Positions 1-64,000 of a stretch of 64,000 bases of DNA are shown piece by piece. The position numbers were made by a program, and so were the translations under genes. This stretch comes from Armatimonadota bacterium (GTDB lineage: Bacteria > Armatimonadota > Fimbriimonadia > Fimbriimonadales > Fimbriimonadaceae). The stretch spans positions 1-64,000 of the forward strand of contig DAIDHV010000007.1 of NCBI GenBank assembly GCA_027451905.1. The letters run 5' to 3'. The first letter of the stretch is position 1, and each line of letters opens with the position of its first letter. A model generated the notes under the pieces. The model was not told the DNA's origin and did no database searches. It was given only the letters and a program-made list of their open reading frames with translations.

Positions 1-146
1 CTCCCTCGTTCACAGTAACCAGATATCATCAAAGGAGAACTCTATTTAAACTGACTTCAATAAAAGGGGCAGGTCATCTAGTCGATCAAAGTGATCAAGA
101 ATCAGATTGGTCAGACACAAGTTGCTGACCTATCTGATTTGAGGTT

Positions 147-344
147 TTATTGACTCTGGGGACTTCGACCGTTGTGTCTGGCCTGTCCAGGATTGGTTGG
201 GGCGGGCCGATTGTTTGGATTCGGCACGGTGTATTTCTCGTTAGATTTGAGGCCAGATTTGCCGCACCCTCCAGCAAGGAGGGTCAACGCGGCAATTCCC
301 AAACCTAGGGCCAATATTGTCTTTACTTTCAATGAAGTGGCCAT
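147..344 (-). CDS. Small putative lipoprotein
   Basis: Encodes about 65 residues with a hydrophobic N-terminal helix ending in the lipobox-like LAGGC, followed by a short Lys/Asn/Pro-rich tail with no recognisable domain. The lipobox predicts export and lipid anchoring of a very small peptide. It lies six bases downstream of the prepilin-like gene on the same strand, so the two are probably co-transcribed. A TTG at 350 is an alternative start two codons upstream. Function unknown; the call rests on the lipobox and the gene order. Confidence 0.6.
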   Translation of the reverse strand: MATSLKVKTILALGLGIAALTLLAGGCGKSGLKSNEKYTVPNPNNRPAPTNPGQARHNGRSPQSQ

Positions 345-350
345 ATTCAA

Positions 351-1238
351 TTAACAGCCACTTGGGTTTGGAGGAGGAATGGTTCCGCCGTCTCTGCCAT
401 CATGGGTTAGCCAAATATTGTCATTAGGATGCAAAGTAATGTCATATCCATCCTGTTCAGGGTGGACGGCTTTGACATGGCCATCCGTGAACACATAATT
501 ATCTGTGTTGTTATGGCGGGTTTTATCGGCCGGTTCTAAGTCGTACCCCCAACTATTAACCGCATCTTGCTGGGTGAGCCAGAAACCTTGCTCCTGCAAA
601 TAGTCACCGTCTTTGGGTGAGATTCCGGTGTAGCCTCCCGCTGCACTTTCAATGTATCCTTCAAAAATCAAATCTGTGCCGGCTGGGTCGGCAATTTGGG
701 TGTTGCTGATTCCGCCAACATGAAAGTTCTTGTCATCATAGCTCAGGTTGCTTTCATTGGAGTAGCTTCCAAAGCCAAACCCGTTCCAAGACACACTGTG
801 CTCTTGTGAAGCAGGTGTGTAGCAAGCATCGGGGTCAGATGCACTGGGGTTGCCTGGGGTCAGGAACACGTTCATTGTATATGTTACGGGGTAAGCCCGA
901 AAGTCAGTTTGTGATGTGCTAGAAAAAATAACTGGCTCTTCGGGGCAAACCCAAATTGAACTTCGACTGTACTTGGCGTGGTTCTTGATATACGGCTCAA
1001 TATCGGATGCGCCTGTTGTACCGTTGACGAAGTGAAAATTTCGGGGAATCGAAAACAGATCATCGTTATCACCCGCGTACATGGCTTCGGCAAGGCCAAG
1101 CTGCTTTAGGTTAGAAACGCAAACCGCGCTTTTGGCTGCCTCTTTGGCTTGGGCAAAGACGGGGAACAAAATAGCGGCAAGGATTGCAATGATGGCAATC
1201 ACGACGAGGAGTTCTATGAGGGTAAATGCTCTTTTCAT
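351..1238 (-). CDS. Prepilin-type N-terminal cleavage/methylation domain protein (DUF1559-like)
   Basis: The first residues are Met-Lys-Arg-Ala followed by [20 protein letters not shown], the class III (type IV pilin-like) signal with the conserved Glu at mature position 5. '[11 protein letters not shown]' and '[11 protein letters not shown]' follow, typical of the large pseudopilin paralog families of Armatimonadota and Planctomycetes. The remainder resembles DUF1559/H-X9-DG proteins, and '[10 protein letters not shown]' near the end fits that motif. Such proteins are cleaved by prepilin peptidase and presumably assemble into, or are exported by, a pilus/type II-like machine. The start chosen is the ATG at 1238, because the motif begins there; a TTG lies three codons upstream. 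No good ribosome binding site is visible. Confidence 0.88.
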
Positions 1239-1586
1239 AAGGACCAACTTGATGGAATTTTGGAATCAGCATCGGACCAACTTCCACTACCATCTTAGCA
1301 CGTTCTCATTTTGACGTTTGGAGGTTAAGACTTCATTAAGTTAAGGTATGTGCCCATAAACCTATATTCGAAAATGGTAGCGATGAATAGAAAGTCCTAA
1401 CTTGAACTGGTCACTACTAAGAGTTATTGCAAAGAGGAGAGTTAGGTTCGAAACTACAAAATTGATCTGTTGGGAACTCAAGAGAAAGGTTGCGAGCAGT
1501 CATGATCGCATGAATACCGGCAACATCCTTTGCCTTGAAAATTAACCGGCAAGAGCAGATTTGTTACTAAATCGAGAGGTAAGAGC
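1239..1586. other. Intergenic region without a gene
   Basis: About 350 bp between the GH127 gene and the prepilin-like gene, both on the minus strand. It must contain the prepilin promoter and the GH127 3' end. I see no tRNA, strong hairpin, repeat or convincing ORF in it; short reading frames crossing its edge are shadows of the prepilin gene. Confidence 0.5.
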
Positions 1587-3644
1587 TTAATTCAAACTCG
1601 GAGATTGATCGTCGGATGGGTCTTTGACCCGCAGCCAAACTGCCATGTGAGACTTCCCGCGGTTATTCCACATAAAATAGGGGATTAATTTCACCCTGGC
1701 GCTGGGAACAAAGTCATTATCATAGGGTGAATAGAGCGTGTCTTCAGAATCGTCTGCAATTAAGCTGTCCTGAGGCACCAATCCCATATCCACTGGAGAA
1801 ACGTTCATAGGAACGTCGCAGTAGCAGTCTGTGTAAACGTAAGACACTGGCGTTGGCGATTCCTCTTCAACAACTTCCAAATCCTCGTCTGGCTCGACCC
1901 TAAGGTGCTGAGGATAGATGGGCTGAAAAGTCACTTCATCCTCGTCAACCGAAATGTCAGCCGATTCGCAACAGTACACGATCGGCCCAATCCTCAGGGC
2001 AACTTTACCTAAATTATCAAGCACCAGCGGATGGCTCTTGATCCACATCGGTTCTCGTTGAAATCTAATGACAACTTCGGATCCTGATTGCCATTTACCG
2101 CTGATTAAGAACCATTCGTTTAAGTTTTGCTCACTGTCAAAATCAAGGTCCGTACCAATATTAACCGATTCACTTCCGACTGGCCAAGCAACCCTTAAAT
2201 TGAAGTGAACTGGTTCAGAAGGCTCAACCGTAATCTTGGCGATCGGACTCCAAGGATAGTTGGATTCCACTGTAATCTTAACTTCGGCTCCGTTGAATAC
2301 GGCGGTAATTTCAGAATCAATAAGAAAATTCAAACTGATGCCGTCGTCAGTCAGGTGGACTATGTGCCGATCCAGTGATAACAGCATTTTGGCAATGTTT
2401 GGTGGGCAGCAAGAACAAGAGAACCACTCGACTCGGTCATGCTGGCCTCGACTTTCTAATGGGTTGTCATAAAAGTACTTCTTGCCATCAAGCGAAATAC
2501 AGGCAAGAACATTGTTCATCAACGTTGCTTCCATTACTTCCAAGTACTTTGCCTCGCCGGTGAGCCTCGTCATTTTTGATGCCCACCAAAAAAGGGCACA
2601 TGCCGCGCAAGATTCGGCATAGGCGGTCATATTAGGAAGGTCGTAATCGGTTGTAAACCCTTCATTTTCTCCGCTGGGGCCAATTCCACCTGTTATGTAG
2701 ATGCGGCGTTGGATGAGGTTATTCCAGACTCTTTCAAGAGCAGAAGTTAGCAGTTGGTCTTCAGTGCGGATCGCCCATTCCGTAGCGCCGATGTAAAGAT
2801 ACATGGCCCTCACCGCATGGCCAACGACGCTTGTGTGCTCTCTGATGGGCAAGTGATCTTGAAGGTACTCACCCACGTAGTGCTTATTTTTAGAGAGCAT
2901 TCTTTCTGCCCAAGGTGAAATAGCGAGCGCCTCTGAATCCTCCAATTCTAATTCAAAAGGGCTTGGCCGTGATCCTCGACTGTCTAGCATCCATCCGGCA
3001 AGATCGGCCCATCGGCTGTTGCCAGTTGCATCGCTTAATCTAAATAAGGCTAGCTCTAGCTCTTCGTGTCCCGGGTAGCCAAGTTTCTTACCGGGCCCAA
3101 AGTGACTGGCAAACTCTTCAACCGCCTTCAAAGCAATATCAAGAAGACGGCGATCACTGCCAGTTGTCTCTTCGAACCAGGCAACCGCTGCTTCCACCAA
3201 ATGGCCAAGACAATACATCTCGTGCATCATCATTGTGTTCCGCCACTTCAATTGGGGATGCTTAAGTTGAAAAAAGGTGTTGAGGTAGCCGCTTGGCTCT
3301 TGGCATTGACCAATAATGTCGATGCATCGGTCAATGGCTGCTTTAAGTTGTGCGGACTGACCATATTTCAGGCCATATGCACAGGCTTCTAGCCACTTGT
3401 AAACATCAGAATCGTTAAAATAATAGCCCTCATGGGTCCCCTCTTCTTTGCCAAGCACCCGTAAAAAGTTTCCAATTCTGCCAGTAGTGTCAAGATGTTT
3501 GTACTGCTCCAAAAGAGAGACTTCATTGACAGTAAGAATCCGGGACCGTAAAAGCGGGTTAGTAATATTAACTTTTGGCTGGGGATGAGAAGGGTTGTTC
3601 ACGTGCGGGATAGTTTTACCTTGAACCGCCGAGGATCGTACCAA
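1587..3644 (-). CDS. Glycoside hydrolase family 127, putative beta-L-arabinofuranosidase (DUF1680)
   Basis: A 685-residue protein with the (alpha/alpha)6 barrel features of GH127. Compared with Bifidobacterium HypBA1, the GENEGF motif at about 326-330 holds the acid/base Glu candidate. AESCA gives the zinc ligands Glu344 and Cys346, and SCCPPN gives Cys412-Cys413, one of which is the nucleophilic Cys. All catalytic positions appear intact. The family releases L-arabinofuranose from plant glycans or hydroxyproline-linked arabinan. No signal peptide is visible, so it is probably cytoplasmic. The start is a TTG at 3644. The acidic segment near residues 575-595 is not part of the family core. The gene stands alone between unrelated neighbours, but matches the plant-sugar theme of the rhamnose locus. 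Confidence 0.9.
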   Translation of the reverse strand: MVRSSAVQGKTIPHVNNPSHPQPKVNITNPLLRSRILTVNEVSLLEQYKHLDTTGRIGNFLRVLGKEEGTHEGYYFNDSDVYKWLEACAYGLKYGQSAQLKAAIDRCIDIIGQCQEPSGYLNTFFQLKHPQLKWRNTMMMHEMYCLGHLVEAAVAWFEETTGSDRRLLDIALKAVEEFASHFGPGKKLGYPGHEELELALFRLSDATGNSRWADLAGWMLDSRGSRPSPFELELEDSEALAISPWAERMLSKNKHYVGEYLQDHLPIREHTSVVGHAVRAMYLYIGATEWAIRTEDQLLTSALERVWNNLIQRRIYITGGIGPSGENEGFTTDYDLPNMTAYAESCAACALFWWASKMTRLTGEAKYLEVMEATLMNNVLACISLDGKKYFYDNPLESRGQHDRVEWFSCSCCPPNIAKMLLSLDRHIVHLTDDGISLNFLIDSEITAVFNGAEVKITVESNYPWSPIAKITVEPSEPVHFNLRVAWPVGSESVNIGTDLDFDSEQNLNEWFLISGKWQSGSEVVIRFQREPMWIKSHPLVLDNLGKVALRIGPIVYCCESADISVDEDEVTFQPIYPQHLRVEPDEDLEVVEEESPTPVSYVYTDCYCDVPMNVSPVDMGLVPQDSLIADDSEDTLYSPYDNDFVPSARVKLIPYFMWNNRGKSHMAVWLRVKDPSDDQSPSLN

Positions 3645-3771
3645 AACGTCTTTGTCGAGGCAGTTAAACCGGTTTATGAGTCTTGTAAGGGTCCAGAATT
3701 AAATGAGACAATTTCTGGACCCCTAGCCAAGTTATCCAAAGCGAGCAGGATCAATCTCCGTTACGAAACAT

Positions 3772-4662
3772 TCAGCCAGGATAATAACCGTTAGCAATGT
3801 CTTCAAGAAGCGTCGGATGAGTAGGTTGCCAACCAAGCATCTTTTGGGTCATTTCGCTTGAGCCTTGTGCATCCATGCCAAAGAACATCCCTATCCAGCC
3901 AAAGTGAGCGGAAGCTTGATCTGCTGGAATGCATTCCACCGGAATGCCGTGAAACTGACCAAGAGCCTGTGCGATCTCTCGAGCGGGCACGCCCACTTCA
4001 GACGCAGCATGCAGTACAGAACCGGCCGGTGCATTGTCAACCGCCAGCTGAATCAGGCTGGCAGCATCAAGCCGATGCACCGCGGACCACCGGTTGCTGC
4101 CGTCACCAATGTATCCAGAAATACCTCGCTCTCGTGCAATTGAAGAAAGAACTTGGATAAAGCCGTGGTCTCCACCGCTTCCATGGACGGTTGGAGCAAA
4201 TCTTACAACTATGCTCCGCACCCTTTTTTCGGCTAAGTCCAATGTTAAAGCGGCATTTTGAATCCGTGCATGGACTGTGGGATCGGGACGATCAAGCTCG
4301 GTTCCTAGCCGACCCGTTGCTAGGCCCAACAAACCAGAAGCAATAATGAGTGGACCTCCGCTGCCTGCCAGTTCCTCCCCAAAGATTTCAATAACTTTGC
4401 GGTCCGTTCGAGCAGCGTCCTCCATTCTTGAGAAGTCATGGATATAGCCTAAATGGACCACACCTTGCGCCTTTTTTGCAATGGCTCGCAGTTCATTCAG
4501 ATCTTCAAACGATCCGAGCACGGGCGTCGCGCCTAGTTCGCTTATTTTTTTTGCCGAAGCATCGGACCTGGCTAAGCCTAACACCTCATGTCCGGCCTTT
4601 AAGAGTTCGGGCACACAGGCAGATCCAATCCAGCCTGATGCTCCGGTTACAAGTATTCGCAT
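3772..4662 (-). CDS. NAD-dependent epimerase/dehydratase (extended SDR)
   Basis: A 296-residue Rossmann-fold protein beginning RILVTGASGWIGSA, with the GxxGxxG dinucleotide-binding motif at residues 7-13. It resembles atypical extended SDRs often annotated as NAD-dependent epimerases. The usual YxxxK is not obvious: the region around 'IIASGLLGLA' replaces the normal Tyr segment. The true reaction is therefore unclear, and it may be an atypical SDR such as an NmrA-like sensor or reductase. It is divergently transcribed from a TetR regulator, with palindromes in the shared 88-bp gap, suggesting that it is the regulator's target. The substrate cannot be told from sequence. Confidence 0.8.
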   Translation of the reverse strand: MRILVTGASGWIGSACVPELLKAGHEVLGLARSDASAKKISELGATPVLGSFEDLNELRAIAKKAQGVVHLGYIHDFSRMEDAARTDRKVIEIFGEELAGSGGPLIIASGLLGLATGRLGTELDRPDPTVHARIQNAALTLDLAEKRVRSIVVRFAPTVHGSGGDHGFIQVLSSIARERGISGYIGDGSNRWSAVHRLDAASLIQLAVDNAPAGSVLHAASEVGVPAREIAQALGQFHGIPVECIPADQASAHFGWIGMFFGMDAQGSSEMTQKMLGWQPTHPTLLEDIANGYYPG

Positions 4663-4697
4663 ATTGTTCCTTGGTTAAACTGTTGCCACAATAATAG

Positions 4698-4731
4698 TGT
4701 CAGGACAAACTCATGATGTCATACTGTGACA
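4698..4731. promoter_or_regulatory. Candidate TetR operator pair
   Basis: Two inverted repeats lie in the gap between the divergent SDR and TetR genes: TGTC-AG-GACA at 4698-4707 and TGTCA-TACTG-TGACA at 4717-4731. They share TGTC/GACA half-sites with centres about 21 bp apart, two helical turns. This is the expected arrangement for an autoregulating TetR protein binding its own divergent promoter region. Confidence 0.55.
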
Positions 4732-4750
4732 ACACTTGGAGAATACCATA

Positions 4751-5314
4751 ATGGGGCGCTGGGAACCAGACGCGCTTGGCAGGCTGCGAGCAGCCGCACT
4801 TGACCTCTTTACTGAGCGGGGATACGAGCAAACCACGGTGGCGGACATTGCCGAACGGGCAGGACTGACGTCTCGCACTTTCTTTCGGTATTTTCCAGAT
4901 AAAAGGGAAGTGCTGTTCCAGGGGGCTGAAGGACTTGAAGGAGCCATGACTGAAGCACTGAAGAAAGTTGATTCTGCAAGCCCGGCACTTGAGGCAGTTT
5001 CAGCAGCGGTTTATGCGGTGGGCAGTTACATGGGTGATATCCGGGATTTTGCCCGCCTGCGACGAAATGTGATCCAAACGAATGCGGAGTTGCGAGAGCG
5101 AGAGCTAACCAAATTGTCCAAACTTTCTGGAGCACTGGCAGAAGCCTTGATTCGTCGTGGTTCCAATCCCATAGAGGCGCAGCTAGCAGCAGAAACAGGG
5201 CTGGTTGTATTCCGGATCAGCTTTGAACTTTGGATTGCAGAGGGAGAATTACGATCCTTTCGGGATATAGCCCACGAACTCTTCCTTCAAATGAGCCTCT
5301 TGACCCGTGTTTAG
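4751..5314 (+). CDS. TetR/AcrR family transcriptional regulator
   Basis: A 187-residue protein with the TetR N-terminal helix-turn-helix at about residues 10-55: TTVADIAERAGLTSRTFFRYF is the classical recognition-helix region, followed by 'PDKREVLF'. The C-terminal ligand domain is divergent, as usual. ATG 4751 is preferred over the upstream TTG 4736, because GGAG at 4738-4741 is correctly spaced for it and the homology begins there. It probably represses itself and the divergent SDR gene through the palindromes just upstream. The ligand is unknown. Confidence 0.88.
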   Translation: MGRWEPDALGRLRAAALDLFTERGYEQTTVADIAERAGLTSRTFFRYFPDKREVLFQGAEGLEGAMTEALKKVDSASPALEAVSAAVYAVGSYMGDIRDFARLRRNVIQTNAELRERELTKLSKLSGALAEALIRRGSNPIEAQLAAETGLVVFRISFELWIAEGELRSFRDIAHELFLQMSLLTRV

Positions 5315-5522
5315 ATGTTCATTGATAGCCTCATATTCCAAGAAGAGTCACTAAACTTTCTTTGAAATGAACAACTTCTCTTTGTGCAATTGAAATGGGT
5401 TGTGCACGAGACGTCTTTTAGCGAGAGGTGACTGATGGTTTGGAGACCAAGACCGCAAAAGCAAAAACTCTTTTTTCTAGTCCGGAATTGATGTTGCTTG
5501 TTTCCGCAAAGAATAGGCTACA

Positions 5523-5609
<87 letters not shown>

Positions 5610-5689
5610 AATGGACATTCAAGAATACCAAAACTTTGCAATTAACCTGGAAATCGAGGCTAGATTTGCCGAAACTTTATTTACTGGCT

Positions 5690-6595
5690 ATGTCTATGAA
5701 TGAATCTCTCTCTTTGGCTGATCAAAATAATCCTCACAGACCGACTTCCGGCGCCGAGGATTCAGCTTCAAAAGGCGAGACAAGTGATGTCAACGCTTAT
5801 GAGCTTAGGTTGGTGACCCAGTCAGAAACATCCAATACGGGCGCCCACCGCATAACAATCACAAGCGGAAAAGGAGGAGTCGGCAAATCTAGCATTTCTA
5901 GCAACCTGGCGTTATCTCTTTCTAAATTAGGGGCAAAAGTTCTGCTTTTTGATGCCGACCTACAACTTGCCAATCTAGACCTTTTGCTTGGCATCCAGCC
6001 CGAATTTACACTTTTTGACGTCATCAAGCACGGGAAGCACCTCAGAGACATTATGTGTGATGCTCCTCTTGGCCTTAAGGTGATTTGTGGAGGGTCTGGT
6101 GTAAGCCAGCTGATGAACGCGGGGCCAAAAAAGCTAAACGTCTTTTATGACCAGCTCAACGATTTAGAGGGAGAATTTGATTATTTTATCTTTGATACCG
6201 GTGCAGGGGTTGATAACCGGATGGTGAGCTTTTGCGCCCACACGGATGAAACGATCATTGTGACGACTCCCGACCCCTCGAGCATCACCGACAGCTACGC
6301 GGTCATTAAAATCACCGGCGTCAAAGCGTCCCAAGTCCCTGTTAGCGTGATTTTTAATGGAGTTGTGGGACCAAACGAGGCAATAGCTTTGTACCGCATT
6401 CTTAATGACACCACGACTAAGTTTCTCAATCGTCCCATCGCCTTTTTGGGAGCTGTCCGCCATGATGACACAATGAGGGCATCAGTTCGTGCCCGCCGGC
6501 CAGTGGTCACAACATTCCCCCAAGCCCCCAGCGCGATTGACATTGATGCCATTGGATTAGAGATCTATCATCGAATGGTCTCAAAAGCAGCATAA
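5690..6595 (+). CDS. FlhG/MinD-family P-loop ATPase
   Basis: About 301 residues. A 50-residue polar leader is followed by the deviant Walker A SGKGGVGKSS (about residue 59), the switch-like 'DADLQLANLDLLLG', 'DTGAGVDNRMVSF' and 'TTPDPSSITDSYAVIK'. The last two fit FlhG/FleN/MinD2 proteins better than MinD proper. These membrane-cycling ATPases set the number or position of polar machines. It sits just upstream of pilB, an HDOD protein and pilT, so it probably places the type IV pilus machinery. The frame is open further upstream to 5498, but that part is antisense to tRNA-Leu; ATG 5690 (or 5696) is the likely start. No clear Shine-Dalgarno is visible. Confidence 0.85.
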   Translation: MSMNESLSLADQNNPHRPTSGAEDSASKGETSDVNAYELRLVTQSETSNTGAHRITITSGKGGVGKSSISSNLALSLSKLGAKVLLFDADLQLANLDLLLGIQPEFTLFDVIKHGKHLRDIMCDAPLGLKVICGGSGVSQLMNAGPKKLNVFYDQLNDLEGEFDYFIFDTGAGVDNRMVSFCAHTDETIIVTTPDPSSITDSYAVIKITGVKASQVPVSVIFNGVVGPNEAIALYRILNDTTTKFLNRPIAFLGAVRHDDTMRASVRARRPVVTTFPQAPSAIDIDAIGLEIYHRMVSKAA

Positions 6596-6742
6596 TTTCT
6601 GCCATTTTATCTCTCTGATCAAGTCGCAATTTAGGCTAAATCTTAGTTAAAGTAGCCACATTTTCCTGGTAAAAGTGGCTGCTTTTTCTACCTGGCAAAA
6701 TGGAATTTTTATAGGGAGGGGAGAAATGAGGGTGATTCTGCA

Positions 6743-8461
6743 ATGCTGACCGGCGAAACCTTTGTGCGCGAAGGTCTCATTTCTGCTGAACAGCTTTCGG
6801 TCGCTTTAGACCGCCAGTTGGAGGTCGGATCCGATGAGCCTATCGCCAAGGTCTTGGTGAAGATGGGGCTCATCACAGAACGTGATCGAGTTCGGGTCCT
6901 TGGCAAGGTTTGGGGCGTCCCTTACGTTGACCTTTCCAAGTTTAGCCCCTGTGCAGATGCCATCAAACTGCTGACCCCTTCACTCGCCAAGAAATTTCAT
7001 GCCCTCCCACTGGAAAGGGTCGAGAACCGGCTTGCAGTGGCAATGTCCAACCCAATGGACGTTTTTGCCATCGATGAGCTTCGGCTGCATACCGGATTAG
7101 AAATCGAGCCGGTCATTGCCTTAGAAGAAGAACTCACTGCTTCGATTACACGGAATTTCAAGGTTGACCTGAGCACCAGTACTGATCTTGATAATGTGAT
7201 CAAGGACGTCACCGGAGAAACACTCACAATCAATGAGACCACCGAAGAAGATGTTTCGGAAGCTCAGCTGCGAGAAATGGGTGAAGACGCCCCCATTATT
7301 CGGCTTGCCAATATGATTGTTGCCAAGGCGATTGAAGAAGGCGCCAGCGATATCCACATTGAACCCATGAAGGATGGAATCCGTGTTCGATACCGCGTTG
7401 ATGGTGTCATGTCGGAAGCGATGAAGCTGCCGCGCAAAGTTCTTGCTCCGCTGACAAGCCGATTCAAGATCATGTCGGACATGGACATTGCCGAAAAACG
7501 TGTTCCCCAAGACAACCGGATTTCTGCAACCGTCAATGGCAAGGAATTTGACTTCCGCGTCAGTACCTTGCCCATGATCCATGGCGAAAAGATTGTTATG
7601 CGTGTCTTGGATAAAGGAGGCATCAATGTGGGTCTCGACAAGCTCGGGTTTTTGCCTCACAACTTGGAGCTTCTCGAGGACATGTGCGGAAGAAGCTACG
7701 GCATTATCCTTGTTACTGGGCCGACTGGCTCTGGAAAGTCTACAACTTTGTATTCGGTGCTCAATAAGGTCAGTGATGGCAAAAGCAACATCATCACGAT
7801 TGAAGATCCGGTTGAGTATGAGCTTGCTGGCATCAATCAGTGCGGTGTCAACGTGAAGGCGGGCATGACGTTTGCCGCCGGATTAAGAGCCATGCTACGG
7901 CAAGATCCCGACATTATTATGGTTGGCGAAATGCGCGATACAGAGACCGCAACTATTGCGATGGAAGCCGCCCTTACCGGTCACCTTGTTTTGAGCACCC
8001 TTCATACCAATGATGCGGCAAGTGCCCCCTCCCGCTTGATTGACATGGGGGTTGAGCCTTTTTTAATTTCCAGCTCAATTGTCGGAATTCTTGCCCAGCG
8101 CTTGGTGAGAAGAATCTGCCCCAGTTGCAAGACCGAGTATGAGACAACGTGGCAAGAGTTTAGGCGTCATGGCTTGCCGATACCCGAAGAGCACCAAAAC
8201 GAAACTGGCGCCCTAAAGCTGATGAAGGGCAAGGGTTGCGATAGCTGCAAGGGAACAGGATACAAAGGAAGAACCGGTATCCACGAATTGCTGATGATGT
8301 CCGATGAAATTCGAGATGAAATCCTTAAAAAATCTCCGGCCCATGTGATCAAGAACATTGCCGAAAGCCAGTCTATGAAAAGCCTTACTGTTGATGCAAC
8401 CGCCAAAATCATTCTTGGCCAAACAACTGTGGAAGAAGTGATGAGGGTGATCTATTCATGA
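6743..8461 (+). CDS. pilB: Type IV pilus assembly ATPase PilB (GspE family)
   Basis: A 572-residue extension motor ATPase. The N-terminal MshEN-like domain (about 1-145) contains 'LISAEQL', 'VGSDEPIAKVLVKMGL' and 'VPYVDLSKF', a fold that binds c-di-GMP in some relatives. The C-terminal T2SSE domain has 'DIHIEP', Walker A GPTGSGKSTT (about 325), the Asp box, Walker B 'DIIMVGEMRD', the His box 'GHLVLSTLHTND', and the tetracysteine zinc site CPSCKTEY...CDSCKGTGYKGR. Everything required for activity is present. It is preceded by the FlhG-like gene and overlaps the HDOD gene by four bases (ATGA). Confidence 0.95.
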   Translation: MLTGETFVREGLISAEQLSVALDRQLEVGSDEPIAKVLVKMGLITERDRVRVLGKVWGVPYVDLSKFSPCADAIKLLTPSLAKKFHALPLERVENRLAVAMSNPMDVFAIDELRLHTGLEIEPVIALEEELTASITRNFKVDLSTSTDLDNVIKDVTGETLTINETTEEDVSEAQLREMGEDAPIIRLANMIVAKAIEEGASDIHIEPMKDGIRVRYRVDGVMSEAMKLPRKVLAPLTSRFKIMSDMDIAEKRVPQDNRISATVNGKEFDFRVSTLPMIHGEKIVMRVLDKGGINVGLDKLGFLPHNLELLEDMCGRSYGIILVTGPTGSGKSTTLYSVLNKVSDGKSNIITIEDPVEYELAGINQCGVNVKAGMTFAAGLRAMLRQDPDIIMVGEMRDTETATIAMEAALTGHLVLSTLHTNDAASAPSRLIDMGVEPFLISSSIVGILAQRLVRRICPSCKTEYETTWQEFRRHGLPIPEEHQNETGALKLMKGKGCDSCKGTGYKGRTGIHELLMMSDEIRDEILKKSPAHVIKNIAESQSMKSLTVDATAKIILGQTTVEEVMRVIYS

Positions 8462-9366
8462 GCACGAGACTTCCCGATAATTCCGTTAAGTCCGTGTTTA
8501 ATCTTTCCGACGTATCCACTCAAGAAGAGAAAATAAAGAAAGTACTTAGCCGCGTTACAGATTTGGCGGTACTGCCTCACGTCGTCTTTCAGGTGCTAGA
8601 AGCCTCAGCTTCTTCCGATACCGCGTGTTCAGAAATTGAAAAATCCATAATTGTAGATCCTGGCTTTAGCGCAAAGGTACTAACCCTTGCCAACAGCGCT
8701 TCGTACGGCATTCCCAAGAAAGTGACCGCGATTCGCGAAGCAATTACCTTCCTGGGATTCAGAGCGGTTCGTAACATCGCCATGACGGTTGGCGTTTTTG
8801 ACCTCTTTGCAGGCAAAACCGACAAAGAAAGTTTGAGGCGTCGGTTGTGGTGGCGCCACTCAATTGACTCGGCGATGATCGGCCAGTGGTTGTCGAAGTC
8901 TCTCAAGCTTGGCTCTCCCGATGAAGCCTATACTTGTGGATTGCTGCATTACGTTGGCAAAACCTTGCTAGATCGCTCCGGCATCGGTGACTATGCACAG
9001 GTTGAAGAGCTGATTAAGGAAGGGTTAGACGACGTCAAAGCAGAATTAGAGGTCTATGGCATTAGCCACGATGCGGTGACGATCGCGGCCGGCGCCAAGT
9101 GGAATTTACCACTGCCATTGTTGAATGGATTAGACTATCGCCGCCCTGTAGATGCAACCGCAGAGAATGCCAAGTTAAGGGCGTGCACCGCTTGCTCTAG
9201 TTTCTTGGCGTCAGTGGTTCGAGACGAATGGCAGCCAGACGTGACAATTTGGCGCGCACCCGCATGGGCGTTTTCGATAGCGGAATTTGACTTAAAAGAT
9301 TTAGAATCGCTTGTGTTTGATGCAAGTGCTTACATTGCTAGGGCCAGTGAGGCCGAAGCAGCTTAG
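8458..9366 (+). CDS. HDOD domain protein
   Basis: A 302-residue protein with an HDOD domain (about 25-230): 'LPHVVFQVLEAS', 'VDPGFSAKVLTLANSASYGIPKKV', 'AITFLGFRAVRNIAMTV' and 'YTCGLLHYVGKTLL' match the family. HDOD domains resemble HD phosphohydrolases without a competent metal site and act as signalling scaffolds. The start overlaps the pilB stop (ATGA) and the stop lies 11 bases before pilT, so it is embedded in the pilus operon. It probably links pilus activity to a second messenger or chemosensory signal; in Xanthomonas an HDOD protein binds pilus regulators. No catalytic role is predicted. Confidence 0.88.
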   Translation: MSTRLPDNSVKSVFNLSDVSTQEEKIKKVLSRVTDLAVLPHVVFQVLEASASSDTACSEIEKSIIVDPGFSAKVLTLANSASYGIPKKVTAIREAITFLGFRAVRNIAMTVGVFDLFAGKTDKESLRRRLWWRHSIDSAMIGQWLSKSLKLGSPDEAYTCGLLHYVGKTLLDRSGIGDYAQVEELIKEGLDDVKAELEVYGISHDAVTIAAGAKWNLPLPLLNGLDYRRPVDATAENAKLRACTACSSFLASVVRDEWQPDVTIWRAPAWAFSIAEFDLKDLESLVFDASAYIARASEAEAA

Positions 9367-9377
9367 GAGAAAAGAAA

Positions 9378-12300
9378 ATGGGATCAGGATTCAGTTGGAG
9401 CAAAATACTGGGGCAGCAAGTGCCAGCCCCACTCAAGAAAAGTGTCGCAGAAGAAGCTTCGGAAGTTGATGACAGCACAGAGGCAGAAGGTCCGATTGTT
9501 GACCAAGCCGACGGCGACGAGTCAGCAGCAAGCCAAAAGAAGTGGAAAGGGTTTTCATTTGAGGTTGAAGCTAATGAAGATTCATTTTCTATGAGCAAGG
9601 TGCCGACGGTGGCAACCGGACCGTCCAGCACGTTAGCAGAGGAATCAAATCCCGAGGACGAAGTCGGCAGCGCTTCGCTGGAGGCGGAACAGGCAGTCCC
9701 TCAAGTGATTCCTCAACAGCCGTTTGCTGGCACAAGGTCCATTCAGGATGAATTTGATTCCGTTCAAATGGAGCCAGACTCCACAATCGGCGAGCCTCAG
9801 GAACCTGTCAAAGAATCGGCTCTGGCTGAAGACTTTCAGGGCTTGGCGGCAATGCCGCCGAAACATGGTTCTGAAGATGGGGTTGACCCGCTTGCAAGAA
9901 TTCGGGAAATGCAAAGAGCCGCGCTCGCCAAAGAGCAGGGGGCAGAGTTGGCGGATGCACTTGGAAGTCATGAAGATTTTGTTCATGGAACTGCCATTGA
10001 AAGCAAAGAACTGACCTGGCGGTCAACTGAAAATTATAAGTCATCTGATCCACTTGACATGCCTTTGTTTGAGGCCCATGGATCCGGCTATGAAGACTCG
10101 GATTCATTTAGCGGAAGTAACTCCTATAATTCTCGATCTTTAGAAGATTCACCTGAAAATCACGCTGAGTTAGCAAGTCAAGACGATCATGAGCAGACAG
10201 TTGGGTTAGATCCTATCGTTAAAGATGAATCCGAGCTTTCTGGTTCTACTTTTCGTAGTGATGGCTTGCTGGACAATGATGAGGCAGATGCTGCGTCTCA
10301 AGACACCGAGCTTGAGACACCAGTGGAGCAAACCGAGTCTCTGGCATCGAGTGATCCAATGGCAGTGGAACCAATGGAATTTGAGCCAATGCCAGGCGAA
10401 TCGTTGGATTCTGAGGCTCAAGTCGAGGAACCAATCGATGCCCAATCGGAAGACGAAGAATTTGTTGCCGAAGCAGTTGAACCCATGTCTGTTCCTCCAT
10501 TACCAACTGCGGTCAGCGTTGAGACGGCGTCGGAGTTGCCAGAAGGCAACCATCAGTCGGAGCCAGAGAAGCCAGAAGACAACCAACAATCCGAACCGGA
10601 ATTTGCCCTTTCGGCAGACCTAGAGGAGCCAGAAGAGCCTCCAGTCCTGGATTTGGTGGAAGAAGTAATTCAAACTGAGCAAGACCAGGCCGATCTTGAT
10701 CTTGTCATTGAGGACGATGGCAATAGGGAATCTACTGATTCAGTCCATCAAGAGGAGTCTGAACCTGCTTCAGAAGTGGAAGCCAATGAACTTGCCGAAG
10801 AATATTCACCGACTGATGAGCTAATGGCTAAGGAAGACGCTTTGTCCGAGCCAGATGAGGTAGCTTCTGCTGATGGAGATGCAGCGAGTATTGAGGCAGA
10901 AATGGAATGCGATTCAGCCTTGGATCATGAGGAAATGGCGGACCCGGTTGAAAATGAACTTGAATCCAATCAGGACGAAATGGCTCCTTTGGGCTCTCAT
11001 GCTGAACAGGATGAGGCGGAGAGCATTCATGCGGAATTGCCAGCGCAAGAAGATAGTTCCCATGGGCTTGAAATGGCAATGGAAAGCTCAGCAGGGGATG
11101 ATGCGCTTACGGAAGCCGACAACAATTCCGATTTTGCAGAATCCAGCGATGCCGTCCAGGCAGTAGAAGTAGCTTCTGACAATGTCGACAGCGATTCTGA
11201 TGCCAGCTTGACCCTCAATTCTGCCCCGACAGAAGAATTAGAACCACATATTGCAGCCGAAGTGGCAGCTGGAACACCAGATGTGTTTGCTCAGGCAATG
11301 AAAAATGCGGTACCAGAGCCCCTCAAGCCTCCGACCAAGCTCCGCGCAAGCGGAAGCCCAGATTTTGGAGGAACCCTTGCTATTGACCCAATTACAGGAA
11401 TGCCTATGAGCTTTGATGAAATGAATTTACGCCCAGACTTGCTTCTGGATGATGAGCCAGCCCCAACGACCGAGAACGCCAAAGGTCATTACAAGCCAGG
11501 TTATGTTCCTGCCAATGTCCATTCCATTGACGTCTCAGATCGAAGGTTTGATGAACCTAATGAAGAAGAAGACTCTGGTGGCTACGAAATCTTGGAAGAC
11601 GCCACAAGCGTAGCCGATTGCCACATTGATGACATCTTAAGGTTTGCGATCGAACACAAAGCGAGTGACTGCCACCTCACGGCTGGTCTCCCTCCAATGA
11701 TGCGCCTCGATGGAGAAATTGCTCCTATGCCATTTACGGCTCTAGCTCCTGAAGATTCCAAGCGGTTGATCTTTGAAACGTTAACCGACGAACAATTGGA
11801 GAAATTTGAAACGACTCACGAATTGGACTTTGCCTATACGGTCCGCGGACTGTCTCGATTTAGGTTCAACGTCTTTATGCAAAGAGGGGCAGTTGCAGGC
11901 GCGTTGCGTGCAATTCCAACCCGGATTCCATCTTTTGAGACCTTAGGATTGCCTCCTGTCATCCGTGAGCTTTCTAAACGCACGTCGGGTCTGATCCTTG
12001 TGACTGGTCCAACCGGTTCTGGTAAGAGCACAACCATCGCCTCGATGATTGACGATATCAATGAGACGCGAACCTCTCATATCGTGACTTTGGAAGATCC
12101 TATCGAGTACCTCCATCGCCACAAAAAGTGCATGGTTAACCAGCGAGAACTCCATTCCGACACGTACTCGCTTCACAATGCCCTCCGAGCGGTTTTGCGT
12201 GAAGATCCCGATATCATCCTAGTTGGTGAATTGCGAGACCTCGAAACAATTGAGGCGGCACTCACCCTTGCCGAAACTGGCCACCTTGTGTTTGGCACCT

Positions 12301-12677
12301 TGCACACTCGAAATGCTCCTGCGTCTGTAGACCGTGTTGTGGACGTGTTTCCCAGTGACCAGCAGGCTCAGATTCGCGTCCTTTTGGGCAATACCTTAGA
12401 AGGAATTGTTTCTCAGCAGCTGTTGCCAAAATTAGGTGGTGGTCGTTGCGCAGCCCTTGAAATCATGGTGGCGACGCCTGCCATCAAGAACCTGATTAGA
12501 GAAGGCAAGACCCACCAGATGTACTCAAGCATCGAAACCGGTGGCCAGCTTGGAATGCAAACCATGGATAGCTCGCTCGCCAACTTCATCAAGCTTGGTT
12601 ACTGTAGCTACGATGAATGCTTGATGAGAGCGGTTGATAAAGAAAGCTTTGCCAGGCTCGCCAAAACCGCCGCGTAA
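9378..12677 (+). CDS. pilT: PilT-type retraction ATPase with a giant acidic N-terminal region
   Basis: A 1099-residue protein. Residues from about 750 to the end form an ordinary PilT: 'HIDDILRFAIEHKASDCHLTAGLPP', Walker A GPTGSGKSTT at about 876, 'TLEDPIEYLH', Walker B 'DIILVGELRD', His box 'GHLVFGTLHTRNA', and 'AALEIMVATPAIKNLIREGK'. Ordinary PilT proteins are about 350-370 residues. The first 730 or so residues are low-complexity, very rich in Glu, Asp, Ser, Ala and Pro with few aromatic residues, and probably disordered. A short conserved-looking island (about 670-690) contains 'AIDPITGMPMSFDEMNLRPD'. The frame is uninterrupted and the start has GGAGAAAAG just before ATG 9378. It powers pilus retraction at the inner-membrane base; the acidic region may bind partners. 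Confidence 0.93.
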   Translation: MGSGFSWSKILGQQVPAPLKKSVAEEASEVDDSTEAEGPIVDQADGDESAASQKKWKGFSFEVEANEDSFSMSKVPTVATGPSSTLAEESNPEDEVGSASLEAEQAVPQVIPQQPFAGTRSIQDEFDSVQMEPDSTIGEPQEPVKESALAEDFQGLAAMPPKHGSEDGVDPLARIREMQRAALAKEQGAELADALGSHEDFVHGTAIESKELTWRSTENYKSSDPLDMPLFEAHGSGYEDSDSFSGSNSYNSRSLEDSPENHAELASQDDHEQTVGLDPIVKDESELSGSTFRSDGLLDNDEADAASQDTELETPVEQTESLASSDPMAVEPMEFEPMPGESLDSEAQVEEPIDAQSEDEEFVAEAVEPMSVPPLPTAVSVETASELPEGNHQSEPEKPEDNQQSEPEFALSADLEEPEEPPVLDLVEEVIQTEQDQADLDLVIEDDGNRESTDSVHQEESEPASEVEANELAEEYSPTDELMAKEDALSEPDEVASADGDAASIEAEMECDSALDHEEMADPVENELESNQDEMAPLGSHAEQDEAESIHAELPAQEDSSHGLEMAMESSAGDDALTEADNNSDFAESSDAVQAVEVASDNVDSDSDASLTLNSAPTEELEPHIAAEVAAGTPDVFAQAMKNAVPEPLKPPTKLRASGSPDFGGTLAIDPITGMPMSFDEMNLRPDLLLDDEPAPTTENAKGHYKPGYVPANVHSIDVSDRRFDEPNEEEDSGGYEILEDATSVADCHIDDILRFAIEHKASDCHLTAGLPPMMRLDGEIAPMPFTALAPEDSKRLIFETLTDEQLEKFETTHELDFAYTVRGLSRFRFNVFMQRGAVAGALRAIPTRIPSFETLGLPPVIRELSKRTSGLILVTGPTGSGKSTTIASMIDDINETRTSHIVTLEDPIEYLHRHKKCMVNQRELHSDTYSLHNALRAVLREDPDIILVGELRDLETIEAALTLAETGHLVFGTLHTRNAPASVDRVVDVFPSDQQAQIRVLLGNTLEGIVSQQLLPKLGGGRCAALEIMVATPAIKNLIREGKTHQMYSSIETGGQLGMQTMDSSLANFIKLGYCSYDECLMRAVDKESFARLAKTAA

Positions 12678-12679
12678 GT

Positions 12680-12706
12680 ATTGTGGGTAGCAAACCTGCC
12701 CACAAT
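12680..12706. terminator. Hairpin between convergent genes
   Basis: An 11-bp stem, ATTGTGGGTAG against CTGCCCACAAT (one G-T pair), with loop CAAAC, begins three bases after the pilT stop. It lies between pilT and the convergent histidine kinase gene. There is no strong T-tract, but the position and stem quality suggest a transcription terminator or 3'-end stabiliser. Confidence 0.65.
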
Positions 12707-12790
12707 TGCTTTCACAATAAGTCTAGTCTTGGCGTATGAGCTGATGAAGAGTCAATTTCTATTACTGACTTGGGCGTCCTGAAAAACGGA

Positions 12791-14074
12791 TTAGCCTAGT
12801 TCTACAACAAAGGTTGTGCCTTTTCCAACTTCGCTTTCGATGCAGAGTTTGCCGCCGAGGGCAGCCGTAAGCTCAAGGACGATTTTCATCCCCCATCCCG
12901 AACCGCCCGCATTTTCCCACTGACTCCGAGCATTGCCAGAGAGGATTCTATTGACCATCTCTTGCTTCATACCTGGACCACTGTCGGTGACTGAAATACA
13001 ATGCCTGCCCTCCTTAAAAGCGTAGGCTAGGACAACGCGACCCTGAAATTCACCATGATCCGATTTCCATGCGGAAGGGAACTCGGTTACTGCCTTAATT
13101 GCGTTTCCAACTAGGTTCTGCACAATTCGAAAGACAAACAGTTCGTCATGAGGAAATTCGGGGGCATCCTGCTGGATGTCATAAGCCAATTCGATTTCAC
13201 TGGACCGCGCTTGGCTTTCTAAGTATGAGCCAGACCGGGCAACCGTTTCTGCCAAAGAGACAGCATTAAAAACTGGCCTTACTTTTCTCCCTGCTGACAT
13301 ATCTGAAACCAAGCGGGCATAACCCACAATCCGATCGACCGATAGCTTTAGGTCGAAAATCATGGGATCGATCTGAGCCACCATGGCTGGATCAATTTGA
13401 CCGGTTTCTACGCATTCTTTGACATCAGAAATGCTCATTTCTACAAAGGAAAGGCCTGCATGAAGGGAAGCAGCTAAATTTCCAATGTCGTGAGAAACTT
13501 TGCCCATTCCCAGTAAGGTCGAAGCACGATTGGACTCTTCTGTCAATTTAAAATTGTGATAAGCCAGTGTAGAGACGGCAGAAATGGTGTCTAGAACAGC
13601 TGCATCCTGGTCAGTAAACGGACCGTCGTTTTTGTTGAGTAGCTGAACAACCCCAATCGGGTCTTCATTTTCCATCATGAGCGGGGTTGCAATCATTGTG
13701 CGAACTTGGACGCCTGTAGCCTGTTCGAAGGTGTTCCAATCCTCTTTTGGCTTACTAGCAAATTCCCGGACAACCGTTTGCCTTTCTTGAAAAGCTTGAC
13801 CAGCTGCGCCAAAATCGTCAGGTATTTCCGAGGAAGGCAAAAGATGGCGTACCGACTCTGGAATCACATGTTGGAACCGCAATGTATGAGGTGGTTCATG
13901 AATATAAATTGTGCCTCCCGATGCACCGACTGCATCCACGCAGATTGACAATACTTCATACAAAAGGTCATGGAAGGAGCCGCGGCTTGCCAATCGTCGG
14001 GAAGCCAACTGAACGGCTTGAATAAGGTCTTTTTCGAACAGATTTTGTGTAGGCATTACCGAATAATCAACCAA
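12791..14074 (-). CDS. GAF-domain sensor histidine kinase
   Basis: A 427-residue protein without membrane segments. The N-terminal GAF domain (about 30-180) includes '[21 protein letters not shown]' and '[18 protein letters not shown]'. The kinase core has the phospho-acceptor His in '[14 protein letters not shown]', the N-box '[12 protein letters not shown]', G1 'DSGPGMKQ' and G2 '[10 protein letters not shown]'. A TTG at 14074 overlaps the pstB stop by 8 bp; ATG 14056 is an alternative start. Coupling to pstB suggests a shared signal, but no response regulator is adjacent, so the phosphorelay partner is unknown. Confidence 0.88.
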
Positions 14075-14888
14075 ATCGCCCTGATATGTACTCTTCTGTT
14101 TCGCGCATCTTTGGGTTCAAAAAGAGGTTCTTTGTACTGTTCTCTTCAATGATTTTCCCATGCAAAAAGAAAGCTGTTCTATCACTTGCTCGTTGAGCCT
14201 GGTTCATATTGTGGGTTACAATGACAATGGTATAAGACGATTTCAGTTCGCGAATTAAATCCTCAATTCTTGAAGTAGCAACCGGATCAAGGGCAGAACA
14301 AGGCTCATCCATCAAAATGATTTCTGGATTCACGGCCATGGCTCTCGCTATACAAAGTCGCTGCTGCTGACCACCGGACAAACTCAGCGCAGAATGATGC
14401 AGTTTGTCCTTGACTTCTGGCCACAGGGCCGAATCGGTTAAACATCTTTCTACAATAGTTTCTAGCTTGGCTCGAGACCGGGTGCCATGCATTCTAGGTC
14501 CAAAAGCAATGTTTTCAAATATAGATTTGTCGAAAGGAGTTGGTTTCTGGAAAACCATGCCGACTCTCTTTCTTAGGGAGTGAGTATGGGATTGATCAAG
14601 GATATCCTCACCGTCAATCTCAATCGAACCTTCCACTCTTGCCCCAACAATCTCATCGTTCATGCGGTTGATGCACCTTAAAAAAGTAGATTTTCCGCAA
14701 CCGGAGGGTCCAATTAGAGCAGTAACCGCGTTATCGTAGATAGAAAGATTGATATCAAATAGGGCCTGAAACGTCCCGTAAAAGAAATTGAGACGGCTAG
14801 CTTTAATTTTTGGCTGAGCGGTTACGCTGTTTGGCTCCGCTGCGGTGACAACCGCTGTTTCGCCCGGCATAGGAGTGTTTGAATGCAT
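14067..14888 (-). CDS. pstB: Phosphate ABC transporter ATP-binding protein PstB
   Basis: A 273-residue ABC ATPase with Walker [11 protein letters not shown]-loop '[24 protein letters not shown]', signature [14 protein letters not shown], Walker B '[13 protein letters not shown]', and His switch '[13 protein letters not shown]'. The Q-loop and the Cys in 'DEPCSALDP' are characteristic of PstB. A 25-residue N-terminal polar extension precedes the core. Normally it pairs with PstA/PstC and the PstS binding protein, and PhoU follows. None is present here; instead a GAF histidine kinase overlaps its end and aroC lies upstream. It presumably serves a transporter encoded elsewhere. Confidence 0.92.
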
Positions 14889-14953
14889 AAAAAATTAGCG
14901 CCGAACCCAATTCTATTTTACTAGAAGTCGTGGTTAAAAACGTTAACCAATTG

Positions 14954-16051
14954 TTAAGCTAAATTCTGGTTCCGGTTTGAAAGTGCCAGTTGCCTCAAAT
15001 AATGGTCAACCAAAACGAGGCTTGCCATCGCTTCCACAATGGGGACCGCTCTTGGTAATACACATGGATCGTGTCTTCCTTTACCTTGCAAGACTGTATT
15101 TTCATGGCTTGTCGTCACCGTGTTTTGGTCGCGCATCACAGTTGCTGTCGGCTTAAAAGCTACCCGGAACTGAATTGGCATTCCATTTGAAATCCCTCCC
15201 TGAATACCGCCGCTGTTGTTGGTTGTTGTGGTGACTTTTCCGGCTGAATCGGCTACAAATTCATCGTTGTGCTCAAGGCCCGTAAGGTACGTGCCCGCAA
15301 ACCCCGAACCCACTTCAAACCCTTTAGTCGCTGGTATCGATAGCATCGCTTTGGCTAAATCGGCCTCTAATTTGTCAAAAATCGGCTCGCCCCAACCGGC
15401 TGGCACGCCCCAAGCCACGCATTCAATCACGCCACCAACCGAGTTGCCTTCCTTTCTCACCGACTCGATGAGGGTGATCATCTCTACTGCCGCTTTTTGA
15501 TCGGGGCAACGAACAATGTTTGATTCCACCATTTCTGGAGTTACTTTCAACGCAGATATGTTGGCTTCAATATTTTGAATCCTCTTCACGTAGGCGACGA
15601 CTTGAACCCCAACCGAATGAAGGATTTTTTTGGCAATGGCGCCTGCTGCCACTCTTCCGACCGTTTCCCTTGCCGAGGCTCTGCCCCCTCCTGGCCAAGC
15701 CCGCGTGCCGTACTTTTGATCGTATGCGAAATCGGCATGGGAAGGCCGATATTTTTCCTTCATTTCTGAGTAGTCATCTGATCTTTGGTTTTCATTTCGA
15801 ACCAAGATGCAAATGGGGCTGCCAAGGGTCTTGCCATCAAATACGCCGCTAAGAATCTCTGCCGTGTCTGATTCTTTGCGCTGGGTAACAATGCGACTTT
15901 GTCCTGGCCTCCTGCGATCAAGTTCAACCTGGATATCGCCTGGGCTAAGTTCTAGCATTGGCGGACATCCATCAATTACGACTCCAACTCCGGCCCCATG
16001 AGATTCTCCAAAAGTGGTCACTCGGAATAAGGTCCCAATTGAGCTCGACAT
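14954..16051 (-). CDS. aroC: Chorismate synthase
   Basis: A 365-residue FMN-dependent lyase catalysing the last shikimate step (EPSP to chorismate). Signature motifs are '[17 protein letters not shown]' at the N-terminus, '[17 protein letters not shown]', '[18 protein letters not shown]' and '[17 protein letters not shown]' near the end. Length and motifs are normal. The start codon lies 6 nt after a CATAAT element with no Shine-Dalgarno site, suggesting a leaderless or near-leaderless mRNA. The pathway partners aroA and tyrA are encoded on the other strand three kilobases away. Confidence 0.96.
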
Positions 16052-16057
16052 AGCTAT

Positions 16058-16063
16058 ATTATG
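16058..16063 (-). promoter_or_regulatory. Possible -10 element placing the aroC transcript start at the ATG
   Basis: On the minus strand CATAAT is followed by six bases (ATAGCT) and then ATG. No -35 or Shine-Dalgarno is evident. The layout resembles leaderless promoters known from Deinococcus and actinobacteria. Confidence 0.35.
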
Positions 16064-16147
16064 AAGGTTTGCCGATTTTGTTGAGCATTAAGAGGGAGCC
16101 CCAACTGCCAGACGATGTTATCCCTGTCAAAATAAGAATAGGATCGC

Positions 16148-18967
16148 TTGTTTAAGCGTATTTGTAAAAACATGAAGAAGGTATGGGGCATTGGTTTGTT
16201 GGTGATTTTTCTGCTTCTGATTATCCTTGCCACACTTGCCCAACCAATTGCCCAATGGCTATGGTTTAAAGAAGATGCTGGCTATTTGCGCATTTTTACC
16301 CTCCAATACACGGCCAAGGCCGAGCTTTTTGCCATTGCCTTTATCCCAAGCCTTGCCATCCTTTGGTTTGCCTTTGCTGGCATCCGTGGGCAGCAAGCGG
16401 TCTATTCTATTGATTCTGAGCCGGGTTCCCACCAATTAAGCCTTCTTGTTTCTCTGCTTCAAGATAAAGGCGTTCTCATCTCAAAGCTTGCAACCTTGAT
16501 ATTGGGCTTCATCTTTGCAGAAGGTTTTGCAGGAAATTACAGCGACTTGCTGATTGCTTCTCATGGAGTTTCGTTTGGCAAAAAAGATCCGATCTTTGGT
16601 CTTGATCTTAGTTTTTACGCCTTTAGATTGCCGTGGTATCAAGACATTGCAAATTATTTGTTTGGTCTGGTTTTTTTTGCGCTCGCCATCAGTGTTGTGA
16701 TCTATGCCTCGAAGAAGGCCTTTTCTAGAACTTTAAATTTAAGATTTGCGGGCAAGGGGTCCGATCTCATTTTTCCATTTTCGGGGATCATTCTCATTCT
16801 TGGCTCTTTGCAGGCATTCCTTTCCATCTTCACATCTTTGAGCGCGCCTGGCGAAATTTTTGTCGGACCCGATTTGGCAGGCATGGTTGGGCTTAGGATG
16901 CTGTTTGGATTTGTGGCCCTCCTGTTTTTGGGCGGAGTTTATTTGCTTTTTCTTTATAAGAAACAAATTGAAGTTCGACCGTTTCTTATTGCCGTTGTGC
17001 CCGCCGGCGCTTGGTTTATTGTTGCGGTTCAGCTTGTTCCTTATCTCGTTTTGAAATTGAGGGTTGACCCCGACAAAATTAATGCCGATCGGCCCTACGC
17101 CAAAAATGCGCTTGCCTTTACTAAATTTGGCTTTGACTTACAGGATGTTCAAGTTCAAAATCCGCCGGTTGATCCCGAGCCGTCTCCTCAAGAAATCGCT
17201 GATGCAGGTTCAACGTTCCGTAATATGCGGCTGTGGGATCCCCATGTTCTTCAATCTGCCCTAGAGGCAACTCAGAGTTTGCGCCCCTACTACCTGTTTA
17301 ACGATGTAGACGTTGATCGGTACATGTTGCCCACCGCCAATGGAAAGCTTGCCGAGAAATTGGTGATGCTGTCTCCTCGGGATATCTATTTACCTGGCCT
17401 GAGCCAAGAAGCCCGAACTTGGGTCAACACTCGGCTTGGATATACCCACGGTTATGGAATCGTGATGGCAGAAGTCAATAAGTCAACAGATATGGGGCAG
17501 CCTTCTTTAATTGCCGATAACATTCCTCAAAGCACAATCCCCGCCCTGCCAATCACTCAGCCTCGGTTGTACTTCAGCGATTTTACGCACTCAGACGGAT
17601 CACCAGCCGATGAGTATGCAATTGTGGATACAAAGAGCCCAGAGATTGATTACCCAACTCAACAGGGCCAAGCGACTTTCAAGTGGACGGGAGATCGTGG
17701 CATCCTCCTCAATTCCTTTGTAAGGCGACTCTTGTTCAGCTATGTTTTGGGAGACTGGAACATCTTAATATCTACCAACATGAAGCCGACAAGCCGATTG
17801 TTGTGGAAGCGCAATGTTTTACTGAGGGCCAAGGCAGTCTATCCCTTCTTGTCTTTTGATTCAGACCCCTATATTGCGGTAGATTCCGGAAACATCTATT
17901 GGATTTTAGATGGGTACACAACATCCGATCAAATCCCATACTCTCAGTTCCAAGTTTTTCACGGTCGGGAAGTCAATTACATTCGCAATTCGGTGAAGGT
18001 GGTAATCAATGCTTATACTGGCGAAATGACGGCTTATGCCATAGACCCTTCCGACCCAATTTTGGAAACTTATGAGCAGATTTATCCTAACTTGGTCCAG
18101 CCAATCTCAAAAATTCCTCAAGGCTTGGTTGCTCATTTGAGGTACCCAGAAGAGCTCTTTAAAGCTCAGGCGAGAACCCTAACCCTTTACCACGTTGACC
18201 GAGCCACAACTTTCTTGGAAAACAGCGATGCTTGGTCAATAGCCAATGAACGTGGGCTGAACGGAGAGAAATCCAGAATGCCCCCTTACTATGTGCTGAT
18301 GCGATTGCCTGATGAGCCACGGGATGAGTTTCTGCTTATTTTGCCTTTTACCCCCTTGGGCAGAGAAAACATGACTGGCTGGCTTGCCGCCCATTGCGAC
18401 CCCGGTCATTATGGTCAGCTAACTTTGTATAAATTCCCGAAGGGAGACCAGATTCCTGGCCCTGCTCAAGAAGAGTTGCTCTTTGTGCAAGACAAAACTA
18501 TTGCCGAAATCAATCGAAACCTAAACAATGATCAAAGCCGCATTATTGTAGGAAATTTATTGGTCATCCCAGTCGGCAAGAGTTTGATCTACAGCGAGAG
18601 CCTGTTTTTGCAGGGGCGAACAAACGGATTCCAATCGATCCCCGAACTTAAGAAGGTCATTTTGGCCACTCAATCTAAGATCGTGGTTGCAGATACTTAT
18701 CAAGAGGCACTTCAGCAACTTTTTGGCGGTACTTCGGTGCAAAGCCAAGTGCTTCCTCAAAACCAAAGTCCCGCACAAGGTTCTAAGCCAAACTCAAATG
18801 CTGTTCCTAGCCTAACTTCAAGTTCAATTCCTCGATCCGTAGCGCAATCCGCAGCGTCTGAACTACAAGCTGCCCAACAGGCTCTTACTCAGGGAGATTT
18901 GGCTGGTTACGCTCAACATGTGAAACGTGCTGGCGAAATTCTCAATAAGGCGCTATCCCATCAGTAG
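16148..18967 (+). CDS. UPF0182 (COG1615) large membrane protein
   Basis: A 939-residue protein. The N-terminal third carries about seven hydrophobic membrane segments, including 'GIGLLVIFLLLIILATLAQPI' and 'LILGFIFAEGFAGNYSDLLIA'. A large extracytoplasmic region follows, with UPF0182-typical features such as 'IVDTKSPEIDYP', 'ILDGYTTSDQIPYS', 'YIRNSVKVVINAYTGEMTAYAID' and 'HLRYPEELFKAQ'. The C-terminal tail is Gln/Ser-rich and ends in a short helix resembling the family's terminal repeat. The biochemical role of the family is unknown. TTG 16148 or ATG 16172 may be the start. It is divergent from aroC and 74 bp upstream of tyrA. Confidence 0.9.
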   Translation: MFKRICKNMKKVWGIGLLVIFLLLIILATLAQPIAQWLWFKEDAGYLRIFTLQYTAKAELFAIAFIPSLAILWFAFAGIRGQQAVYSIDSEPGSHQLSLLVSLLQDKGVLISKLATLILGFIFAEGFAGNYSDLLIASHGVSFGKKDPIFGLDLSFYAFRLPWYQDIANYLFGLVFFALAISVVIYASKKAFSRTLNLRFAGKGSDLIFPFSGIILILGSLQAFLSIFTSLSAPGEIFVGPDLAGMVGLRMLFGFVALLFLGGVYLLFLYKKQIEVRPFLIAVVPAGAWFIVAVQLVPYLVLKLRVDPDKINADRPYAKNALAFTKFGFDLQDVQVQNPPVDPEPSPQEIADAGSTFRNMRLWDPHVLQSALEATQSLRPYYLFNDVDVDRYMLPTANGKLAEKLVMLSPRDIYLPGLSQEARTWVNTRLGYTHGYGIVMAEVNKSTDMGQPSLIADNIPQSTIPALPITQPRLYFSDFTHSDGSPADEYAIVDTKSPEIDYPTQQGQATFKWTGDRGILLNSFVRRLLFSYVLGDWNILISTNMKPTSRLLWKRNVLLRAKAVYPFLSFDSDPYIAVDSGNIYWILDGYTTSDQIPYSQFQVFHGREVNYIRNSVKVVINAYTGEMTAYAIDPSDPILETYEQIYPNLVQPISKIPQGLVAHLRYPEELFKAQARTLTLYHVDRATTFLENSDAWSIANERGLNGEKSRMPPYYVLMRLPDEPRDEFLLILPFTPLGRENMTGWLAAHCDPGHYGQLTLYKFPKGDQIPGPAQEELLFVQDKTIAEINRNLNNDQSRIIVGNLLVIPVGKSLIYSESLFLQGRTNGFQSIPELKKVILATQSKIVVADTYQEALQQLFGGTSVQSQVLPQNQSPAQGSKPNSNAVPSLTSSSIPRSVAQSAASELQAAQQALTQGDLAGYAQHVKRAGEILNKALSHQ

Positions 18968-19041
18968 GCGTAGAAGGGATATGATTAATCGTGCTTTCCA
19001 GAACGGTTAATACCTGACGGGCATCGAATGAGGAGGAGAAT

Positions 19042-19854
19042 TTGGACGTTGGTGTAATCGGGTTAGGGCTCATTGGAGGCTCGATTGCAAAGGCGCTGGT
19101 TCAAGACCTCAATGTGGTTGGATACGACATTGACCGGTCGGTAGTCAATGCTGCTTTCGATGCCAAAATCATTACCCACAAAGCCCTGTCTCTTCGTGAC
19201 TTTGCAAGACCGAAGCTCATTTTTTTGGCAACTCCTCCCGCTGCCACCATCGAGGTGCTTCAGTTTCTAAGCAGCATGAACCTCGAAGGCACAACAATTA
19301 CGGATTGCACGGGAGTCAAAACCCCGATATTTCGAAACCTAAGCCCCAAGATTAAGCCGTTTTTTGTTGGCGGCCATCCAATGGCCGGCAAGGAGTCTGG
19401 CGGGCTTGGAGCCTCATCAGGGACATTGTTTGAGGGTTCAGGTTGGATCATTACTCCTTCAAAAGAAACCTTGCCAAGGTGTATTGACATGGTTGTAGAC
19501 ACCGTCATTACCTTTGGCTCGAAGCCGAAGTTGATGAGCCCCGAGGAGCATGACCGCGTTGTCGCGCTGGTTAGTCAATTGCCTCATATCATTGCGGCTG
19601 CCCTTGTCACGGAGGCAACCAAATTTAAAACAGAAGGAATTACAGCCGGTTCTTGGGCTGATTTGACGCGTGTGGCGGGGTCTGATCCCAACCTTTGGGT
19701 TAATCTTTGCCTTTTAAACGACGTTGAACTTGCCCATGTCATTGGCAGGTTTATATTGCTGCTTCAGGAGGTCCAGGACGGGTTGGAGACAAGAAACCAA
19801 GACTTGATCCGGAACTTCTTTGAGCGGGCACGCAACAGCAAGATAAACTCTTAA
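19042..19854 (+). CDS. tyrA: Prephenate dehydrogenase
   Basis: A 270-residue NAD(P)-dependent dehydrogenase of tyrosine biosynthesis. The Rossmann motif GLGLIGGSIA is at residues 7-16, with 'VVGYDID', 'GGHPMAGKESGG' (the His and Lys/Glu substrate region) and 'MSPEEHDRVVALVSQLPH' (catalytic-domain helix). No ACT or chorismate mutase domain is fused. The start is a TTG preceded by a strong GAGGAGGAG at 19030-19038. It is followed by aroA after four bases, forming an aromatic amino acid operon. Confidence 0.93.
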   Translation: MDVGVIGLGLIGGSIAKALVQDLNVVGYDIDRSVVNAAFDAKIITHKALSLRDFARPKLIFLATPPAATIEVLQFLSSMNLEGTTITDCTGVKTPIFRNLSPKIKPFFVGGHPMAGKESGGLGASSGTLFEGSGWIITPSKETLPRCIDMVVDTVITFGSKPKLMSPEEHDRVVALVSQLPHIIAAALVTEATKFKTEGITAGSWADLTRVAGSDPNLWVNLCLLNDVELAHVIGRFILLLQEVQDGLETRNQDLIRNFFERARNSKINS

Positions 19855-19858
19855 GTTC

Positions 19859-21139
19859 ATGCAATTAAGGGTTTCCGCTAAGAAACATATCTTTGACCAG
19901 TTCGTGCCCCCTGCCGACAAATCCCTAACCCATCGGGCACTGCTGTTTGGCTCCATAGCTTCTGGAACTTCAGAAATTGAAAATGGTTTAACTTCGGAAG
20001 ATGCTCATGCAACCCAAGAATGCCTGACGCTGCTTGGCAATAACTTTGTTGATCAGAGCGGAAAGATGCAGGTTGTCCCTGGAGCTGAATGGAAGCAGCC
20101 GGAACAGGTTTTACCATGTGGCAACAGCGGGACAACAACTCGTTTGATATCGGGGTTGATTGCGAGCCGGAACATGACTGCAACACTAGTGGGAGACGCT
20201 TCTCTTAGCCGTCGGCCCATGAAGCGCATCAAAGAGCCGCTTGAGCTAATGGGAGCAAAGATTGAAGGCGAACACCTGCCAATGACCCTGAACGGCAGTG
20301 CAAATTTAACTGCCATTCGGTACGAATCGCCGGTTGCCAGCGCTCAAATCAAAAGCTGCATCCTTTTGGCTGGGCTCAGGGCAGATGGAGCAACATCAGT
20401 AGAAGAGCCAAGCCTAAGTCGGGACCATACAGAGAGAATGCTGACTTCGTTGGGAGTTCAGGTAAAAACAGAGGAACTAGAATCCGGTAAGGCTTTGGTG
20501 ACCATTGTTCCTCAGAATCAGCTGCCAGGATTTCATTTTCGAGTGCCGGGTGATATCAGCAGCTCCGCGTTTTTCCTAACTGCCGGCGTTTTGTTCAACC
20601 GCGAAATGACGGCGATTTCGGTTGGGGTGAACCCAACGAGATCTGGTCTTCTTGACGTGCTAAAGCAGGTGGGTTGCGATATCCAAATATCCGAGATCAG
20701 GCTAGAAATGGGTGAGCCGGTCGCCAATGTGACCCTTTCGCCTCGTGGCCGCCACCCCTTTGAGATTAAAGGAAATTTAGTACCAAGACTGATTGATGAA
20801 ATTCCTATACTTGCTATTTTGGCAACCCAGCTGAATGGAGTGAGTTCCATAAGAGACGCTTCCGAGTTGAGGGTCAAAGAATCTGATCGAATTGAACGAA
20901 TTGCGTCGGGGATAAGAGCTCTTGGTGGTAAGGTCGAGATTTTTGAGGACGGAATGGCAATAGAAGGGCCAACAACTCTTGTCGGGGGGCACATCAATGC
21001 GGATGGTGATCATCGCATTGCCATGTCCTTTGCGATAGCGGGCCTCATTTGTAAGGAAGAAGTGGTCATAGATGGGGCAGAAACGGTAGCAACCAGCTAC
21101 CCCCAGTTTTTCTCTGAACTGGAGCGAATTCACTCATGA
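19859..21139 (+). CDS. aroA: 3-phosphoshikimate 1-carboxyvinyltransferase (EPSP synthase)
   Basis: A 426-residue enzyme joining shikimate-3-phosphate and PEP. Recognisable motifs are 'PPADKSLTHRALLFGSIASG', the phosphate-binding 'PCGNSGTTTRLISG', 'LSRRPMKRIKEPLELMGA', 'PGDISSSAFFLTAG' and 'LRVKESDRIERIASGIRALGG'. The sequence is complete and has the usual length. The stop overlaps the cmk start (ATGA), a linkage seen in many bacteria. The product feeds AroC, encoded nearby on the other strand. Confidence 0.96.
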   Translation: MQLRVSAKKHIFDQFVPPADKSLTHRALLFGSIASGTSEIENGLTSEDAHATQECLTLLGNNFVDQSGKMQVVPGAEWKQPEQVLPCGNSGTTTRLISGLIASRNMTATLVGDASLSRRPMKRIKEPLELMGAKIEGEHLPMTLNGSANLTAIRYESPVASAQIKSCILLAGLRADGATSVEEPSLSRDHTERMLTSLGVQVKTEELESGKALVTIVPQNQLPGFHFRVPGDISSSAFFLTAGVLFNREMTAISVGVNPTRSGLLDVLKQVGCDIQISEIRLEMGEPVANVTLSPRGRHPFEIKGNLVPRLIDEIPILAILATQLNGVSSIRDASELRVKESDRIERIASGIRALGGKVEIFEDGMAIEGPTTLVGGHINADGDHRIAMSFAIAGLICKEEVVIDGAETVATSYPQFFSELERIHS

Positions 21140-21819
21140 AACAGAAGCTAGTTATCGCGATAGATGGTCCAGCGGGAGCGGGGAAGAGTACCGTCGCCAA
21201 AGCCCTTGCGCAAAAACTAAATTTAACTTACTTGGATACCGGAGCAATGTACAGGGCGGTTGCGTGGTCGGCAATAAGAGCGGGCCTTGATGGCAGCGAC
21301 GTCTCGGCAGTCGTAGAACTCTTGCCCCGGGTGAAAATTGAATTTGGAACTGGTTGGCCCCCGCCAGTTTTAGTGAATGGTCAAGACATTTCAGCCGATA
21401 TCAGGACGGCAGCGATAAGCCAGTTAGCAAGCCAGCTGAGTACCGTTTCTCAAGTTAGAAAGGCGCTTCTGAAGCAGCAAAAAGAGATTGTTGGTCTTGG
21501 CGACGTGATTCTTGAAGGCCGTGATGCCACAACCGTTATTGCACCGCAAGCGCCCCTCAAGGTGTATCTCACCGCAAGTTTAGAAGAGCGCGCCAAGCGA
21601 AGGTCCCTAGAATTTGCTGAACACAACATTGGTATTGATTTTGGAAAGGTTCGCAAAGAGATCGAAGAAAGGGATCACCGCGATATTACAAGGGACGATA
21701 GCCCATTAACGGTTGCCGCTGATGCAATTGTCATCGATTCTGCCAATCTAAGCGTGGAGCAAGTTGTTGAAAAGATATTTGACCTTGTTTGCCAATTTTT
21801 AGAGCGTGACGAGCAGTAG
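21136..21819 (+). CDS. cmk: Cytidylate kinase
   Basis: A 227-residue CMP/dCMP kinase. The P-loop DGPAGAGKST is at residues 9-18, followed by 'LTYLDTGAMYRAVAWSA', 'ISQLASQLSTVSQVRKAL', 'VILEGRDATTVIAP' and the lid 'EERAKRRSLEF...RDHRDITRDDSPL'. Every standard Cmk motif is present. It is translationally coupled to aroA and followed 11 bases later by dapA. Confidence 0.96.
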   Translation: MKQKLVIAIDGPAGAGKSTVAKALAQKLNLTYLDTGAMYRAVAWSAIRAGLDGSDVSAVVELLPRVKIEFGTGWPPPVLVNGQDISADIRTAAISQLASQLSTVSQVRKALLKQQKEIVGLGDVILEGRDATTVIAPQAPLKVYLTASLEERAKRRSLEFAEHNIGIDFGKVRKEIEERDHRDITRDDSPLTVAADAIVIDSANLSVEQVVEKIFDLVCQFLERDEQ

Positions 21820-21830
21820 ACTACAAGGAA

Positions 21831-22751
21831 ATGGGAAGTTTTGTAGGTCCAAAAGATTGGGGACATTTGCTGACGGCGATGTTGACCCCGTTTACTCCGG
21901 ATGGCCAAGTTGACTTGGATCAAACGGCAAAAATTGCCTCGTTTTTAGTTGACGAGCAAGCGAATGACGGAATTGTTGTAAGCGGCACAACCGGAGAATC
22001 TCCAACCCTGTCAGGGTCAGAAAAGCTAGAGGTTCTCAAGGTCACACTCAAGGCAGTCGGCAGTAAAGCAGCAGTGATCTTTGGGGCTGGCACCTATGAC
22101 ACGGCGGAATCGGTGCACATGGCTATTCAAGCTGAAAAAGTAGGGGCTCATGGCATTATGGTTGTGAATCCTTACTACAGCAAACCCGGTCAACGAGGTT
22201 TAGAAGCCCATTTCACAGCCGTTGCCAATGCGGTGAGTTTGCCGGTGATGATTTACAATATTCAGCCACGGAGTGCAATCAATCTAGAAACCGAGACTTT
22301 GCTAAGATTAGCGGAAATACCAAACGTGGTTGCCGTCAAGGAGGCAAGTGGAAATTTAGGGCAAATTTCAGATGTCTGCCGGCTTGCTCCGGATGGATTT
22401 AGGGTTTACAGTGGGGACGATGGATTAACGGTGCCGATGCTCAGCCTAGGTGCCTATGGGCTCGTCAGTGTGGTTTCTCATATTGTAGGGAGAGAGCTAT
22501 CGGAAATGATTCACGCCTTCTCTAATGATCCATCCACTGCCGCCGCTATCCACCATCGACTGACTCCGATCTTTAAAGCTCTGTTTTCGGCTCCAAGCCC
22601 AACTCCGGTTAAGTTTGCCTTAAGTCAACTTGGCTTTAGTTGTGAGTCAGTGCGGTTGCCGCTTGTCACCCTGACTGACGCAGAGAAGCAAGTTGTTTTA
22701 CAGGCTATGAATTCGGTGGGAATCCGTCAGCTACAAGCCGCTGCGAGATGA
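21831..22751 (+). CDS. dapA: 4-hydroxy-tetrahydrodipicolinate synthase
   Basis: A 306-residue TIM-barrel aldolase of lysine/diaminopimelate synthesis. Motifs include 'AMLTPFTPDGQVD', 'VVSGTTGESPTLS' (pyruvate carboxylate site), 'YDTAESVHMAIQAEKVGAHGIMVVNPYYSKPGQRGLEAHF', Tyr in 'MIYNIQPRSA' and the Schiff-base Lys in 'VVAVKEASG'. The catalytic residues are intact. The ATGA overlap with the next gene suggests one operon running from tyrA through the acetyltransferase. Confidence 0.95.
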   Translation: MGSFVGPKDWGHLLTAMLTPFTPDGQVDLDQTAKIASFLVDEQANDGIVVSGTTGESPTLSGSEKLEVLKVTLKAVGSKAAVIFGAGTYDTAESVHMAIQAEKVGAHGIMVVNPYYSKPGQRGLEAHFTAVANAVSLPVMIYNIQPRSAINLETETLLRLAEIPNVVAVKEASGNLGQISDVCRLAPDGFRVYSGDDGLTVPMLSLGAYGLVSVVSHIVGRELSEMIHAFSNDPSTAAAIHHRLTPIFKALFSAPSPTPVKFALSQLGFSCESVRLPLVTLTDAEKQVVLQAMNSVGIRQLQAAAR

Positions 22752-23899
22752 GCCCTGAACCCAACCCTCATCTTGAAGAAGTCACAGGCCAAGACCTAAC
22801 TGCCTATCTTGCTTTGCAAGCAGTTACCTACAACGACAACCAAGATTGGGGTGAATCAACCCCGATAGAAGGTAGAAGGCTCTTTCTGCTTTGCAGTGGA
22901 GGCAAGCCGATAGGGGGTTACGCGGGAATTGAGTTTAACACTCAGGTTCAAAACCGATGCGTCTCAACGGTTGGGTACCAAATGGTTTCTATTTTGCCCG
23001 AAGAAAGGAACTCCGGGAATGGCAAGTCCTTAATGCGAGAATCTCTGCAACTCCATGCCAAAGAAGGGAAGGCTCTTGCCGCGCTTTACGCCTTTAGCGA
23101 AGAGTTTTACCGGCAATGTGGGTTTGAGGTTTGTGGCCACCAAGTCAGAATTAAATGCGATCTTGGATTTCTCCCTGCATTAAAGGTTCAGCTTCAGCCA
23201 CACCGACCTAGTCAAGAAGAATGGGAGTGTTTGAAGCCATGCTACCAAGAGTTTTCGTCGCGAAGATCGGGGCTTACCGAGAGGACCGATTTTCTTTGGC
23301 AGAGAAAGCTAAAAAACAAGGCAGTTTTGACCTTTGGAGACCCTATGGAATCGTATCTGATCGTAGATCTCAAGACTCAGTTTTATTCCACGCTAGATGT
23401 ACAGGAGCTCGTTTGGACCACGGAAAGAGGCTACGAGTCCGCAGTGGGATTTTTTAGAAAGCTAGCCATTAACAAATCTCATGTCCAGTGGACAGAGCCC
23501 CCAGACAGCCCATTTGTAAGCCGATACATCCATACCGGTGGCATGACTTCGGTGGAAATTGGCACAAAGGTCATGATGCGGTGCCTTTCGGTTTCCAATC
23601 TGCTAAAGGGGTTGCCTTGCTCGCAAGGGTTCCACCTTCGACTTCAAGTTAAGGATGACCTTATTTCAGAAAACAACGGTTGCTTTGAGCTTTCAGAATC
23701 GGGTGGGATGATCACTGTCAGCAAAACTGAATCTGCTGATCTTGAGCTCAATATTGGCACATTGACTCAACTTGTGTTGGGCTACCTTGATGTTGGAACC
23801 CTTTGTGGGCCTCAATTTAATCAGCAGCGCGAGGGTTCATTCTCTAAGTTAGCAGAACTCTTTCCGAAGAGATCTAGCAGTTGTATGGACTTTTACTAA
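22748..23899 (+). CDS. Eis-like GNAT acetyltransferase with SCP2-like C-terminus
   Basis: A 383-residue protein. The N-terminal GNAT domain has 'VGYQMVSILPEERNSGNGKSLMRESLQLH' (acetyl-CoA P-loop region) and 'ALAALYAFSEEFYRQCGFEVCG', which match the Eis/enhanced intracellular survival family. A second degenerate GNAT-like half and a C-terminal SCP2-like domain follow the family layout. Eis proteins N-acetylate varied amines, including aminoglycosides. The substrate here is unknown, and the dapA linkage does not reveal it. Confidence 0.8.
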   Translation: MSPEPNPHLEEVTGQDLTAYLALQAVTYNDNQDWGESTPIEGRRLFLLCSGGKPIGGYAGIEFNTQVQNRCVSTVGYQMVSILPEERNSGNGKSLMRESLQLHAKEGKALAALYAFSEEFYRQCGFEVCGHQVRIKCDLGFLPALKVQLQPHRPSQEEWECLKPCYQEFSSRRSGLTERTDFLWQRKLKNKAVLTFGDPMESYLIVDLKTQFYSTLDVQELVWTTERGYESAVGFFRKLAINKSHVQWTEPPDSPFVSRYIHTGGMTSVEIGTKVMMRCLSVSNLLKGLPCSQGFHLRLQVKDDLISENNGCFELSESGGMITVSKTESADLELNIGTLTQLVLGYLDVGTLCGPQFNQQREGSFSKLAELFPKRSSSCMDFY

Positions 23900-23931
23900 G
23901 AAATCATAACCCAGTGCTGGGTTGGTTTCTT
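23898..23931. terminator. Bidirectional hairpin terminator
   Basis: Stem AACCCA-GTGC-TGGGTT (23908-23923), with outer arms AAGAAA and TTTCTT, sits exactly at the junction of two convergent genes and overlaps the end of the acetyltransferase frame and the start of the SIS gene 3' end. The A-rich and T-rich flanks suit termination in both directions. Confidence 0.7.
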
Positions 23932-24880
23932 ATAGCGTCTCCGTTACTTTCTGGATGAACGAAGGCGAATCTGGATCGAGATTGCGAGTCCTCGCGGTAA
24001 GAAGGGCAAGCCACTGACCATACATAACATTAGCGATTGGGCTAATTTCTTCGGGACCGTTGAATCTTGGTGGCTGGATGATTTTGCATCCCTGAGAGCG
24101 TAAATTGTCCCCACCCTCGCCGTACAAGATCGCCGCACTTCCCGGGCCAGCAAGAGCCTTGGGTCCGTGCTCAAAGTCAGCAGTGGAATAGCTTTTAGCA
24201 GGAATGAGCGCACATTCCATGAGTTTCAGAGCAGTTTCTTGAGCCACGCTAAAACCGTATCCGCGAGAAAGGCAAAAAATGGGGGAAACTCGATTAAGCT
24301 CTCCCGCGACAAGCTCTGCCGCACTTCTTTGGTTTTGTAGCCAAGATTCATCGGGAAGGAATTCGGCAGGATCTTCAAGCTTCGCACCAAGGGCACGAAC
24401 CACTTGGTAAAGGGCAAGCATCGTCGACGTAAATGTTTTGGTTGCTGCCACTGAGCGTTCTTCACTAGCGTTCAAGAAGATTTCTGCGTTTGCGGATTGA
24501 CCGACCAAAGAACCTTCCCGATTTGTAATCGCGATTGTCTGATGGCCAGATTGCTGCATGGAATCTAGAACTTCGGCTACATCTGGCGCTGATCCACTCT
24601 GAGAGACACCTATGGCGAGACAAGGCGGATATTTTAAGTGAGCTTTGTATTTGGTTACCACACTGGGAGCCGCCATGGAAACCGGAATGCCAAGGTGAAT
24701 TTCAATTAAGTACCTCGCGAAAAGTGCGGCATTATCGCTTGAACCCCTTGCCACCAAAAGAATCATCTGAGGCGGCAATGAAGAGAGCCCATCTCGAGCC
24801 TTTGAATAATATTGGGCGCAATTCTTGCGTAACAAAGTCGGCTGAGAGGCAATCTCTTGCTCCATCCATTTCCCTAACAT
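23930..24880 (-). CDS. Double-SIS-domain sugar isomerase/deaminase (GlmS isomerase-like)
   Basis: A 316-residue protein of two SIS domains without the glutaminase half of GlmS. Domain 1 has 'ILLVARGSSDNAALFARYLIE' and 'AIGVSQSGSAPDVAEVL'; domain 2 has 'FCLSRGYGFSVAQETALKLMECALIPAKSYSTADFEHGPKAL'. The 'ERSVAATKTFTSTMLAL' segment is characteristic of the AgaS/NagB-II group. It probably interconverts a hexosamine 6-phosphate and fructose 6-phosphate (deaminase or isomerase). It is transcribed divergently from the second kinase gene across only 20 bases. Confidence 0.85.
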   Translation of the reverse strand: MLGKWMEQEIASQPTLLRKNCAQYYSKARDGLSSLPPQMILLVARGSSDNAALFARYLIEIHLGIPVSMAAPSVVTKYKAHLKYPPCLAIGVSQSGSAPDVAEVLDSMQQSGHQTIAITNREGSLVGQSANAEIFLNASEERSVAATKTFTSTMLALYQVVRALGAKLEDPAEFLPDESWLQNQRSAAELVAGELNRVSPIFCLSRGYGFSVAQETALKLMECALIPAKSYSTADFEHGPKALAGPGSAAILYGEGGDNLRSQGCKIIQPPRFNGPEEISPIANVMYGQWLALLTARTRNLDPDSPSFIQKVTETL

Positions 24881-24886
24881 GAACTC

Positions 24887-24893
24887 TAAAGTA
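24887..24893. promoter_or_regulatory. Overlapping divergent -10 candidates
   Basis: The 20-bp gap between the SIS gene (ATG at 24880, minus) and the kinase gene (TTG at 24901, plus) contains TACTTT on the minus strand, 7 nt before ATG. It also contains TAAAGT on the plus strand (24887-24892), 8 nt before TTG. The spacing would make both transcripts leaderless or nearly so. Confidence 0.3.
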
Positions 24894-24900
24894 TCCCAGA

Positions 24901-26625
24901 TTGGAACATTATGTGGTCGCGTTCATAATGGATAGGATGAGTCATGAGTGGGGAGCGCTAACTTCCTTGGATTTGCTTTCAACAAACGCCCTGCAAGCCA
25001 TTGTTGATGACGTCCTCCTTGCCACCGCTAGCCGGCATGCCATTATTGCCATGTTCAATGAGGATGAGGGGTGTTTAGAGGTGACTCATGTTGCTGGTCA
25101 ACGCGGCAGTCATGCATTGGGACAGCGGTTGGCGATTGATGATTCTTTTGGAATTGTTTCTTACGTAGCCGCGACTGGAAAAACCTTTGTGACTGGTGAT
25201 GTCACCTTAGAGCCAAAGTATCGAAAGTTGTTCGAAAACACGGTCAGTGAGGCTGCCGCACCGATTCGAGACCGGTTTGGCCGGATTGTGGGAGTCATCA
25301 ATGTTGAGAGTGACCAGCGAGATGCCTTTGGAGACATCGAAAGGGAAACCTGCCGAACATTTGCTAAGTTCGCGGCTGTTGTTTTAGAGCTAGAGTCTCG
25401 TCAATCCCGAGAAAATGCCCTGATTAAAGTTGGTCAGGCTCTGGCTTCCGCGTTAACCGAAGAGTCTCTCATCAGCATGGTTGTTTACGTGGCCTCAGAA
25501 ATGCTTCACTTTCAGGCCGCTTCGATTTTTGTAAAGGATTCAGCTAGCCATCAGTTTGTGCTACGAGGAAGTACCAGCCGACTCAAGTCGAAAGTGGGTG
25601 AAATTCAATACGCAAAAGGCGAAGGGTGCACAGGTTGGGTATGCGAGCACGGCGAGCCAATTATGCTTCAAAACCCGCAGAAGGATTCGCGGTGGAGGGG
25701 CCTTTATCTTGAATTTCCGGGCGACGAAATCGCAGCTTTTCTATGCGTTCCCATTCTCATCAACGGAAAGTCTGAAGGAGCGATCAGAATCCTGAGGCGC
25801 AAGGCAGATAATCGATTCTTAGAAAATAGGTTCACTGAAGATGATTTGGCCCTGATGGAAGCCATCGCTGGTCAGGTCGCATCTGGACTTCAAAACATTA
25901 GAAGTGTGGAGCGAATGCTCAAGAGTGAAAGGATGGTGGCATGGGGCGAATTGAGTGCCAAATCCAGCCATATGATCGGTAATCGAGTCTTTGCCTTAAA
26001 GGGAGACGTCAATGAGCTTCGGTATCAACTCAAGAACCACCCCAATAGCTCTCAGACGTTAATGGAAATTGCAAAGAGCCTCGACGTCAATGTCTCGAGG
26101 ATTGAAGAAATCCTTCAGGACTTTAGAGACTTTTTAAGTGCAACCCAACTCAACCTCAGCTGGGTCAACTTGAATGACATTGTTCGGGAAACCGCAACGG
26201 AGGTTTTCCCGAGACGCAGTAAAGTTAAGCTGAACCTAACCTTGGAAGAATCCCTGCCAATGCTGCCTCTCGATGATAAGCGACTGCGACGTGCTATCAG
26301 CGAATTGATCGAAAATTCCTTGCCATACGCAGGAGCTTCAGAATCTAATAAAGTCCTCAACATCTCAACTCGGCTCGCTAAGACCGGCCCCAATGATAAG
26401 AATTGGGCAGAAATCGAGGTTTCCGATCGGGGACCGGGTATTGCCCAAGAGGACAAGACCCGAATTTTTGAGCCGTTCTACACCGGTAGGGTGAAAGGGA
26501 TGGGATTGGGGTTATCTATTGTTAAAGGAATTGTAGAAGCCCATGGCGGAACGATTGCAGAAGACGGAGAACCTGGGATCGGGGCGACTTTTGTGATTCG
26601 ACTCCCTATCGCTGAGCGTCCATAA
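24901..26625 (+). CDS. Tandem-GAF sensor histidine kinase
   Basis: A 574-residue soluble kinase. Two GAF domains (about 25-160 and 180-330) contain 'SFGIVSYVAATGKTFVTGDV', 'VGVINVESDQRDAFG', 'GEGCTGWVCEHGEPIMLQN' and 'AFLCVPILINGKSEGAIRI'. The kinase core has His in 'AKSSHMIGNRVFALKGD', N-box 'AISELIENSLPYA', G1 'EVSDRGPGIAQEDKTRIFEPFYTG', and G2 'GMGLGLSIVKGIVEAHGG'. The start may be TTG 24901 or ATG 24928. No response regulator is adjacent. It is 19 bp upstream of an exported protein gene on the same strand. Confidence 0.88.
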   Translation: MEHYVVAFIMDRMSHEWGALTSLDLLSTNALQAIVDDVLLATASRHAIIAMFNEDEGCLEVTHVAGQRGSHALGQRLAIDDSFGIVSYVAATGKTFVTGDVTLEPKYRKLFENTVSEAAAPIRDRFGRIVGVINVESDQRDAFGDIERETCRTFAKFAAVVLELESRQSRENALIKVGQALASALTEESLISMVVYVASEMLHFQAASIFVKDSASHQFVLRGSTSRLKSKVGEIQYAKGEGCTGWVCEHGEPIMLQNPQKDSRWRGLYLEFPGDEIAAFLCVPILINGKSEGAIRILRRKADNRFLENRFTEDDLALMEAIAGQVASGLQNIRSVERMLKSERMVAWGELSAKSSHMIGNRVFALKGDVNELRYQLKNHPNSSQTLMEIAKSLDVNVSRIEEILQDFRDFLSATQLNLSWVNLNDIVRETATEVFPRRSKVKLNLTLEESLPMLPLDDKRLRRAISELIENSLPYAGASESNKVLNISTRLAKTGPNDKNWAEIEVSDRGPGIAQEDKTRIFEPFYTGRVKGMGLGLSIVKGIVEAHGGTIAEDGEPGIGATFVIRLPIAERP

Positions 26626-26644
26626 TTGAACACAGACTTTAAGA

Positions 26645-27739
26645 ATGATGAAAACAGCAATCAAAATCCTAACACTGATCCTTTGCACAGCCAGCATGAC
26701 AACCATGGCGTTTGGAGTTCAAAAGTCAAGAACTGTCAATTTAACGGTTTTGAATACAGGTCTTTACCTAAAAATTCCAAAAGATTGGAAGCAACGAAAG
26801 GTCAAAGATGGAATTGAGGTCTTTATTCCGGAAGGAAAGACCCAGGCCCAAGTCTTTCTTTATTCGGTGGATTTTCGGGCAAGTTCAGAACGGTGGCAAG
26901 TTGCACAAACAAACTTGGCTTTAGATATGCGCAGAAACTTGGTTGCTCAATCAACATTGGATATTGGCAACATTCCTTTATTGATTACAGAGACGACCTA
27001 CGTGGATAAGAAAGTGCCGATGGATGCAATGACTGGTCTGTACTACGCTGCAGAAAGACACAAACTGATGTTTCGATTGGAGAGCCCCGACAGTGTTTAC
27101 TCCCAGGCAAAAGCCGATTGGCAAGGGGTTTTCCAATCTCTCCAGACAACCGATGGATCGGTGCTGGTTGCAGAAGATCCGAACCGACCCCTAACTCAAG
27201 AGGAAGCCGCCGCAAAACCAAAAGCGGTGGAATCTACGTTTGAGCTCAATGCTGAAAAAGCAAAAAACAAACTGAAAAGCAAGCAGAAGATAACCCTGAC
27301 AAGCGCGGATCGAACCGTGACTTTGTATTATGAAAAAGGCTGGATTGCAACTCAAACCAAGTCTGGGTGGGATTGGAAACTACCAAAGAGCCCGATAACA
27401 CTAACCATGACAATATCCTCAACTCTCGATTCGCCAGATCCAACCACCGCACTTTTAACCACCGCCGGAACCCAGCTTTCCAAATTTAGTGCTGTAACCA
27501 ACCGAAATGAGTGGGTTTCAACCAATAAGTCTGGAGCGGCTTACGACCTCTTGGATAGAATTGGCACGTCGGCAGAAAACAGTAAGGAAACCATCCAAGA
27601 TGTTGAAGGATTTGTTTCGAAAGGCGAGTTCTACTTGATGTTTCAGGTTAACAGTCACAAAATGCTAACCAAGCCGGAAGTCAACCTCATAAAGAACCTG
27701 TTTGAATCTATGGACCTAACTTGGGATGGCCAAAGCTGA
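26645..27739 (+). CDS. Exported protein of unknown function
   Basis: A 364-residue protein with an N-terminal signal peptide (Met-Met-Lys-Thr, hydrophobic core 'ILTLILCTASMTTMAFG'). Two similar-looking halves each begin with a beta-rich segment ('LYLKIPKDWKQRKVKDGIEVFIP' and 'VTLYYEKGWIATQTKSGWDWKLP') and end with a predicted amphipathic stretch. A Lys-rich linker (about 200-215) separates them. This suggests a duplicated domain, possibly PsbP-like, but I cannot name a family. It lies between a sensor kinase and tsaB on the same strand. Confidence 0.75.
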   Translation: MMKTAIKILTLILCTASMTTMAFGVQKSRTVNLTVLNTGLYLKIPKDWKQRKVKDGIEVFIPEGKTQAQVFLYSVDFRASSERWQVAQTNLALDMRRNLVAQSTLDIGNIPLLITETTYVDKKVPMDAMTGLYYAAERHKLMFRLESPDSVYSQAKADWQGVFQSLQTTDGSVLVAEDPNRPLTQEEAAAKPKAVESTFELNAEKAKNKLKSKQKITLTSADRTVTLYYEKGWIATQTKSGWDWKLPKSPITLTMTISSTLDSPDPTTALLTTAGTQLSKFSAVTNRNEWVSTNKSGAAYDLLDRIGTSAENSKETIQDVEGFVSKGEFYLMFQVNSHKMLTKPEVNLIKNLFESMDLTWDGQS

Positions 27740-27742
27740 GGC

Positions 27743-28360
27743 TTGGGCAAAGTTTTTGATTTGACTGATGAAGAAGTCTGGCTTGGGATTTCATCGAGTT
27801 CACCGCGTGTTTGCGTGGCTCTAATTGACCCTCTTAATCCAAGCTTTTTTTGGGAGAAGAGCGCTCTTGCCAATCATAATGCCAGTTCGGCGATCTCTAT
27901 TCTGGTTGGTGAGGCTAGGGAAGTGTGTCACTTGGCTGACAAAAGAATTGGCGCCGTCCTCGTTGATATTGGTCCTGGAAGCCATACCGGAACGCGAGTT
28001 GGGGTGTCATTTGCCAAAGCCTATGCTCTTGGTTCTAACCTAGGCATGGTTGCAGTCGAAGCGTTTGATCTGATTTCCACCGAAGAAGTGGTATCCATTT
28101 CTAGCCGCAAAGGCGAGTTTGTTGTTCGAGAAGTTGGCCAATCACCAAGAGTCTGTACTGAATTGCCGACGGGATCGGTTGGATGGTCTAAAGACGAAAT
28201 TGAACCTAAGTATCCTTCTTTTCGTGGCTATTCTGAGTGGTTTACAAACGTCAAAAATGGGTCTGCCGTCGAGATTGTTCCCGCATATTATGGAGAGCCC
28301 TTGGTTTCCACTCCTAAGGTGCAGTTTGCAATGAAGAACTCGGAGAAGGTGATGAGATAA
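27743..28360 (+). CDS. tsaB: tRNA threonylcarbamoyladenosine biosynthesis protein TsaB-like
   Basis: A 205-residue ASKHA-fold protein. 'WLGISSSSPRVCVALID' matches the N-terminal TsaB strand, and the 'DIGPGSHTGTRVGVSFAKAYALG' segment matches the GPGSFTGLR signature of TsaB with Phe replaced by His. TsaB is the scaffold partner of TsaD and TsaE in making t6A37 of ANN-decoding tRNAs. The protein is slightly short and its C-terminus diverges. The start is TTG 27743, four bases after the previous stop. The stop overlaps the proposed murB start. Confidence 0.78.
   Translation: MGKVFDLTDEEVWLGISSSSPRVCVALIDPLNPSFFWEKSALANHNASSAISILVGEAREVCHLADKRIGAVLVDIGPGSHTGTRVGVSFAKAYALGSNLGMVAVEAFDLISTEEVVSISSRKGEFVVREVGQSPRVCTELPTGSVGWSKDEIEPKYPSFRGYSEWFTNVKNGSAVEIVPAYYGEPLVSTPKVQFAMKNSEKVMR
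28342..28349 (+). promoter_or_regulatory. Ribosome binding site for murB with a non-canonical start
   Basis: GGAGAAGG ends 7 nt before ATA 28357 and 10 nt before ATT 28360. These are the only plausible initiation codons upstream of the conserved MurB N-terminus. Confidence 0.5.
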
Positions 28361-29304
28361 TTCGCGAGAATGTCTCCCTAAAGCCTTACACTATGCTCAA
28401 GGCGGGTGGCCCAGCGGAGAGGCTCGCAATCGCCAACCAACTCGAAGATTTTGACGTTTTGGCGGAATCTGTTTTTAAGCCTGGGCCACTGACTCTTCTT
28501 GGCTATGGCAGCAACGTTTTGGTATCTGATCTTGGCTTAAAAGGGCTGACAGTCATCAATCGAACAAAGCAGATCTCTCATCTAGGCAATGGGATTTGGG
28601 AGGCAGATTGCGGAGCATGGCTTCAAGATTTGGTTCTTGCTTCCGCTCAAAAAGGGTACGGTGGCCTTGAGTTTGCGGTTGGAATCCCTGGAAGCGTTGG
28701 AGGAGCGCTTGTGTCCAACGCGGGGGCCTATAGAAGCTCGATTGGAGATCACCTTGTTCAGGTGCAAATTTTAGATCATCGGGGCAAGAGATGGGTCGAG
28801 CCATCCTACTTGAAGCTTTCTTATCGTAATAGTCGCTTGAGGGAAAACCCAAGCGACAAGCTTTTGCTGCTGTCGATTCAGGTGAAACTTCACATGGGCT
28901 CTGCTGCGCAAATTTATGGGAGAATGCGTGAATATCAGAGGCAAAGAATCAGCAAACAACCTCCTCCCGCTAGCGCAGGCAGCTTTTTCAAGAACGTTCA
29001 TGACCAGCAGCTAGCTAATCAACTAGAAAACTTACCGGACGGGATGCGCAAGAATGGAGTCATTCCCGCTGGGTTCCTGATTGAGGCTTGCGGCCTAAAA
29101 GGCTTTCGATTAGGAAGGGCCATGGTGGCTTGGAAACATGCCAATTTTATCGTCAACGATCAAGGCGCTTCGGCTACCGAAATTAGGCAGTTAGCTCAAC
29201 ATGTGAAAAACGAAGTTTTCCAAAAGTTTCAGGTTAGTTTGCAAGAAGAAGTCCTTTACTTGGGAGACTGGCCTAGTTTTCCTGATTCTAGCCTTCAAAG
29301 TTAG
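28360..29304 (+). CDS. murB: UDP-N-acetylenolpyruvoylglucosamine reductase, probable ATT or ATA start
   Basis: A type of MurB with FAD-binding 'LTLLGYGSNVLVSD' and 'LEFAVGIPGSVGGALVSNAGAY', 'LSYRNSRLRE' (Arg), and 'PPPASAGSFFKN' (proton-donor Ser). The first ATG (28393) falls inside the conserved opening: codons just upstream encode ENVSLKPYT, which continues into MLKAGGPAERL exactly as in family members. The frame is closed by TAA at 28315, and no ATG, GTG or TTG lies between it and 28393. ATT 28360 or ATA 28357, behind GGAGAAGG, is therefore the likely start. It makes UDP-MurNAc for peptidoglycan. It overlaps the tsaB stop. Confidence 0.9.
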   Translation: MRENVSLKPYTMLKAGGPAERLAIANQLEDFDVLAESVFKPGPLTLLGYGSNVLVSDLGLKGLTVINRTKQISHLGNGIWEADCGAWLQDLVLASAQKGYGGLEFAVGIPGSVGGALVSNAGAYRSSIGDHLVQVQILDHRGKRWVEPSYLKLSYRNSRLRENPSDKLLLLSIQVKLHMGSAAQIYGRMREYQRQRISKQPPPASAGSFFKNVHDQQLANQLENLPDGMRKNGVIPAGFLIEACGLKGFRLGRAMVAWKHANFIVNDQGASATEIRQLAQHVKNEVFQKFQVSLQEEVLYLGDWPSFPDSSLQS

Positions 29305-29310
29305 CCTGGG

Positions 29311-29469
29311 TTAATTTGATAATTGTCCCTGTCGCAGTAACTCGGGCAAGTAATTGGCGGCAAGCCAGCTGTAGACAACCGTAAAGGAAACGGAAATTAT
29401 GAGGACGAGAAACGCCCATTTTAGGATTCTTCTTCCGTAACGCAAGGCAAAAAGGTTTTGCTTTTTCAT
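29311..29469 (-). CDS. Possible small membrane protein
   Basis: A 52-residue frame starting Met-Lys-Lys-Gln, with basic residues, one clear membrane helix ('WAFLVLIISVSFTVVYSWLAA') and a polar tail. The positive-inside pattern is plausible for a single-pass small protein. The frame continues further upstream to 29706, but that part looks non-coding. There is no clear ribosome binding site, and it is convergent with murB. Uncertain. Confidence 0.35.
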   Translation of the reverse strand: MKKQNLFALRYGRRILKWAFLVLIISVSFTVVYSWLAANYLPELLRQGQLSN

Positions 29470-29720
29470 GTTCTGTTGGTACCTTGCATATCCGTCTGTA
29501 CTTAACCATCTCTTAGGTACGGTGTACATTCTTCGGACAATCGTTGTGCGCATGGACCGCAGGAGCCAGTACCAAACGAAGTTCGAGAGCCTTTCCGCGA
29601 GCCAATTCACATTTTGGCTTACGCAATCCGAGGGCCATATGTTTGTGTTGCCCTTAGAAAATTTTATCTCCGTCACCTTAAAGTCCTTAAATAGAAGGCT
29701 GGGCAATCTGGCTTGGTTGG

Positions 29721-29726
29721 TACTCT
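29721..29726 (+). promoter_or_regulatory. Possible -10 element of a leaderless PAP2 transcript
   Basis: TACTCT followed by six bases (GAACTT) and the ATG of the PAP2 gene. No Shine-Dalgarno is present. Weak on its own; it fits the same layout seen at several other starts in this window. Confidence 0.3.
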
Positions 29727-29732
29727 GAACTT

Positions 29733-30314
29733 ATGGACCGAAAGCTGTTCCTTTGGATCAATCATTGGCCAAACTTCATGGCTCCTTTTTTTCTATTTCT
29801 TTCGGTTGCCTTAAAGTACTGGTGGATTCGGGTGATCTTGCTGGTCTACATAGCTTGGATGATTTATCGCGGCAAACGAACAGGTTTTGCGGTTCTTTTT
29901 GCCTTGATTGCAGTGGCAATCGCCAATACGTGTACAAATCTTTGGAAAGCCTATTGGCCAATGCACCGCCCCTTTCAACCCCAAGAATTAGGAAACTTGG
30001 TTCACTTGCGGGTTGGCTATGCAAACTCGATGGGCACGGCATCGGCCCACTCTGCAAACATGGCATCGGTGGCAGTTGCGATCACCGTCATAGCCGGCAA
30101 AGATGGTTGGCCATGGATTGGTATTGCTTTCCTGGTGGGCCTATCTAGGGTTTATAACGGAGCACACTTTCCGTGGCAAGTGTTGTTGGGATGGACAACC
30201 GGAATTGTTTGTGGCCTCGCATGCGGATATGTTGGTAATCAGATCTTGGCTTACCAAGATGCCAAAAAAGCAGGCAACCTACCAGTTGAGCCAAAGGACC
30301 AATCAGCAACTTAG
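29733..30314 (+). CDS. PAP2-superfamily membrane phosphatase-like protein
   Basis: A 193-residue integral membrane protein with about five helices. The phosphatase motifs are KX6RP (Lys72 to Arg79-Pro80), a PSGH-like 'ASAHS' with His106, and SRX5HX3D-like 'SRVYNGAHFPWQ', where Gln149 replaces the usual Asp. Members dephosphorylate undecaprenyl pyrophosphate or phosphatidic acid on the outer face of the membrane. The Asp-to-Gln change removes the residue that normally orients the nucleophilic His, so activity may be reduced or altered. Its place near murB and a cell-wall amidase fits lipid-carrier recycling. Confidence 0.85.
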   Translation: MDRKLFLWINHWPNFMAPFFLFLSVALKYWWIRVILLVYIAWMIYRGKRTGFAVLFALIAVAIANTCTNLWKAYWPMHRPFQPQELGNLVHLRVGYANSMGTASAHSANMASVAVAITVIAGKDGWPWIGIAFLVGLSRVYNGAHFPWQVLLGWTTGIVCGLACGYVGNQILAYQDAKKAGNLPVEPKDQSAT

Positions 30315-30329
30315 GCTGCACGGAGGAGG

Positions 30330-30944
30330 TTAAGGCTTTTGATCGGTTTTTGTTTCCGGTCCGCTATCGCTGGTTTGATCGTTGCTGAACAGATCGTTGT
30401 CTGAAGTCAAAGCAGGAAGTGGAGAACTTAGATCACCGGATCCAAGGGTTTGAATCGGCTGGCCATTAATTTCAATTGAAATTTCTTTGACCCCTGCGAA
30501 CTGACCGGCGTTGCGTCGAAGTCCATCAATCAACATTTTCTCATCAAAAGAGCCGTAGGTTTGCTGAAAGTCGGCACTAAACGCAAGATGAGCAATCCCA
30601 TTTCTGACCTGCTCTCCAATTAATCTCGAGTGGGGTGGGGCAATGTTGGTTTTGGCAAGAAAGCTGTTTATTGCGACCGTCATAGGATCTTCGCCTTGGT
30701 GAACTTTGGCGGTATGCACGCTAAAAAGAATTCCTTGAGTTGTCATTTTCGGCACAAAGTACGAGACCGAGGTTAGTTCGGAAATGTTGGGTTGGCTGAC
30801 TGGCTTGGCAATCTTGACAAACTGTGGAGGAGTTACCGCGTGAGGCTCTTTGATCACATAAAGGGTGAGGGCCCCTAACCCGATTGTCGACACGAAGACT
30901 GTGGCGACGGCAAAAGTCATTTTGTTGAACGGTTTGCCTTTAAT
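30330..30944 (-). CDS. GerMN-domain membrane-anchored protein, probable ATT start
   Basis: About 204 residues. An N-terminal membrane anchor ('FAVATVFVSTIGLGALTLYVI') is followed by a GerMN domain: 'DPMTVAINSFLAKTNIAPPHSRLIGEQVRNGIAHLAFSADF' and 'MLIDGLRRNAGQFAGVKEISIEINGQ'. GerMN domains are thought to bind peptidoglycan and often accompany amidases. The first ATG is 30920, but AAGGAG at 30952-30957 is 7 nt from an in-frame ATT at 30944 that overlaps the amidase stop as ATTAA. Starting there adds Lys-rich residues (Lys-Gly-Lys-Pro-Phe-Asn-Lys) before the membrane helix, as expected for a cytoplasmic N-terminus. Confidence 0.83.
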   Translation of the reverse strand: MKGKPFNKMTFAVATVFVSTIGLGALTLYVIKEPHAVTPPQFVKIAKPVSQPNISELTSVSYFVPKMTTQGILFSVHTAKVHQGEDPMTVAINSFLAKTNIAPPHSRLIGEQVRNGIAHLAFSADFQQTYGSFDEKMLIDGLRRNAGQFAGVKEISIEINGQPIQTLGSGDLSSPLPALTSDNDLFSNDQTSDSGPETKTDQKP

Positions 30945-32580
30945 TGTTGTGCTCCTTAAAGTAGTGCTCCACGCCGTATGTTACTGCAATTGCAATTTGC
31001 TTTTGTACTTCGTGGTCTTCCAATGCCAAGACGTCTTGGCGGTTGCTGATAAATCCCAATTCCATGAGAATACTTGGCATCTTTGTATTCCGCAACACGT
31101 AAAAGCCCTGGTGGACCGCAATCCGCGTATCTCTCCAAACTCCAATTGAAGGAATAGCGTTAAGGTCTGCAAGTTGGTTCTCGACATCTTCTGCAAGTTG
31201 AAGACTATGGGGCCTGCCTGTGTGATAGAAAGTTATTGAACCTCGGAAATCTGGGTTATTGATCTGATTGATATGCACGCATAAAAAGAGATTGCCATGG
31301 TTGGAATTGGCGTTGATGCAGCGGTCAGCTAAAGTTGGATAACTGTCATCAATCCGGGTCATAGCGACAGTTGCCCCTTGTTTTGCTAACGTTGTTGCAA
31401 GTCTTGAGCCTATTTCCAAGGTCAAAGTCTTTTCCTCAATCCCCATTGCCCGATTTTTTGCCCCGGTATCTTTTCCACCATGGCCAGGATCGACAACGAG
31501 TAGCTTTCCAAACAAAGGCATGTTTTGTTGGTTGACAAGGCTATTGGGTCCTGCATTTGGCTCAAATATCTTAATTGAAATTTCAGTGCTAGTGACACCT
31601 ACGATAACTCCAGAAAGCTTTGTAAGGTTAAAACTGATCTGAGAGTTTGATTGGTAATTTGTGATATTGAACCGGTGAAACCCATCAGATTTTGGGATGG
31701 CAGCGGGATCAAGGGCAAGCTTTATGCCGGGGACGTCAATATGAAACTGCAATCCAGTTTGCTGAACAATTAAGTTACTGTAGGGCCCGTGAGGTATCGG
31801 GATATTGAGGTCAATCTCGTGGGTTGGCAGTTCCTTGATCGTCAACGAAGTCTTTGTCGGGCCGATAGGGGCGGTGGTGTCTGCTGAAGCAAAGGTGATT
31901 TGGCTTAGGTTGACGTCTAGATGTCGGCCCGGCACCAGTTTTGAACTGCTCGATTCATTAGCTGGCTCGGATTGATCAAAAAGAAATTGAACGCTGTTAT
32001 CTGGAAGTTGGGTGATGCTGACACCGGGATCAAGTTGAGTCACCAAATCAGGATTCAAAGCCACCGCGGAAACAACAACCAAAAGCTGGCCATTGGAGTT
32101 GGACTTTGCTATGGGCTGGAGATCTGCAGAAGCATCAACCCACAGTTCACCACTTTGGTACCGAATCGCCTCAATTCTAGGAAGAATTGTAAGCGATTCT
32201 TGGTCGTCGTTATGCAATAGGGTGAAGTCCAGCCTCTCGCACAGTGAATCTAGGCTAACTGAGTTGACTTGTGAAATAGACCGGTACGGGATATTAACTT
32301 TGTTTGTTCCAACTGAAACGGTGGCTTCGCCAAGCTTTCCTAATTTGTACTTCCAACCCAGCTTGGCAAGATCTCTAAGTGGCACGTAGTGCTGACCGTC
32401 AGTTAGGTCAAGATGGGCAGAAATCGCCGGCTGATTTTGCCATTGCACGCTCCACTTTTGATCTCTCTTTCTAAAATGGCTCGCAAAAGTGATCGCGTTT
32501 GCGTGGGTTCCGCATGCGAAAAAGCTCGCCATTAACAGGCTGCCAATGCATAGCGTCTTTTGGCGATGTCTTCCTAACAT
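30940..32580 (-). CDS. N-acetylmuramoyl-L-alanine amidase (Amidase_3/AmiC type)
   Basis: About 546 residues. A signal peptide begins at ATG 32580 (Met-Leu-Gly-Arg-His-Arg-Gln-Lys, hydrophobic core, 'GTHANA' cleavage); the frame is open upstream, but the signal favours this start. A copper-amine-oxidase-N-like/AMIN-like beta region (about 30-330) precedes the zinc amidase. This has 'VVDPGHGGKDTGA' (zinc His), 'GIEEKTLTLEIGSRLA' (zinc Glu), 'LFLCVHINQ' (zinc His) and 'SILMELGFISNRQD' (catalytic Glu). It cuts the MurNAc-L-Ala bond of peptidoglycan in the periplasm, probably at division. It is coupled to the GerMN gene. Confidence 0.92.
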   Translation of the reverse strand: MLGRHRQKTLCIGSLLMASFFACGTHANAITFASHFRKRDQKWSVQWQNQPAISAHLDLTDGQHYVPLRDLAKLGWKYKLGKLGEATVSVGTNKVNIPYRSISQVNSVSLDSLCERLDFTLLHNDDQESLTILPRIEAIRYQSGELWVDASADLQPIAKSNSNGQLLVVVSAVALNPDLVTQLDPGVSITQLPDNSVQFLFDQSEPANESSSSKLVPGRHLDVNLSQITFASADTTAPIGPTKTSLTIKELPTHEIDLNIPIPHGPYSNLIVQQTGLQFHIDVPGIKLALDPAAIPKSDGFHRFNITNYQSNSQISFNLTKLSGVIVGVTSTEISIKIFEPNAGPNSLVNQQNMPLFGKLLVVDPGHGGKDTGAKNRAMGIEEKTLTLEIGSRLATTLAKQGATVAMTRIDDSYPTLADRCINANSNHGNLFLCVHINQINNPDFRGSITFYHTGRPHSLQLAEDVENQLADLNAIPSIGVWRDTRIAVHQGFYVLRNTKMPSILMELGFISNRQDVLALEDHEVQKQIAIAVTYGVEHYFKEHNN

Positions 32581-32937
32581 GGGCCCAAGTATCAAGGCTT
32601 TCCGTAGCCCTGATAGCCATGATACAGGAAAACGTACGCAATATGCCATCCCTACATGTGATTTCGGACTAAATGAGGAAATTCGTTTCAAATCGTTGCG
32701 TTTCTTTTTGAAATTTCAGCTTTTGGCGCTATGCTTTTGGTTATTGCTGGCAAATTGTGAGGCGAACTATGATCGCCCCCTATGTGGGATGGGATTTTGC
32801 CCATTGGCATTTTGCCTACGAATTAGCCACAAATTAAGTCCATTGGTCATAATATGAGTGTCGTCTGGCATCCATGCACCTGGACCACTGATCCTGGGAA
32901 TCTCTTTAGGCTGTCGAATGCGAAAGGTTCAAAAAAT
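32581..32937. other. Intergenic region upstream of the amidase and tRNA-Val
   Basis: About 357 bp. It holds the upstream region of the minus-strand amidase gene and the promoter side of tRNA-Val. An in-frame extension of the amidase frame (to 32691) covers its first third but precedes the signal peptide. Nothing else recognisable. Confidence 0.5.
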
Positions 32938-33012
<75 letters not shown>

Positions 33013-33272
33013 TTTTTCTAGTGTCCATACCGGAGGCATGGGTGACATTTGGTTCCGGAAGCAGAGATTGCCCATTGACGGCTCGTTGTAGATTTTTAAG
33101 GGGTCTTGGGTGTCTTTCGATCTCCAATTGGTCCGCAGCTAAGGATTCTTTGGTAACATCCCTTTTGCCCTCGTTGAGATTCCACTGTCCGCCTTTATTT
33201 TCTACTAGGGATTGCAATCCTAGCTATGCATTCCAATTTTTGATGTCAAAGTACGGTTAAACTCTAAAACAC

Positions 33273-34121
33273 ATGTTTCTTAAGTCGAAGTTGAAAGGTC
33301 TTCCGGTTGCAATTCTACTTGTTATTGGAGCTGCGGCTCAGTGCCCTGCTCAGCACCTTTGGTGGAAGGTGCCCACTGGCGTCCGGGATGTAACCTGCGT
33401 TTACGGTCAAATCAAGGTTTTGGCGACTCAGCGTTATATTTATTACTGCGGATGCAATTGGAACCCAGGAGAGCCAGCTGGCGGCTATACCGGAATTCAG
33501 GACAAGGGCCAAGGAATTCACAATATGATCTTTTCGATATGGGATACGTCGCCAACCCTCCACCCAACCGTATCCTATGCGTCTAGCATCGTAAATCATG
33601 GTCGGTTTGGAGGCGAAGGCACCGGCAGCCACACGGACGCGGTTATTGGCTGGAAGCTGAACAGCACCTATGAGTTTTGCGCGGAGAAGAAATATTACCC
33701 CGAAGATAACTCAACTTTGACCTCCGTGTTCTTTAAAGATCCGCAGACTGGAAAATGGCAAAAAGAAGCAACAATTACGTCTCCAAATGGCAAATTTAAG
33801 TCCGTCAGCCGGTTTGGACCAACCATGGCCGCGTTTCTAGAAAACTGGGTCGGCAAGGGTCGAAAAGCTCCAAAGGTAGCCCTGTATCGGCTTTGGGTTG
33901 GAAGTTCTCCAAGCAAGCTAACGATGGTGACGAAAGCAGGTGGTGACGGCCGATGGGGAACGGTCGGCGATTGGTTTTACTTGGCAGAGGGCGATACGGA
34001 CAAAGTTGATGCGATTTTACGGTCTTGCAAAGCTGCTGACAAGGGCAAGTTCACGGTCGGAGGAACCGGAACCATGAGTATTGCCAACAAGTCGCTTCAC
34101 CGGCCGCTTCCAAAGGGGTGA
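33273..34121 (+). CDS. Exported DUF3472-domain protein
   Basis: A 282-residue protein with a signal peptide ('LPVAILLVIGAAAQCPAQ'). 'NPGEPAGGYTGIQDKGQGIHNMIFSIWD', 'GSHTDAVIGWKLNSTYEFCAEKKY' and 'FLENWVGKGRKAPKVALYRLWV' match DUF3472, a beta-rich secreted domain of unknown biochemical role found next to carbohydrate-active enzymes in several phyla. No catalytic site can be assigned. The gene is isolated between tRNA-Val and dnaE. No clear ribosome binding site is visible. Confidence 0.78.
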   Translation: MFLKSKLKGLPVAILLVIGAAAQCPAQHLWWKVPTGVRDVTCVYGQIKVLATQRYIYYCGCNWNPGEPAGGYTGIQDKGQGIHNMIFSIWDTSPTLHPTVSYASSIVNHGRFGGEGTGSHTDAVIGWKLNSTYEFCAEKKYYPEDNSTLTSVFFKDPQTGKWQKEATITSPNGKFKSVSRFGPTMAAFLENWVGKGRKAPKVALYRLWVGSSPSKLTMVTKAGGDGRWGTVGDWFYLAEGDTDKVDAILRSCKAADKGKFTVGGTGTMSIANKSLHRPLPKG

Positions 34122-34407
34122 ATTCAGTGGTGTGCTCCTCTTGGCAGAGATGGTAGAACCTTGGGTGCAACGAATGTGGGTTCCGACTAATGATTGTGTG
34201 GCCCAAGGGCATCAGAGTGTTAGATTGGGTCAAGAACCTTCAAATCTAAATATCACCTGTGTTCGACTAAATCATGTCAAGCCCTTGATCTTCTGCTTTG
34301 CTTATCCGAATAGCTAGAATTTGGAAATCTTCCCGGAGATTGTGGGGCTTTTGCGGTTTCCCAAACGTCTATCTTTTTCGCCCACAATCTTAATGTAGCT
34401 TCCATCC

Positions 34408-37400
34408 ATGAGTTCCGACTTTTGCCATCTCCACAATCATTCTGAGTACTCGCTTTTAGACGGTGCCAACAGAATCTCAAGCATGGTGGAGCGGGCAAAA
34501 GAACTTGGCATGGATTCGCTTGCCCTTTCCGATCATGGTGTCATGTTCGGAGCGATGGAGTTCTATTTTGCCTCTAAGAAGGCGGGAATCAAGCCAATCA
34601 TCGGCGTGGAAGCCTATGTGGCGCCAAAAGGAATTCAATCCAGAGGGGCAAGGGCCGAAAAAGAATCTTATCACCTACTTTTGCTTGCCAAAAACGAGCT
34701 GGGCTACCGCAATCTTTGCAAGCTCTCTAGCGTTGCGGCCCTTGAAGGCTACTATTACAAGCCGAGGGTTGATCACGAAATCCTCAGAAAGTTTAGTGCG
34801 GGAGTCATTGCTACAAGTGCCTGTTTAGGTTCAGAGATCTGCGGTGCCCTTATGGACGACAATTACAAAGAGGCGCTTAAGATAGCCGAAATGTATGCAG
34901 AGATTTTCGGACCCGACAATTTTTACATAGAGTTGCAAGATCACGGCCTCGCCGAGCAAAAGCACATTAAGCCTGGCTTGCTCAAGCTTGCTAAAGAACT
35001 CAAACTTCCCCTCATTGCCACCAATGACGCTCATTACTTGTGCAAAGGAGATGCCACCCCCCACGACGTACTTTTGTGCATTCAAACCGGAGCCATGGTC
35101 ACCGACGAAAGGAGGATGAAGTTCGAAACAGAGGAGTTTTATTTGAAGGCTCCTCAAGAAATGAAAGAGTTATTTTCGGATACGCCCTCCGCAATCGAAA
35201 ACACGCTTGCCATTGCAGAAAGATGTTCTCTGGACCTAGATAGCTCACGGCCGCCGATGCCCCAGCCTGATATTCCCGATGGCGAAGACAGCATGTCTTA
35301 CCTAAGGAGTGTCGCCGAGAAGGGGCTGAAAGAAAGATCGAAACGCCCAGAAGAGTCACTTGAACGGCTTAATTACGAGCTTGGCATCATCGAAAAAACT
35401 GGTTTTGCTGATTACTTTTTGTTAGTTAGAGAGTTTGCCGCTGCAACAAGAGATCGAGGCATTTACTTTGGCGTTCGAGGCTCCGCGGCTGGATCCCTGG
35501 TCAGCTACAGCTTAGGGATCACAGATGTTGACCCCGTTGAATATGACATTACTTTTGAGCGATTTTTAAATCCAGAGCGGATTTCCATGCCGGATATTGA
35601 CATGGATTTTGAGGACGCTCGGCGAGATGAAATCATTGAGTATGTGTCGGAAAGGTTCGGTACCGATCACGTCGCACAAATTGTCACCTTTGGAACGCTA
35701 GGAGCAAAGGCCGCGATCAGAGACTGTGCGCGCGTCACTGGGTTTTCTCCGGTGGAAAGCGATAAATTGTGCAAGCTCATTCCCACCATTCCTGGAATGA
35801 CGATTACAAAAGCCCTCAAAGAGGTGCCAGAGTTTAAGCAACTGGTCGATAGCAACGAGGCATTTAAGAATCTCGTGACAACCGCTCAGTCGGTCGAGGG
35901 CATTGCGCGGCATTCGGGGGTCCACGCGGCTGGAGTAGTCATCACCCGCGATCCGTTAGTAGAATACGTTCCCCTCTATCGAGACGGAGAAGGGAAGCCG
36001 GTCACCGCCTATGAAATGGGCATTTTAGAGAAGTTAAACCTTCTTAAGATGGACTTTCTGGGGCTTTCTAATCTGACGGTTTTGGCGCGAGCGGTCGAGA
36101 GAATCAAGCAGACAAAGGGCATTGACCTTGATATACGAACCTTGCCTCTTGATGACCAAAGAACCTATGAATTCATTGGAAAAGGGGAAACAACTGGGGT
36201 CTTTCAGCTGGAAGGCCGCGGCATGACGGCGTACATCCAAGCCCTCAAGCCCACAAATATCCGTGAGCTAAGCGCCATGATCGCCCTCTACCGCCCTGGC
36301 CCCATGGACCACATCAATCGGTTTATCGAAACCAAGCATGGCAGACAAAGCGCTTCTTACTTAGACGATAGGATGAAGCCTATTTTGGAGGACACCTACG
36401 GGGTTATTGTCTACCAAGACCAGGTCTTAAAGTTGGTTCAGTCACTGGCAGGGTTTTCGCTTGGCAAAGCCGATATTCTGCGAAGGGCGATGGGCAAAAA
36501 GGACCTTGCCTCTCTCGAATCCCTGAAAACCGAATTTCAGTCCGGCTGCCTAGAGCGAGGAATCAGCGATGATAACATTTCGAAGATTTGGGAGCTGCTT
36601 ATCCCATTTGCTGGCTACGCATTCAATAAGGCTCACGCGGTTTGCTACGCGATACTTGCTTACCAAACCGCCTACCTCAAAGCCAACTATCCGATCGAGT
36701 ACCTTGCCGCTCTGCTTTCTGTTTACATTGACAAAGAAGATCGGATTATTTCGTTCATTGACGAATGTAATCGGCAGAAAATTAGTGTGTTGCCTCCGGA
36801 CATTAACAAGTCTCAGCTGGATTTCACAATTGAGGGTCAGAAGGGAATTCGTTTTGGGCTGGCGGCAATCAAGGGGGTCGGAAGAGGAGTTGCAGAGGGA
36901 ATCATCAACGAGAGAAGTCAAAATGGAAACTATTCCCACCTTTTTGAGTTTGCAGAACGAACTAAAGAATTTAACCTCAGCAAAACTTCACTTGAACCCC
37001 TAATCAAAGCTGGTGCTCTCGATTCGATTGATTCCAACCGCAATAGACTTCTTGCGGCAATGGAGGGCGCCTTGCTTTTTGCCTCTGATTCTGCCCGAAA
37101 CAGAGCTCTTGGGCAAGACTCTTTGTTTAATTCTGGGGCGGAAACGAACCAAAAGCCAACCTACCCTGCCATTTCCGGTGATGTTGCCGAGCCAAATCGA
37201 GTGGAAAGGCTGGCGATGGAGAAAGAAGTCATTGGCCTTTACGTTAGTGACCACCCACTGCGGGGGATGGAACAAACTCTGCAAGATCTATCAACCCATC
37301 GATGCGAGGACGTCCAAGATTTAGACGACGGGGCACCCGTTGTTTTGGCCGGCGTTATCGCCTCGCAAAGAGACATCAGAACAAAGGATGGAAAGCGAAT

Positions 37401-37848
37401 GTGCAATGCGGTGATTGAGGATTTAACCGGGCAAGCCAGTGTGGTTGTCTTTCCTGCCAATTATGATGTGGCAAAACCGGCCATGGGCAAAGGTGCGCCA
37501 GCCATAGTTAAGGGCATTGTCATGTTTCGAGAACGAAACGGAGATCGCCTCGTTGAGGTTCGAGCTTTGGATGTGACTCCATTCTCTTTGGACCTTCAAG
37601 TTAATGAGGCTCAGCGGCCGTATGTATCATCGGAAGGCACTTTAGAAATTGTTTTCTCTCGTGCAACCGAGTCTCAATTGCAAGAGCTGAAGAACCTTAT
37701 TGAAGCCAATCAAGGAGACTATGCCTGTTCCATTTCACTAAATGGAAAATCTAACTTTCCTGCGATTCGTTTGCCGCAAGGGGTCAATGCCAACTCCATT
37801 CTTCCGGTTCTTAAGAAATGGTCCTGGCTCAAAACGGCAATAAGGTAG
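34408..37848 (+). CDS. dnaE: DNA polymerase III alpha subunit
   Basis: A 1146-residue replicative polymerase of the DnaE1 type. The PHP domain starts 'FCHLHNHSEYSLLDGANRI' and keeps 'LSDHGVMFGAMEFY' and 'NDAHYL', so the PHP metal site may be intact. The polymerase core has 'GVRGSAAGSLVSYSLGITDVDPVEYDITFERFLNPERISMPDIDMDFED' (catalytic Asp residues), 'HSGVHAAGVVI', 'ELSAMIALYRPGPM', 'YQDQVLKLVQSLAGFSLGKAD' and 'FNKAHAVCYAILAYQTAYLKANY'. An OB-fold ('PVVLAGVIASQRDIRTKDGKRM') follows. The length is normal. It is transcribed alone. Confidence 0.97.
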   Translation: MSSDFCHLHNHSEYSLLDGANRISSMVERAKELGMDSLALSDHGVMFGAMEFYFASKKAGIKPIIGVEAYVAPKGIQSRGARAEKESYHLLLLAKNELGYRNLCKLSSVAALEGYYYKPRVDHEILRKFSAGVIATSACLGSEICGALMDDNYKEALKIAEMYAEIFGPDNFYIELQDHGLAEQKHIKPGLLKLAKELKLPLIATNDAHYLCKGDATPHDVLLCIQTGAMVTDERRMKFETEEFYLKAPQEMKELFSDTPSAIENTLAIAERCSLDLDSSRPPMPQPDIPDGEDSMSYLRSVAEKGLKERSKRPEESLERLNYELGIIEKTGFADYFLLVREFAAATRDRGIYFGVRGSAAGSLVSYSLGITDVDPVEYDITFERFLNPERISMPDIDMDFEDARRDEIIEYVSERFGTDHVAQIVTFGTLGAKAAIRDCARVTGFSPVESDKLCKLIPTIPGMTITKALKEVPEFKQLVDSNEAFKNLVTTAQSVEGIARHSGVHAAGVVITRDPLVEYVPLYRDGEGKPVTAYEMGILEKLNLLKMDFLGLSNLTVLARAVERIKQTKGIDLDIRTLPLDDQRTYEFIGKGETTGVFQLEGRGMTAYIQALKPTNIRELSAMIALYRPGPMDHINRFIETKHGRQSASYLDDRMKPILEDTYGVIVYQDQVLKLVQSLAGFSLGKADILRRAMGKKDLASLESLKTEFQSGCLERGISDDNISKIWELLIPFAGYAFNKAHAVCYAILAYQTAYLKANYPIEYLAALLSVYIDKEDRIISFIDECNRQKISVLPPDINKSQLDFTIEGQKGIRFGLAAIKGVGRGVAEGIINERSQNGNYSHLFEFAERTKEFNLSKTSLEPLIKAGALDSIDSNRNRLLAAMEGALLFASDSARNRALGQDSLFNSGAETNQKPTYPAISGDVAEPNRVERLAMEKEVIGLYVSDHPLRGMEQTLQDLSTHRCEDVQDLDDGAPVVLAGVIASQRDIRTKDGKRMCNAVIEDLTGQASVVVFPANYDVAKPAMGKGAPAIVKGIVMFRERNGDRLVEVRALDVTPFSLDLQVNEAQRPYVSSEGTLEIVFSRATESQLQELKNLIEANQGDYACSISLNGKSNFPAIRLPQGVNANSILPVLKKWSWLKTAIR

Positions 37849-37942
37849 CTCTCTTTTCGATCTCACAGCCTAAACAGAATGATTTGCTATGGCCCCAGCC
37901 TAGCCTTGACAAGGCGCAGACATACAAATTCCGATCACTTTG

Positions 37943-37956
37943 ATATAAAATCTGAT
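37943..37956 (+). promoter_or_regulatory. Repeated 14-mer upstream of the AraC gene (promoter or operator)
   Basis: ATATAAAATCTGAT ends one base before the ATG of the AraC-family gene. An identical 14-mer occurs at 38896-38909, before the transporter operon. TAAAAT inside it is exactly 6 nt from ATG, so it could be a -10 box of a leaderless mRNA; alternatively it is a binding site for the AraC protein. Confidence 0.5.
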
Positions 37957-37957
37957 C

Positions 37958-38854
37958 ATGGATCTTAACTACGCGTTTTACTTTCCTAGCGATCAAGAAA
38001 GCGGTACGTGGGGTGTTTCCTCCACTGGTTTAGGGAAAGCAGTTATCAAGCCGAACGAGGACTACCCACCTCGCCCCCACCCCTTAGACCACATGTTTCA
38101 ATGGGAAAACGGGCGGATTTTGCAGAGCTTTCAGCTAATCTACATAAGCCAAGGATCTGGCCAGTTTGAATCCAAGTCAGCAGGAAAGCTTCCCCTGAAG
38201 GCAGGTGAACTTTTCATTCTTTTTCCTTCGGAATGGCATCGTTATCGGCCAATCAAAGAGGAAGGATGGACCGAATATTGGATCGAGTTGTCCGGGAAAA
38301 CACTGCAAAGTCTTTTACATTCGAAGCTGATCACACCAAGCCAGCCCATTCTGTTTATTGGGGCTAGCCCAGATATTCTTTCTCAATTTCAGCTGTGCCG
38401 ATCGATCATGGATTCAGGTTCCGTCAACCGGTCAACGACCATCGGTTTGATAGGCTTAGAAATTTTAGCCATGGCGGTAGGAATGCAGACGTCGGCAGGG
38501 CAAGCTGATTCTAGAATTGAGCAAGCTAAGGTCGAGCTTTCTAATGGAGCTAGCCCTCAGAAAACTTTAGAGGAACTAGCGTCTAGGCTTGGAATGGCGT
38601 ATTCCAGCTTCAGAAGGTCGTTCAAATCCTCAACTGGTCTCACTCCAAAGCAGTATCAACTTCATATGAGGCACCGAAAGTGTCAGGACTTGCTAGCAAA
38701 CACATCGCTTTCACTCTTCGAAATTGCGGAAGCTCTTCACTATGACTCTGCTTTTCATTTGTCGGCTGACTTCAAAAAACGCTCGGGGCAGTCTCCACAG
38801 GCATGGCGGCAGCAATTTCGACAGGAACGGCGTGCGGCAGTCAACACTGATTGA
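37958..38854 (+). CDS. AraC-family transcriptional regulator of the rhamnose locus
   Basis: A 298-residue protein. The N-terminal cupin-like sugar-binding half has 'LIYISQGSGQFESKSAGKLPLKAGELFILFPSEWHRYRP'. The C-terminal AraC DNA-binding domain (about 195-290) has 'TLEELASRLGMAYSSFRRSFKSSTGLTPKQYQLHMRH' and 'SLFEIAEALHYDSAFHLSADFKKRSGQSPQAWRQ'. It directly precedes the rhamnose transporter and catabolic operon on the same strand, so it is the likely L-rhamnose-responsive activator. A shared 14-mer lies before both its own start and the operon. Confidence 0.9.
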   Translation: MDLNYAFYFPSDQESGTWGVSSTGLGKAVIKPNEDYPPRPHPLDHMFQWENGRILQSFQLIYISQGSGQFESKSAGKLPLKAGELFILFPSEWHRYRPIKEEGWTEYWIELSGKTLQSLLHSKLITPSQPILFIGASPDILSQFQLCRSIMDSGSVNRSTTIGLIGLEILAMAVGMQTSAGQADSRIEQAKVELSNGASPQKTLEELASRLGMAYSSFRRSFKSSTGLTPKQYQLHMRHRKCQDLLANTSLSLFEIAEALHYDSAFHLSADFKKRSGQSPQAWRQQFRQERRAAVNTD

Positions 38855-38895
38855 CGATCCGGCACCATCCAACGCACAAGCAAAGTGGTTATAAT

Positions 38896-38909
38896 ATATA
38901 AAATCTGAT
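38896..38909 (+). promoter_or_regulatory. Repeated 14-mer upstream of the rhamnose operon
   Basis: ATATAAAATCTGAT, an exact copy of the element at 37943-37956, lies 21 bp before the TTG start of the transporter ATPase gene and overlaps an AT-rich TATAATATAT stretch. Two copies in front of the regulator and its adjacent operon suggest a common promoter or operator. Confidence 0.5.
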
Positions 38910-38930
38910 AATGAGGTCGGAGTAAAAAAT

Positions 38931-40448
38931 TTGGTAAAAGAGGGCACCTGCATTGAAGCGAGGAATGTCTCTGTTTCTTTTGACGGCGTTAGGGTTTTAT
39001 CCGACGCCTGCGTTAAGCTTGAGCCGGGCCGAGTTCATGCCCTAACCGGAGAAAATGGAGCAGGGAAGTCAACTTTGGCAAAGTGCTTGGCCGGTGTCTA
39101 CCAGCCGAGCTCGGGAATCATCCTTTTAGATAACGCGGAGATTGGATTTCAGGGCCCCAAGGAGGCGATTGGAAAAGGGATAGCTCTCATTCACCAAGAG
39201 CCATTGTCGTTTAGAGAGCTCAGTGTTGCAGAAAACGTTTTTGCCGGCCATTTACCCAAAAAACTGGGGCTGGTGGATTGGAAGGCGGCATCTCAGCAGA
39301 CCACTGCCTTGATGAACCAACTTGGAATTAGCCTTGACCCCTCGCTTCCGGTTGCAGGACTGAGCGTAGCTCAACAGCAAATGGTGGAGCTTGCCTCTGC
39401 CCTTTCAAGAAATGCAAAAGTTTGGATTTTTGATGAAACAACCGCGCCGCTAACTCCTATTGAAACTCAGGAGCTTTTCAAAGTCATTCGTACACTCAAG
39501 AGCCAAGGCTGTGCCATCGGCTTTGTTTCCCACCACCTCGATGAAGTCTTTGAAATCGCCGATGAGATTTCTATCTTAAGGGATGGAAGATTAATCGCAA
39601 CAAAACCCACCAATGATACGACCCAAAAGGAAGTTATCTCTTTGATGGTGGGTAGAGAGCTTCTAGAAGAAGATTTCTTGAGCCATTCAGATTCAACCCA
39701 AGTTTCAAAACCCGCGTCTGGCATATCAGTCAGTGAATTAAGCGGAATGGGTTACAAAAACATCAACTTCGAAGTGAAATATGGTGAAGTTGTTGGATTT
39801 GTGGGATTGGTCGGAGCCGGTAGGTCTGAACTAGCAAAAGGGCTGTTTGGGTTGACACCTGTCAAGCAAGGGAAGATTTCGGTGGGTGGTCAACTTGCAA
39901 AAATTTCCTGTCCACAAGACGCCATGAAAGCGGGGTTAGCTTTGATCCCAGAAGACAGGCAGCATGATGGATTGATGGTCGATCAGTCTGTTGGTGCCAA
40001 TGCAAGCCTGGCGTCCCTTGCCCTTAAATCGGGAATTGCCGTAGTCAATGACCAAAAAAGCGAGAAAGTAGCTCTAACCATTTTTCAAACTTTGCAGCTG
40101 AAGTTTCGATCTTGGCGGCAACCGGTCCGAGAATTGTCAGGAGGAAATCAGCAGAAAGTGGTCCTTGCCAAATGGCTGCTCACTCAATCGAAGCACCTGA
40201 TTTTAGATGAGCCGACGCGTGGAGTTGACGTGGGAGCGAAACACGAAGTACACAAACTGATTCGATCTCAAGCCAACCATGGCGCGGCCGTAATGATGAT
40301 CACAAGCGACCTTCCAGAGGCCCTAACTTTGGCGGATCGTTTTTATGTGATGAGGAAGGGAGAAATTGTTGCCGAATTTTCCGCAACAGAAGCTACTCAA
40401 GAAAAAATTCTCAGCGCGGCATCTGGGCATAAGGAGGTTTCCTCTTGA
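38931..40448 (+). CDS. rhaT: Sugar ABC transporter ATPase (two-domain), rhamnose import
   Basis: A 505-residue fusion of two ABC domains, as in RbsA/MglA. Domain 1 has Walker A 'TGENGAGKSTLAKCLAGVY' and the Q-loop region 'ALIHQEPLSFRELSVAENVFAG'; domain 2 has 'VGFVGLVGAGRSELAKGLFGL', signature 'LSGGNQQKVVLAKWL' and Walker B 'LILDEPTRGVD'. The first signature is the degenerate 'LSVAQQQMVELASAL', usual for this family. The start is TTG 38931. It overlaps the first permease by 4 bp. The rhamnose assignment comes from the downstream isomerase and kinase. The name follows the Rhizobium rhaSTPQ system, not the E. coli symporter. Confidence 0.88.
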   Translation: MVKEGTCIEARNVSVSFDGVRVLSDACVKLEPGRVHALTGENGAGKSTLAKCLAGVYQPSSGIILLDNAEIGFQGPKEAIGKGIALIHQEPLSFRELSVAENVFAGHLPKKLGLVDWKAASQQTTALMNQLGISLDPSLPVAGLSVAQQQMVELASALSRNAKVWIFDETTAPLTPIETQELFKVIRTLKSQGCAIGFVSHHLDEVFEIADEISILRDGRLIATKPTNDTTQKEVISLMVGRELLEEDFLSHSDSTQVSKPASGISVSELSGMGYKNINFEVKYGEVVGFVGLVGAGRSELAKGLFGLTPVKQGKISVGGQLAKISCPQDAMKAGLALIPEDRQHDGLMVDQSVGANASLASLALKSGIAVVNDQKSEKVALTIFQTLQLKFRSWRQPVRELSGGNQQKVVLAKWLLTQSKHLILDEPTRGVDVGAKHEVHKLIRSQANHGAAVMMITSDLPEALTLADRFYVMRKGEIVAEFSATEATQEKILSAASGHKEVSS

Positions 40449-41413
40449 ACGGAGTGCGCAGAGAACTCATCAGTGCTAGCTTGATCGTCATCCTGTGCCT
40501 GTTTGCGTGGATTCGCGAACCTCGCTTTTTTGAACCGCAAAGCTTAAACAGCATATTGCTTTATTTGCCTATGGTAGCAATCGCTGCTGTTGGTCAGCTT
40601 CCCGTCATCCTCACTGGCGGAATCGACATCAGCGTAGGGTCAATCCTCGGGTTTACGGGGATAGCAGTCGGCTTAATGTTTCAGTCCAACAGCCATTTGC
40701 CTATTGTTGCCGCTTTTCTTTTTAGCGGACTGGCGGGCGGACTGCTGGGTGCCGTCAACGGCGCGCTGGTAAGTTGGGGTCGGCTGCCAGCTATTGTTGT
40801 GACCATTGGAACCCTTTCTGCTTTTCGAGGGCTTACGTTCTTATTGAGTCGAGGCAATCAAGTTGATTCCACCATGCTGCCAAGCTCGTTTACAAATTTA
40901 GTGCAGCAAGGCATCCATATCGGATCCGTAACCCTAAATGAGCCGCTGCTTCTGGTTTTCCTGTTCGCTTTTGTAGCCTCAATTGGCTTAGGCTATACCC
41001 AATTCGGGCGGAATGTCTATTCGGTTGGCAATAACATCAAAGCCGCTTATCTTAGGGGAATTTCGACCCAATGGATCTTATTTTCGGTCTATGCCTTTAG
41101 TGGTTTCACGGCCGGTGTTTCGGGAGCGATTTATGCCAGCCGCTTTGGTTTTGTCAATCCAGAAAGTGCGGGAAAGAGTTTTGAATTAACCGTCATTGCC
41201 GCGGTCGCAATCGGCGGGGTCAAGATCACGGGCGGGTATGGATCAGTCCTCGGAGCCCTTCTGGGATGCCTTTTTTTGGCCTGTTTAAATGTTGCACTTT
41301 CTGTGCTTGGCATTAACGCCAATTGGCAGCTGATGGTGTACGGGTTACTCATCATTTTGGCAGTGCTTTTAGACTCTCTCTTAAGAATGACAAAGAGGAA
41401 GGCTGCTGTATGA
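40445..41413 (+). CDS. rhaP: Sugar ABC transporter permease, rhamnose import
   Basis: A 322-residue BPD_transp_2 family permease with about 8-10 helices. It has 'VILTGGIDISVGSILGFTGIAVGL', the family's periplasmic/EAA-like region 'GAVNGALVSWGRLPAIVVTIGTLSAFRGLTFL' and 'TVIAAVAIGGVKITGGYGSVLGALLGCLFL'. The start is a TTG that overlaps the ATPase stop, with an AGGAGG upstream. It forms a heterodimeric channel with the next permease. Confidence 0.88.
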   Translation: MNGVRRELISASLIVILCLFAWIREPRFFEPQSLNSILLYLPMVAIAAVGQLPVILTGGIDISVGSILGFTGIAVGLMFQSNSHLPIVAAFLFSGLAGGLLGAVNGALVSWGRLPAIVVTIGTLSAFRGLTFLLSRGNQVDSTMLPSSFTNLVQQGIHIGSVTLNEPLLLVFLFAFVASIGLGYTQFGRNVYSVGNNIKAAYLRGISTQWILFSVYAFSGFTAGVSGAIYASRFGFVNPESAGKSFELTVIAAVAIGGVKITGGYGSVLGALLGCLFLACLNVALSVLGINANWQLMVYGLLIILAVLLDSLLRMTKRKAAV

Positions 41414-42378
41414 AGAAGGCGTGGGTTGCCGGAATCCTTTCTTTGGTATCCATTTTTGTGTTTTCAAGGATGTCCCCAGAATTCTTAGATTGGCACTTCC
41501 TTGTTACCAATTCAACAACCTACGTGGAGGTCGGACTGCTGGCCTTAGGCATGACTTTTGTGATTGTTGCCGGTCAGATTGATCTCTCGGTGGCATCTTT
41601 GATGGCCCTTGTCGCTTGCCTTGCGGCTTTGCTGCTCAAGAAAGGCGCCTCGATCGAGGAAGTCGTCGGTTTTGCCCTTGTTGCCGGAGCCTTCCTTGGC
41701 TATGTAAATGGATTTCTGGTAGCCAAGTTAAAACTACCAAGCTTTTTGGTGACCTTGGGGACGCTAGCGGTCTATCGCGGAATGGCACAGGCGATTTTAG
41801 GACCTCGAAGCGTGGAAATCCCCCATCAATTTGTTGGCATTGATCAGGTGGGAGTGGCTGGCATTCCCGATCCTGTCCTCCTGTTTGCGATTCTAGCGGC
41901 GGTCACTGGACTGCTACTCCATCAAACTGTTTTTGGCAGATGGGTTGTGGCTACTGGGTCTAATGAAAGTGCGGCCCGTTATTCGGGTGTGCCAACGGAA
42001 AAAGTCAAGATCGCCGTTTTTGTGTTAACCGGAGTGCTGGCAGGAATCGGAGCGTTGCTAATGATCAGCAGACTTGGTGTTGCCAGGTTTGATTTAGCCA
42101 GTGGTCAAGAACTTGATGCAATTACCATTGTGGTGGTGGGAGGGGCATCCATCATGGGAGGTCAAGGTTCCATGCTAGGGACCGTCCTTTCCTTGTGCTT
42201 AATCGACATTATTAAAACCGGAATGGGGGTGGCAAACGTCAAGTTACCCTACCAACTTACTGTCATTGGCATCTTACTTATCTTGGCGGTTCTTGCCATC
42301 AATGGATCAGAACTCCTTGCGCGGTGGAAATCAAGCCGCACTTCTCAGCAATCTTTTAAATCTCAACCCAGTGGATAA
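41410..42378 (+). CDS. rhaQ: Second sugar ABC transporter permease, rhamnose import
   Basis: A 322-residue BPD_transp_2 permease paralogous to its neighbour: 'LALGMTFVIVAGQIDLSVASLMALVACLAALLL', 'YVNGFLVAKLKLPSFLVTLGTLAVYRGMAQAILG' and 'ITIVVVGGASIMGGQGSMLGTVLSLCLIDII'. The ATG at 41410 overlaps the preceding stop (ATGA). An open frame extends further upstream inside the previous gene but lacks family similarity. Two distinct permeases with one ATPase is the layout of the Rhizobium rhamnose transporter. Confidence 0.9.
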   Translation: MKKAWVAGILSLVSIFVFSRMSPEFLDWHFLVTNSTTYVEVGLLALGMTFVIVAGQIDLSVASLMALVACLAALLLKKGASIEEVVGFALVAGAFLGYVNGFLVAKLKLPSFLVTLGTLAVYRGMAQAILGPRSVEIPHQFVGIDQVGVAGIPDPVLLFAILAAVTGLLLHQTVFGRWVVATGSNESAARYSGVPTEKVKIAVFVLTGVLAGIGALLMISRLGVARFDLASGQELDAITIVVVGGASIMGGQGSMLGTVLSLCLIDIIKTGMGVANVKLPYQLTVIGILLILAVLAINGSELLARWKSSRTSQQSFKSQPSG

Positions 42379-42382
42379 ATCT

Positions 42383-43432
42383 ATGAAAAAACTCTTCCTA
42401 CCCCTTATCGCAGGAGCCCTCGTGGCGGGCTGCAGCCCTGTTAGCAGTCCAAACAGTAAAACAACCTCATCTACTGGTGGCGACCAGCAGATTAAGATGG
42501 TTTATATTGCCAAAAGCTCCGGCAATCCGTACTTTAATCAAATTGAATCTGGTTTTAAGAAGGCGGCGGCTCAATTTCACTTTGAATACAGCACTCAGTC
42601 TCCGACGAGCGCAGACGCAACATCCCAGTTGGAAATCATCAAAGACCAAATTCAGAGAGGGGTAGACGTTATTGCCATTTCCCCCAATAGCCCAGACGCC
42701 CTCGATCAGGTTCTCGATCAAGCGCGGAGCAAAGGGATTGTGGTGATTTGCGTTGATGATGATTTGACCGGAAACGAATCCCACCGAGACGCAGCCGTGC
42801 TCCCATGCGACACCAAGACGGTAGGCGATAGTCAGATTGCACTCATGTCCAAACTTATGGGTGGAAGCGGCGATTTTGCAATCCTAAGTGCCACGACTGA
42901 TGCACCCAACCAAAACGCCTGGATTGCAGAAATAAAGAGCCAACTCGCAACTCCTCAATACTCTAAGCTCAAGCTTGTGACCACCGTATATGGCAATGAT
43001 GAATCTCAAAAGTCTGCAACCGAAGCAGAGGCCCTGCTGACCGACTATCCTCATCTTAAGGGAATTCTGTCACCGACTTCGGTAGGACTGGCGTCGGCAG
43101 CTCAGGTTCTTGCAACAAGCGGCGAATACCCAGGAGGGCCTCACGCTTCAACAGATGCGATTCAACTAACGGGTCTGAGCACTCCCAACCAAATGAAAAA
43201 AGCAGTTCAAAACGGAGTCGTCGCAAGCTTTCAGCTTTGGGATCCTTCAATCAGCGGATATTTAGCCGGTTACCTGGGCTATATGATTAAAGAAAAGAAG
43301 CTAACTCTTAGCGAGGGTGGCTCAATTGAAGTGCCAAATTTGGGAACCGTCGAAGATGGCAAAAACAACTTGATTTACGCGGGCCCAATGCTTACTTTTG
43401 ATAAGTCCAACATTGGAAACTATAACTTTTAG
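42383..43432 (+). CDS. rhaS: Sugar-binding lipoprotein of the rhamnose ABC transporter
   Basis: A 349-residue Periplasmic-binding-protein-4 family protein. The signal peptide Met-Lys-Lys-Leu-Phe-Leu ends in lipobox 'LVAGCSP'. The mature part has 'IKMVYIAKSSGNPYFNQIESGFKKAA', 'QLEIIKDQIQRGVDVIAISPNSPDALDQVL', 'GIVVICVDDDL' and 'LLTDYPHLKGILSPTSVGLASAAQVL', typical of RhaS/LsrB-like receptors. It delivers the sugar to RhaPQT in the inner membrane. The start is five bases after the permease stop; upstream in-frame codons belong to the permease overlap. Confidence 0.9.
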   Translation: MKKLFLPLIAGALVAGCSPVSSPNSKTTSSTGGDQQIKMVYIAKSSGNPYFNQIESGFKKAAAQFHFEYSTQSPTSADATSQLEIIKDQIQRGVDVIAISPNSPDALDQVLDQARSKGIVVICVDDDLTGNESHRDAAVLPCDTKTVGDSQIALMSKLMGGSGDFAILSATTDAPNQNAWIAEIKSQLATPQYSKLKLVTTVYGNDESQKSATEAEALLTDYPHLKGILSPTSVGLASAAQVLATSGEYPGGPHASTDAIQLTGLSTPNQMKKAVQNGVVASFQLWDPSISGYLAGYLGYMIKEKKLTLSEGGSIEVPNLGTVEDGKNNLIYAGPMLTFDKSNIGNYNF

Positions 43433-43437
43433 GGTTG

Positions 43438-45516
43438 ATGGATCAAGTGTCGAAAAACCATATTCCAAGCCAATGGAATGACGCGGCCGCACCCAAGAGT
43501 TCGTTAGAGGCTTTAGTTTATGCTTCTAACTTGCTAGGCTCTGATCCCAGGGTCACCAACTATGGAGGCGGCAACACCTCGGTGAAGGCAATAGCCGTGC
43601 ACCCGTTAACGGGGGAGAAGGTTGAAGTGATGTGGGTGAAGGCGTCTGGTGGCGACCTTGGCAGCGCGAAATCAATCAATTTTGCAGCTCTCGAAATGGA
43701 TAAATTTCATCAAGTGGCGGAAAGGGCAAAAAAGGACCGGATTCCAGAAGACGATGTGGTGGCAATGTACGCTCATTGTGCGTTTAACTTGAATTCAGCC
43801 GCCCCATCCATTGATACACCTTTGCATGCGGTAGTCCCGAAAGCGGCGGTTAGCCATCTGCACCCAGATTCCATCATTGCAATTGCGGCTTCTGAAAATG
43901 CAGAAAGACTGACTCAGGAGGTGTTCAAAGGGGAGCTAGGATTCTTGCCTTGGAAGCGTCCTGGGTTTGATCTTGCCCTCATGCTGCAAGACATGATTCA
44001 AAAGAACCCAAACCTCAAGGGTGCGGTGATGCAATCTCATGGCTTTATTTGCTGGGAGGACGATTGGAAAGCATGCTATGAGCTCTCTATCAGCCTCATC
44101 AACCTAGCCGAACAAGCAATCTCAGGTCATGCCTCTGGTAAAAATCCGTTTGGGAGCCTAGTGGAACTGAAAGGGGGGCAACCGGCAATTGGAATTGAAG
44201 ACCTTTTGGTTCAAATCAGGGGTAATTCTTTTTTTGAGGGACAGCGGCTTATTGCCAGCTTTGATCAATCCCCGGACGTTGTGGACTTTTTGACTCGGGA
44301 CCGTTTCGAACAGTTGGCGCGATTGGGCACGTCTTGCCCAGACCACTTTCTTCGCACCAAAATTAGACCCCTAGTGCTAGAGCCTCACGATTCGGTAGAG
44401 CAAATTAAACAGAAATACCAAGGCTTCCGCGATGATTATCAAGCCTATTACAGTCGATGCAAATCCTCAAATTCGCCGAAGATGCGTAACCCTAATCCAA
44501 GCATTGTTTTGGTAAAAGGCGTTGGAATGATCAGCCTCGGCAAGAATCCGCACGAAGCAAAAGTAAGCGGTGAATTCTTCAGGAATGCAATTAACGTGAT
44601 GAAAGGGGCGGAAACCCTTTCGAAGTACGTGTCTCTTTCTGAGCAAGAGGCTTTCAACATTGAGTATTGGGATTTGGAAGAGGCAAAACTTAAGCGACAG
44701 CCTCCAGAGCAAGAATTTGCCCGGCAGATTGCAGTCATAACCGGTGGAGCATCGGGAATTGGCCTTGCAACTGCGCGAAGAATGGCAGCTTTGGGAGCCT
44801 GTGTTGCCTTGTTAGACATTAATAAGGAGGGGCTAGAAAAAGCTAAGAGGGAAATTGAATCCATCGCAAGTGTTGGATCGGTTTTATCAGTTGAGTGCAA
44901 TGTCACCGATCGAGCATCCATTGAATTGGCTTTTTCCAAGACAATAAGGGCCTTTGGTGGCATTGACATTGTGGTTGCCAATGCAGGGAACGCAAGACGT
45001 GGCTCGGTGGCCGATACCTCGCCGGAGGACTATTCCTTTTTAAGCGATCTATTGATGAAGGGCTACTTTGAAACGGTCGGGGCGGGGGTTAGGTGGCTCG
45101 TCAAGCAAGGTACAGGAGGTGCCGTGGTGATTGTTGGTTCAAAGAATGGAGTTGCAGCCGGCAGTAATGCCGCGCTCTACTCGGCTGCGAAAGCGTTTGA
45201 ATTGCACTTGATGAGGGTCACGGCTGCTGACTTTGCCAAGCACAGAGTAAGATGCAATGCCATCAATCCTGATGGAGTCGTGACGGATTCTGCAATTTGG
45301 TCCGACGCGTGGAAAACGCAAACCGCCGCTAGTTTGGGTATCAGCCCCGATGAACTGGTTGACTATTATGCCAAAAGGTCTCTTTTAGGAACCGTTGTGA
45401 CTCCAAACGACTGTGCAGAAGCCATTTGTTGGTTAGCCAGTGAGAAGCGAAGCAGCCGCACGACCGGATGCATAATTCCGGTTGATGGCGGCAATAAAGA
45501 AGGATTTTTAAGGTAG
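43438..45516 (+). CDS. rhaEW: Bifunctional rhamnulose-1-phosphate aldolase / lactaldehyde dehydrogenase
   Basis: A fusion of about 692 residues. The N-terminal class II aldolase part (about 1-430) has 'NYGGGNTSVKA', 'WVKASGGDLG', the zinc-site 'VSHLHPDSIIAIA' and 'VMQSHGFICW'. The C-terminal short-chain dehydrogenase (about 430-692) has 'VITGGASGIGLATARRMAALGA', 'VVANAGNA', and the catalytic 'VGSKNGVAAGSNAALYSAAKAF' (Tyr-x-x-x-Lys). The family splits L-rhamnulose 1-phosphate into DHAP and L-lactaldehyde and oxidises the latter to L-lactate with NAD+. ATG 43438 is preferred over TTG 43435. It is sandwiched between the transporter and lutABC. Confidence 0.92.
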   Translation: MDQVSKNHIPSQWNDAAAPKSSLEALVYASNLLGSDPRVTNYGGGNTSVKAIAVHPLTGEKVEVMWVKASGGDLGSAKSINFAALEMDKFHQVAERAKKDRIPEDDVVAMYAHCAFNLNSAAPSIDTPLHAVVPKAAVSHLHPDSIIAIAASENAERLTQEVFKGELGFLPWKRPGFDLALMLQDMIQKNPNLKGAVMQSHGFICWEDDWKACYELSISLINLAEQAISGHASGKNPFGSLVELKGGQPAIGIEDLLVQIRGNSFFEGQRLIASFDQSPDVVDFLTRDRFEQLARLGTSCPDHFLRTKIRPLVLEPHDSVEQIKQKYQGFRDDYQAYYSRCKSSNSPKMRNPNPSIVLVKGVGMISLGKNPHEAKVSGEFFRNAINVMKGAETLSKYVSLSEQEAFNIEYWDLEEAKLKRQPPEQEFARQIAVITGGASGIGLATARRMAALGACVALLDINKEGLEKAKREIESIASVGSVLSVECNVTDRASIELAFSKTIRAFGGIDIVVANAGNARRGSVADTSPEDYSFLSDLLMKGYFETVGAGVRWLVKQGTGGAVVIVGSKNGVAAGSNAALYSAAKAFELHLMRVTAADFAKHRVRCNAINPDGVVTDSAIWSDAWKTQTAASLGISPDELVDYYAKRSLLGTVVTPNDCAEAICWLASEKRSSRTTGCIIPVDGGNKEGFLR

Positions 45517-46220
45517 TGCAAGAAGTACAACTGATGGTCACCTGCCTTTGCGACGCCATTTATGGTGAAGTTGCCATCAGCACGGTACAAGTTTTAGAAA
45601 AACTGGGATGCAAGGTTCATTTTCCTAAGAATCAAACTTGTTGCGGCCAGCCCCCCTTTAATTCAGGAGATTGGGAAAACTCTAAACTGGCAGCAAATCA
45701 CTGTATTTCTGAGTTTCAAAAGCAGGATTTGCCAGTTGTGGTGCCAAGCGCCTCTTGCGCGGCAATGGTAAGGGAGGGCTACAAAATGATGGGGCTCGGA
45801 AGCCCTCTTGTCATTTACGAACTCAGCGAATTTATAGCTGACAAATGCCAACTTGATTCCGTGAAAACCTGGAAGTCCTATCCCCATAAGGTTGCTTTTC
45901 ACCAGGCCTGTCACGGTCGATCCATCGGCTTGAAGGATCAGCAGGAAACTCTTCTGCGCAAGGTCCCCAACATCCAGCTAGTGGCATTTGAACAAGCAGA
46001 GCAATGCTGTGGCTTCGGGGGAGCCTTTTGCGTGACCCATGGTGCACTTTCCGAAGGAATTGGATTGGAAAAGCTAAAGAACATCAAGGAATCAGGAGCC
46101 AACGAGATAGTGACGGGAGACATGGGATGTGCGGTTCATTTGGAAGGGCTCATCAAAAAGCATCAAATGAATTTGAGAATTCGCCATTTTTCTGAAATCT
46201 TGGCGGAGGTTCTCATCTGA
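45516..46220 (+). CDS. lutA: Lactate utilization protein A (CCG-domain Fe-S oxidoreductase subunit)
   Basis: A 234-residue protein with two CCG (cysteine-rich) domains: 'LEKLGCKVHFPKNQTCCGQPPFNSGD' and 'VAFEQAEQCCGFGGAFCVTHGALSEGIGLEKL'. This is the LutA/LldE/YkgE pattern. With LutB and LutC it forms the complex oxidising L-lactate to pyruvate. The start is a GTG overlapping the last base of the aldolase stop (TAGTG). The location right after a lactaldehyde dehydrogenase explains its role: removal of L-lactate made from rhamnose. Confidence 0.9.
   Translation: MQEVQLMVTCLCDAIYGEVAISTVQVLEKLGCKVHFPKNQTCCGQPPFNSGDWENSKLAANHCISEFQKQDLPVVVPSASCAAMVREGYKMMGLGSPLVIYELSEFIADKCQLDSVKTWKSYPHKVAFHQACHGRSIGLKDQQETLLRKVPNIQLVAFEQAEQCCGFGGAFCVTHGALSEGIGLEKLKNIKESGANEIVTGDMGCAVHLEGLIKKHQMNLRIRHFSEILAEVLI
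46205..46209 (+). promoter_or_regulatory. Ribosome binding site for lutB with probable CTG start
   Basis: GGAGG lies 7 nt before an in-frame CTG (46217) that overlaps the lutA stop (CTGA). The next standard in-frame codon, GTG 46277, has no Shine-Dalgarno. Confidence 0.45.
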
Positions 46221-47578
46221 AAAGTTCTCGGGTCGAGTCCTTTGCAGAGGCTCTCTCAGCTTCCACGACCGAAGCCGTGCGCTCTGCGTCTGCTTCAAAG
46301 GTGACAGCAAGAGAACGGGCCCTCAAGACTTTGTTTTGCGAGCCCCCTCAAGCCCAAGACACTGCTTCGGCAATCAAATCCTATGTTTTGGATCACCTCC
46401 GGACTCTCTTGATTGAGTTGGAAGCCCAATGCCTCTCCAACGGCATCCAAGTGCATTGGGCCAACAATGCAGAAGATGCCAATCAAATCATCGTTGATCT
46501 TTGCAAAGAATCAGCCAAACCAGGAGACGTCATTGTCAAGGCGAAGTCCATGGCAACAGAAGAAATTCACCTCAATCACCATTTAGACGAAGCGGGATTT
46601 GAGACCGTTGAGACCGATCTAGGCGAATTTGTTGTTCAGATTGATCACGACACGCCAAGCCATATTGTCACTCCGATTATTCACAAAACGCGAAAGGAGA
46701 TCGCGGCTAGTTTTTCTAGAGAAGAACTAGGACCATATACAGAAGAGCCCAAGGAGCTCACGATGCAAGCTCGAGCACATTTGAGAAAGAAGTTTCGGGA
46801 AGCCAAAATAGGCATCAGCGGGGTGAACTTTGCTATAGCTTCGACCGGGCATTTAGTATTGGTTGAAAATGAAGGGAACAATAGGTTCTGCACAACGGCA
46901 CCCGATGTTCACATTGCATTGATGGGAATTGAAAAAGTCTTGCCAACTCCAGCCGAACTACCCCTGTTCTTGCCCTTGCTGGCAGCGTCCGCCACCGGAC
47001 AACTACTGACGACTTATGTTCATTTCATTAAGAGCCCGAGGCAAGAACGTGAAACTGACGGACCCAAAGCAATCCATTTGGTGATCTTAGACAACGGAAG
47101 GACAAACGTGCTTCAGGGACCATTTCGTGAAATCCTAAAGTGCATCCGATGCGGTGCCTGCCTCAATGTTTGTCCGATCTATCGACAGGCTTCTGGGCAT
47201 GCGTACGGGCATGTTTACTCGGGGCCCTTAGGGGAGGTTTTGGCACCTGCTCTAGAAGGAGTTGAAAGTTTTGGTGACCTAGCCAAGGCTTCGACTCTTT
47301 GCGGCGCTTGCCAGGAAGTTTGCCCTGTAAAAATCCCCATTCCTGAGCTTCTGCTCGAAATCCGCCACAGGGCCAATTCTCCTTCCACATCAGAGAAGTT
47401 GGCTTGGACCTCCTTTGCCCAAGCTTCTCAGCATCCATTGGTTTGGAAGTTCGGGCTAAAACTCCTGCCATTGGCACCCATGGCTAGGCACCCATTTTTG
47501 ACAAGTTGGCTGAAGCGAAGGACTTTGCCAACCCGAGTTGGACGCGATTTTAGGGGGTGGTGGAATGAACGCTCGTGA
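46217..47578 (+). CDS. lutB: Lactate utilization iron-sulfur protein LutB
   Basis: A protein of about 453 residues. The N-terminal LUD domain has 'IHWANNAED'-like and 'VKAKSMATEEIHLNHHL', 'SIVTPIIHKTRKEIAASF'-like and 'STGHLVLVENEGNNRFCTTAPDVHIALMGIEKVLP' segments. Two 4Fe-4S motifs follow, 'CIRCGACLNVCPIY' and 'CGACQEVCPVKIP'. The C-terminal helix 'RHPFLTSWLKRRTLP' is also typical. It carries electrons from lactate oxidation. The conventional start would be GTG 46277; codons upstream remain open and CTG 46217 has a good GGAGG, so the longer form is proposed with caution. It overlaps lutC by 14 bp. Confidence 0.88.
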   Translation: MKSSRVESFAEALSASTTEAVRSASASKVTARERALKTLFCEPPQAQDTASAIKSYVLDHLRTLLIELEAQCLSNGIQVHWANNAEDANQIIVDLCKESAKPGDVIVKAKSMATEEIHLNHHLDEAGFETVETDLGEFVVQIDHDTPSHIVTPIIHKTRKEIAASFSREELGPYTEEPKELTMQARAHLRKKFREAKIGISGVNFAIASTGHLVLVENEGNNRFCTTAPDVHIALMGIEKVLPTPAELPLFLPLLAASATGQLLTTYVHFIKSPRQERETDGPKAIHLVILDNGRTNVLQGPFREILKCIRCGACLNVCPIYRQASGHAYGHVYSGPLGEVLAPALEGVESFGDLAKASTLCGACQEVCPVKIPIPELLLEIRHRANSPSTSEKLAWTSFAQASQHPLVWKFGLKLLPLAPMARHPFLTSWLKRRTLPTRVGRDFRGWWNERS

Positions 47579-48113
47579 GACGATCTTAAACTCTTGCCCT
47601 CTCGGAGAGCCTACTGATCCTTGGCCAGCGCCGTATTTCGTTTTACCTCCCGGGTCCGTAGTTGAGGCCTTCAAAACCTCATTAAATTTGCTGGGGGCAA
47701 GGACCATTGATGAGAACGAGTTGGCAGGCTATATTGGGCCAAAAACATGGGTTGAGCCAAATGCAGGATTAGAAGTGAATGCCTTGAATGGCTTTCAGAA
47801 TCAAGTTGATCTTTGGGATGCTGAGGTAGGAATCGCCTCTACGGTCTTGGCAATAGCCCAAACCGGAAGCGTCTGCGTGAAGTCTGGTCAAGGCAACAGC
47901 CGATTAGCAACCCTTGCCCCTCCGATTAATATCCTCATTGTCCATCGCAACAAAATCGTTCCGTCTTTACTCGAAGCTTTGGAACTTCTACCGGACGGCA
48001 ATGTTGCCTTTATAACCGGCGCAAGCCGCACAGCCGATATAGAGGGTGTTTTAGTGCCTGGCATTCATGGGCCAAAAGAAGTTCTTGTTTGTCTGGTAGG
48101 AGGCGAACATTAA
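47565..48113 (+). CDS. lutC: Lactate utilization protein C (LUD domain)
   Basis: A 182-residue LUD-domain protein: 'WDAEVGIASTVLAIAQTGSVCVKSGQGNSRLATLAPPINILIVHRNKIVPSL' and 'NVAFITGASRTADIEGVLVPGIHGPKEVLVCLV' match LutC/LldG. It is the third subunit of the lactate-oxidising complex. ATG 47565, behind a GGGGGTGG stretch and inside the lutB end, is the likely start. The stop codon is overlapped by the ATT start of the kinase gene. The family can also act in other oxidations, but the neighbours make lactate the best substrate. Confidence 0.88.
   Translation: MNARETILNSCPLGEPTDPWPAPYFVLPPGSVVEAFKTSLNLLGARTIDENELAGYIGPKTWVEPNAGLEVNALNGFQNQVDLWDAEVGIASTVLAIAQTGSVCVKSGQGNSRLATLAPPINILIVHRNKIVPSLLEALELLPDGNVAFITGASRTADIEGVLVPGIHGPKEVLVCLVGGEH
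48098..48103 (+). promoter_or_regulatory. Ribosome binding site for rhaB with ATT start
   Basis: AGGAGG lies 5 nt before ATT 48109. An in-frame TAG at 48097-48099 overlaps it, so translation cannot start further upstream, and ATT is the only sensible initiation codon before the conserved N-terminus. Confidence 0.75.
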
Positions 48114-49539
48114 GTATTGGCTTGCAGTTGATATTGGTGCCGAAAGCGGACGGCACGTTTTGGGGTGGGTTCATGATGGAAGCCTGCAAACTCGTGAAAT
48201 CTACCGCTTTGCAAACGCGCCCACCAAACAGGGCCATAGTTTGAGATGGAATCTGCCGGACCTTGTTACCAATGTCAAGAAGGGTATCAGTCATGTCGAT
48301 GAACCTCTCACTTCGGTGGGAATTGATACTTGGGCAGTAGATTACGGTCTACTTGACAGTGACGGCAAGCTCCTTGATTTGCCCTATCACTACCGAGATA
48401 GTCGGACGTTTGGAGTGATGGCAAAGGTCTTTGAAATTGCTTCAAAGCAAGAGATCTACGCCCAAACTGGATGTCAGTTTTTACCTTTCAATACCCTTTA
48501 TCAGCTTCGCGCGGCCGTCGAATCTGGAGATGAGGCATTTAAGTCAGCGGCACAGATTGCAATGATTCCAGACTTGATTCACCAATCTCTCACCGAATGC
48601 AAAGCCCCTCCCATCGAACTCACCAATGCCAGTTCAACCCAGTGCTTGAATCCAGTGACTAGGAAGTGGAACGCCAATTTGCTGGAAAGGCTTGAAATCC
48701 CTCTAAAGCTTTTTCCTGAAACTATTGAGCCCGGAACCATTCTTGGAAAGCTTCATGGTACTCAGACCAACGTCGTTGCTCCTGCGACTCACGACACGGG
48801 AAGCGCAGTTGCTGGAATTCCAATTTCAGGTCCGGAAACGGCTTGGATTAGCTCGGGAACGTGGTCTATTGTGGGGCTTGAAACGCCTTCTCCGATTATT
48901 TCTGACCTTTCGTTTCAGTTTGGACTCACCAATGAAATTGGATTCGACTGTAACCGATTGAGCAAGAACGTCATGGGGCTTTGGATTGTGCAGCAGCTCA
49001 ATGTTGCCTGGAAGTCCAGGTTCAGTTACGAAGAACTCCAGAACCTAGCCGCTTCCCAGCCTTCGCCTAAAATTTTTATAGATCCTGATCATGAAATGTT
49101 TTTAGCTCCTAACGATATGGAAGCTGCCATTCATTTCTTTTGCAAGTTAACTCATCAAGCCGAACCGGTTGGCCCTGCCATGATCATGAGGGTTGTGCTA
49201 GAAAGCCTAGCTCTAAAATATAAGTTTGTCCTTGATCAGATTTCCTTGGTTGCGGCAAGTCGTATTCATCAATTGCACATAGTGGGCGGAGGAAGTAAAA
49301 ATAGTCTCCTCAATCAGCTCACTGCCAATGCTTGCCAATTGCCGGTAGAAGCGGGCCCAACCGAGTCAGCAGCAATTGGAAACCTATTGGTTCAAATGAT
49401 CGCAACGGGGGCAATCGAATCTTTGCAATCTGGACGTCAATTGGTTCGATCTTCCTTTGATGTTGTTCGATTTGAACCCAATGATGATTGGCTTCATTCT
49501 CAGTTGCCTTACTTTACAACACTTTGCCACCTTAATTGA
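48109..49539 (+). CDS. rhaB: Rhamnulokinase, ATT start
   Basis: A protein of about 476 residues in the FGGY kinase family. The N-terminus encoded from ATT 48109 reads as (Met)-Lys-Tyr-Trp-Leu-Ala-Val-Asp-Ile-Gly-Ala-Glu-Ser-Gly-Arg, the phosphate-1 motif of RhaB. A start at the first standard codon (TTG 48160) would delete this essential motif. Other motifs are 'SVGIDTWAVDYGLLD', 'YHYRDSRT', 'TQCLNPVTRKWN', 'ATHDTGSAVAGIP' (catalytic Asp), 'AWISSGTWSIVG' and 'HIVGGGSKNSLLNQLTANA'. It phosphorylates L-rhamnulose. It is coupled to lutC by an ATTAA overlap. Confidence 0.95.
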   Translation: MKYWLAVDIGAESGRHVLGWVHDGSLQTREIYRFANAPTKQGHSLRWNLPDLVTNVKKGISHVDEPLTSVGIDTWAVDYGLLDSDGKLLDLPYHYRDSRTFGVMAKVFEIASKQEIYAQTGCQFLPFNTLYQLRAAVESGDEAFKSAAQIAMIPDLIHQSLTECKAPPIELTNASSTQCLNPVTRKWNANLLERLEIPLKLFPETIEPGTILGKLHGTQTNVVAPATHDTGSAVAGIPISGPETAWISSGTWSIVGLETPSPIISDLSFQFGLTNEIGFDCNRLSKNVMGLWIVQQLNVAWKSRFSYEELQNLAASQPSPKIFIDPDHEMFLAPNDMEAAIHFFCKLTHQAEPVGPAMIMRVVLESLALKYKFVLDQISLVAASRIHQLHIVGGGSKNSLLNQLTANACQLPVEAGPTESAAIGNLLVQMIATGAIESLQSGRQLVRSSFDVVRFEPNDDWLHSQLPYFTTLCHLN

Positions 49540-49541
49540 CT

Positions 49542-50735
49542 ATGAAACACTACAAAGAGTCTTACTACAACGAATTCAAAAACCAAATTGAATCTTCGGG
49601 AAGAGATCTTCTTGCCCTTGAGGCAAAAATAGGCGATCTGAAAATCGAGACCCCAAGCTGGGGATATGGTAATGCAGGAACAAGATTTAAGGTTTTTACT
49701 GATCCTGCCTCGGCGCGGAACGTTTACGAGAGGGTTGATGACGCGGCGTTGATTCACGAACTTTGCGGTGCTGCGCCTTCTATCGCTTTGCACATCCCGT
49801 GGGACTCAACCGATGATTGGTCTGGACTTCAGCAGTACGCGGCCAACAAAAACTTAAAACTTGGCGCGATTAACCCAAATCTCTTTCAAGATGAAGATTA
49901 CAAATTAGGTTCAGTTTGTCACCCCAATCCTGCCATTCGACAAAAAGCAACTGACCACCTTTTGGAGTGTTGTCAGATCATGACAAAAACGGAAAGCAAT
50001 TTACTTTCCGTATGGCTTGCCGACGGAACCAACTATTCTGGCCAAGACGACATCAGAAATCGGAAACATCGGATGCTAGATTGCCTTCAGACTGCCTATA
50101 AGGCTTTGCCTCCAGACGGGTTAATGCTTTTGGAGTACAAGTTTTTTGAGCCTGCTTTTTGCCACACCGACATCGCAGATTGGGGCACCTCACTTGCTTT
50201 GTGCCGCCGCTTAGGCAAAAGGGCGAAAACCTTGGTCGACACCGGACATCATCCTCAAGGAACAAATATTGCCTACGTAGTAGCCCAACTTTTGGATGAA
50301 GAGTGTCTTGGCGGATTTCACTTTAATGCCCGCCAATACGCCGATGATGACCTCATTGTGGGCAGCAACAATAGTTGGGACATATTCGTCATTTTCACGG
50401 AATTGATCCAGGCCAAAGAGCTTGCGTCAGATGTGGCTTTTATGATTGACCAAAGCCATAATATCGAACCCAAATTAGAGGCGATGCTTCAGTCTGTGCT
50501 CAACTGCCAGTCGGCCTATGCCAAGGCATTGCTGGTGGATTATGATGAATTGCATTCCACGCAATCTCAAGGAGATGTGTTGGGCGCCCACCGTATTTTA
50601 AAGGATGCCTTCGAGACAGACGTCCGGCCCTGGCTTGCCCATTGGAGGCTGGAACGCGGGTTGCAAACCGACCCCGTCACCCACCTAAGACAGTCTGGCG
50701 AAGTTGAAAAAAGGGTGAGGTCGAGAAGAGACTAA
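49542..50735 (+). CDS. rhaI: L-rhamnose isomerase (RhaI/Pseudomonas type)
   Basis: A protein of about 397 residues of the xylose-isomerase-like TIM barrel. 'ETPSWGYGNAGTRFKVF', 'SIALHIPWDSTDDW', 'LSVWLADGTNYSGQDDIRNRKHRM', the metal Glu in 'LMLLEYKFFEPAFCHTD', 'LVDTGHHPQGTNIAYVVAQLL', 'GGFHFNARQYADDDLIVGSNN' and 'FMIDQSHNIEPKLEAMLQSV' match the L-rhamnose isomerases characterised in Pseudomonas and Bacillus, not the E. coli RhaA family. It converts L-rhamnose to L-rhamnulose. ATG 49542 follows the rhaB stop by two bases. It is the last gene of the operon. Confidence 0.92.
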   Translation: MKHYKESYYNEFKNQIESSGRDLLALEAKIGDLKIETPSWGYGNAGTRFKVFTDPASARNVYERVDDAALIHELCGAAPSIALHIPWDSTDDWSGLQQYAANKNLKLGAINPNLFQDEDYKLGSVCHPNPAIRQKATDHLLECCQIMTKTESNLLSVWLADGTNYSGQDDIRNRKHRMLDCLQTAYKALPPDGLMLLEYKFFEPAFCHTDIADWGTSLALCRRLGKRAKTLVDTGHHPQGTNIAYVVAQLLDEECLGGFHFNARQYADDDLIVGSNNSWDIFVIFTELIQAKELASDVAFMIDQSHNIEPKLEAMLQSVLNCQSAYAKALLVDYDELHSTQSQGDVLGAHRILKDAFETDVRPWLAHWRLERGLQTDPVTHLRQSGEVEKRVRSRRD

Positions 50736-50853
50736 GGATTTGGAGTCAACGGACTCGGTTGGGCTGCTTGGTGCATTCTTTGCCCTTCAAGGCTGTGAAC
50801 ATGATTCCTTCGACTTGCTAACCTTAAGTCTGGGTAGTCTTTAACCTGCAAAG

Positions 50854-52245
50854 ATGCCAACACTCTCCGAAAAAATTGCCCAATTTGCTTGCAATTTGGA
50901 TTATCAAGATCTGCCACCCAAAACCGTTCATGAAGTCAAAAGGCGATTGATTGATTCAATGGCCTGTGCTATGGGAGCATGGACCGCGCCACCGGTGAAA
51001 ATTGCTCGTATGATCAGCAGCTATTCAACCAGCGAATTGGGAGCTGGAGTTGTGGGTACCCGCCATCTATCAACACCAGAGGCGGCTGCATTTGCCAATG
51101 GTGCCATGTTTAGATACCTTGATTTTAACGACACCTACCTAAGCAAAGAACCGGCCCACCCTAGCGATAATCTTGCCGCGACCCTTGCAATTGGCAGTGG
51201 ATTTGGATTAGATGGAAAATCATTTATTCTCGGCAGCGTTATTGCTTACGAGGTTCAATGCCGTCTTTGCGATGCCTACTCGATTCGAAAAAGGGGCTGG
51301 GACCACGTGACGTATGGAGCGTTTAGCACTGTGGCTGGATGCGGAAACATGCTGGGGTTTGACGAGGAAACGATGATTCATGCCTTGGGTTTGGCTGGGA
51401 TTCCCAACAATGCAATGAGGCAAACAAGGGTCGGAGAATTAAGTATGTGGAAAGGTTGTGCCTTTGCAAATGCAAGCAGAAATGGAGTCTTTGCCAGTGT
51501 ACTTGCCCATCATGGCATGACGGGGCCGAGCCAAGTTTTTGAAGGAGAAATGGGATTCTTTAATGAAGTTTGCGGAGGAGATGTAATCGACATTGCGGTG
51601 TTTGGCGGGCCCCAAGCGAAAGGTCCTCAAGTTGATTTTATGATTGATCAAACTTACATTAAGAAGTACTCGGCGGAGTACCACTCTCAAAGCGCGGTTG
51701 ATGCGGCACTCGAAATTGTTGACCAGCATGGCGGAGTTTTATCTCCTGCCGAAATTGAGTCGATTCAAATTGGAACCTTTACCGCTGGTTACGAAATTAT
51801 TGGGGGTGAGCCAGAAAAATGGCGACCTCAAAGCCGCGAAACCGCTGATCATAGTTTGCCTTTTATCACCTGCTCCGCCCTCGTCAATGGCGAAATTACA
51901 ATTCATTCCTACAGCCAAGAGCAGATCAAAAATGAAGAACTTTTGGCGGTTGTCGCGAAAACCAAAGTCAGCGCCGATCCCGAGTTAGATAAGGTGTATC
52001 CAGAAAAAGGCATCCCTAACATTGTGACGGTCAAGCTAAAATCGGGCAAAACTTATCAAAGCCGCGTTGATGCGCCAAGAGGTCATGCCCTGAATCCGAT
52101 GTCCGATGAAGATGTTGTTGCCAAATTCTATCAATTGGCAGAGCCCCTTCTTGGTGAAAACGGCTGCGCCGAGGCTCTCGATGTCTTTTGGAATCTCGAT
52201 CATCTTGATGAGTTGTCACCTATATTCGAAGCCATGGTGGTTTAA
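50854..52245 (+). CDS. MmgE/PrpD family protein (2-methylcitrate dehydratase-like)
   Basis: A 463-residue protein: 'DLPPKTVHEVKRRLIDSMACAMGAW', 'STPEAAAFANGAMFRYLDFNDTYLSKEPAHPSDNLAATLAIG', 'KGCAFANASRNGVFASVLAHHGMTGP' and 'IKKYSAEYHSQSAVDAALEIV' fit the family. Members dehydrate 2-methylcitrate or similar hydroxy acids. No prpB, prpC or acnD is near, so methylcitrate is not assured. It is 118 bp after the rhamnose operon, with its own upstream region, and is directly followed by the TrpA-like gene with no gap. Confidence 0.88.
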   Translation: MPTLSEKIAQFACNLDYQDLPPKTVHEVKRRLIDSMACAMGAWTAPPVKIARMISSYSTSELGAGVVGTRHLSTPEAAAFANGAMFRYLDFNDTYLSKEPAHPSDNLAATLAIGSGFGLDGKSFILGSVIAYEVQCRLCDAYSIRKRGWDHVTYGAFSTVAGCGNMLGFDEETMIHALGLAGIPNNAMRQTRVGELSMWKGCAFANASRNGVFASVLAHHGMTGPSQVFEGEMGFFNEVCGGDVIDIAVFGGPQAKGPQVDFMIDQTYIKKYSAEYHSQSAVDAALEIVDQHGGVLSPAEIESIQIGTFTAGYEIIGGEPEKWRPQSRETADHSLPFITCSALVNGEITIHSYSQEQIKNEELLAVVAKTKVSADPELDKVYPEKGIPNIVTVKLKSGKTYQSRVDAPRGHALNPMSDEDVVAKFYQLAEPLLGENGCAEALDVFWNLDHLDELSPIFEAMVV

Positions 52246-53043
52246 TTGACTCTCCAAAAGCATCTCTCAACTATAAGGGATTCGGGAGAAAAGAGCCTAG
52301 CCGTATTTTTTACGGCCGGTGATCAACCATTGGACCAGATCCACTCGATTATTGAAGCGTTGGCGGATGGTGGAGCAGACTTGATTGAGGTAGGAATCCC
52401 ATTTAGTGATCCCTATGGTGAGGGTCCAACAATCCAATCCAGCAGCATGCGTTCACTTTTACGAGGCACAACGACAGCTTTGATCCTTGAAAAACTTTCC
52501 GAGAAAAAACTGCCGGTCCCAGCGATCGCGATGGGATACACCAACCAGGCAATTCAAATGGGATATTCTGCCTACGCAAACCGGATCAAGGAGTGCGGCT
52601 TGCAAGGCGCGATTTTGTCGGACTTAGTTCCCGATGAAGCCGATGACTGGCTGGTAGCTGCTCAGGCATCACAAATTGCTACGATCTTCTTAGCTGCCCC
52701 AACAAGTACGGACCCACGGCTAGAACAAGTTTGCAGCAAGTCAAGTGGGTTCATTTACGCTGTTTCAAGAACGGGGGTGACTGGTGCCGAAAATTCCGCA
52801 CCTCTTTCTGTTCAAAGGCTGATCGAAAGAATCAAAGCAAGAACTCAAAAACCGGTTTTAGTGGGATTTGGAATATCAACTCCTGAGCAGGTATCCATGG
52901 TATGTAAGCACGCCGACGGGGCAGTCGTTGGCAGCAAGCTTGTACAACTCCTTAACGATACTTGGGATAACGGTAGAGGGTCAAAAACAGTGACTGAGTT
53001 CATTAAATCTCTTAAATTGGCCACAAGAAACCTGAGCAGCTAG
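52246..53043 (+). CDS. TrpA-like indole-3-glycerol-phosphate lyase with a Glu at the catalytic Asp position
   Basis: A 265-residue TIM barrel close to tryptophan synthase alpha. 'DLIEVGIPFSDPYGEGPTIQ' keeps the catalytic Glu (Glu48, equivalent to Salmonella Glu49), but Glu59 stands where Asp60 is expected. 'IFLAAPTSTDPRLEQVCSKSSGFIYAVSRTGVTGAENSAP' and 'PVLVGFGISTPEQVSMVCKHADGAVVGSKLVQLL' are normal. No trpB or other trp gene is adjacent; the MmgE/PrpD gene ends in the base before its TTG start. It could be the sole TrpA with a conservative change or a paralog acting without TrpB. Confidence 0.85.
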   Translation: MTLQKHLSTIRDSGEKSLAVFFTAGDQPLDQIHSIIEALADGGADLIEVGIPFSDPYGEGPTIQSSSMRSLLRGTTTALILEKLSEKKLPVPAIAMGYTNQAIQMGYSAYANRIKECGLQGAILSDLVPDEADDWLVAAQASQIATIFLAAPTSTDPRLEQVCSKSSGFIYAVSRTGVTGAENSAPLSVQRLIERIKARTQKPVLVGFGISTPEQVSMVCKHADGAVVGSKLVQLLNDTWDNGRGSKTVTEFIKSLKLATRNLSS

Positions 53044-53157
53044 GCTTTGGTTAAGAGTGCTTTTCGATAGGTCCAGAATTGGCAAGCCCGAAAATATTTG
53101 GCATCCTGAAACGTATTGAATGAAGTGAACTTTCTGTTCACAACAAACAACCTTAAA

Positions 53158-53610
53158 ATGCCTACAAACTACTTTATTTTCTCAACTGGAGGGGATTGGG
53201 ATTCCACCACTCTCTACAATAACGGCGACGAATACCTTGCCGACCAGCTCTATTTAGAGTTGCAGTCAGGACGAGACGATTACGGAAATCTGTCTAAAGG
53301 CGGCCTCACAAGGGGCGGCCAAATGACTGCGTTTGTGTCTCCCCAGGGTTCAAACGGAAGCCAGGTTGGCATTTTTCCGGGCAAGATCGAAATGCAATTT
53401 CCGGTTCATAAAGTGACGATCGAAAACGAGACTCCAACCTTTTTAATTGAATTCACCAAGGTTCTTCTTGATGATGAAGACGTGACGGCTCAGGTTACAG
53501 ACCTGCTTGTTAATATTGATGCAGTGAATAACGATGTTCAGGCGTATGTGATGATGTATAAACCGCATTTCCTGTCTTCTGATGAAGTTGCTACCATCAA
53601 CTTAATTTAA
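53158..53610 (+). CDS. Protein of unknown function
   Basis: About 150 residues with no signal peptide or membrane segment and no family I recognise. It begins 'PTNYFIFSTGGDWDSTTLYNNGDEY' and is rich in Asp, Asn and Val, with a beta-strand-like C-terminal half. A TTG at 53116 would lengthen it by 14 residues; ATG 53158 is chosen because the upstream part has little coding character. It is followed four bases later by the Gly-rich exported protein, suggesting an operon. Confidence 0.6.
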   Translation: MPTNYFIFSTGGDWDSTTLYNNGDEYLADQLYLELQSGRDDYGNLSKGGLTRGGQMTAFVSPQGSNGSQVGIFPGKIEMQFPVHKVTIENETPTFLIEFTKVLLDDEDVTAQVTDLLVNIDAVNNDVQAYVMMYKPHFLSSDEVATINLI

Positions 53611-53614
53611 AAAT

Positions 53615-54331
53615 ATGAAAAAGATTTTCACTTTCGCTTTTTTACTTTTGTTGCTCGCCGTTGCTTCCAACGCGCTTGCTCAAGTTCCGAACAATTTTAG
53701 GTTTAACCCTGATTTGTCGGGAAGTTTCAGTCAACCCTTAGGCAAGGCTATGACCCTGATGCCAAGAGGGGGTTCCTTCGGGGGCGGCCATTCTTTTGGC
53801 GGTGGGCACTCTTTTGGAGGTGGTCGTTCCTTTGGGGGAGGTGGTTCTTTCGGGGGAGGCAGTCGATCCTTTGGCGGCGGATCATTTGGCAGCAGCAGCC
53901 GAACCAGGTCCTTTAGTGGAAGCAGCACTTTTGGTGGCTCGAACCGCACCATGGGATCTTCTTTTGGCAGAACCGGAGGATTCTCATCCCATTCTCCTAT
54001 TTATTCAAGTTCGGTAAGACCAAGTTATTACGGTTCTCGTCCGTCTTACACTCGAACCTACTACATTGGTGGTTCGCCCTATACCGCTTACGGATACGGA
54101 TTTATGTCTGGCTACAGCCTTGGCTGGCTTCATCCCCGATGGTATTACTACACCCCATTTTCACCTTATTGGTATTACGGTCCCCCGTCATACTATGGGG
54201 GCGCTTATTACCCGGGAGGGTTCTCATTTGGCAAATTCTTGCTGGGAATCATCATTATCGGAATTGTGGTGTGGCTGATTGCGAAGTTGTTCCGAGGCGC
54301 AAAAGGCGTTCGATACACCACTTATCAATAG
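53615..54331 (+). CDS. Exported Gly/Ser/Tyr-rich protein with C-terminal membrane anchor
   Basis: A 238-residue protein with a signal peptide (Met-Lys-Lys-Ile, hydrophobic core, 'SNALA' cleavage). A tandem Gly-Gly-Gly-x-Ser-Phe repeat region (about 52-92), a Ser/Arg-rich section, a Tyr-rich section ('YYYTPFSPYWYYGPPSYYGG') and one C-terminal membrane helix ('LGIIIIGIVVWLIAKLF') follow in order. The layout recalls TPM/Tim44-like Gly-rich surface proteins, but no domain is clear. It is co-transcribed with the unknown gene just upstream. Confidence 0.75.
   Translation: MKKIFTFAFLLLLLAVASNALAQVPNNFRFNPDLSGSFSQPLGKAMTLMPRGGSFGGGHSFGGGHSFGGGRSFGGGGSFGGGSRSFGGGSFGSSSRTRSFSGSSTFGGSNRTMGSSFGRTGGFSSHSPIYSSSVRPSYYGSRPSYTRTYYIGGSPYTAYGYGFMSGYSLGWLHPRWYYYTPFSPYWYYGPPSYYGGAYYPGGFSFGKFLLGIIIIGIVVWLIAKLFRGAKGVRYTTYQ
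53768..53890 (+). repeat. Coding tandem repeat (GGGxSF units)
   Basis: About seven imperfect copies of a unit encoding Gly-Gly-Gly-His/Arg/Gly-Ser-Phe, each 15-21 bases, inside the Gly-rich exported protein gene. The copies differ at silent sites, so the array is not a recent duplication of identical units. Confidence 0.8.
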
Positions 54332-54387
54332 TCAAAACCTAGTTTAATTTTAGCGGCCCACCCAAGCTAATCACCGGGAGTAAGCCG

Positions 54388-54393
54388 TAGAAT
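54388..54393 (+). promoter_or_regulatory. Possible -10 element of ispG
   Basis: TAGAAT followed by eight bases and ATG. No strong Shine-Dalgarno lies between. Same layout as other suspected leaderless starts in the window; weak alone. Confidence 0.25.
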
Positions 54394-54401
54394 ATAAGTG
54401 T

Positions 54402-55628
54402 ATGAGCTTTGAAGCCATGATCGCACGCAGAGCAACTTCTGCGTGTCGTGTTGGACCTCTCACAATTGGGAACAATCAACCGGTTGTTGTGCAGTCCATG
54501 ATAACAGAGGAAACTCGGAATGTTCAGGCCTGTGTTGAGCAAATCATAGCCCTCCACCGAGTAGGTTGCGAACTTGTACGGGTGACGACTCCAAGCTTAG
54601 GGGAAGCCCAAGCCATGGAAGAGATTCGGGCGAAGGTAACCGAGCAATACGAATATGTGCCTCTAACTGCCGACGTTCATCACCAAGGCACTCAAATTGC
54701 AATTGAAGCCGCAAAGCACGTAGATGAGGTGAGAGTCAACCCTGGGCTTTTTGTCTTTAGAAAGCACACGAACCGAATCGAATACTCGCAAGAAGAGCAC
54801 GAATCAGAGCGAGAAGCGATTCGAGAAAGCTTTGTACCCGTTATCGAAGCATGCAAAAAACATGATCGAGCCATGCGAGTTGGGGTCAATCACGGATCCC
54901 TTTCCGAACGAATGTTGGTGACCTACGGTGATACGCCTGACGGGATGGTGGAAAGTGCTCTTGAGTACCTTCGAATTTGTGAAGAAAACAGCTATAAGAA
55001 CCTCAATATTAGCCTGAAAGCCAGTCGAGTCCCGGTTATGGTGGCGGCTAATCGACTCATGGTCCACAAAATGGATCAGGAGGGGATGAAATATCCCCTT
55101 CACCTTGGCGTCACCGAAGCAGGGGATGGAGACTATGCCCGCATCAAGTCAACTTCTGGTATTGCAACCCTCCTCATGGAAGGCATCGGAGACACTATTA
55201 GAGTCAGCCTTTCTGAAGATCCTATCCATGAAATACCGGTTTGTTACGACATTTTGCAAAGCCTTGGGCTTCGGAAAACCAAAGTTGAATACATTGCTTG
55301 CCCAAGTTGTGGCAGAACCAAGTTCAACCTACCTAAAGTTTTGCACGAAGTTAGGGAAGCCACTAGGCACTTAACTGGTCTTGATATCGCGGTCATGGGC
55401 TGTATCGTCAATGGGCCTGGTGAAATGGCAGACGCAGACTATGGCTATGTCGGAGCGGCCGGCGGCAAAATCACCCTTTACCGCAAGAGAGAAGTGGTCA
55501 AAACCGGGATTCCCCAAGAAAGTGGAGTCGATGAATTGATCAACCTTCTTAAGGCGGACGGCAAATGGGTTGAACCTGCACTAGATGCCTTTCCTCGAGA
55601 GCCACTGATTCCTTTAGCAGTCCACTAG
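54402..55628 (+). CDS. ispG: 4-hydroxy-3-methylbut-2-en-1-yl diphosphate synthase
   Basis: A 408-residue bacterial GcpE of the MEP isoprenoid pathway. '[31 protein letters not shown]', '[29 protein letters not shown]', '[13 protein letters not shown]' and '[40 protein letters not shown]' are conserved. The 4Fe-4S ligands are the two Cys of 'CPSCGRTKF' and the Cys of 'GCIVNGPGE', whose Glu is also a ligand. Its catalytic residues are complete. It reduces MEcPP to HMBPP in the cytoplasm. It is followed by radC after 28 bp. Confidence 0.96.
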
Positions 55629-55656
55629 GCCCTTGTGTTTTCGGATAAAGTAAATC

Positions 55657-56325
55657 GTGACTTACGAAAGTCTGGTTGATCGAGCCGAAGTGGAAGGGCT
55701 AAATGACCTTGGCCTTGCTGAACTTTTGGCGCTTGCCGTGTCTCGCCATCGGAGTGATGTGGACGGATTTTTGCCTGAAACAGTTAAGTTGGTCAGAGAG
55801 CTTCGGGGCTTTGACTTAAGAGATTCAGAAAATAGAGAAATGTGGTTTGAATCTTTTGGCCTGGAGGGGTTCGAAAGAGTTAGACTTCAGGCGGCGATCA
55901 GGTTAGGAGCTACCTTGTCTAAGTCATCAGGTGGTAACTTAGAACTCTACAATCAGCCAGAAAAAGTTTATGAAGGGATGAAGGACCTCTCTCATGAAGA
56001 GCAAGAGCATTTTTACGTGCTTTGCCTTGATACAAAATCGAAGTTAAAGCGAAAAATCTTGCTCCATAAAGGCACTTTAGATACAAGCATCGTGGGAATT
56101 CGCGAGATATTTCGGTTCGCGGTCCGAGAATCGGCAAGTTCAATCATTTGCGTACACAATCACCCAAGCGGTGATCCAACCCCTAGTCCCCAGGATATCG
56201 CAATAACCAACAAAATAGGCTCTGTTGGCAGAGAATTAGGAATCTACTTGGTGGATCATATTATAATCGGCAAAGCCACATATCTAAGTATGAGAAAAGA
56301 GGGATATTACAAGCAATATGAATGA
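55657..56325 (+). CDS. radC: RadC/JAB-domain (DUF2466) protein
   Basis: A 222-residue protein. A short N-terminal helix-hairpin-helix-like part ('LNDLGLAELLALAVS') is followed by a JAMM metalloprotease-like domain: 'HFYVLCLDTKSKLKRKILLHKGTLDTSIVGIREIFRFAVRESASSIICVHNHPSGDPTPSPQD', with the H-x-H...S...D zinc motif intact. Despite the name, its role in DNA repair is doubtful in other bacteria. The start is GTG 55657. Its end overlaps the translin-family gene by 8 bp, so the two proteins are made together. Confidence 0.92.
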   Translation: MTYESLVDRAEVEGLNDLGLAELLALAVSRHRSDVDGFLPETVKLVRELRGFDLRDSENREMWFESFGLEGFERVRLQAAIRLGATLSKSSGGNLELYNQPEKVYEGMKDLSHEEQEHFYVLCLDTKSKLKRKILLHKGTLDTSIVGIREIFRFAVRESASSIICVHNHPSGDPTPSPQDIAITNKIGSVGRELGIYLVDHIIIGKATYLSMRKEGYYKQYE

Positions 56326-56953
56326 TGTTACTGATTTAGAACCACAGTTTGAGAAACTCAGGCAAGACATGCAGGTCAATCATGATGCCAGAGAGATAGC
56401 CTTAGCCGAAAGCCGAAAGCTGATTCAAATGGCGTCAAAGGCAATAAAGCTCATTCATCGGCAAGATTACGAAGGCTCGGCTGCAATTCTCGCGGAAGCT
56501 CAAACGAAGTTGAAAGCAGCTAAAGGTGAAATTGAGCATCGACCGCATGTTCTTTTTAGTGGCCATATTCAAGATGCCGAAAAAGAGCTAGTCGAAGCTC
56601 TCACCCTTCTAGAAATCTCTCAAAGTAAGCCGATTCCCGATTTTGCAGAACTTAACGTTAGCCTCAATGCCTATTTGCATGGCATTGGTGAGGCGGCCAG
56701 CGAACTGAGAAGACTGATTTTGGACGATGTTCGCAAGGGCCATTTTGAGAGCGCAGAACAGCAATTAGAAGTCATGAACACAATTTATGAAGGCTTAACC
56801 ACCTTTGATTACCCAGACGGCTTAACCAATGGCTTACGCAGAACAGTGGATGCTTTAAGAGCCGTGCTCGAGCGAACTCGCAGCGATCTAACCTTAACTC
56901 AAACCCAGAACGAGCTGGTCTCTGAGCTCAAGAAGTACAACGCTAGACTTTAG
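56318..56953 (+). CDS. Translin-family protein (archaeal COG2178-like)
   Basis: A 211-residue all-alpha protein. The C-terminal half, 'YLHGIGEAASELRRLILDDVRKGHFESAEQQLEVMNTIYEGLTTFDYPDGLTNGLRRTVDALRAVLERTRSDLTL', follows the pattern of translin and is closest, from memory, to archaeal COG2178 proteins. The N-terminal part ('ALAESRKLIQMASKAIKLIHRQDYEGSAAILAEAQ') matches the translin first helices. Translin forms octameric single-stranded nucleic acid-binding shells; with TRAX it has RNase activity. Acidic TRAX-type catalytic residues are not evident. Overlap with radC suggests a common nucleic-acid role. Confidence 0.82.
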   Translation: MNDVTDLEPQFEKLRQDMQVNHDAREIALAESRKLIQMASKAIKLIHRQDYEGSAAILAEAQTKLKAAKGEIEHRPHVLFSGHIQDAEKELVEALTLLEISQSKPIPDFAELNVSLNAYLHGIGEAASELRRLILDDVRKGHFESAEQQLEVMNTIYEGLTTFDYPDGLTNGLRRTVDALRAVLERTRSDLTLTQTQNELVSELKKYNARL

Positions 56954-56969
56954 GCTAAAACGGTGGAAT

Positions 56970-57839
56970 CTAGTCAAATGGGAGATTGACCGGAGGCTTT
57001 GGCCGCTCTACGACACTTGCCGACTTTTCTGAAGTCGAACTCGATGTGCTGGAGAGCCCAATAGAAATGAGGTGAACACCTAAGGCGACGACAAGAGGAA
57101 AAAAGAAGCTAATGTCATTTTGAGAAGCCTGCGGCTTCATCAGATGCTTTAAGAACTGTTCTATGTCTGGCATTTTGATTGCAAGCCAAAGAATGCAGAC
57201 AGCCCAAATTCCCATGAGGGTGTATCCAAGCCCCAATTGCCCCAATGAGACTTGACCAAGACCTGGAAGCAGGACTGACCTCAGCCGTGCACCTCTGATG
57301 TTCATTTGAACTTCGGCTGCACTAAGCGATAGGGAACTGAGTTCTGTTTGAGGTTTGGCCTTTAAGTTGAAGACGAGATAGGCATGTTTTTTTTCGAGAG
57401 CAACGTTGCCGGGGTTAAGCTTCATTGCCATCCTATAACACTCTAGGGCTTTATTCTTTTGCCCAGCTTCACCAAACTCATCTCCGAGCAATTCTAGGAC
57501 CGCAGTTGAACCTGGTGCTGCAACCCTTGCTTCTGCCAAAAGCCTTCTGGATTCCTCGGCTTGACCCCGCATTTTAGCGACCCTTGCTTCTCTTATCAGT
57601 CTTTCTGCAACTTCAGATTGTTCAGGAGTTGGCGGAGGTGGTACTTCAACTTCTTCTTCTTCGTTTGCTTCCTTTGTTGGAATTTGAATATGAGAGATTT
57701 GATGTTCTAAATCTTGAATTCTTTGGTTGAGAGCCCCTAAAATATCGGCATCAACAACACCTTTTCTTTTGTCCTGGAGTCTCGATAGCTCCTCCTCCAT
57801 TTTTTGTTTCGCTTCTTGCGGAGAGAGAGGATTGTCCAT
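56970..57839 (-). CDS. TPR-containing membrane protein of unknown function
   Basis: A 289-residue protein. An N-terminal coiled coil (about 5-55), a Glu/Pro-rich linker ('EEEEVEVPPPPTPEQSEV'), and two to three TPR-like helical repeats ('AERLIREARVAKMRGQAEESRRLLAEARVAAPGS', 'GDEFGEAGQKNKALECYRMAMKLNPGN') are followed by two C-terminal membrane helices ('LGYTLMGIWAVCILWLAIKM', 'FFPLVVALGVHLISIGLSS'). Not assignable to a named family. It is the last gene of the minus-strand ribosome-biogenesis run, six bases after rsfS. Confidence 0.75.
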   Translation of the reverse strand: MDNPLSPQEAKQKMEEELSRLQDKRKGVVDADILGALNQRIQDLEHQISHIQIPTKEANEEEEVEVPPPPTPEQSEVAERLIREARVAKMRGQAEESRRLLAEARVAAPGSTAVLELLGDEFGEAGQKNKALECYRMAMKLNPGNVALEKKHAYLVFNLKAKPQTELSSLSLSAAEVQMNIRGARLRSVLLPGLGQVSLGQLGLGYTLMGIWAVCILWLAIKMPDIEQFLKHLMKPQASQNDISFFFPLVVALGVHLISIGLSSTSSSTSEKSASVVERPKPPVNLPFD

Positions 57840-57845
57840 TTCATT

Positions 57846-58190
57846 TCAACCTGATATACCGGAATCGGGCTGCCGAGTCTTCCAGAATGATTCGAGATCG
57901 AAGTATTGTCGTTCTTCTTCCCTCATTACGTGAAACACGACGTCCCCGTAGTCTTGCAGAATCCAACCCGTGCGTTCACCTTCCACTCGCAGCGGCTTTT
58001 CTTTGATTTGAGCCATCTTTTCTGCGACTCTTTCTGCGATCGAGGAGACGTGCCTATCGCTAGTTCCCGTGCAAATGATGAAGTAATCGGCAATGGTGGT
58101 TTTTTCTCTTACTAAAAGTTTTTCGATCCTTTCTGCCTTGATTTCATCGGCAGCGTTCTCAATAATAGCTATCTTCTCTTCTGACGTCAT
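57846..58190 (-). CDS. rsfS: Ribosomal silencing factor RsfS
   Basis: A 114-residue DUF143/Iojap protein: 'DIKAERIEKLLV'-like, 'TTIADYFIICTGTSDRHVSSIAERV' and 'RVEGERTGWILQDYGDVVFHVMREEERQYFDLESFW' match the family throughout. RsfS binds uL14 on the 50S subunit and blocks subunit joining under starvation. The start overlaps the nadD stop (ATGA), the usual nadD-rsfS linkage. Confidence 0.94.
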   Translation of the reverse strand: MTSEEKIAIIENAADEIKAERIEKLLVREKTTIADYFIICTGTSDRHVSSIAERVAEKMAQIKEKPLRVEGERTGWILQDYGDVVFHVMREEERQYFDLESFWKTRQPDSGISG

Positions 58191-58780
58191 TGTGTTTTAT
58201 AAAGTTTTTTCTCTTCGATATATCCTAGCACCGGAGCAGGCAGGAACTTTGCAACAGGACGGCCATCGGCGATTCGCTCTCTGATTTCAGTCGAGGAAAC
58301 ATCATGAACGTCCATGGGAATAAAGTCGATATACGGCTTAGCAAACTCTGGTGCTCTCGCCAAAATATCACTTTCCGTATGGGGAGCTCTTAAGGTCACT
58401 CCTAATCGGCACATCTTAAGCAATCGCTCTGGATGTTTCCACTTTTCAATCTCAAAAAGCGCATCGGTTCCTACTAAAAACCAAAATTCGCCAGCTTGGG
58501 CAAAAGTCAGCTCTGTCATTGTTTCAACCGTAAAGCTATTGCCACCCTTCTGGATTTCGATATCACAAACCGCAAGATGGGGAAGATCATCAATCAGCAG
58601 CCTCACCATTTCCATCCTGTGCTTGCCGCTTGCGCTGCTTGGTTTGGGTTTGATCGGATTGCGCGAGTTCGGCACAAACTGAACCTCATCAAGCTCTAAG
58701 TGCTTGATTGCGGCATGAGCAAAAGCTAAATGTCCATGATGAGGAGGATCGAAAGAACCCCCATATACGCCTATTTTCAA
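58187..58780 (-). CDS. nadD: Nicotinate-nucleotide adenylyltransferase
   Basis: A 197-residue nucleotidyltransferase for NAD synthesis. 'GVYGGSFDPPHHGHLAFAHAA' carries the GGSFDPxHxGH motif, with 'VQFVPNSRNPIKPKP', 'FWFLVGTDALFEIEKWKHPERLL' and 'HDVSSTEIRERIADGRPV' (the ISSTxIR motif). The protein is complete. It lies between obgE and rsfS on the same strand; this trio is common in bacteria. Confidence 0.95.
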   Translation of the reverse strand: MKIGVYGGSFDPPHHGHLAFAHAAIKHLELDEVQFVPNSRNPIKPKPSSASGKHRMEMVRLLIDDLPHLAVCDIEIQKGGNSFTVETMTELTFAQAGEFWFLVGTDALFEIEKWKHPERLLKMCRLGVTLRAPHTESDILARAPEFAKPYIDFIPMDVHDVSSTEIRERIADGRPVAKFLPAPVLGYIEEKKLYKTQ

Positions 58781-58798
58781 ATTAATGAAGTCTCCGTG

Positions 58799-60070
58799 TT
58801 ACTCATCCTCGGTGTATTCAAATTCAAGTTCTCCAATGACAATCGTGTCTCCCACTTGCACTCCAAGCTCCTTGAGCTTATCAATAATTCCTATTCTTTT
58901 CAGACGACGTTGAAAGCCATAAAGGGCGTCTTCATTGTCTAAATCCGTCATAGAAACAAGATTTGTAATTCGTTTTCCATGAACGGTAAAAGTTCTTTCC
59001 TCATGGGTAATCCACCAATTGCGTTCTTTTAATTTCACCGGTTCTGGTTGAAGGACTACGGCCGAACTTGTATCTGCGGTGGATTCTTCTAACGCGGTTA
59101 GCATTGCGTAAACCAGAGGCTCAAGCCCTTGGCCAGTGGCGGCGCTCACCGCGAAAATGGGGTGACCAAATGACTCAAAGCTTTGCCTTAGGTCATGAAG
59201 TCGGCCAGTTGGAAGCAAGTCCATTTTGTTTAACACAATGATGCGTGGTCGACCCTCGACAACGCTTGAATACTCTTTGAGTTCATTTTCGACGATCTGA
59301 TAATTAGCAACCGGGTCGGATTCATCAATAGGAAAAACGTCTACCAAATGGACCAGCACCCGATTCCGTTCTACGTGCCTTAAAAACTGGTGACCCAGTC
59401 CTATGCCTTGGCTTGCTCCTTCAATCAGACCGGGTGTATCGGCAACCACAAAGCTCTTTCCAGCCACATAAACAACGCCCAGGTTCGGCACAAGGGTTGT
59501 AAATGGATAGTCGGCAATTTTTGGCTTTGCAGACGAGATCTGAGAGATCAAAGTGCTTTTACCTGCATTTGGCAGCCCAACCAAACCAACATCGGCAATG
59601 AGTTTAAGTTCAAAGTGAGCGTGCAGAACCTCTGGCTCGCCACCCTTTTGTGCAAAGTTAGGCGCTTGACGGACAGAATTTGCAAAATGTAAGTTTCCTT
59701 TTCCTGATTTACCACCCTTGCAGATCAAGAAACGCTTGCCGTGGTGATCCATATCCACGATTAATTCATCTAAATCGCGGTCGGTTACAAGAGTGCCAAC
59801 CGGAACGCGAATCTCAAGATCTTTACCGCTTTTGCCCTTCTTATTTGAAACTCCATGAGCACCCGACTCCGCCTCAAAAGTCCCTGTTTTCTGGATTTCA
59901 AATAGGGTGCGAACATTGCGGTCGGCAAGCAAATATATGCTGCCGCCATGGCCACCATCGGCTCCATCGGGTCCACCTTTGGGCACAAATTTCTCGCGAT
60001 GAAAGCTTACGGCACCGCTGCCTCCTCGGCCCGACTTAAGTTCGATGTCGGCTTCGTCAAGAAAGATCAT
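58799..60070 (-). CDS. obgE: GTPase ObgE/CgtA
   Basis: A 423-residue protein. The glycine-rich Obg fold (1-160) starts 'FLDEADIELKSGRGGSGAVSFHREKFVPKGGPDGADGG'. The G domain (about 160-330) has G1 'GLVGLPNAGKSTL', G3 'VVADTPGLIEGA', and 'IIVLNKMDLL'. A C-terminal OCT domain ('WWITHEERTFTVHGKRITNLVSMTDLDNEDALYGFQRRLKRIGIIDKLKELGVQVGDTIVIGELEFEY') completes it. Obg acts in late 50S assembly and the stringent response. It overlaps the rimM stop by four bases. Confidence 0.96.
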   Translation of the reverse strand: MIFLDEADIELKSGRGGSGAVSFHREKFVPKGGPDGADGGHGGSIYLLADRNVRTLFEIQKTGTFEAESGAHGVSNKKGKSGKDLEIRVPVGTLVTDRDLDELIVDMDHHGKRFLICKGGKSGKGNLHFANSVRQAPNFAQKGGEPEVLHAHFELKLIADVGLVGLPNAGKSTLISQISSAKPKIADYPFTTLVPNLGVVYVAGKSFVVADTPGLIEGASQGIGLGHQFLRHVERNRVLVHLVDVFPIDESDPVANYQIVENELKEYSSVVEGRPRIIVLNKMDLLPTGRLHDLRQSFESFGHPIFAVSAATGQGLEPLVYAMLTALEESTADTSSAVVLQPEPVKLKERNWWITHEERTFTVHGKRITNLVSMTDLDNEDALYGFQRRLKRIGIIDKLKELGVQVGDTIVIGELEFEYTEDE

Positions 60071-60546
60071 AGGGCGTCCTCTTCTAGCATCCCCTCTAAC
60101 AACTTCACCGTGATTTTGCTCTCTTTTAGGTTTAGCTTCTTAACAAACTCTTTGCGAAAGGGAAGGAGGAGGCTGCCGATTTCTAACAGGTCATCGGTTG
60201 GCATGTTCAAGACGTTTGTGACTTTACCCAGAGATTTGCCTTCGACAGTTTCAACACTAAGGCCAATCAAATCGTTAACGTGATACGTGTCTTTAGCAAG
60301 TTCCAAGGGAAGATCAGTACCAAAGATTTCGCAGCCAATGAGTTTTTCAGCGTCATTCCGATTGGCTACTTCTTCAAGATGCAGTAAAAAGCTGCCCTTG
60401 TGGGCTTTGACGCCTGCTGACAAATAATCTTTACCATCAACTACCATTTGAGTTCCTTTCTTGAAGCGCTCTATAAAAGTAGTAAAGGGAAGGACCACGA
60501 TCCCTCCCTTGATGCCGTGGGCGGCAACAATCTTACCGATTTTGAT
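60067..60546 (-). CDS. rimM: 16S rRNA processing protein RimM, probable ATC start
   Basis: About 159 residues, the RimM N-terminal barrel plus PRC barrel: 'AHKGSFLLHLEEVANRNDAEKLIGCEIFGTDLPLE' and 'YHVNDLIGLSVETVEGKSLGKVTNVLNMPTDDLLEI'. Codons upstream of the first standard start (GTG 60498) encode IGKIVAAHGIKGGIVVLPFT, the RimM opening, so the GTG would remove a conserved strand. The frame is closed by TAG 60570-60568, with no ATG, GTG or TTG between. ATC 60546 (or ATC 60540) is the likely start. RimM assists 30S head assembly with protein S19. Confidence 0.88.
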   Translation of the reverse strand: MKIGKIVAAHGIKGGIVVLPFTTFIERFKKGTQMVVDGKDYLSAGVKAHKGSFLLHLEEVANRNDAEKLIGCEIFGTDLPLELAKDTYHVNDLIGLSVETVEGKSLGKVTNVLNMPTDDLLEIGSLLLPFRKEFVKKLNLKESKITVKLLEGMLEEDAL

Positions 60547-60550
60547 GAAG

Positions 60551-60799
60551 CTACTCGTCTTGGGTAACTACCTTAACAAAGGCTCTTTCTCGTTGCTTGC
60601 TTGCAATGGCTCCAACAACGTTGCGGATGGACGCAATTACACGGCCAGATTTGCCAATAACCTTTCCAACATCACCTTGGTGGCAAGAGATCAGAAAAAG
60701 CTTTCCGTTCTCTTGGGCCTCTTCTGTAACTTTGACGTCATCGGGATATTCCACCACCGACTTGACGACTTCTTCAATAAAAGCTTGATAACTGCTCAT
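60551..60799 (-). CDS. khpA: KH-domain RNA-binding protein KhpA (YlqC family)
   Basis: An 82-residue single KH domain: 'FIEEVVKSVVEYPDDVKVTEE', 'ISCHQGDVGKVIGKSGRVIASIRNVVGAIASKQRERAFVKVV', with the GxxG loop as 'GKSG'. KhpA pairs with KhpB to regulate mRNAs for cell elongation in firmicutes. It sits between rpsP and rimM, its normal location. Confidence 0.93.
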   Translation of the reverse strand: MSSYQAFIEEVVKSVVEYPDDVKVTEEAQENGKLFLISCHQGDVGKVIGKSGRVIASIRNVVGAIASKQRERAFVKVVTQDE

Positions 60800-60802
60800 G
60801 AT

Positions 60803-61288
60803 TTATTCCGTCTCAGGAGCCGGTTCTACCGAGCTTGGCGATTCAGCTGGAGCCTCAGCAACTTCAGCACTGGCAACCTCTGCCGCAACAGGTTCCGGAG
60901 CCACTTCTACCGTTTCCGCTGGCGCCTCTTCCTTCTTAGCCGTTGACTTAGCTTCAGCAGGAGCAGTTGCCGGGGTTGGATGGACCGCAATCGCTTTATC
61001 TAAGAATTTAAAACCCTTTGCTGCCGATGGTCGCTTCTCTAGGAACTTAGGCAACACTCCCGCCGATTTCAAAATGTAAGCGGTGGTTTCGGTTGGTTGA
61101 GCGCCCTCCATCAACCAATACAAAGCCCTTTCCTCATTGATATTGACAAGGCTTGGCTTGGTTGTCGGATCATAGGTACCGATTGTTTCAACAAAGGCAC
61201 CGTTGCGCCCCGAGGAACTCTTAGAGACAACCACTCGATAAAACGGGCGCTTCTTGGCCCCAATTCTTCTTAATCTGATTTTTACCAT
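60803..61288 (-). CDS. rpsP: Small ribosomal subunit protein bS16 with acidic-Ala-rich C-terminal extension
   Basis: A 161-residue protein. Residues 1 to about 85 are a standard bS16: 'VKIRLRRIGAKKRPFYRVVVSKSSSGRNGAFVETIGTYDP', 'EERALYWLMEGAQPTETTAYILKSAGVLPKF'. The remaining 75 residues are rich in Ala, Glu, Pro and Val, probably disordered, and absent from most bS16 proteins (about 80-100 residues). Similar tails are known in some lineages. AAGGAA precedes the ATG at a normal distance. Second gene of the ffh-rpsP-khpA-rimM run. Confidence 0.95.
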   Translation of the reverse strand: MVKIRLRRIGAKKRPFYRVVVSKSSSGRNGAFVETIGTYDPTTKPSLVNINEERALYWLMEGAQPTETTAYILKSAGVLPKFLEKRPSAAKGFKFLDKAIAVHPTPATAPAEAKSTAKKEEAPAETVEVAPEPVAAEVASAEVAEAPAESPSSVEPAPETE

Positions 61289-61317
61289 TCAGGAATTTCC
61301 TTAATTAAAGCTCTGAA

Positions 61318-62658
61318 TCAGCGACGTTTCATGTGTCGCCCCATTCGGCCTTGCAACTTTGAAAATTGCTTCATACCGCGCCTCATGTCGTAAAGCTGCT
61401 TAACCAGTGCGTTGACTTCTTCAACCGAAGTTCCTGATCCAAGTGCAATCCGCTTACGGCGCGAACCATTAATTATATCCGGATTCGAACGCTCTTTGGA
61501 AGTCATGCTAAAAATAATTGCCTCAATCCGGTTAATATGCTTGTCACTGATCTGGTCAAAAGCCTCTTCAGGAAGTTGAGCACCCAGTCCTGGGATCATT
61601 TTTAACACGTTTTTGATTGGTCCCATCTTGCGCATTGTTTTGAACTGAGCCAGCATATCGTTGAAGTCAACTTGACCAGATTTGATCTTGTTTTCAACTC
61701 CCGCAAGCTCATTGGGGTCAAACGCTTGCTCTGCCTTTTCAATAATCCCAAGAATGTCTCCAAACCCAAGGATTCTCTGGGCGGTGCGGTCTGGGTAAAA
61801 CGGCTCGAGGGCTTCAACCGCCTCTCCGATGCCAACAAATCGAACTGGAACTCCGGTTGCGGCCCGGACAGACAGGATTGCACCGCCGCGAGTGTCTCCA
61901 TCCAGCTTGCTAAAGATCGCTCCAGTCAAGGGCACAAGGTCATGAAACCTCTGTGCAACATTGACTGCCTCCTGCCCAGTGGTAGAGTCGAGAACCAGTA
62001 AGCATTCGCTGGGCTTCACGCGGTCATAGACATGGCGTAGCTCTTTCATAAGGTCTTCATCAATAGAAATCCGACCCGCTGTATCAACAATCAAAGCGTC
62101 TTTCAGCAGGTGCTTGGTCCTAGCCAGCGCCTTTTCTGCTACTTTGACAGCGGAATCGCCTTGATCTCCAACCTCAACAGGGCAGTCAATGGATTCTCCA
62201 AGCACTTCTAGCTGCTTAATCGCGGCTGGGCGCTGGCGATCACAAGCAGCCAAAACAGGATCTTTGCCCTGGGCTTTTAGCCATTTGGCTAGTTTGGCGG
62301 CTGTTGTTGTCTTTCCGGAGCCCTGCAGGCCGCAAAGCAAGATGACGGTTGGAGGCTGCGAGCCGTAATTAAATCGGATTGACTCTTCGCCACCTAAGAG
62401 TTCGGTGAGCTCGTCGCGTACAATCTTAATAACCATTTGGTCCGCAGTTAAACTTGTGAAGATGTCTTCGCCAACTGCCTTTTCCTTAACCCTTGCAATA
62501 AAATCTTTGGCAACCGAGAAGTTGACGTCTGCCTCTAAGAGAGCAACTCGAACTTCTCGCAGCATTTCCGAGACGTCGCTCTCATTAAGTCGTCCCTTTT
62601 GGCGAAGAGAACCGAAAACCGACGCAAGCCGCCGCGTTAAATTGTCGAGCATGAACAT
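61318..62658 (-). CDS. ffh: Signal recognition particle protein Ffh
   Basis: A 446-residue SRP54. The N domain ('LTRRLASVFGSLRQKGRLNESDVSEMLREVRVALLEADVNFSV') is followed by the NG GTPase: 'VILLCGLQGSGKTTTAAKLAKWL', 'LAACDRQRPAAIKQLEVLG', 'LIVDTAGRISIDEDLM', 'TGAIFSKLDGDTRGGAILS' and 'FVGIGEAVEALEPFYPDR'. The Met-rich M domain ends 'LQGRMGRHMKRR'. It binds signal sequences on ribosomes and 4.5S RNA; no SRP RNA gene is in the window. ATG 62658 or ATG 62652 may be the start. Confidence 0.97.
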   Translation of the reverse strand: MFMLDNLTRRLASVFGSLRQKGRLNESDVSEMLREVRVALLEADVNFSVAKDFIARVKEKAVGEDIFTSLTADQMVIKIVRDELTELLGGEESIRFNYGSQPPTVILLCGLQGSGKTTTAAKLAKWLKAQGKDPVLAACDRQRPAAIKQLEVLGESIDCPVEVGDQGDSAVKVAEKALARTKHLLKDALIVDTAGRISIDEDLMKELRHVYDRVKPSECLLVLDSTTGQEAVNVAQRFHDLVPLTGAIFSKLDGDTRGGAILSVRAATGVPVRFVGIGEAVEALEPFYPDRTAQRILGFGDILGIIEKAEQAFDPNELAGVENKIKSGQVDFNDMLAQFKTMRKMGPIKNVLKMIPGLGAQLPEEAFDQISDKHINRIEAIIFSMTSKERSNPDIINGSRRKRIALGSGTSVEEVNALVKQLYDMRRGMKQFSKLQGRMGRHMKRR

Positions 62659-62804
62659 CTAAAGGATACTTGCCCGCAGAAAAAATTGAGTTTATTAAGT
62701 CTTACGACCTAATTTGAACAACTTTTAACCCAATTCACAAGTCAATCACCATGAAAATTGGCTAAGAAATAGCCGACAAAAAGCGTATAGAAAGGTAAAA
62801 GCAC

Positions 62805-63020
62805 ATGGACGTGAAGGAAAATCTGAAAGGCAAAGCATCCTACAAGACCGCAAATTTAGTAGCAGGGATCATCGCCGGTGCGGGAGCCGCGTCGTTGGCT
62901 TTAATCCTTTTAACTAGGGCGTCACGCGCTCAAGATGCTGAATCGGTGGACCATCTCTTGCATCAGTGCGATAATGCAGCCGATAAGCTGGACAATCGCA
63001 TTAGTTCTCACCAAGCCTAG
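62805..63020 (+). CDS. Small YtxH-like membrane protein
   Basis: A 71-residue protein with one membrane helix ('LVAGIIAGAGAASLALILLT') after a short basic N-terminus, then a polar helical tail. The layout resembles YtxH-type small stress-related membrane proteins, though the match is weak. AAAGG lies 9 nt before ATG 62805. It is divergent from ffh and isolated. Confidence 0.6.
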   Translation: MDVKENLKGKASYKTANLVAGIIAGAGAASLALILLTRASRAQDAESVDHLLHQCDNAADKLDNRISSHQA

Positions 63021-63287
63021 CCGCATCAAATACCATTATCCCTCCAAAAACGCCATCCTTTCTATAAACTTCTGATAATCATTATTATGAATATATTGGG
63101 CTATGAAACGGCTACTCTTCTCTCCAAAGAACAGAGTTCAAGAAAAGTGAGCTGAATGGGTTGAACGATTGAACCATTGTGCCAATCATGATTCGCCCCG
63201 TTGAAGGCCTATCAAAAACCGTGAGAGGCACTTGGAAGCAATTGCCAACTTAAGCGAAGTCTGACCGGAAATGGACTTTTGCCTTCC

Positions 63288-64000
63288 CTATTGCATAGTT
63301 GTAGCTGGAGCGGGGTTTGGCGCCGAAAAAGTGGCGGAAGCCCAGTAAGCCGCGATCAACGAGTACCAAATGATGAAGTAGGGGTCTGAGAACGAAGAAA
63401 ACGTGACGGAGCAAACAATACAAAAGACGTACAAGCCCACCGCATACTTGGTCAATTCTAGGCTCTGACGCCGAATTCCAAGTCCAATCATAGAAAGAAC
63501 AGGTATTTGCAAAGCGATGTAGCCCATGACCCCAAGCTGAAGGCTCCGCATAAACACTTCCGAATCGATAGATGCAGGGGCTTCTGCCAGCGAAAGGCCC
63601 CCAAAGAGGAGTCGATGAGGTTGGCTTAGTGCCCAGCTGATTGTCTGGGCTCGATACGCCACGGAGTAATCTCCACTGAGGGCGTTCAGATTCCCACTTG
63701 CGATAATGGTTAGGTAAGCGTGCATGAATGGTATCACGGCAAACATAACGACAACCGCAGCAGGAATGATGATCAGGCTGGCGAGCAGCCACTGAAACTG
63801 CTTCTTGGAGAGCGAAAGTTTAGAAATGGGTCTGACCGCATAGGCAACACATTCGGCTAGAATGATTGCCGCCATCGCGCTTCTTGAAGCGGTTAGCAAG
63901 ACAAGAATGAGACCGATTATGTAAAAAGTTGGCTTTCCTTGAGCATAAGAAATAAGCCTCCCTAGGATATAAGACAAAAGCCCCAGGATAACCGGGTTCC
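63288..64000 (-). CDS. O-antigen ligase/polymerase-like membrane protein (partial, runs off the window)
   Basis: At least 230 residues with about six membrane helices. 'LILVLLTASRSAMAAIILAECVAYA' contains the TxSRxA motif of the Wzy_C/WaaL family, followed by a large loop ('GNLNALSGDYSVAYRAQTISWALSQPHRLLFG'). The family polymerises or ligates polysaccharide units on undecaprenyl carriers at the periplasmic face. The frame stays open to base 64000, so the TTG at 63977 is not necessarily its start. The 5' part is outside the window. Confidence 0.75.
   Translation of the reverse strand, partial: NPVILGLLSYILGRLISYAQGKPTFYIIGLILVLLTASRSAMAAIILAECVAYAVRPISKLSLSKKQFQWLLASLIIIPAAVVVMFAVIPFMHAYLTIIASGNLNALSGDYSVAYRAQTISWALSQPHRLLFGGLSLAEAPASIDSEVFMRSLQLGVMGYIALQIPVLSMIGLGIRRQSLELTKYAVGLYVFCIVCSVTFSSFSDPYFIIWYSLIAAYWASATFSAPNPAPATTMQ

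Follow-up and report, generated by a model that had tools for sequence, protein, structure and literature searches.

Translation of rhaB, a rhamnulokinase-like FGGY kinase gene at positions 48109 to 49539 (+ strand) of the 64,000-nt stretch of DNA analyzed here (the window), very probably initiates at an AUU codon, a kind of start that is very rare. Judged from the sequence, this codon (ATT, 48109 to 48111, + strand) gives by far the best reading of the start region. It shares a base with the stop codon of the preceding gene, lutC, and the same genome contains further genes for which near-cognate start codons are proposed.

The rhaB start site

The rhaB frame is bounded upstream by an in-frame TAG (48097 to 48099, + strand), and its first standard start codon is a TTG at 48160 to 48162 (+ strand). 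The codons between them are GAG GCG AAC ATT AAG TAT TGG CTT GCA GTT GAT ATT GGT GCC GAA AGC GGA CGG CAC GTT, with no ATG, GTG, or TTG. An earlier note on this DNA had assigned the N-terminus of the protein, with its phosphate-1 motif, to this interval, and had placed an AGGAGG 5 nt upstream of the ATT; both were confirmed from the bases. The AGGAGG, a Shine-Dalgarno (SD) sequence at 48098 to 48103 (+ strand), lies within lutC and is separated from the ATT by the spacer CGAAC, an ideal spacing, and the matching anti-SD is present at the 3′ end of the genome's own 16S rRNA. AGGAGG by itself shows no enrichment across the window, with 21 occurrences on the + strand versus 18.4 expected. We regard the rhaB arrangement as beyond chance because the AGGAGG stands at an ideal distance from a codon aligned with the methionine of homologs, because it matches the genome's own anti-SD, and because of a genome-wide enrichment described below. 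A second in-frame ATT, at 48133, falls inside the N-terminal motif. From the TAG to the conserved N-terminus there is no other codon of a known initiator type, which supports the note's view of ATT 48109 as the only sensible start.

Read from the ATT, the rhaB product is IKYWLAVDIGAESGRHVLGW. Homologs begin with MKYYLAVDIGASSGRHILG (locus L014), MKYFLAIDIGASSGRHILG (L079), and MKCYLAIDIGASSGRVLAG (L005), and the rhaB ATT stands at the position of their methionine. Across approximately 100 homologs, an ATG, GTG, or TTG was found near the equivalent position, mostly no more than three codons away. Counted along the open frame, the FGGY_N match starts at residue 6, which lies two codons past the ATT. 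Rhamnulokinase was the best match among kinase families, with a score (442.9 bits) below the TIGR02627 equivalog cut-off (527.95); the name RhaB is therefore based on the best match together with the operon context.

It is highly improbable that a truncated RhaB is translated from TTG 48160. This codon is a standard start from which the frame remains open, but it lies 3′ of the phosphate-1 motif and has no SD. Starting there would drop the DIGAESGRH motif, which is conserved in homologs, whereas the coding signal of rhaB extends upstream of the TTG as far as the ATT. A weak start codon could also be what early decay looks like, with rhaB having lost its start and being translated poorly or not at all. 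We consider this quite unlikely, since the 475-aa frame is unbroken and carries both FGGY_N and FGGY_C, the operon is intact, the strong SD has been kept, and other genes with near-cognate starts in this genome are essential (murB and lptG).

The lut-rhaB operon and the lutC-rhaB junction

rhaB belongs to an operon that combines rhamnose and lactate functions, in the order aldolase II-SDR fusion (43435), lutA (45516), lutB, lutC, rhaB, and a TIM-barrel isomerase-like gene (49542). lutC (47565 to 48113, + strand), which encodes a LUD domain, has orthologs in loci L352 and L353, and lutA-lutB-lutC-rhaB occur in identical order in two genomes of the same family, G015 and G040. The rhaB ATT is not kept in G015 and G040; retention of the start codon among relatives is typical of regulated AUU genes but does not define the class. 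In both of these genomes the most likely start of rhaB is a TTG preceded by GGAGG, and the gene overlaps the end of lutC by other lengths. The comparison indicates that the SD inside lutC and the gene overlap have been kept and that the rhaB start codon has not.

The lutC stop codon TAA (48111 to 48113, + strand) is overlapped by the rhaB ATT. The note had described one shared base between the two codons, which is correct; as genes, lutC and rhaB share 5 nt (ATTAA). ATG, GTG, and TTG starts cannot produce a -5 nt overlap, and rare ATT starts have been put forward as a possible way to account for overlaps of this length, which could then take the forms ATTAA, ATTAG, and ATTGA (PMC10666635). The lutC-rhaB junction has exactly the ATTAA form. 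Where stop and start codons overlap, re-initiation is supported by SDs located within the upstream gene (PMC6728339; PMC2268962). Like the known termination-reinitiation pairs with ATGA or TGATG (PMC6728339, PMC10666635), lutC-rhaB has both an overlapping stop and start and an SD in the upstream gene; unlike them, its overlap is one that ATG, GTG, or TTG could not form.

The rhaB frame is offset by +1 from that of lutC, and the lutC stop codon has an SD-like sequence ahead of it, as would also be expected if a prfB-like +1 frameshift at CAT TAA, stimulated by the AGGAGG, joined LutC and RhaB in one polypeptide. Such a fusion seems most improbable, however, because inspection of the sequence makes re-pairing of tRNA-His from CAU to AUU implausible, the spacing of the AGGAGG suits initiation, and relatives keep lutC and rhaB separate, with rhaB starting at TTG.

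Translational coupling of rhaB to lutC is likely, in view of this arrangement. Ribosomes ending lutC translation at the UAA would halt within 2 nt of the rhaB AUU and would open any local RNA fold. A post-termination ribosome could then re-engage the AGGAGG in the lutC tail and restart at the AUU, so that a strong SD and coupling together would let a near-cognate codon serve as a start. The AUU would be read by the initiator tRNA, and the first residue would thus be (formyl-)methionine. RhaB output would be expected to lie below the AUG level and to be tied to lutC translation. We infer re-initiation at the AUU by combining separate pieces of the literature, namely SDs within upstream genes, SD-backed AUU starts, and the ATTAA overlap. 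A possible 9-bp RNA hairpin at 48086 to 48109 (+ strand) would half-hide the SD beside the AUU and may, according to the predicted fold, hinder free ribosomes at rhaB; the segment was picked after the fold, and the fold of a larger segment around it at the junction was not significant. A conserved junction hairpin found no support, as the lutC-rhaB junctions of relatives have none.

In E. coli, infC and pcnB have AUU starts that are controlled by initiation factor 3 (IF3), infC being the textbook case. As in rhaB, AUU is their sole plausible start and has a good SD. rhaB differs from them in lying inside a catabolic operon, in having a start that overlaps an upstream stop, and in that the logic of autoregulation does not apply to it. 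In S. aureus, starts at AUU or AUA have extended SDs and give ~10% of AUG output (PMC13009471). In S. aureus cvfC1 (AUU) and ccpN (AUA), as in rhaB, a strong SD compensates for the near-cognate codon (PMC13009471); Ribo-Ret demonstrated those starts, which are conserved, whereas that of rhaB is read from sequence and its relatives use TTG. Streptomyces sigR (PMC5472188) likewise combines a non-canonical start with translational consequences in an operon, but its start is GTC, it is a regulatory gene, and repression by IF3 has been demonstrated (PMC5472188). In E. coli, AUU is a very poor start, put at ~0.3% of AUG by the Hecht 2017 figure that PMC10666635 cites, and switches from AUG to AUU are extremely rare, at 1/61,358 (PMC5622118).

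Further proposed near-cognate starts in the same genome

The note had treated the AUU of rhaB as an isolated curiosity. The same genome appears to have further near-cognate starts, one of them, that of lutB, in the same operon. lutB (46217 to 47578, + strand) has a proposed CTG start that overlaps the lutA stop (CTGA) and follows GGAGGT at 46205 to 46210; its orthologs begin ATG-SSRV, one codon after the position equivalent to the CTG, and the standard alternative is GTG 46277. For murB (28357 to 29304, + strand), the proposed ATA start overlaps the stop codon of the TsaD-like (TsaB-like) gene before it (ATAA) and follows AGGTGAT at 28347 to 28353, with ATT 28360 as an alternative; in the 29 family orthologs read, a standard start lies close to the same place. 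Outside the window, lptG (L122:2746, - strand) has a candidate CTG start with a CTGA overlap after GAGGTGA, and the matches of its product to the LptG and LptF/LptG profiles begin at residues 4 and 6. aroE (L131:9237, - strand) has a candidate ATA start with an ATAG overlap and an AGGAGG, and is a less certain case because a GTG is present at the domain edge. N-terminal homology extends upstream of any standard start in lutB, murB, and lptG and, less surely, in aroE.

infC (L133:7673, + strand) serves as a positive control for AUU in this genome. Its ATT start, in the context GAGGTGATCC-AAG-ATT, overlaps no stop, and its open frame has no standard start before residue 49. Two further genes in the window are candidates. 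A Germane-domain gene (30330 to 30944, - strand), which follows an amidase gene, has a possible ATT start at 30944 to 30942 with an ATTAA overlap and AAGGAG, and an ATG eight codons downstream is also a possible start. In rimM, homology extends upstream of the first standard start, a GTG, and the candidate starts, ACG or ATC (60558 to 60544, - strand), have a weak SD and overlap the end of the preceding gene. Strong SDs mark infC, lutB, murB, lptG, aroE, and rhaB in a genome that is poor in SDs, and an upstream stop is overlapped, or nearly so, in every gene of this set, including rimM and the Germane-domain gene, except infC.

These genes bear on whether the ATT of rhaB stems from an error in sequencing or assembly, or from a mutation that arose recently in this strain, with a G read as or mutated to T in a true or usual ATG. 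The ATT is one base off ATG and relatives carry a standard rhaB start, as such an event would predict. We nevertheless consider it unlikely, given that several genes here show differing near-cognate codons (ATT, CTG, and ATA) with strong SDs and overlapping stops, that infC, where AUU is expected, does read ATT, and that an ATG in place of the ATT would extend the lutC frame by several codons. Sequencing error, a truncated start at TTG, and a frameshift fusion are each much less likely than initiation at AUU with coupling to lutC.

Near-cognate starts were also sought statistically in a sample of 864 kb of the 2.87-Mb genome, window included, in which genes were modelled by codon statistics. 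SDs of at least 6 nt were present at the standard starts of 35 of the 668 gene models. In-frame codons lying 6 or more codons ahead of the first standard start made up the test set and were scored for an SD of 6 nt or more. Such SDs preceded 11/264 near-cognate codons versus 37/3733 other codons (odds ratio 4.3, Fisher p=2e-4), a p value that is indicative only, because one SD can serve neighbouring codons and because rhaB itself was the starting point. There was no excess in either control, with 2/179 versus 44/2814 in G031 (same family) and 1/236 versus 39/4382 in G065 (same order). The 400-kb G031 sample gave no support for a family-wide relaxation of start choice, although near-cognate lptG starts do occur in several family genomes (see below). 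A cross-genome blastp comparison of gene models, meant to gauge the near-cognate rate, had little power (108 usable genes from this genome) and returned lptG as its sole clear case.

Start-codon checking and lptG in the family

IF3 is the factor that rejects non-standard start codons (PMC4611024, PMC5472188). We aligned it from 30 genomes together with E. coli, Geobacillus, and Thermus (loci L133:7667-8308 and L252-L269). The lysine at E. coli position 110 was replaced by L, Q, A, or G in 16/16 family genomes, with L in this one; it was also lost in family f5 and mostly kept in the remaining genomes aligned. Lys110 presumably matters for IF3 function, although a literature search found no statement on its role. 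Its loss is only a lead, since G031 has the same change without enrichment of SD-preceded near-cognate codons. No initiator tRNA gene turned up in the assembly of this genome (G000), whose only CAU tRNAs resemble the elongator Met and Ile2 types. Relatives carry GGCTCATAACC at least twice each; because they have the gene, its absence here is probably an assembly gap. A variant initiator tRNA was considered as well, but such a gap is likelier.

A wider reading, which we offer tentatively and consider possible but rather doubtful, is that this genome routinely uses AUU, AUA, CUG, and perhaps ACG at stop-overlapping starts, in ~1% of its genes and including essential ones. Re-initiation with a strong SD would then bypass start-codon checking, perhaps aided by the Lys110-less IF3 of the family. 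The components of coupled, SD-backed near-cognate initiation are already known; their apparent repeated use, with near-cognate codons at stop-start overlaps in one genome, is new. If the proposed starts are confirmed, the genome holds a natural set of such starts. These could show directly whether start-codon checking is laxer in re-initiating ribosomes than in fresh ones, and whether ribosomes do make use of the ATTAA type of -5 nt overlap, which has been considered almost impossible. Because common gene callers are limited to ATG, GTG, and TTG, genes with near-cognate starts are silently mis-started. For rhaB, lutB, murB, and lptG, mis-starting would cost 12 to 25 residues, catalytic or membrane segments included.

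Near-cognate lptG starts were found in 5/30 family genomes, with CTG in this genome and in G010, ATA in G031, and ATC in G011 and G038, though in the last two a GTG ten codons further upstream could serve instead. Among 30 lptG loci outside the family, there was at most one ambiguous near-cognate case. At the aligned start, lptG orthologs from other genera of the family read ATA (L203), ATC (L212 and L213), and CTG (L225), and this variety suggests that near-cognate starts have arisen more than once.
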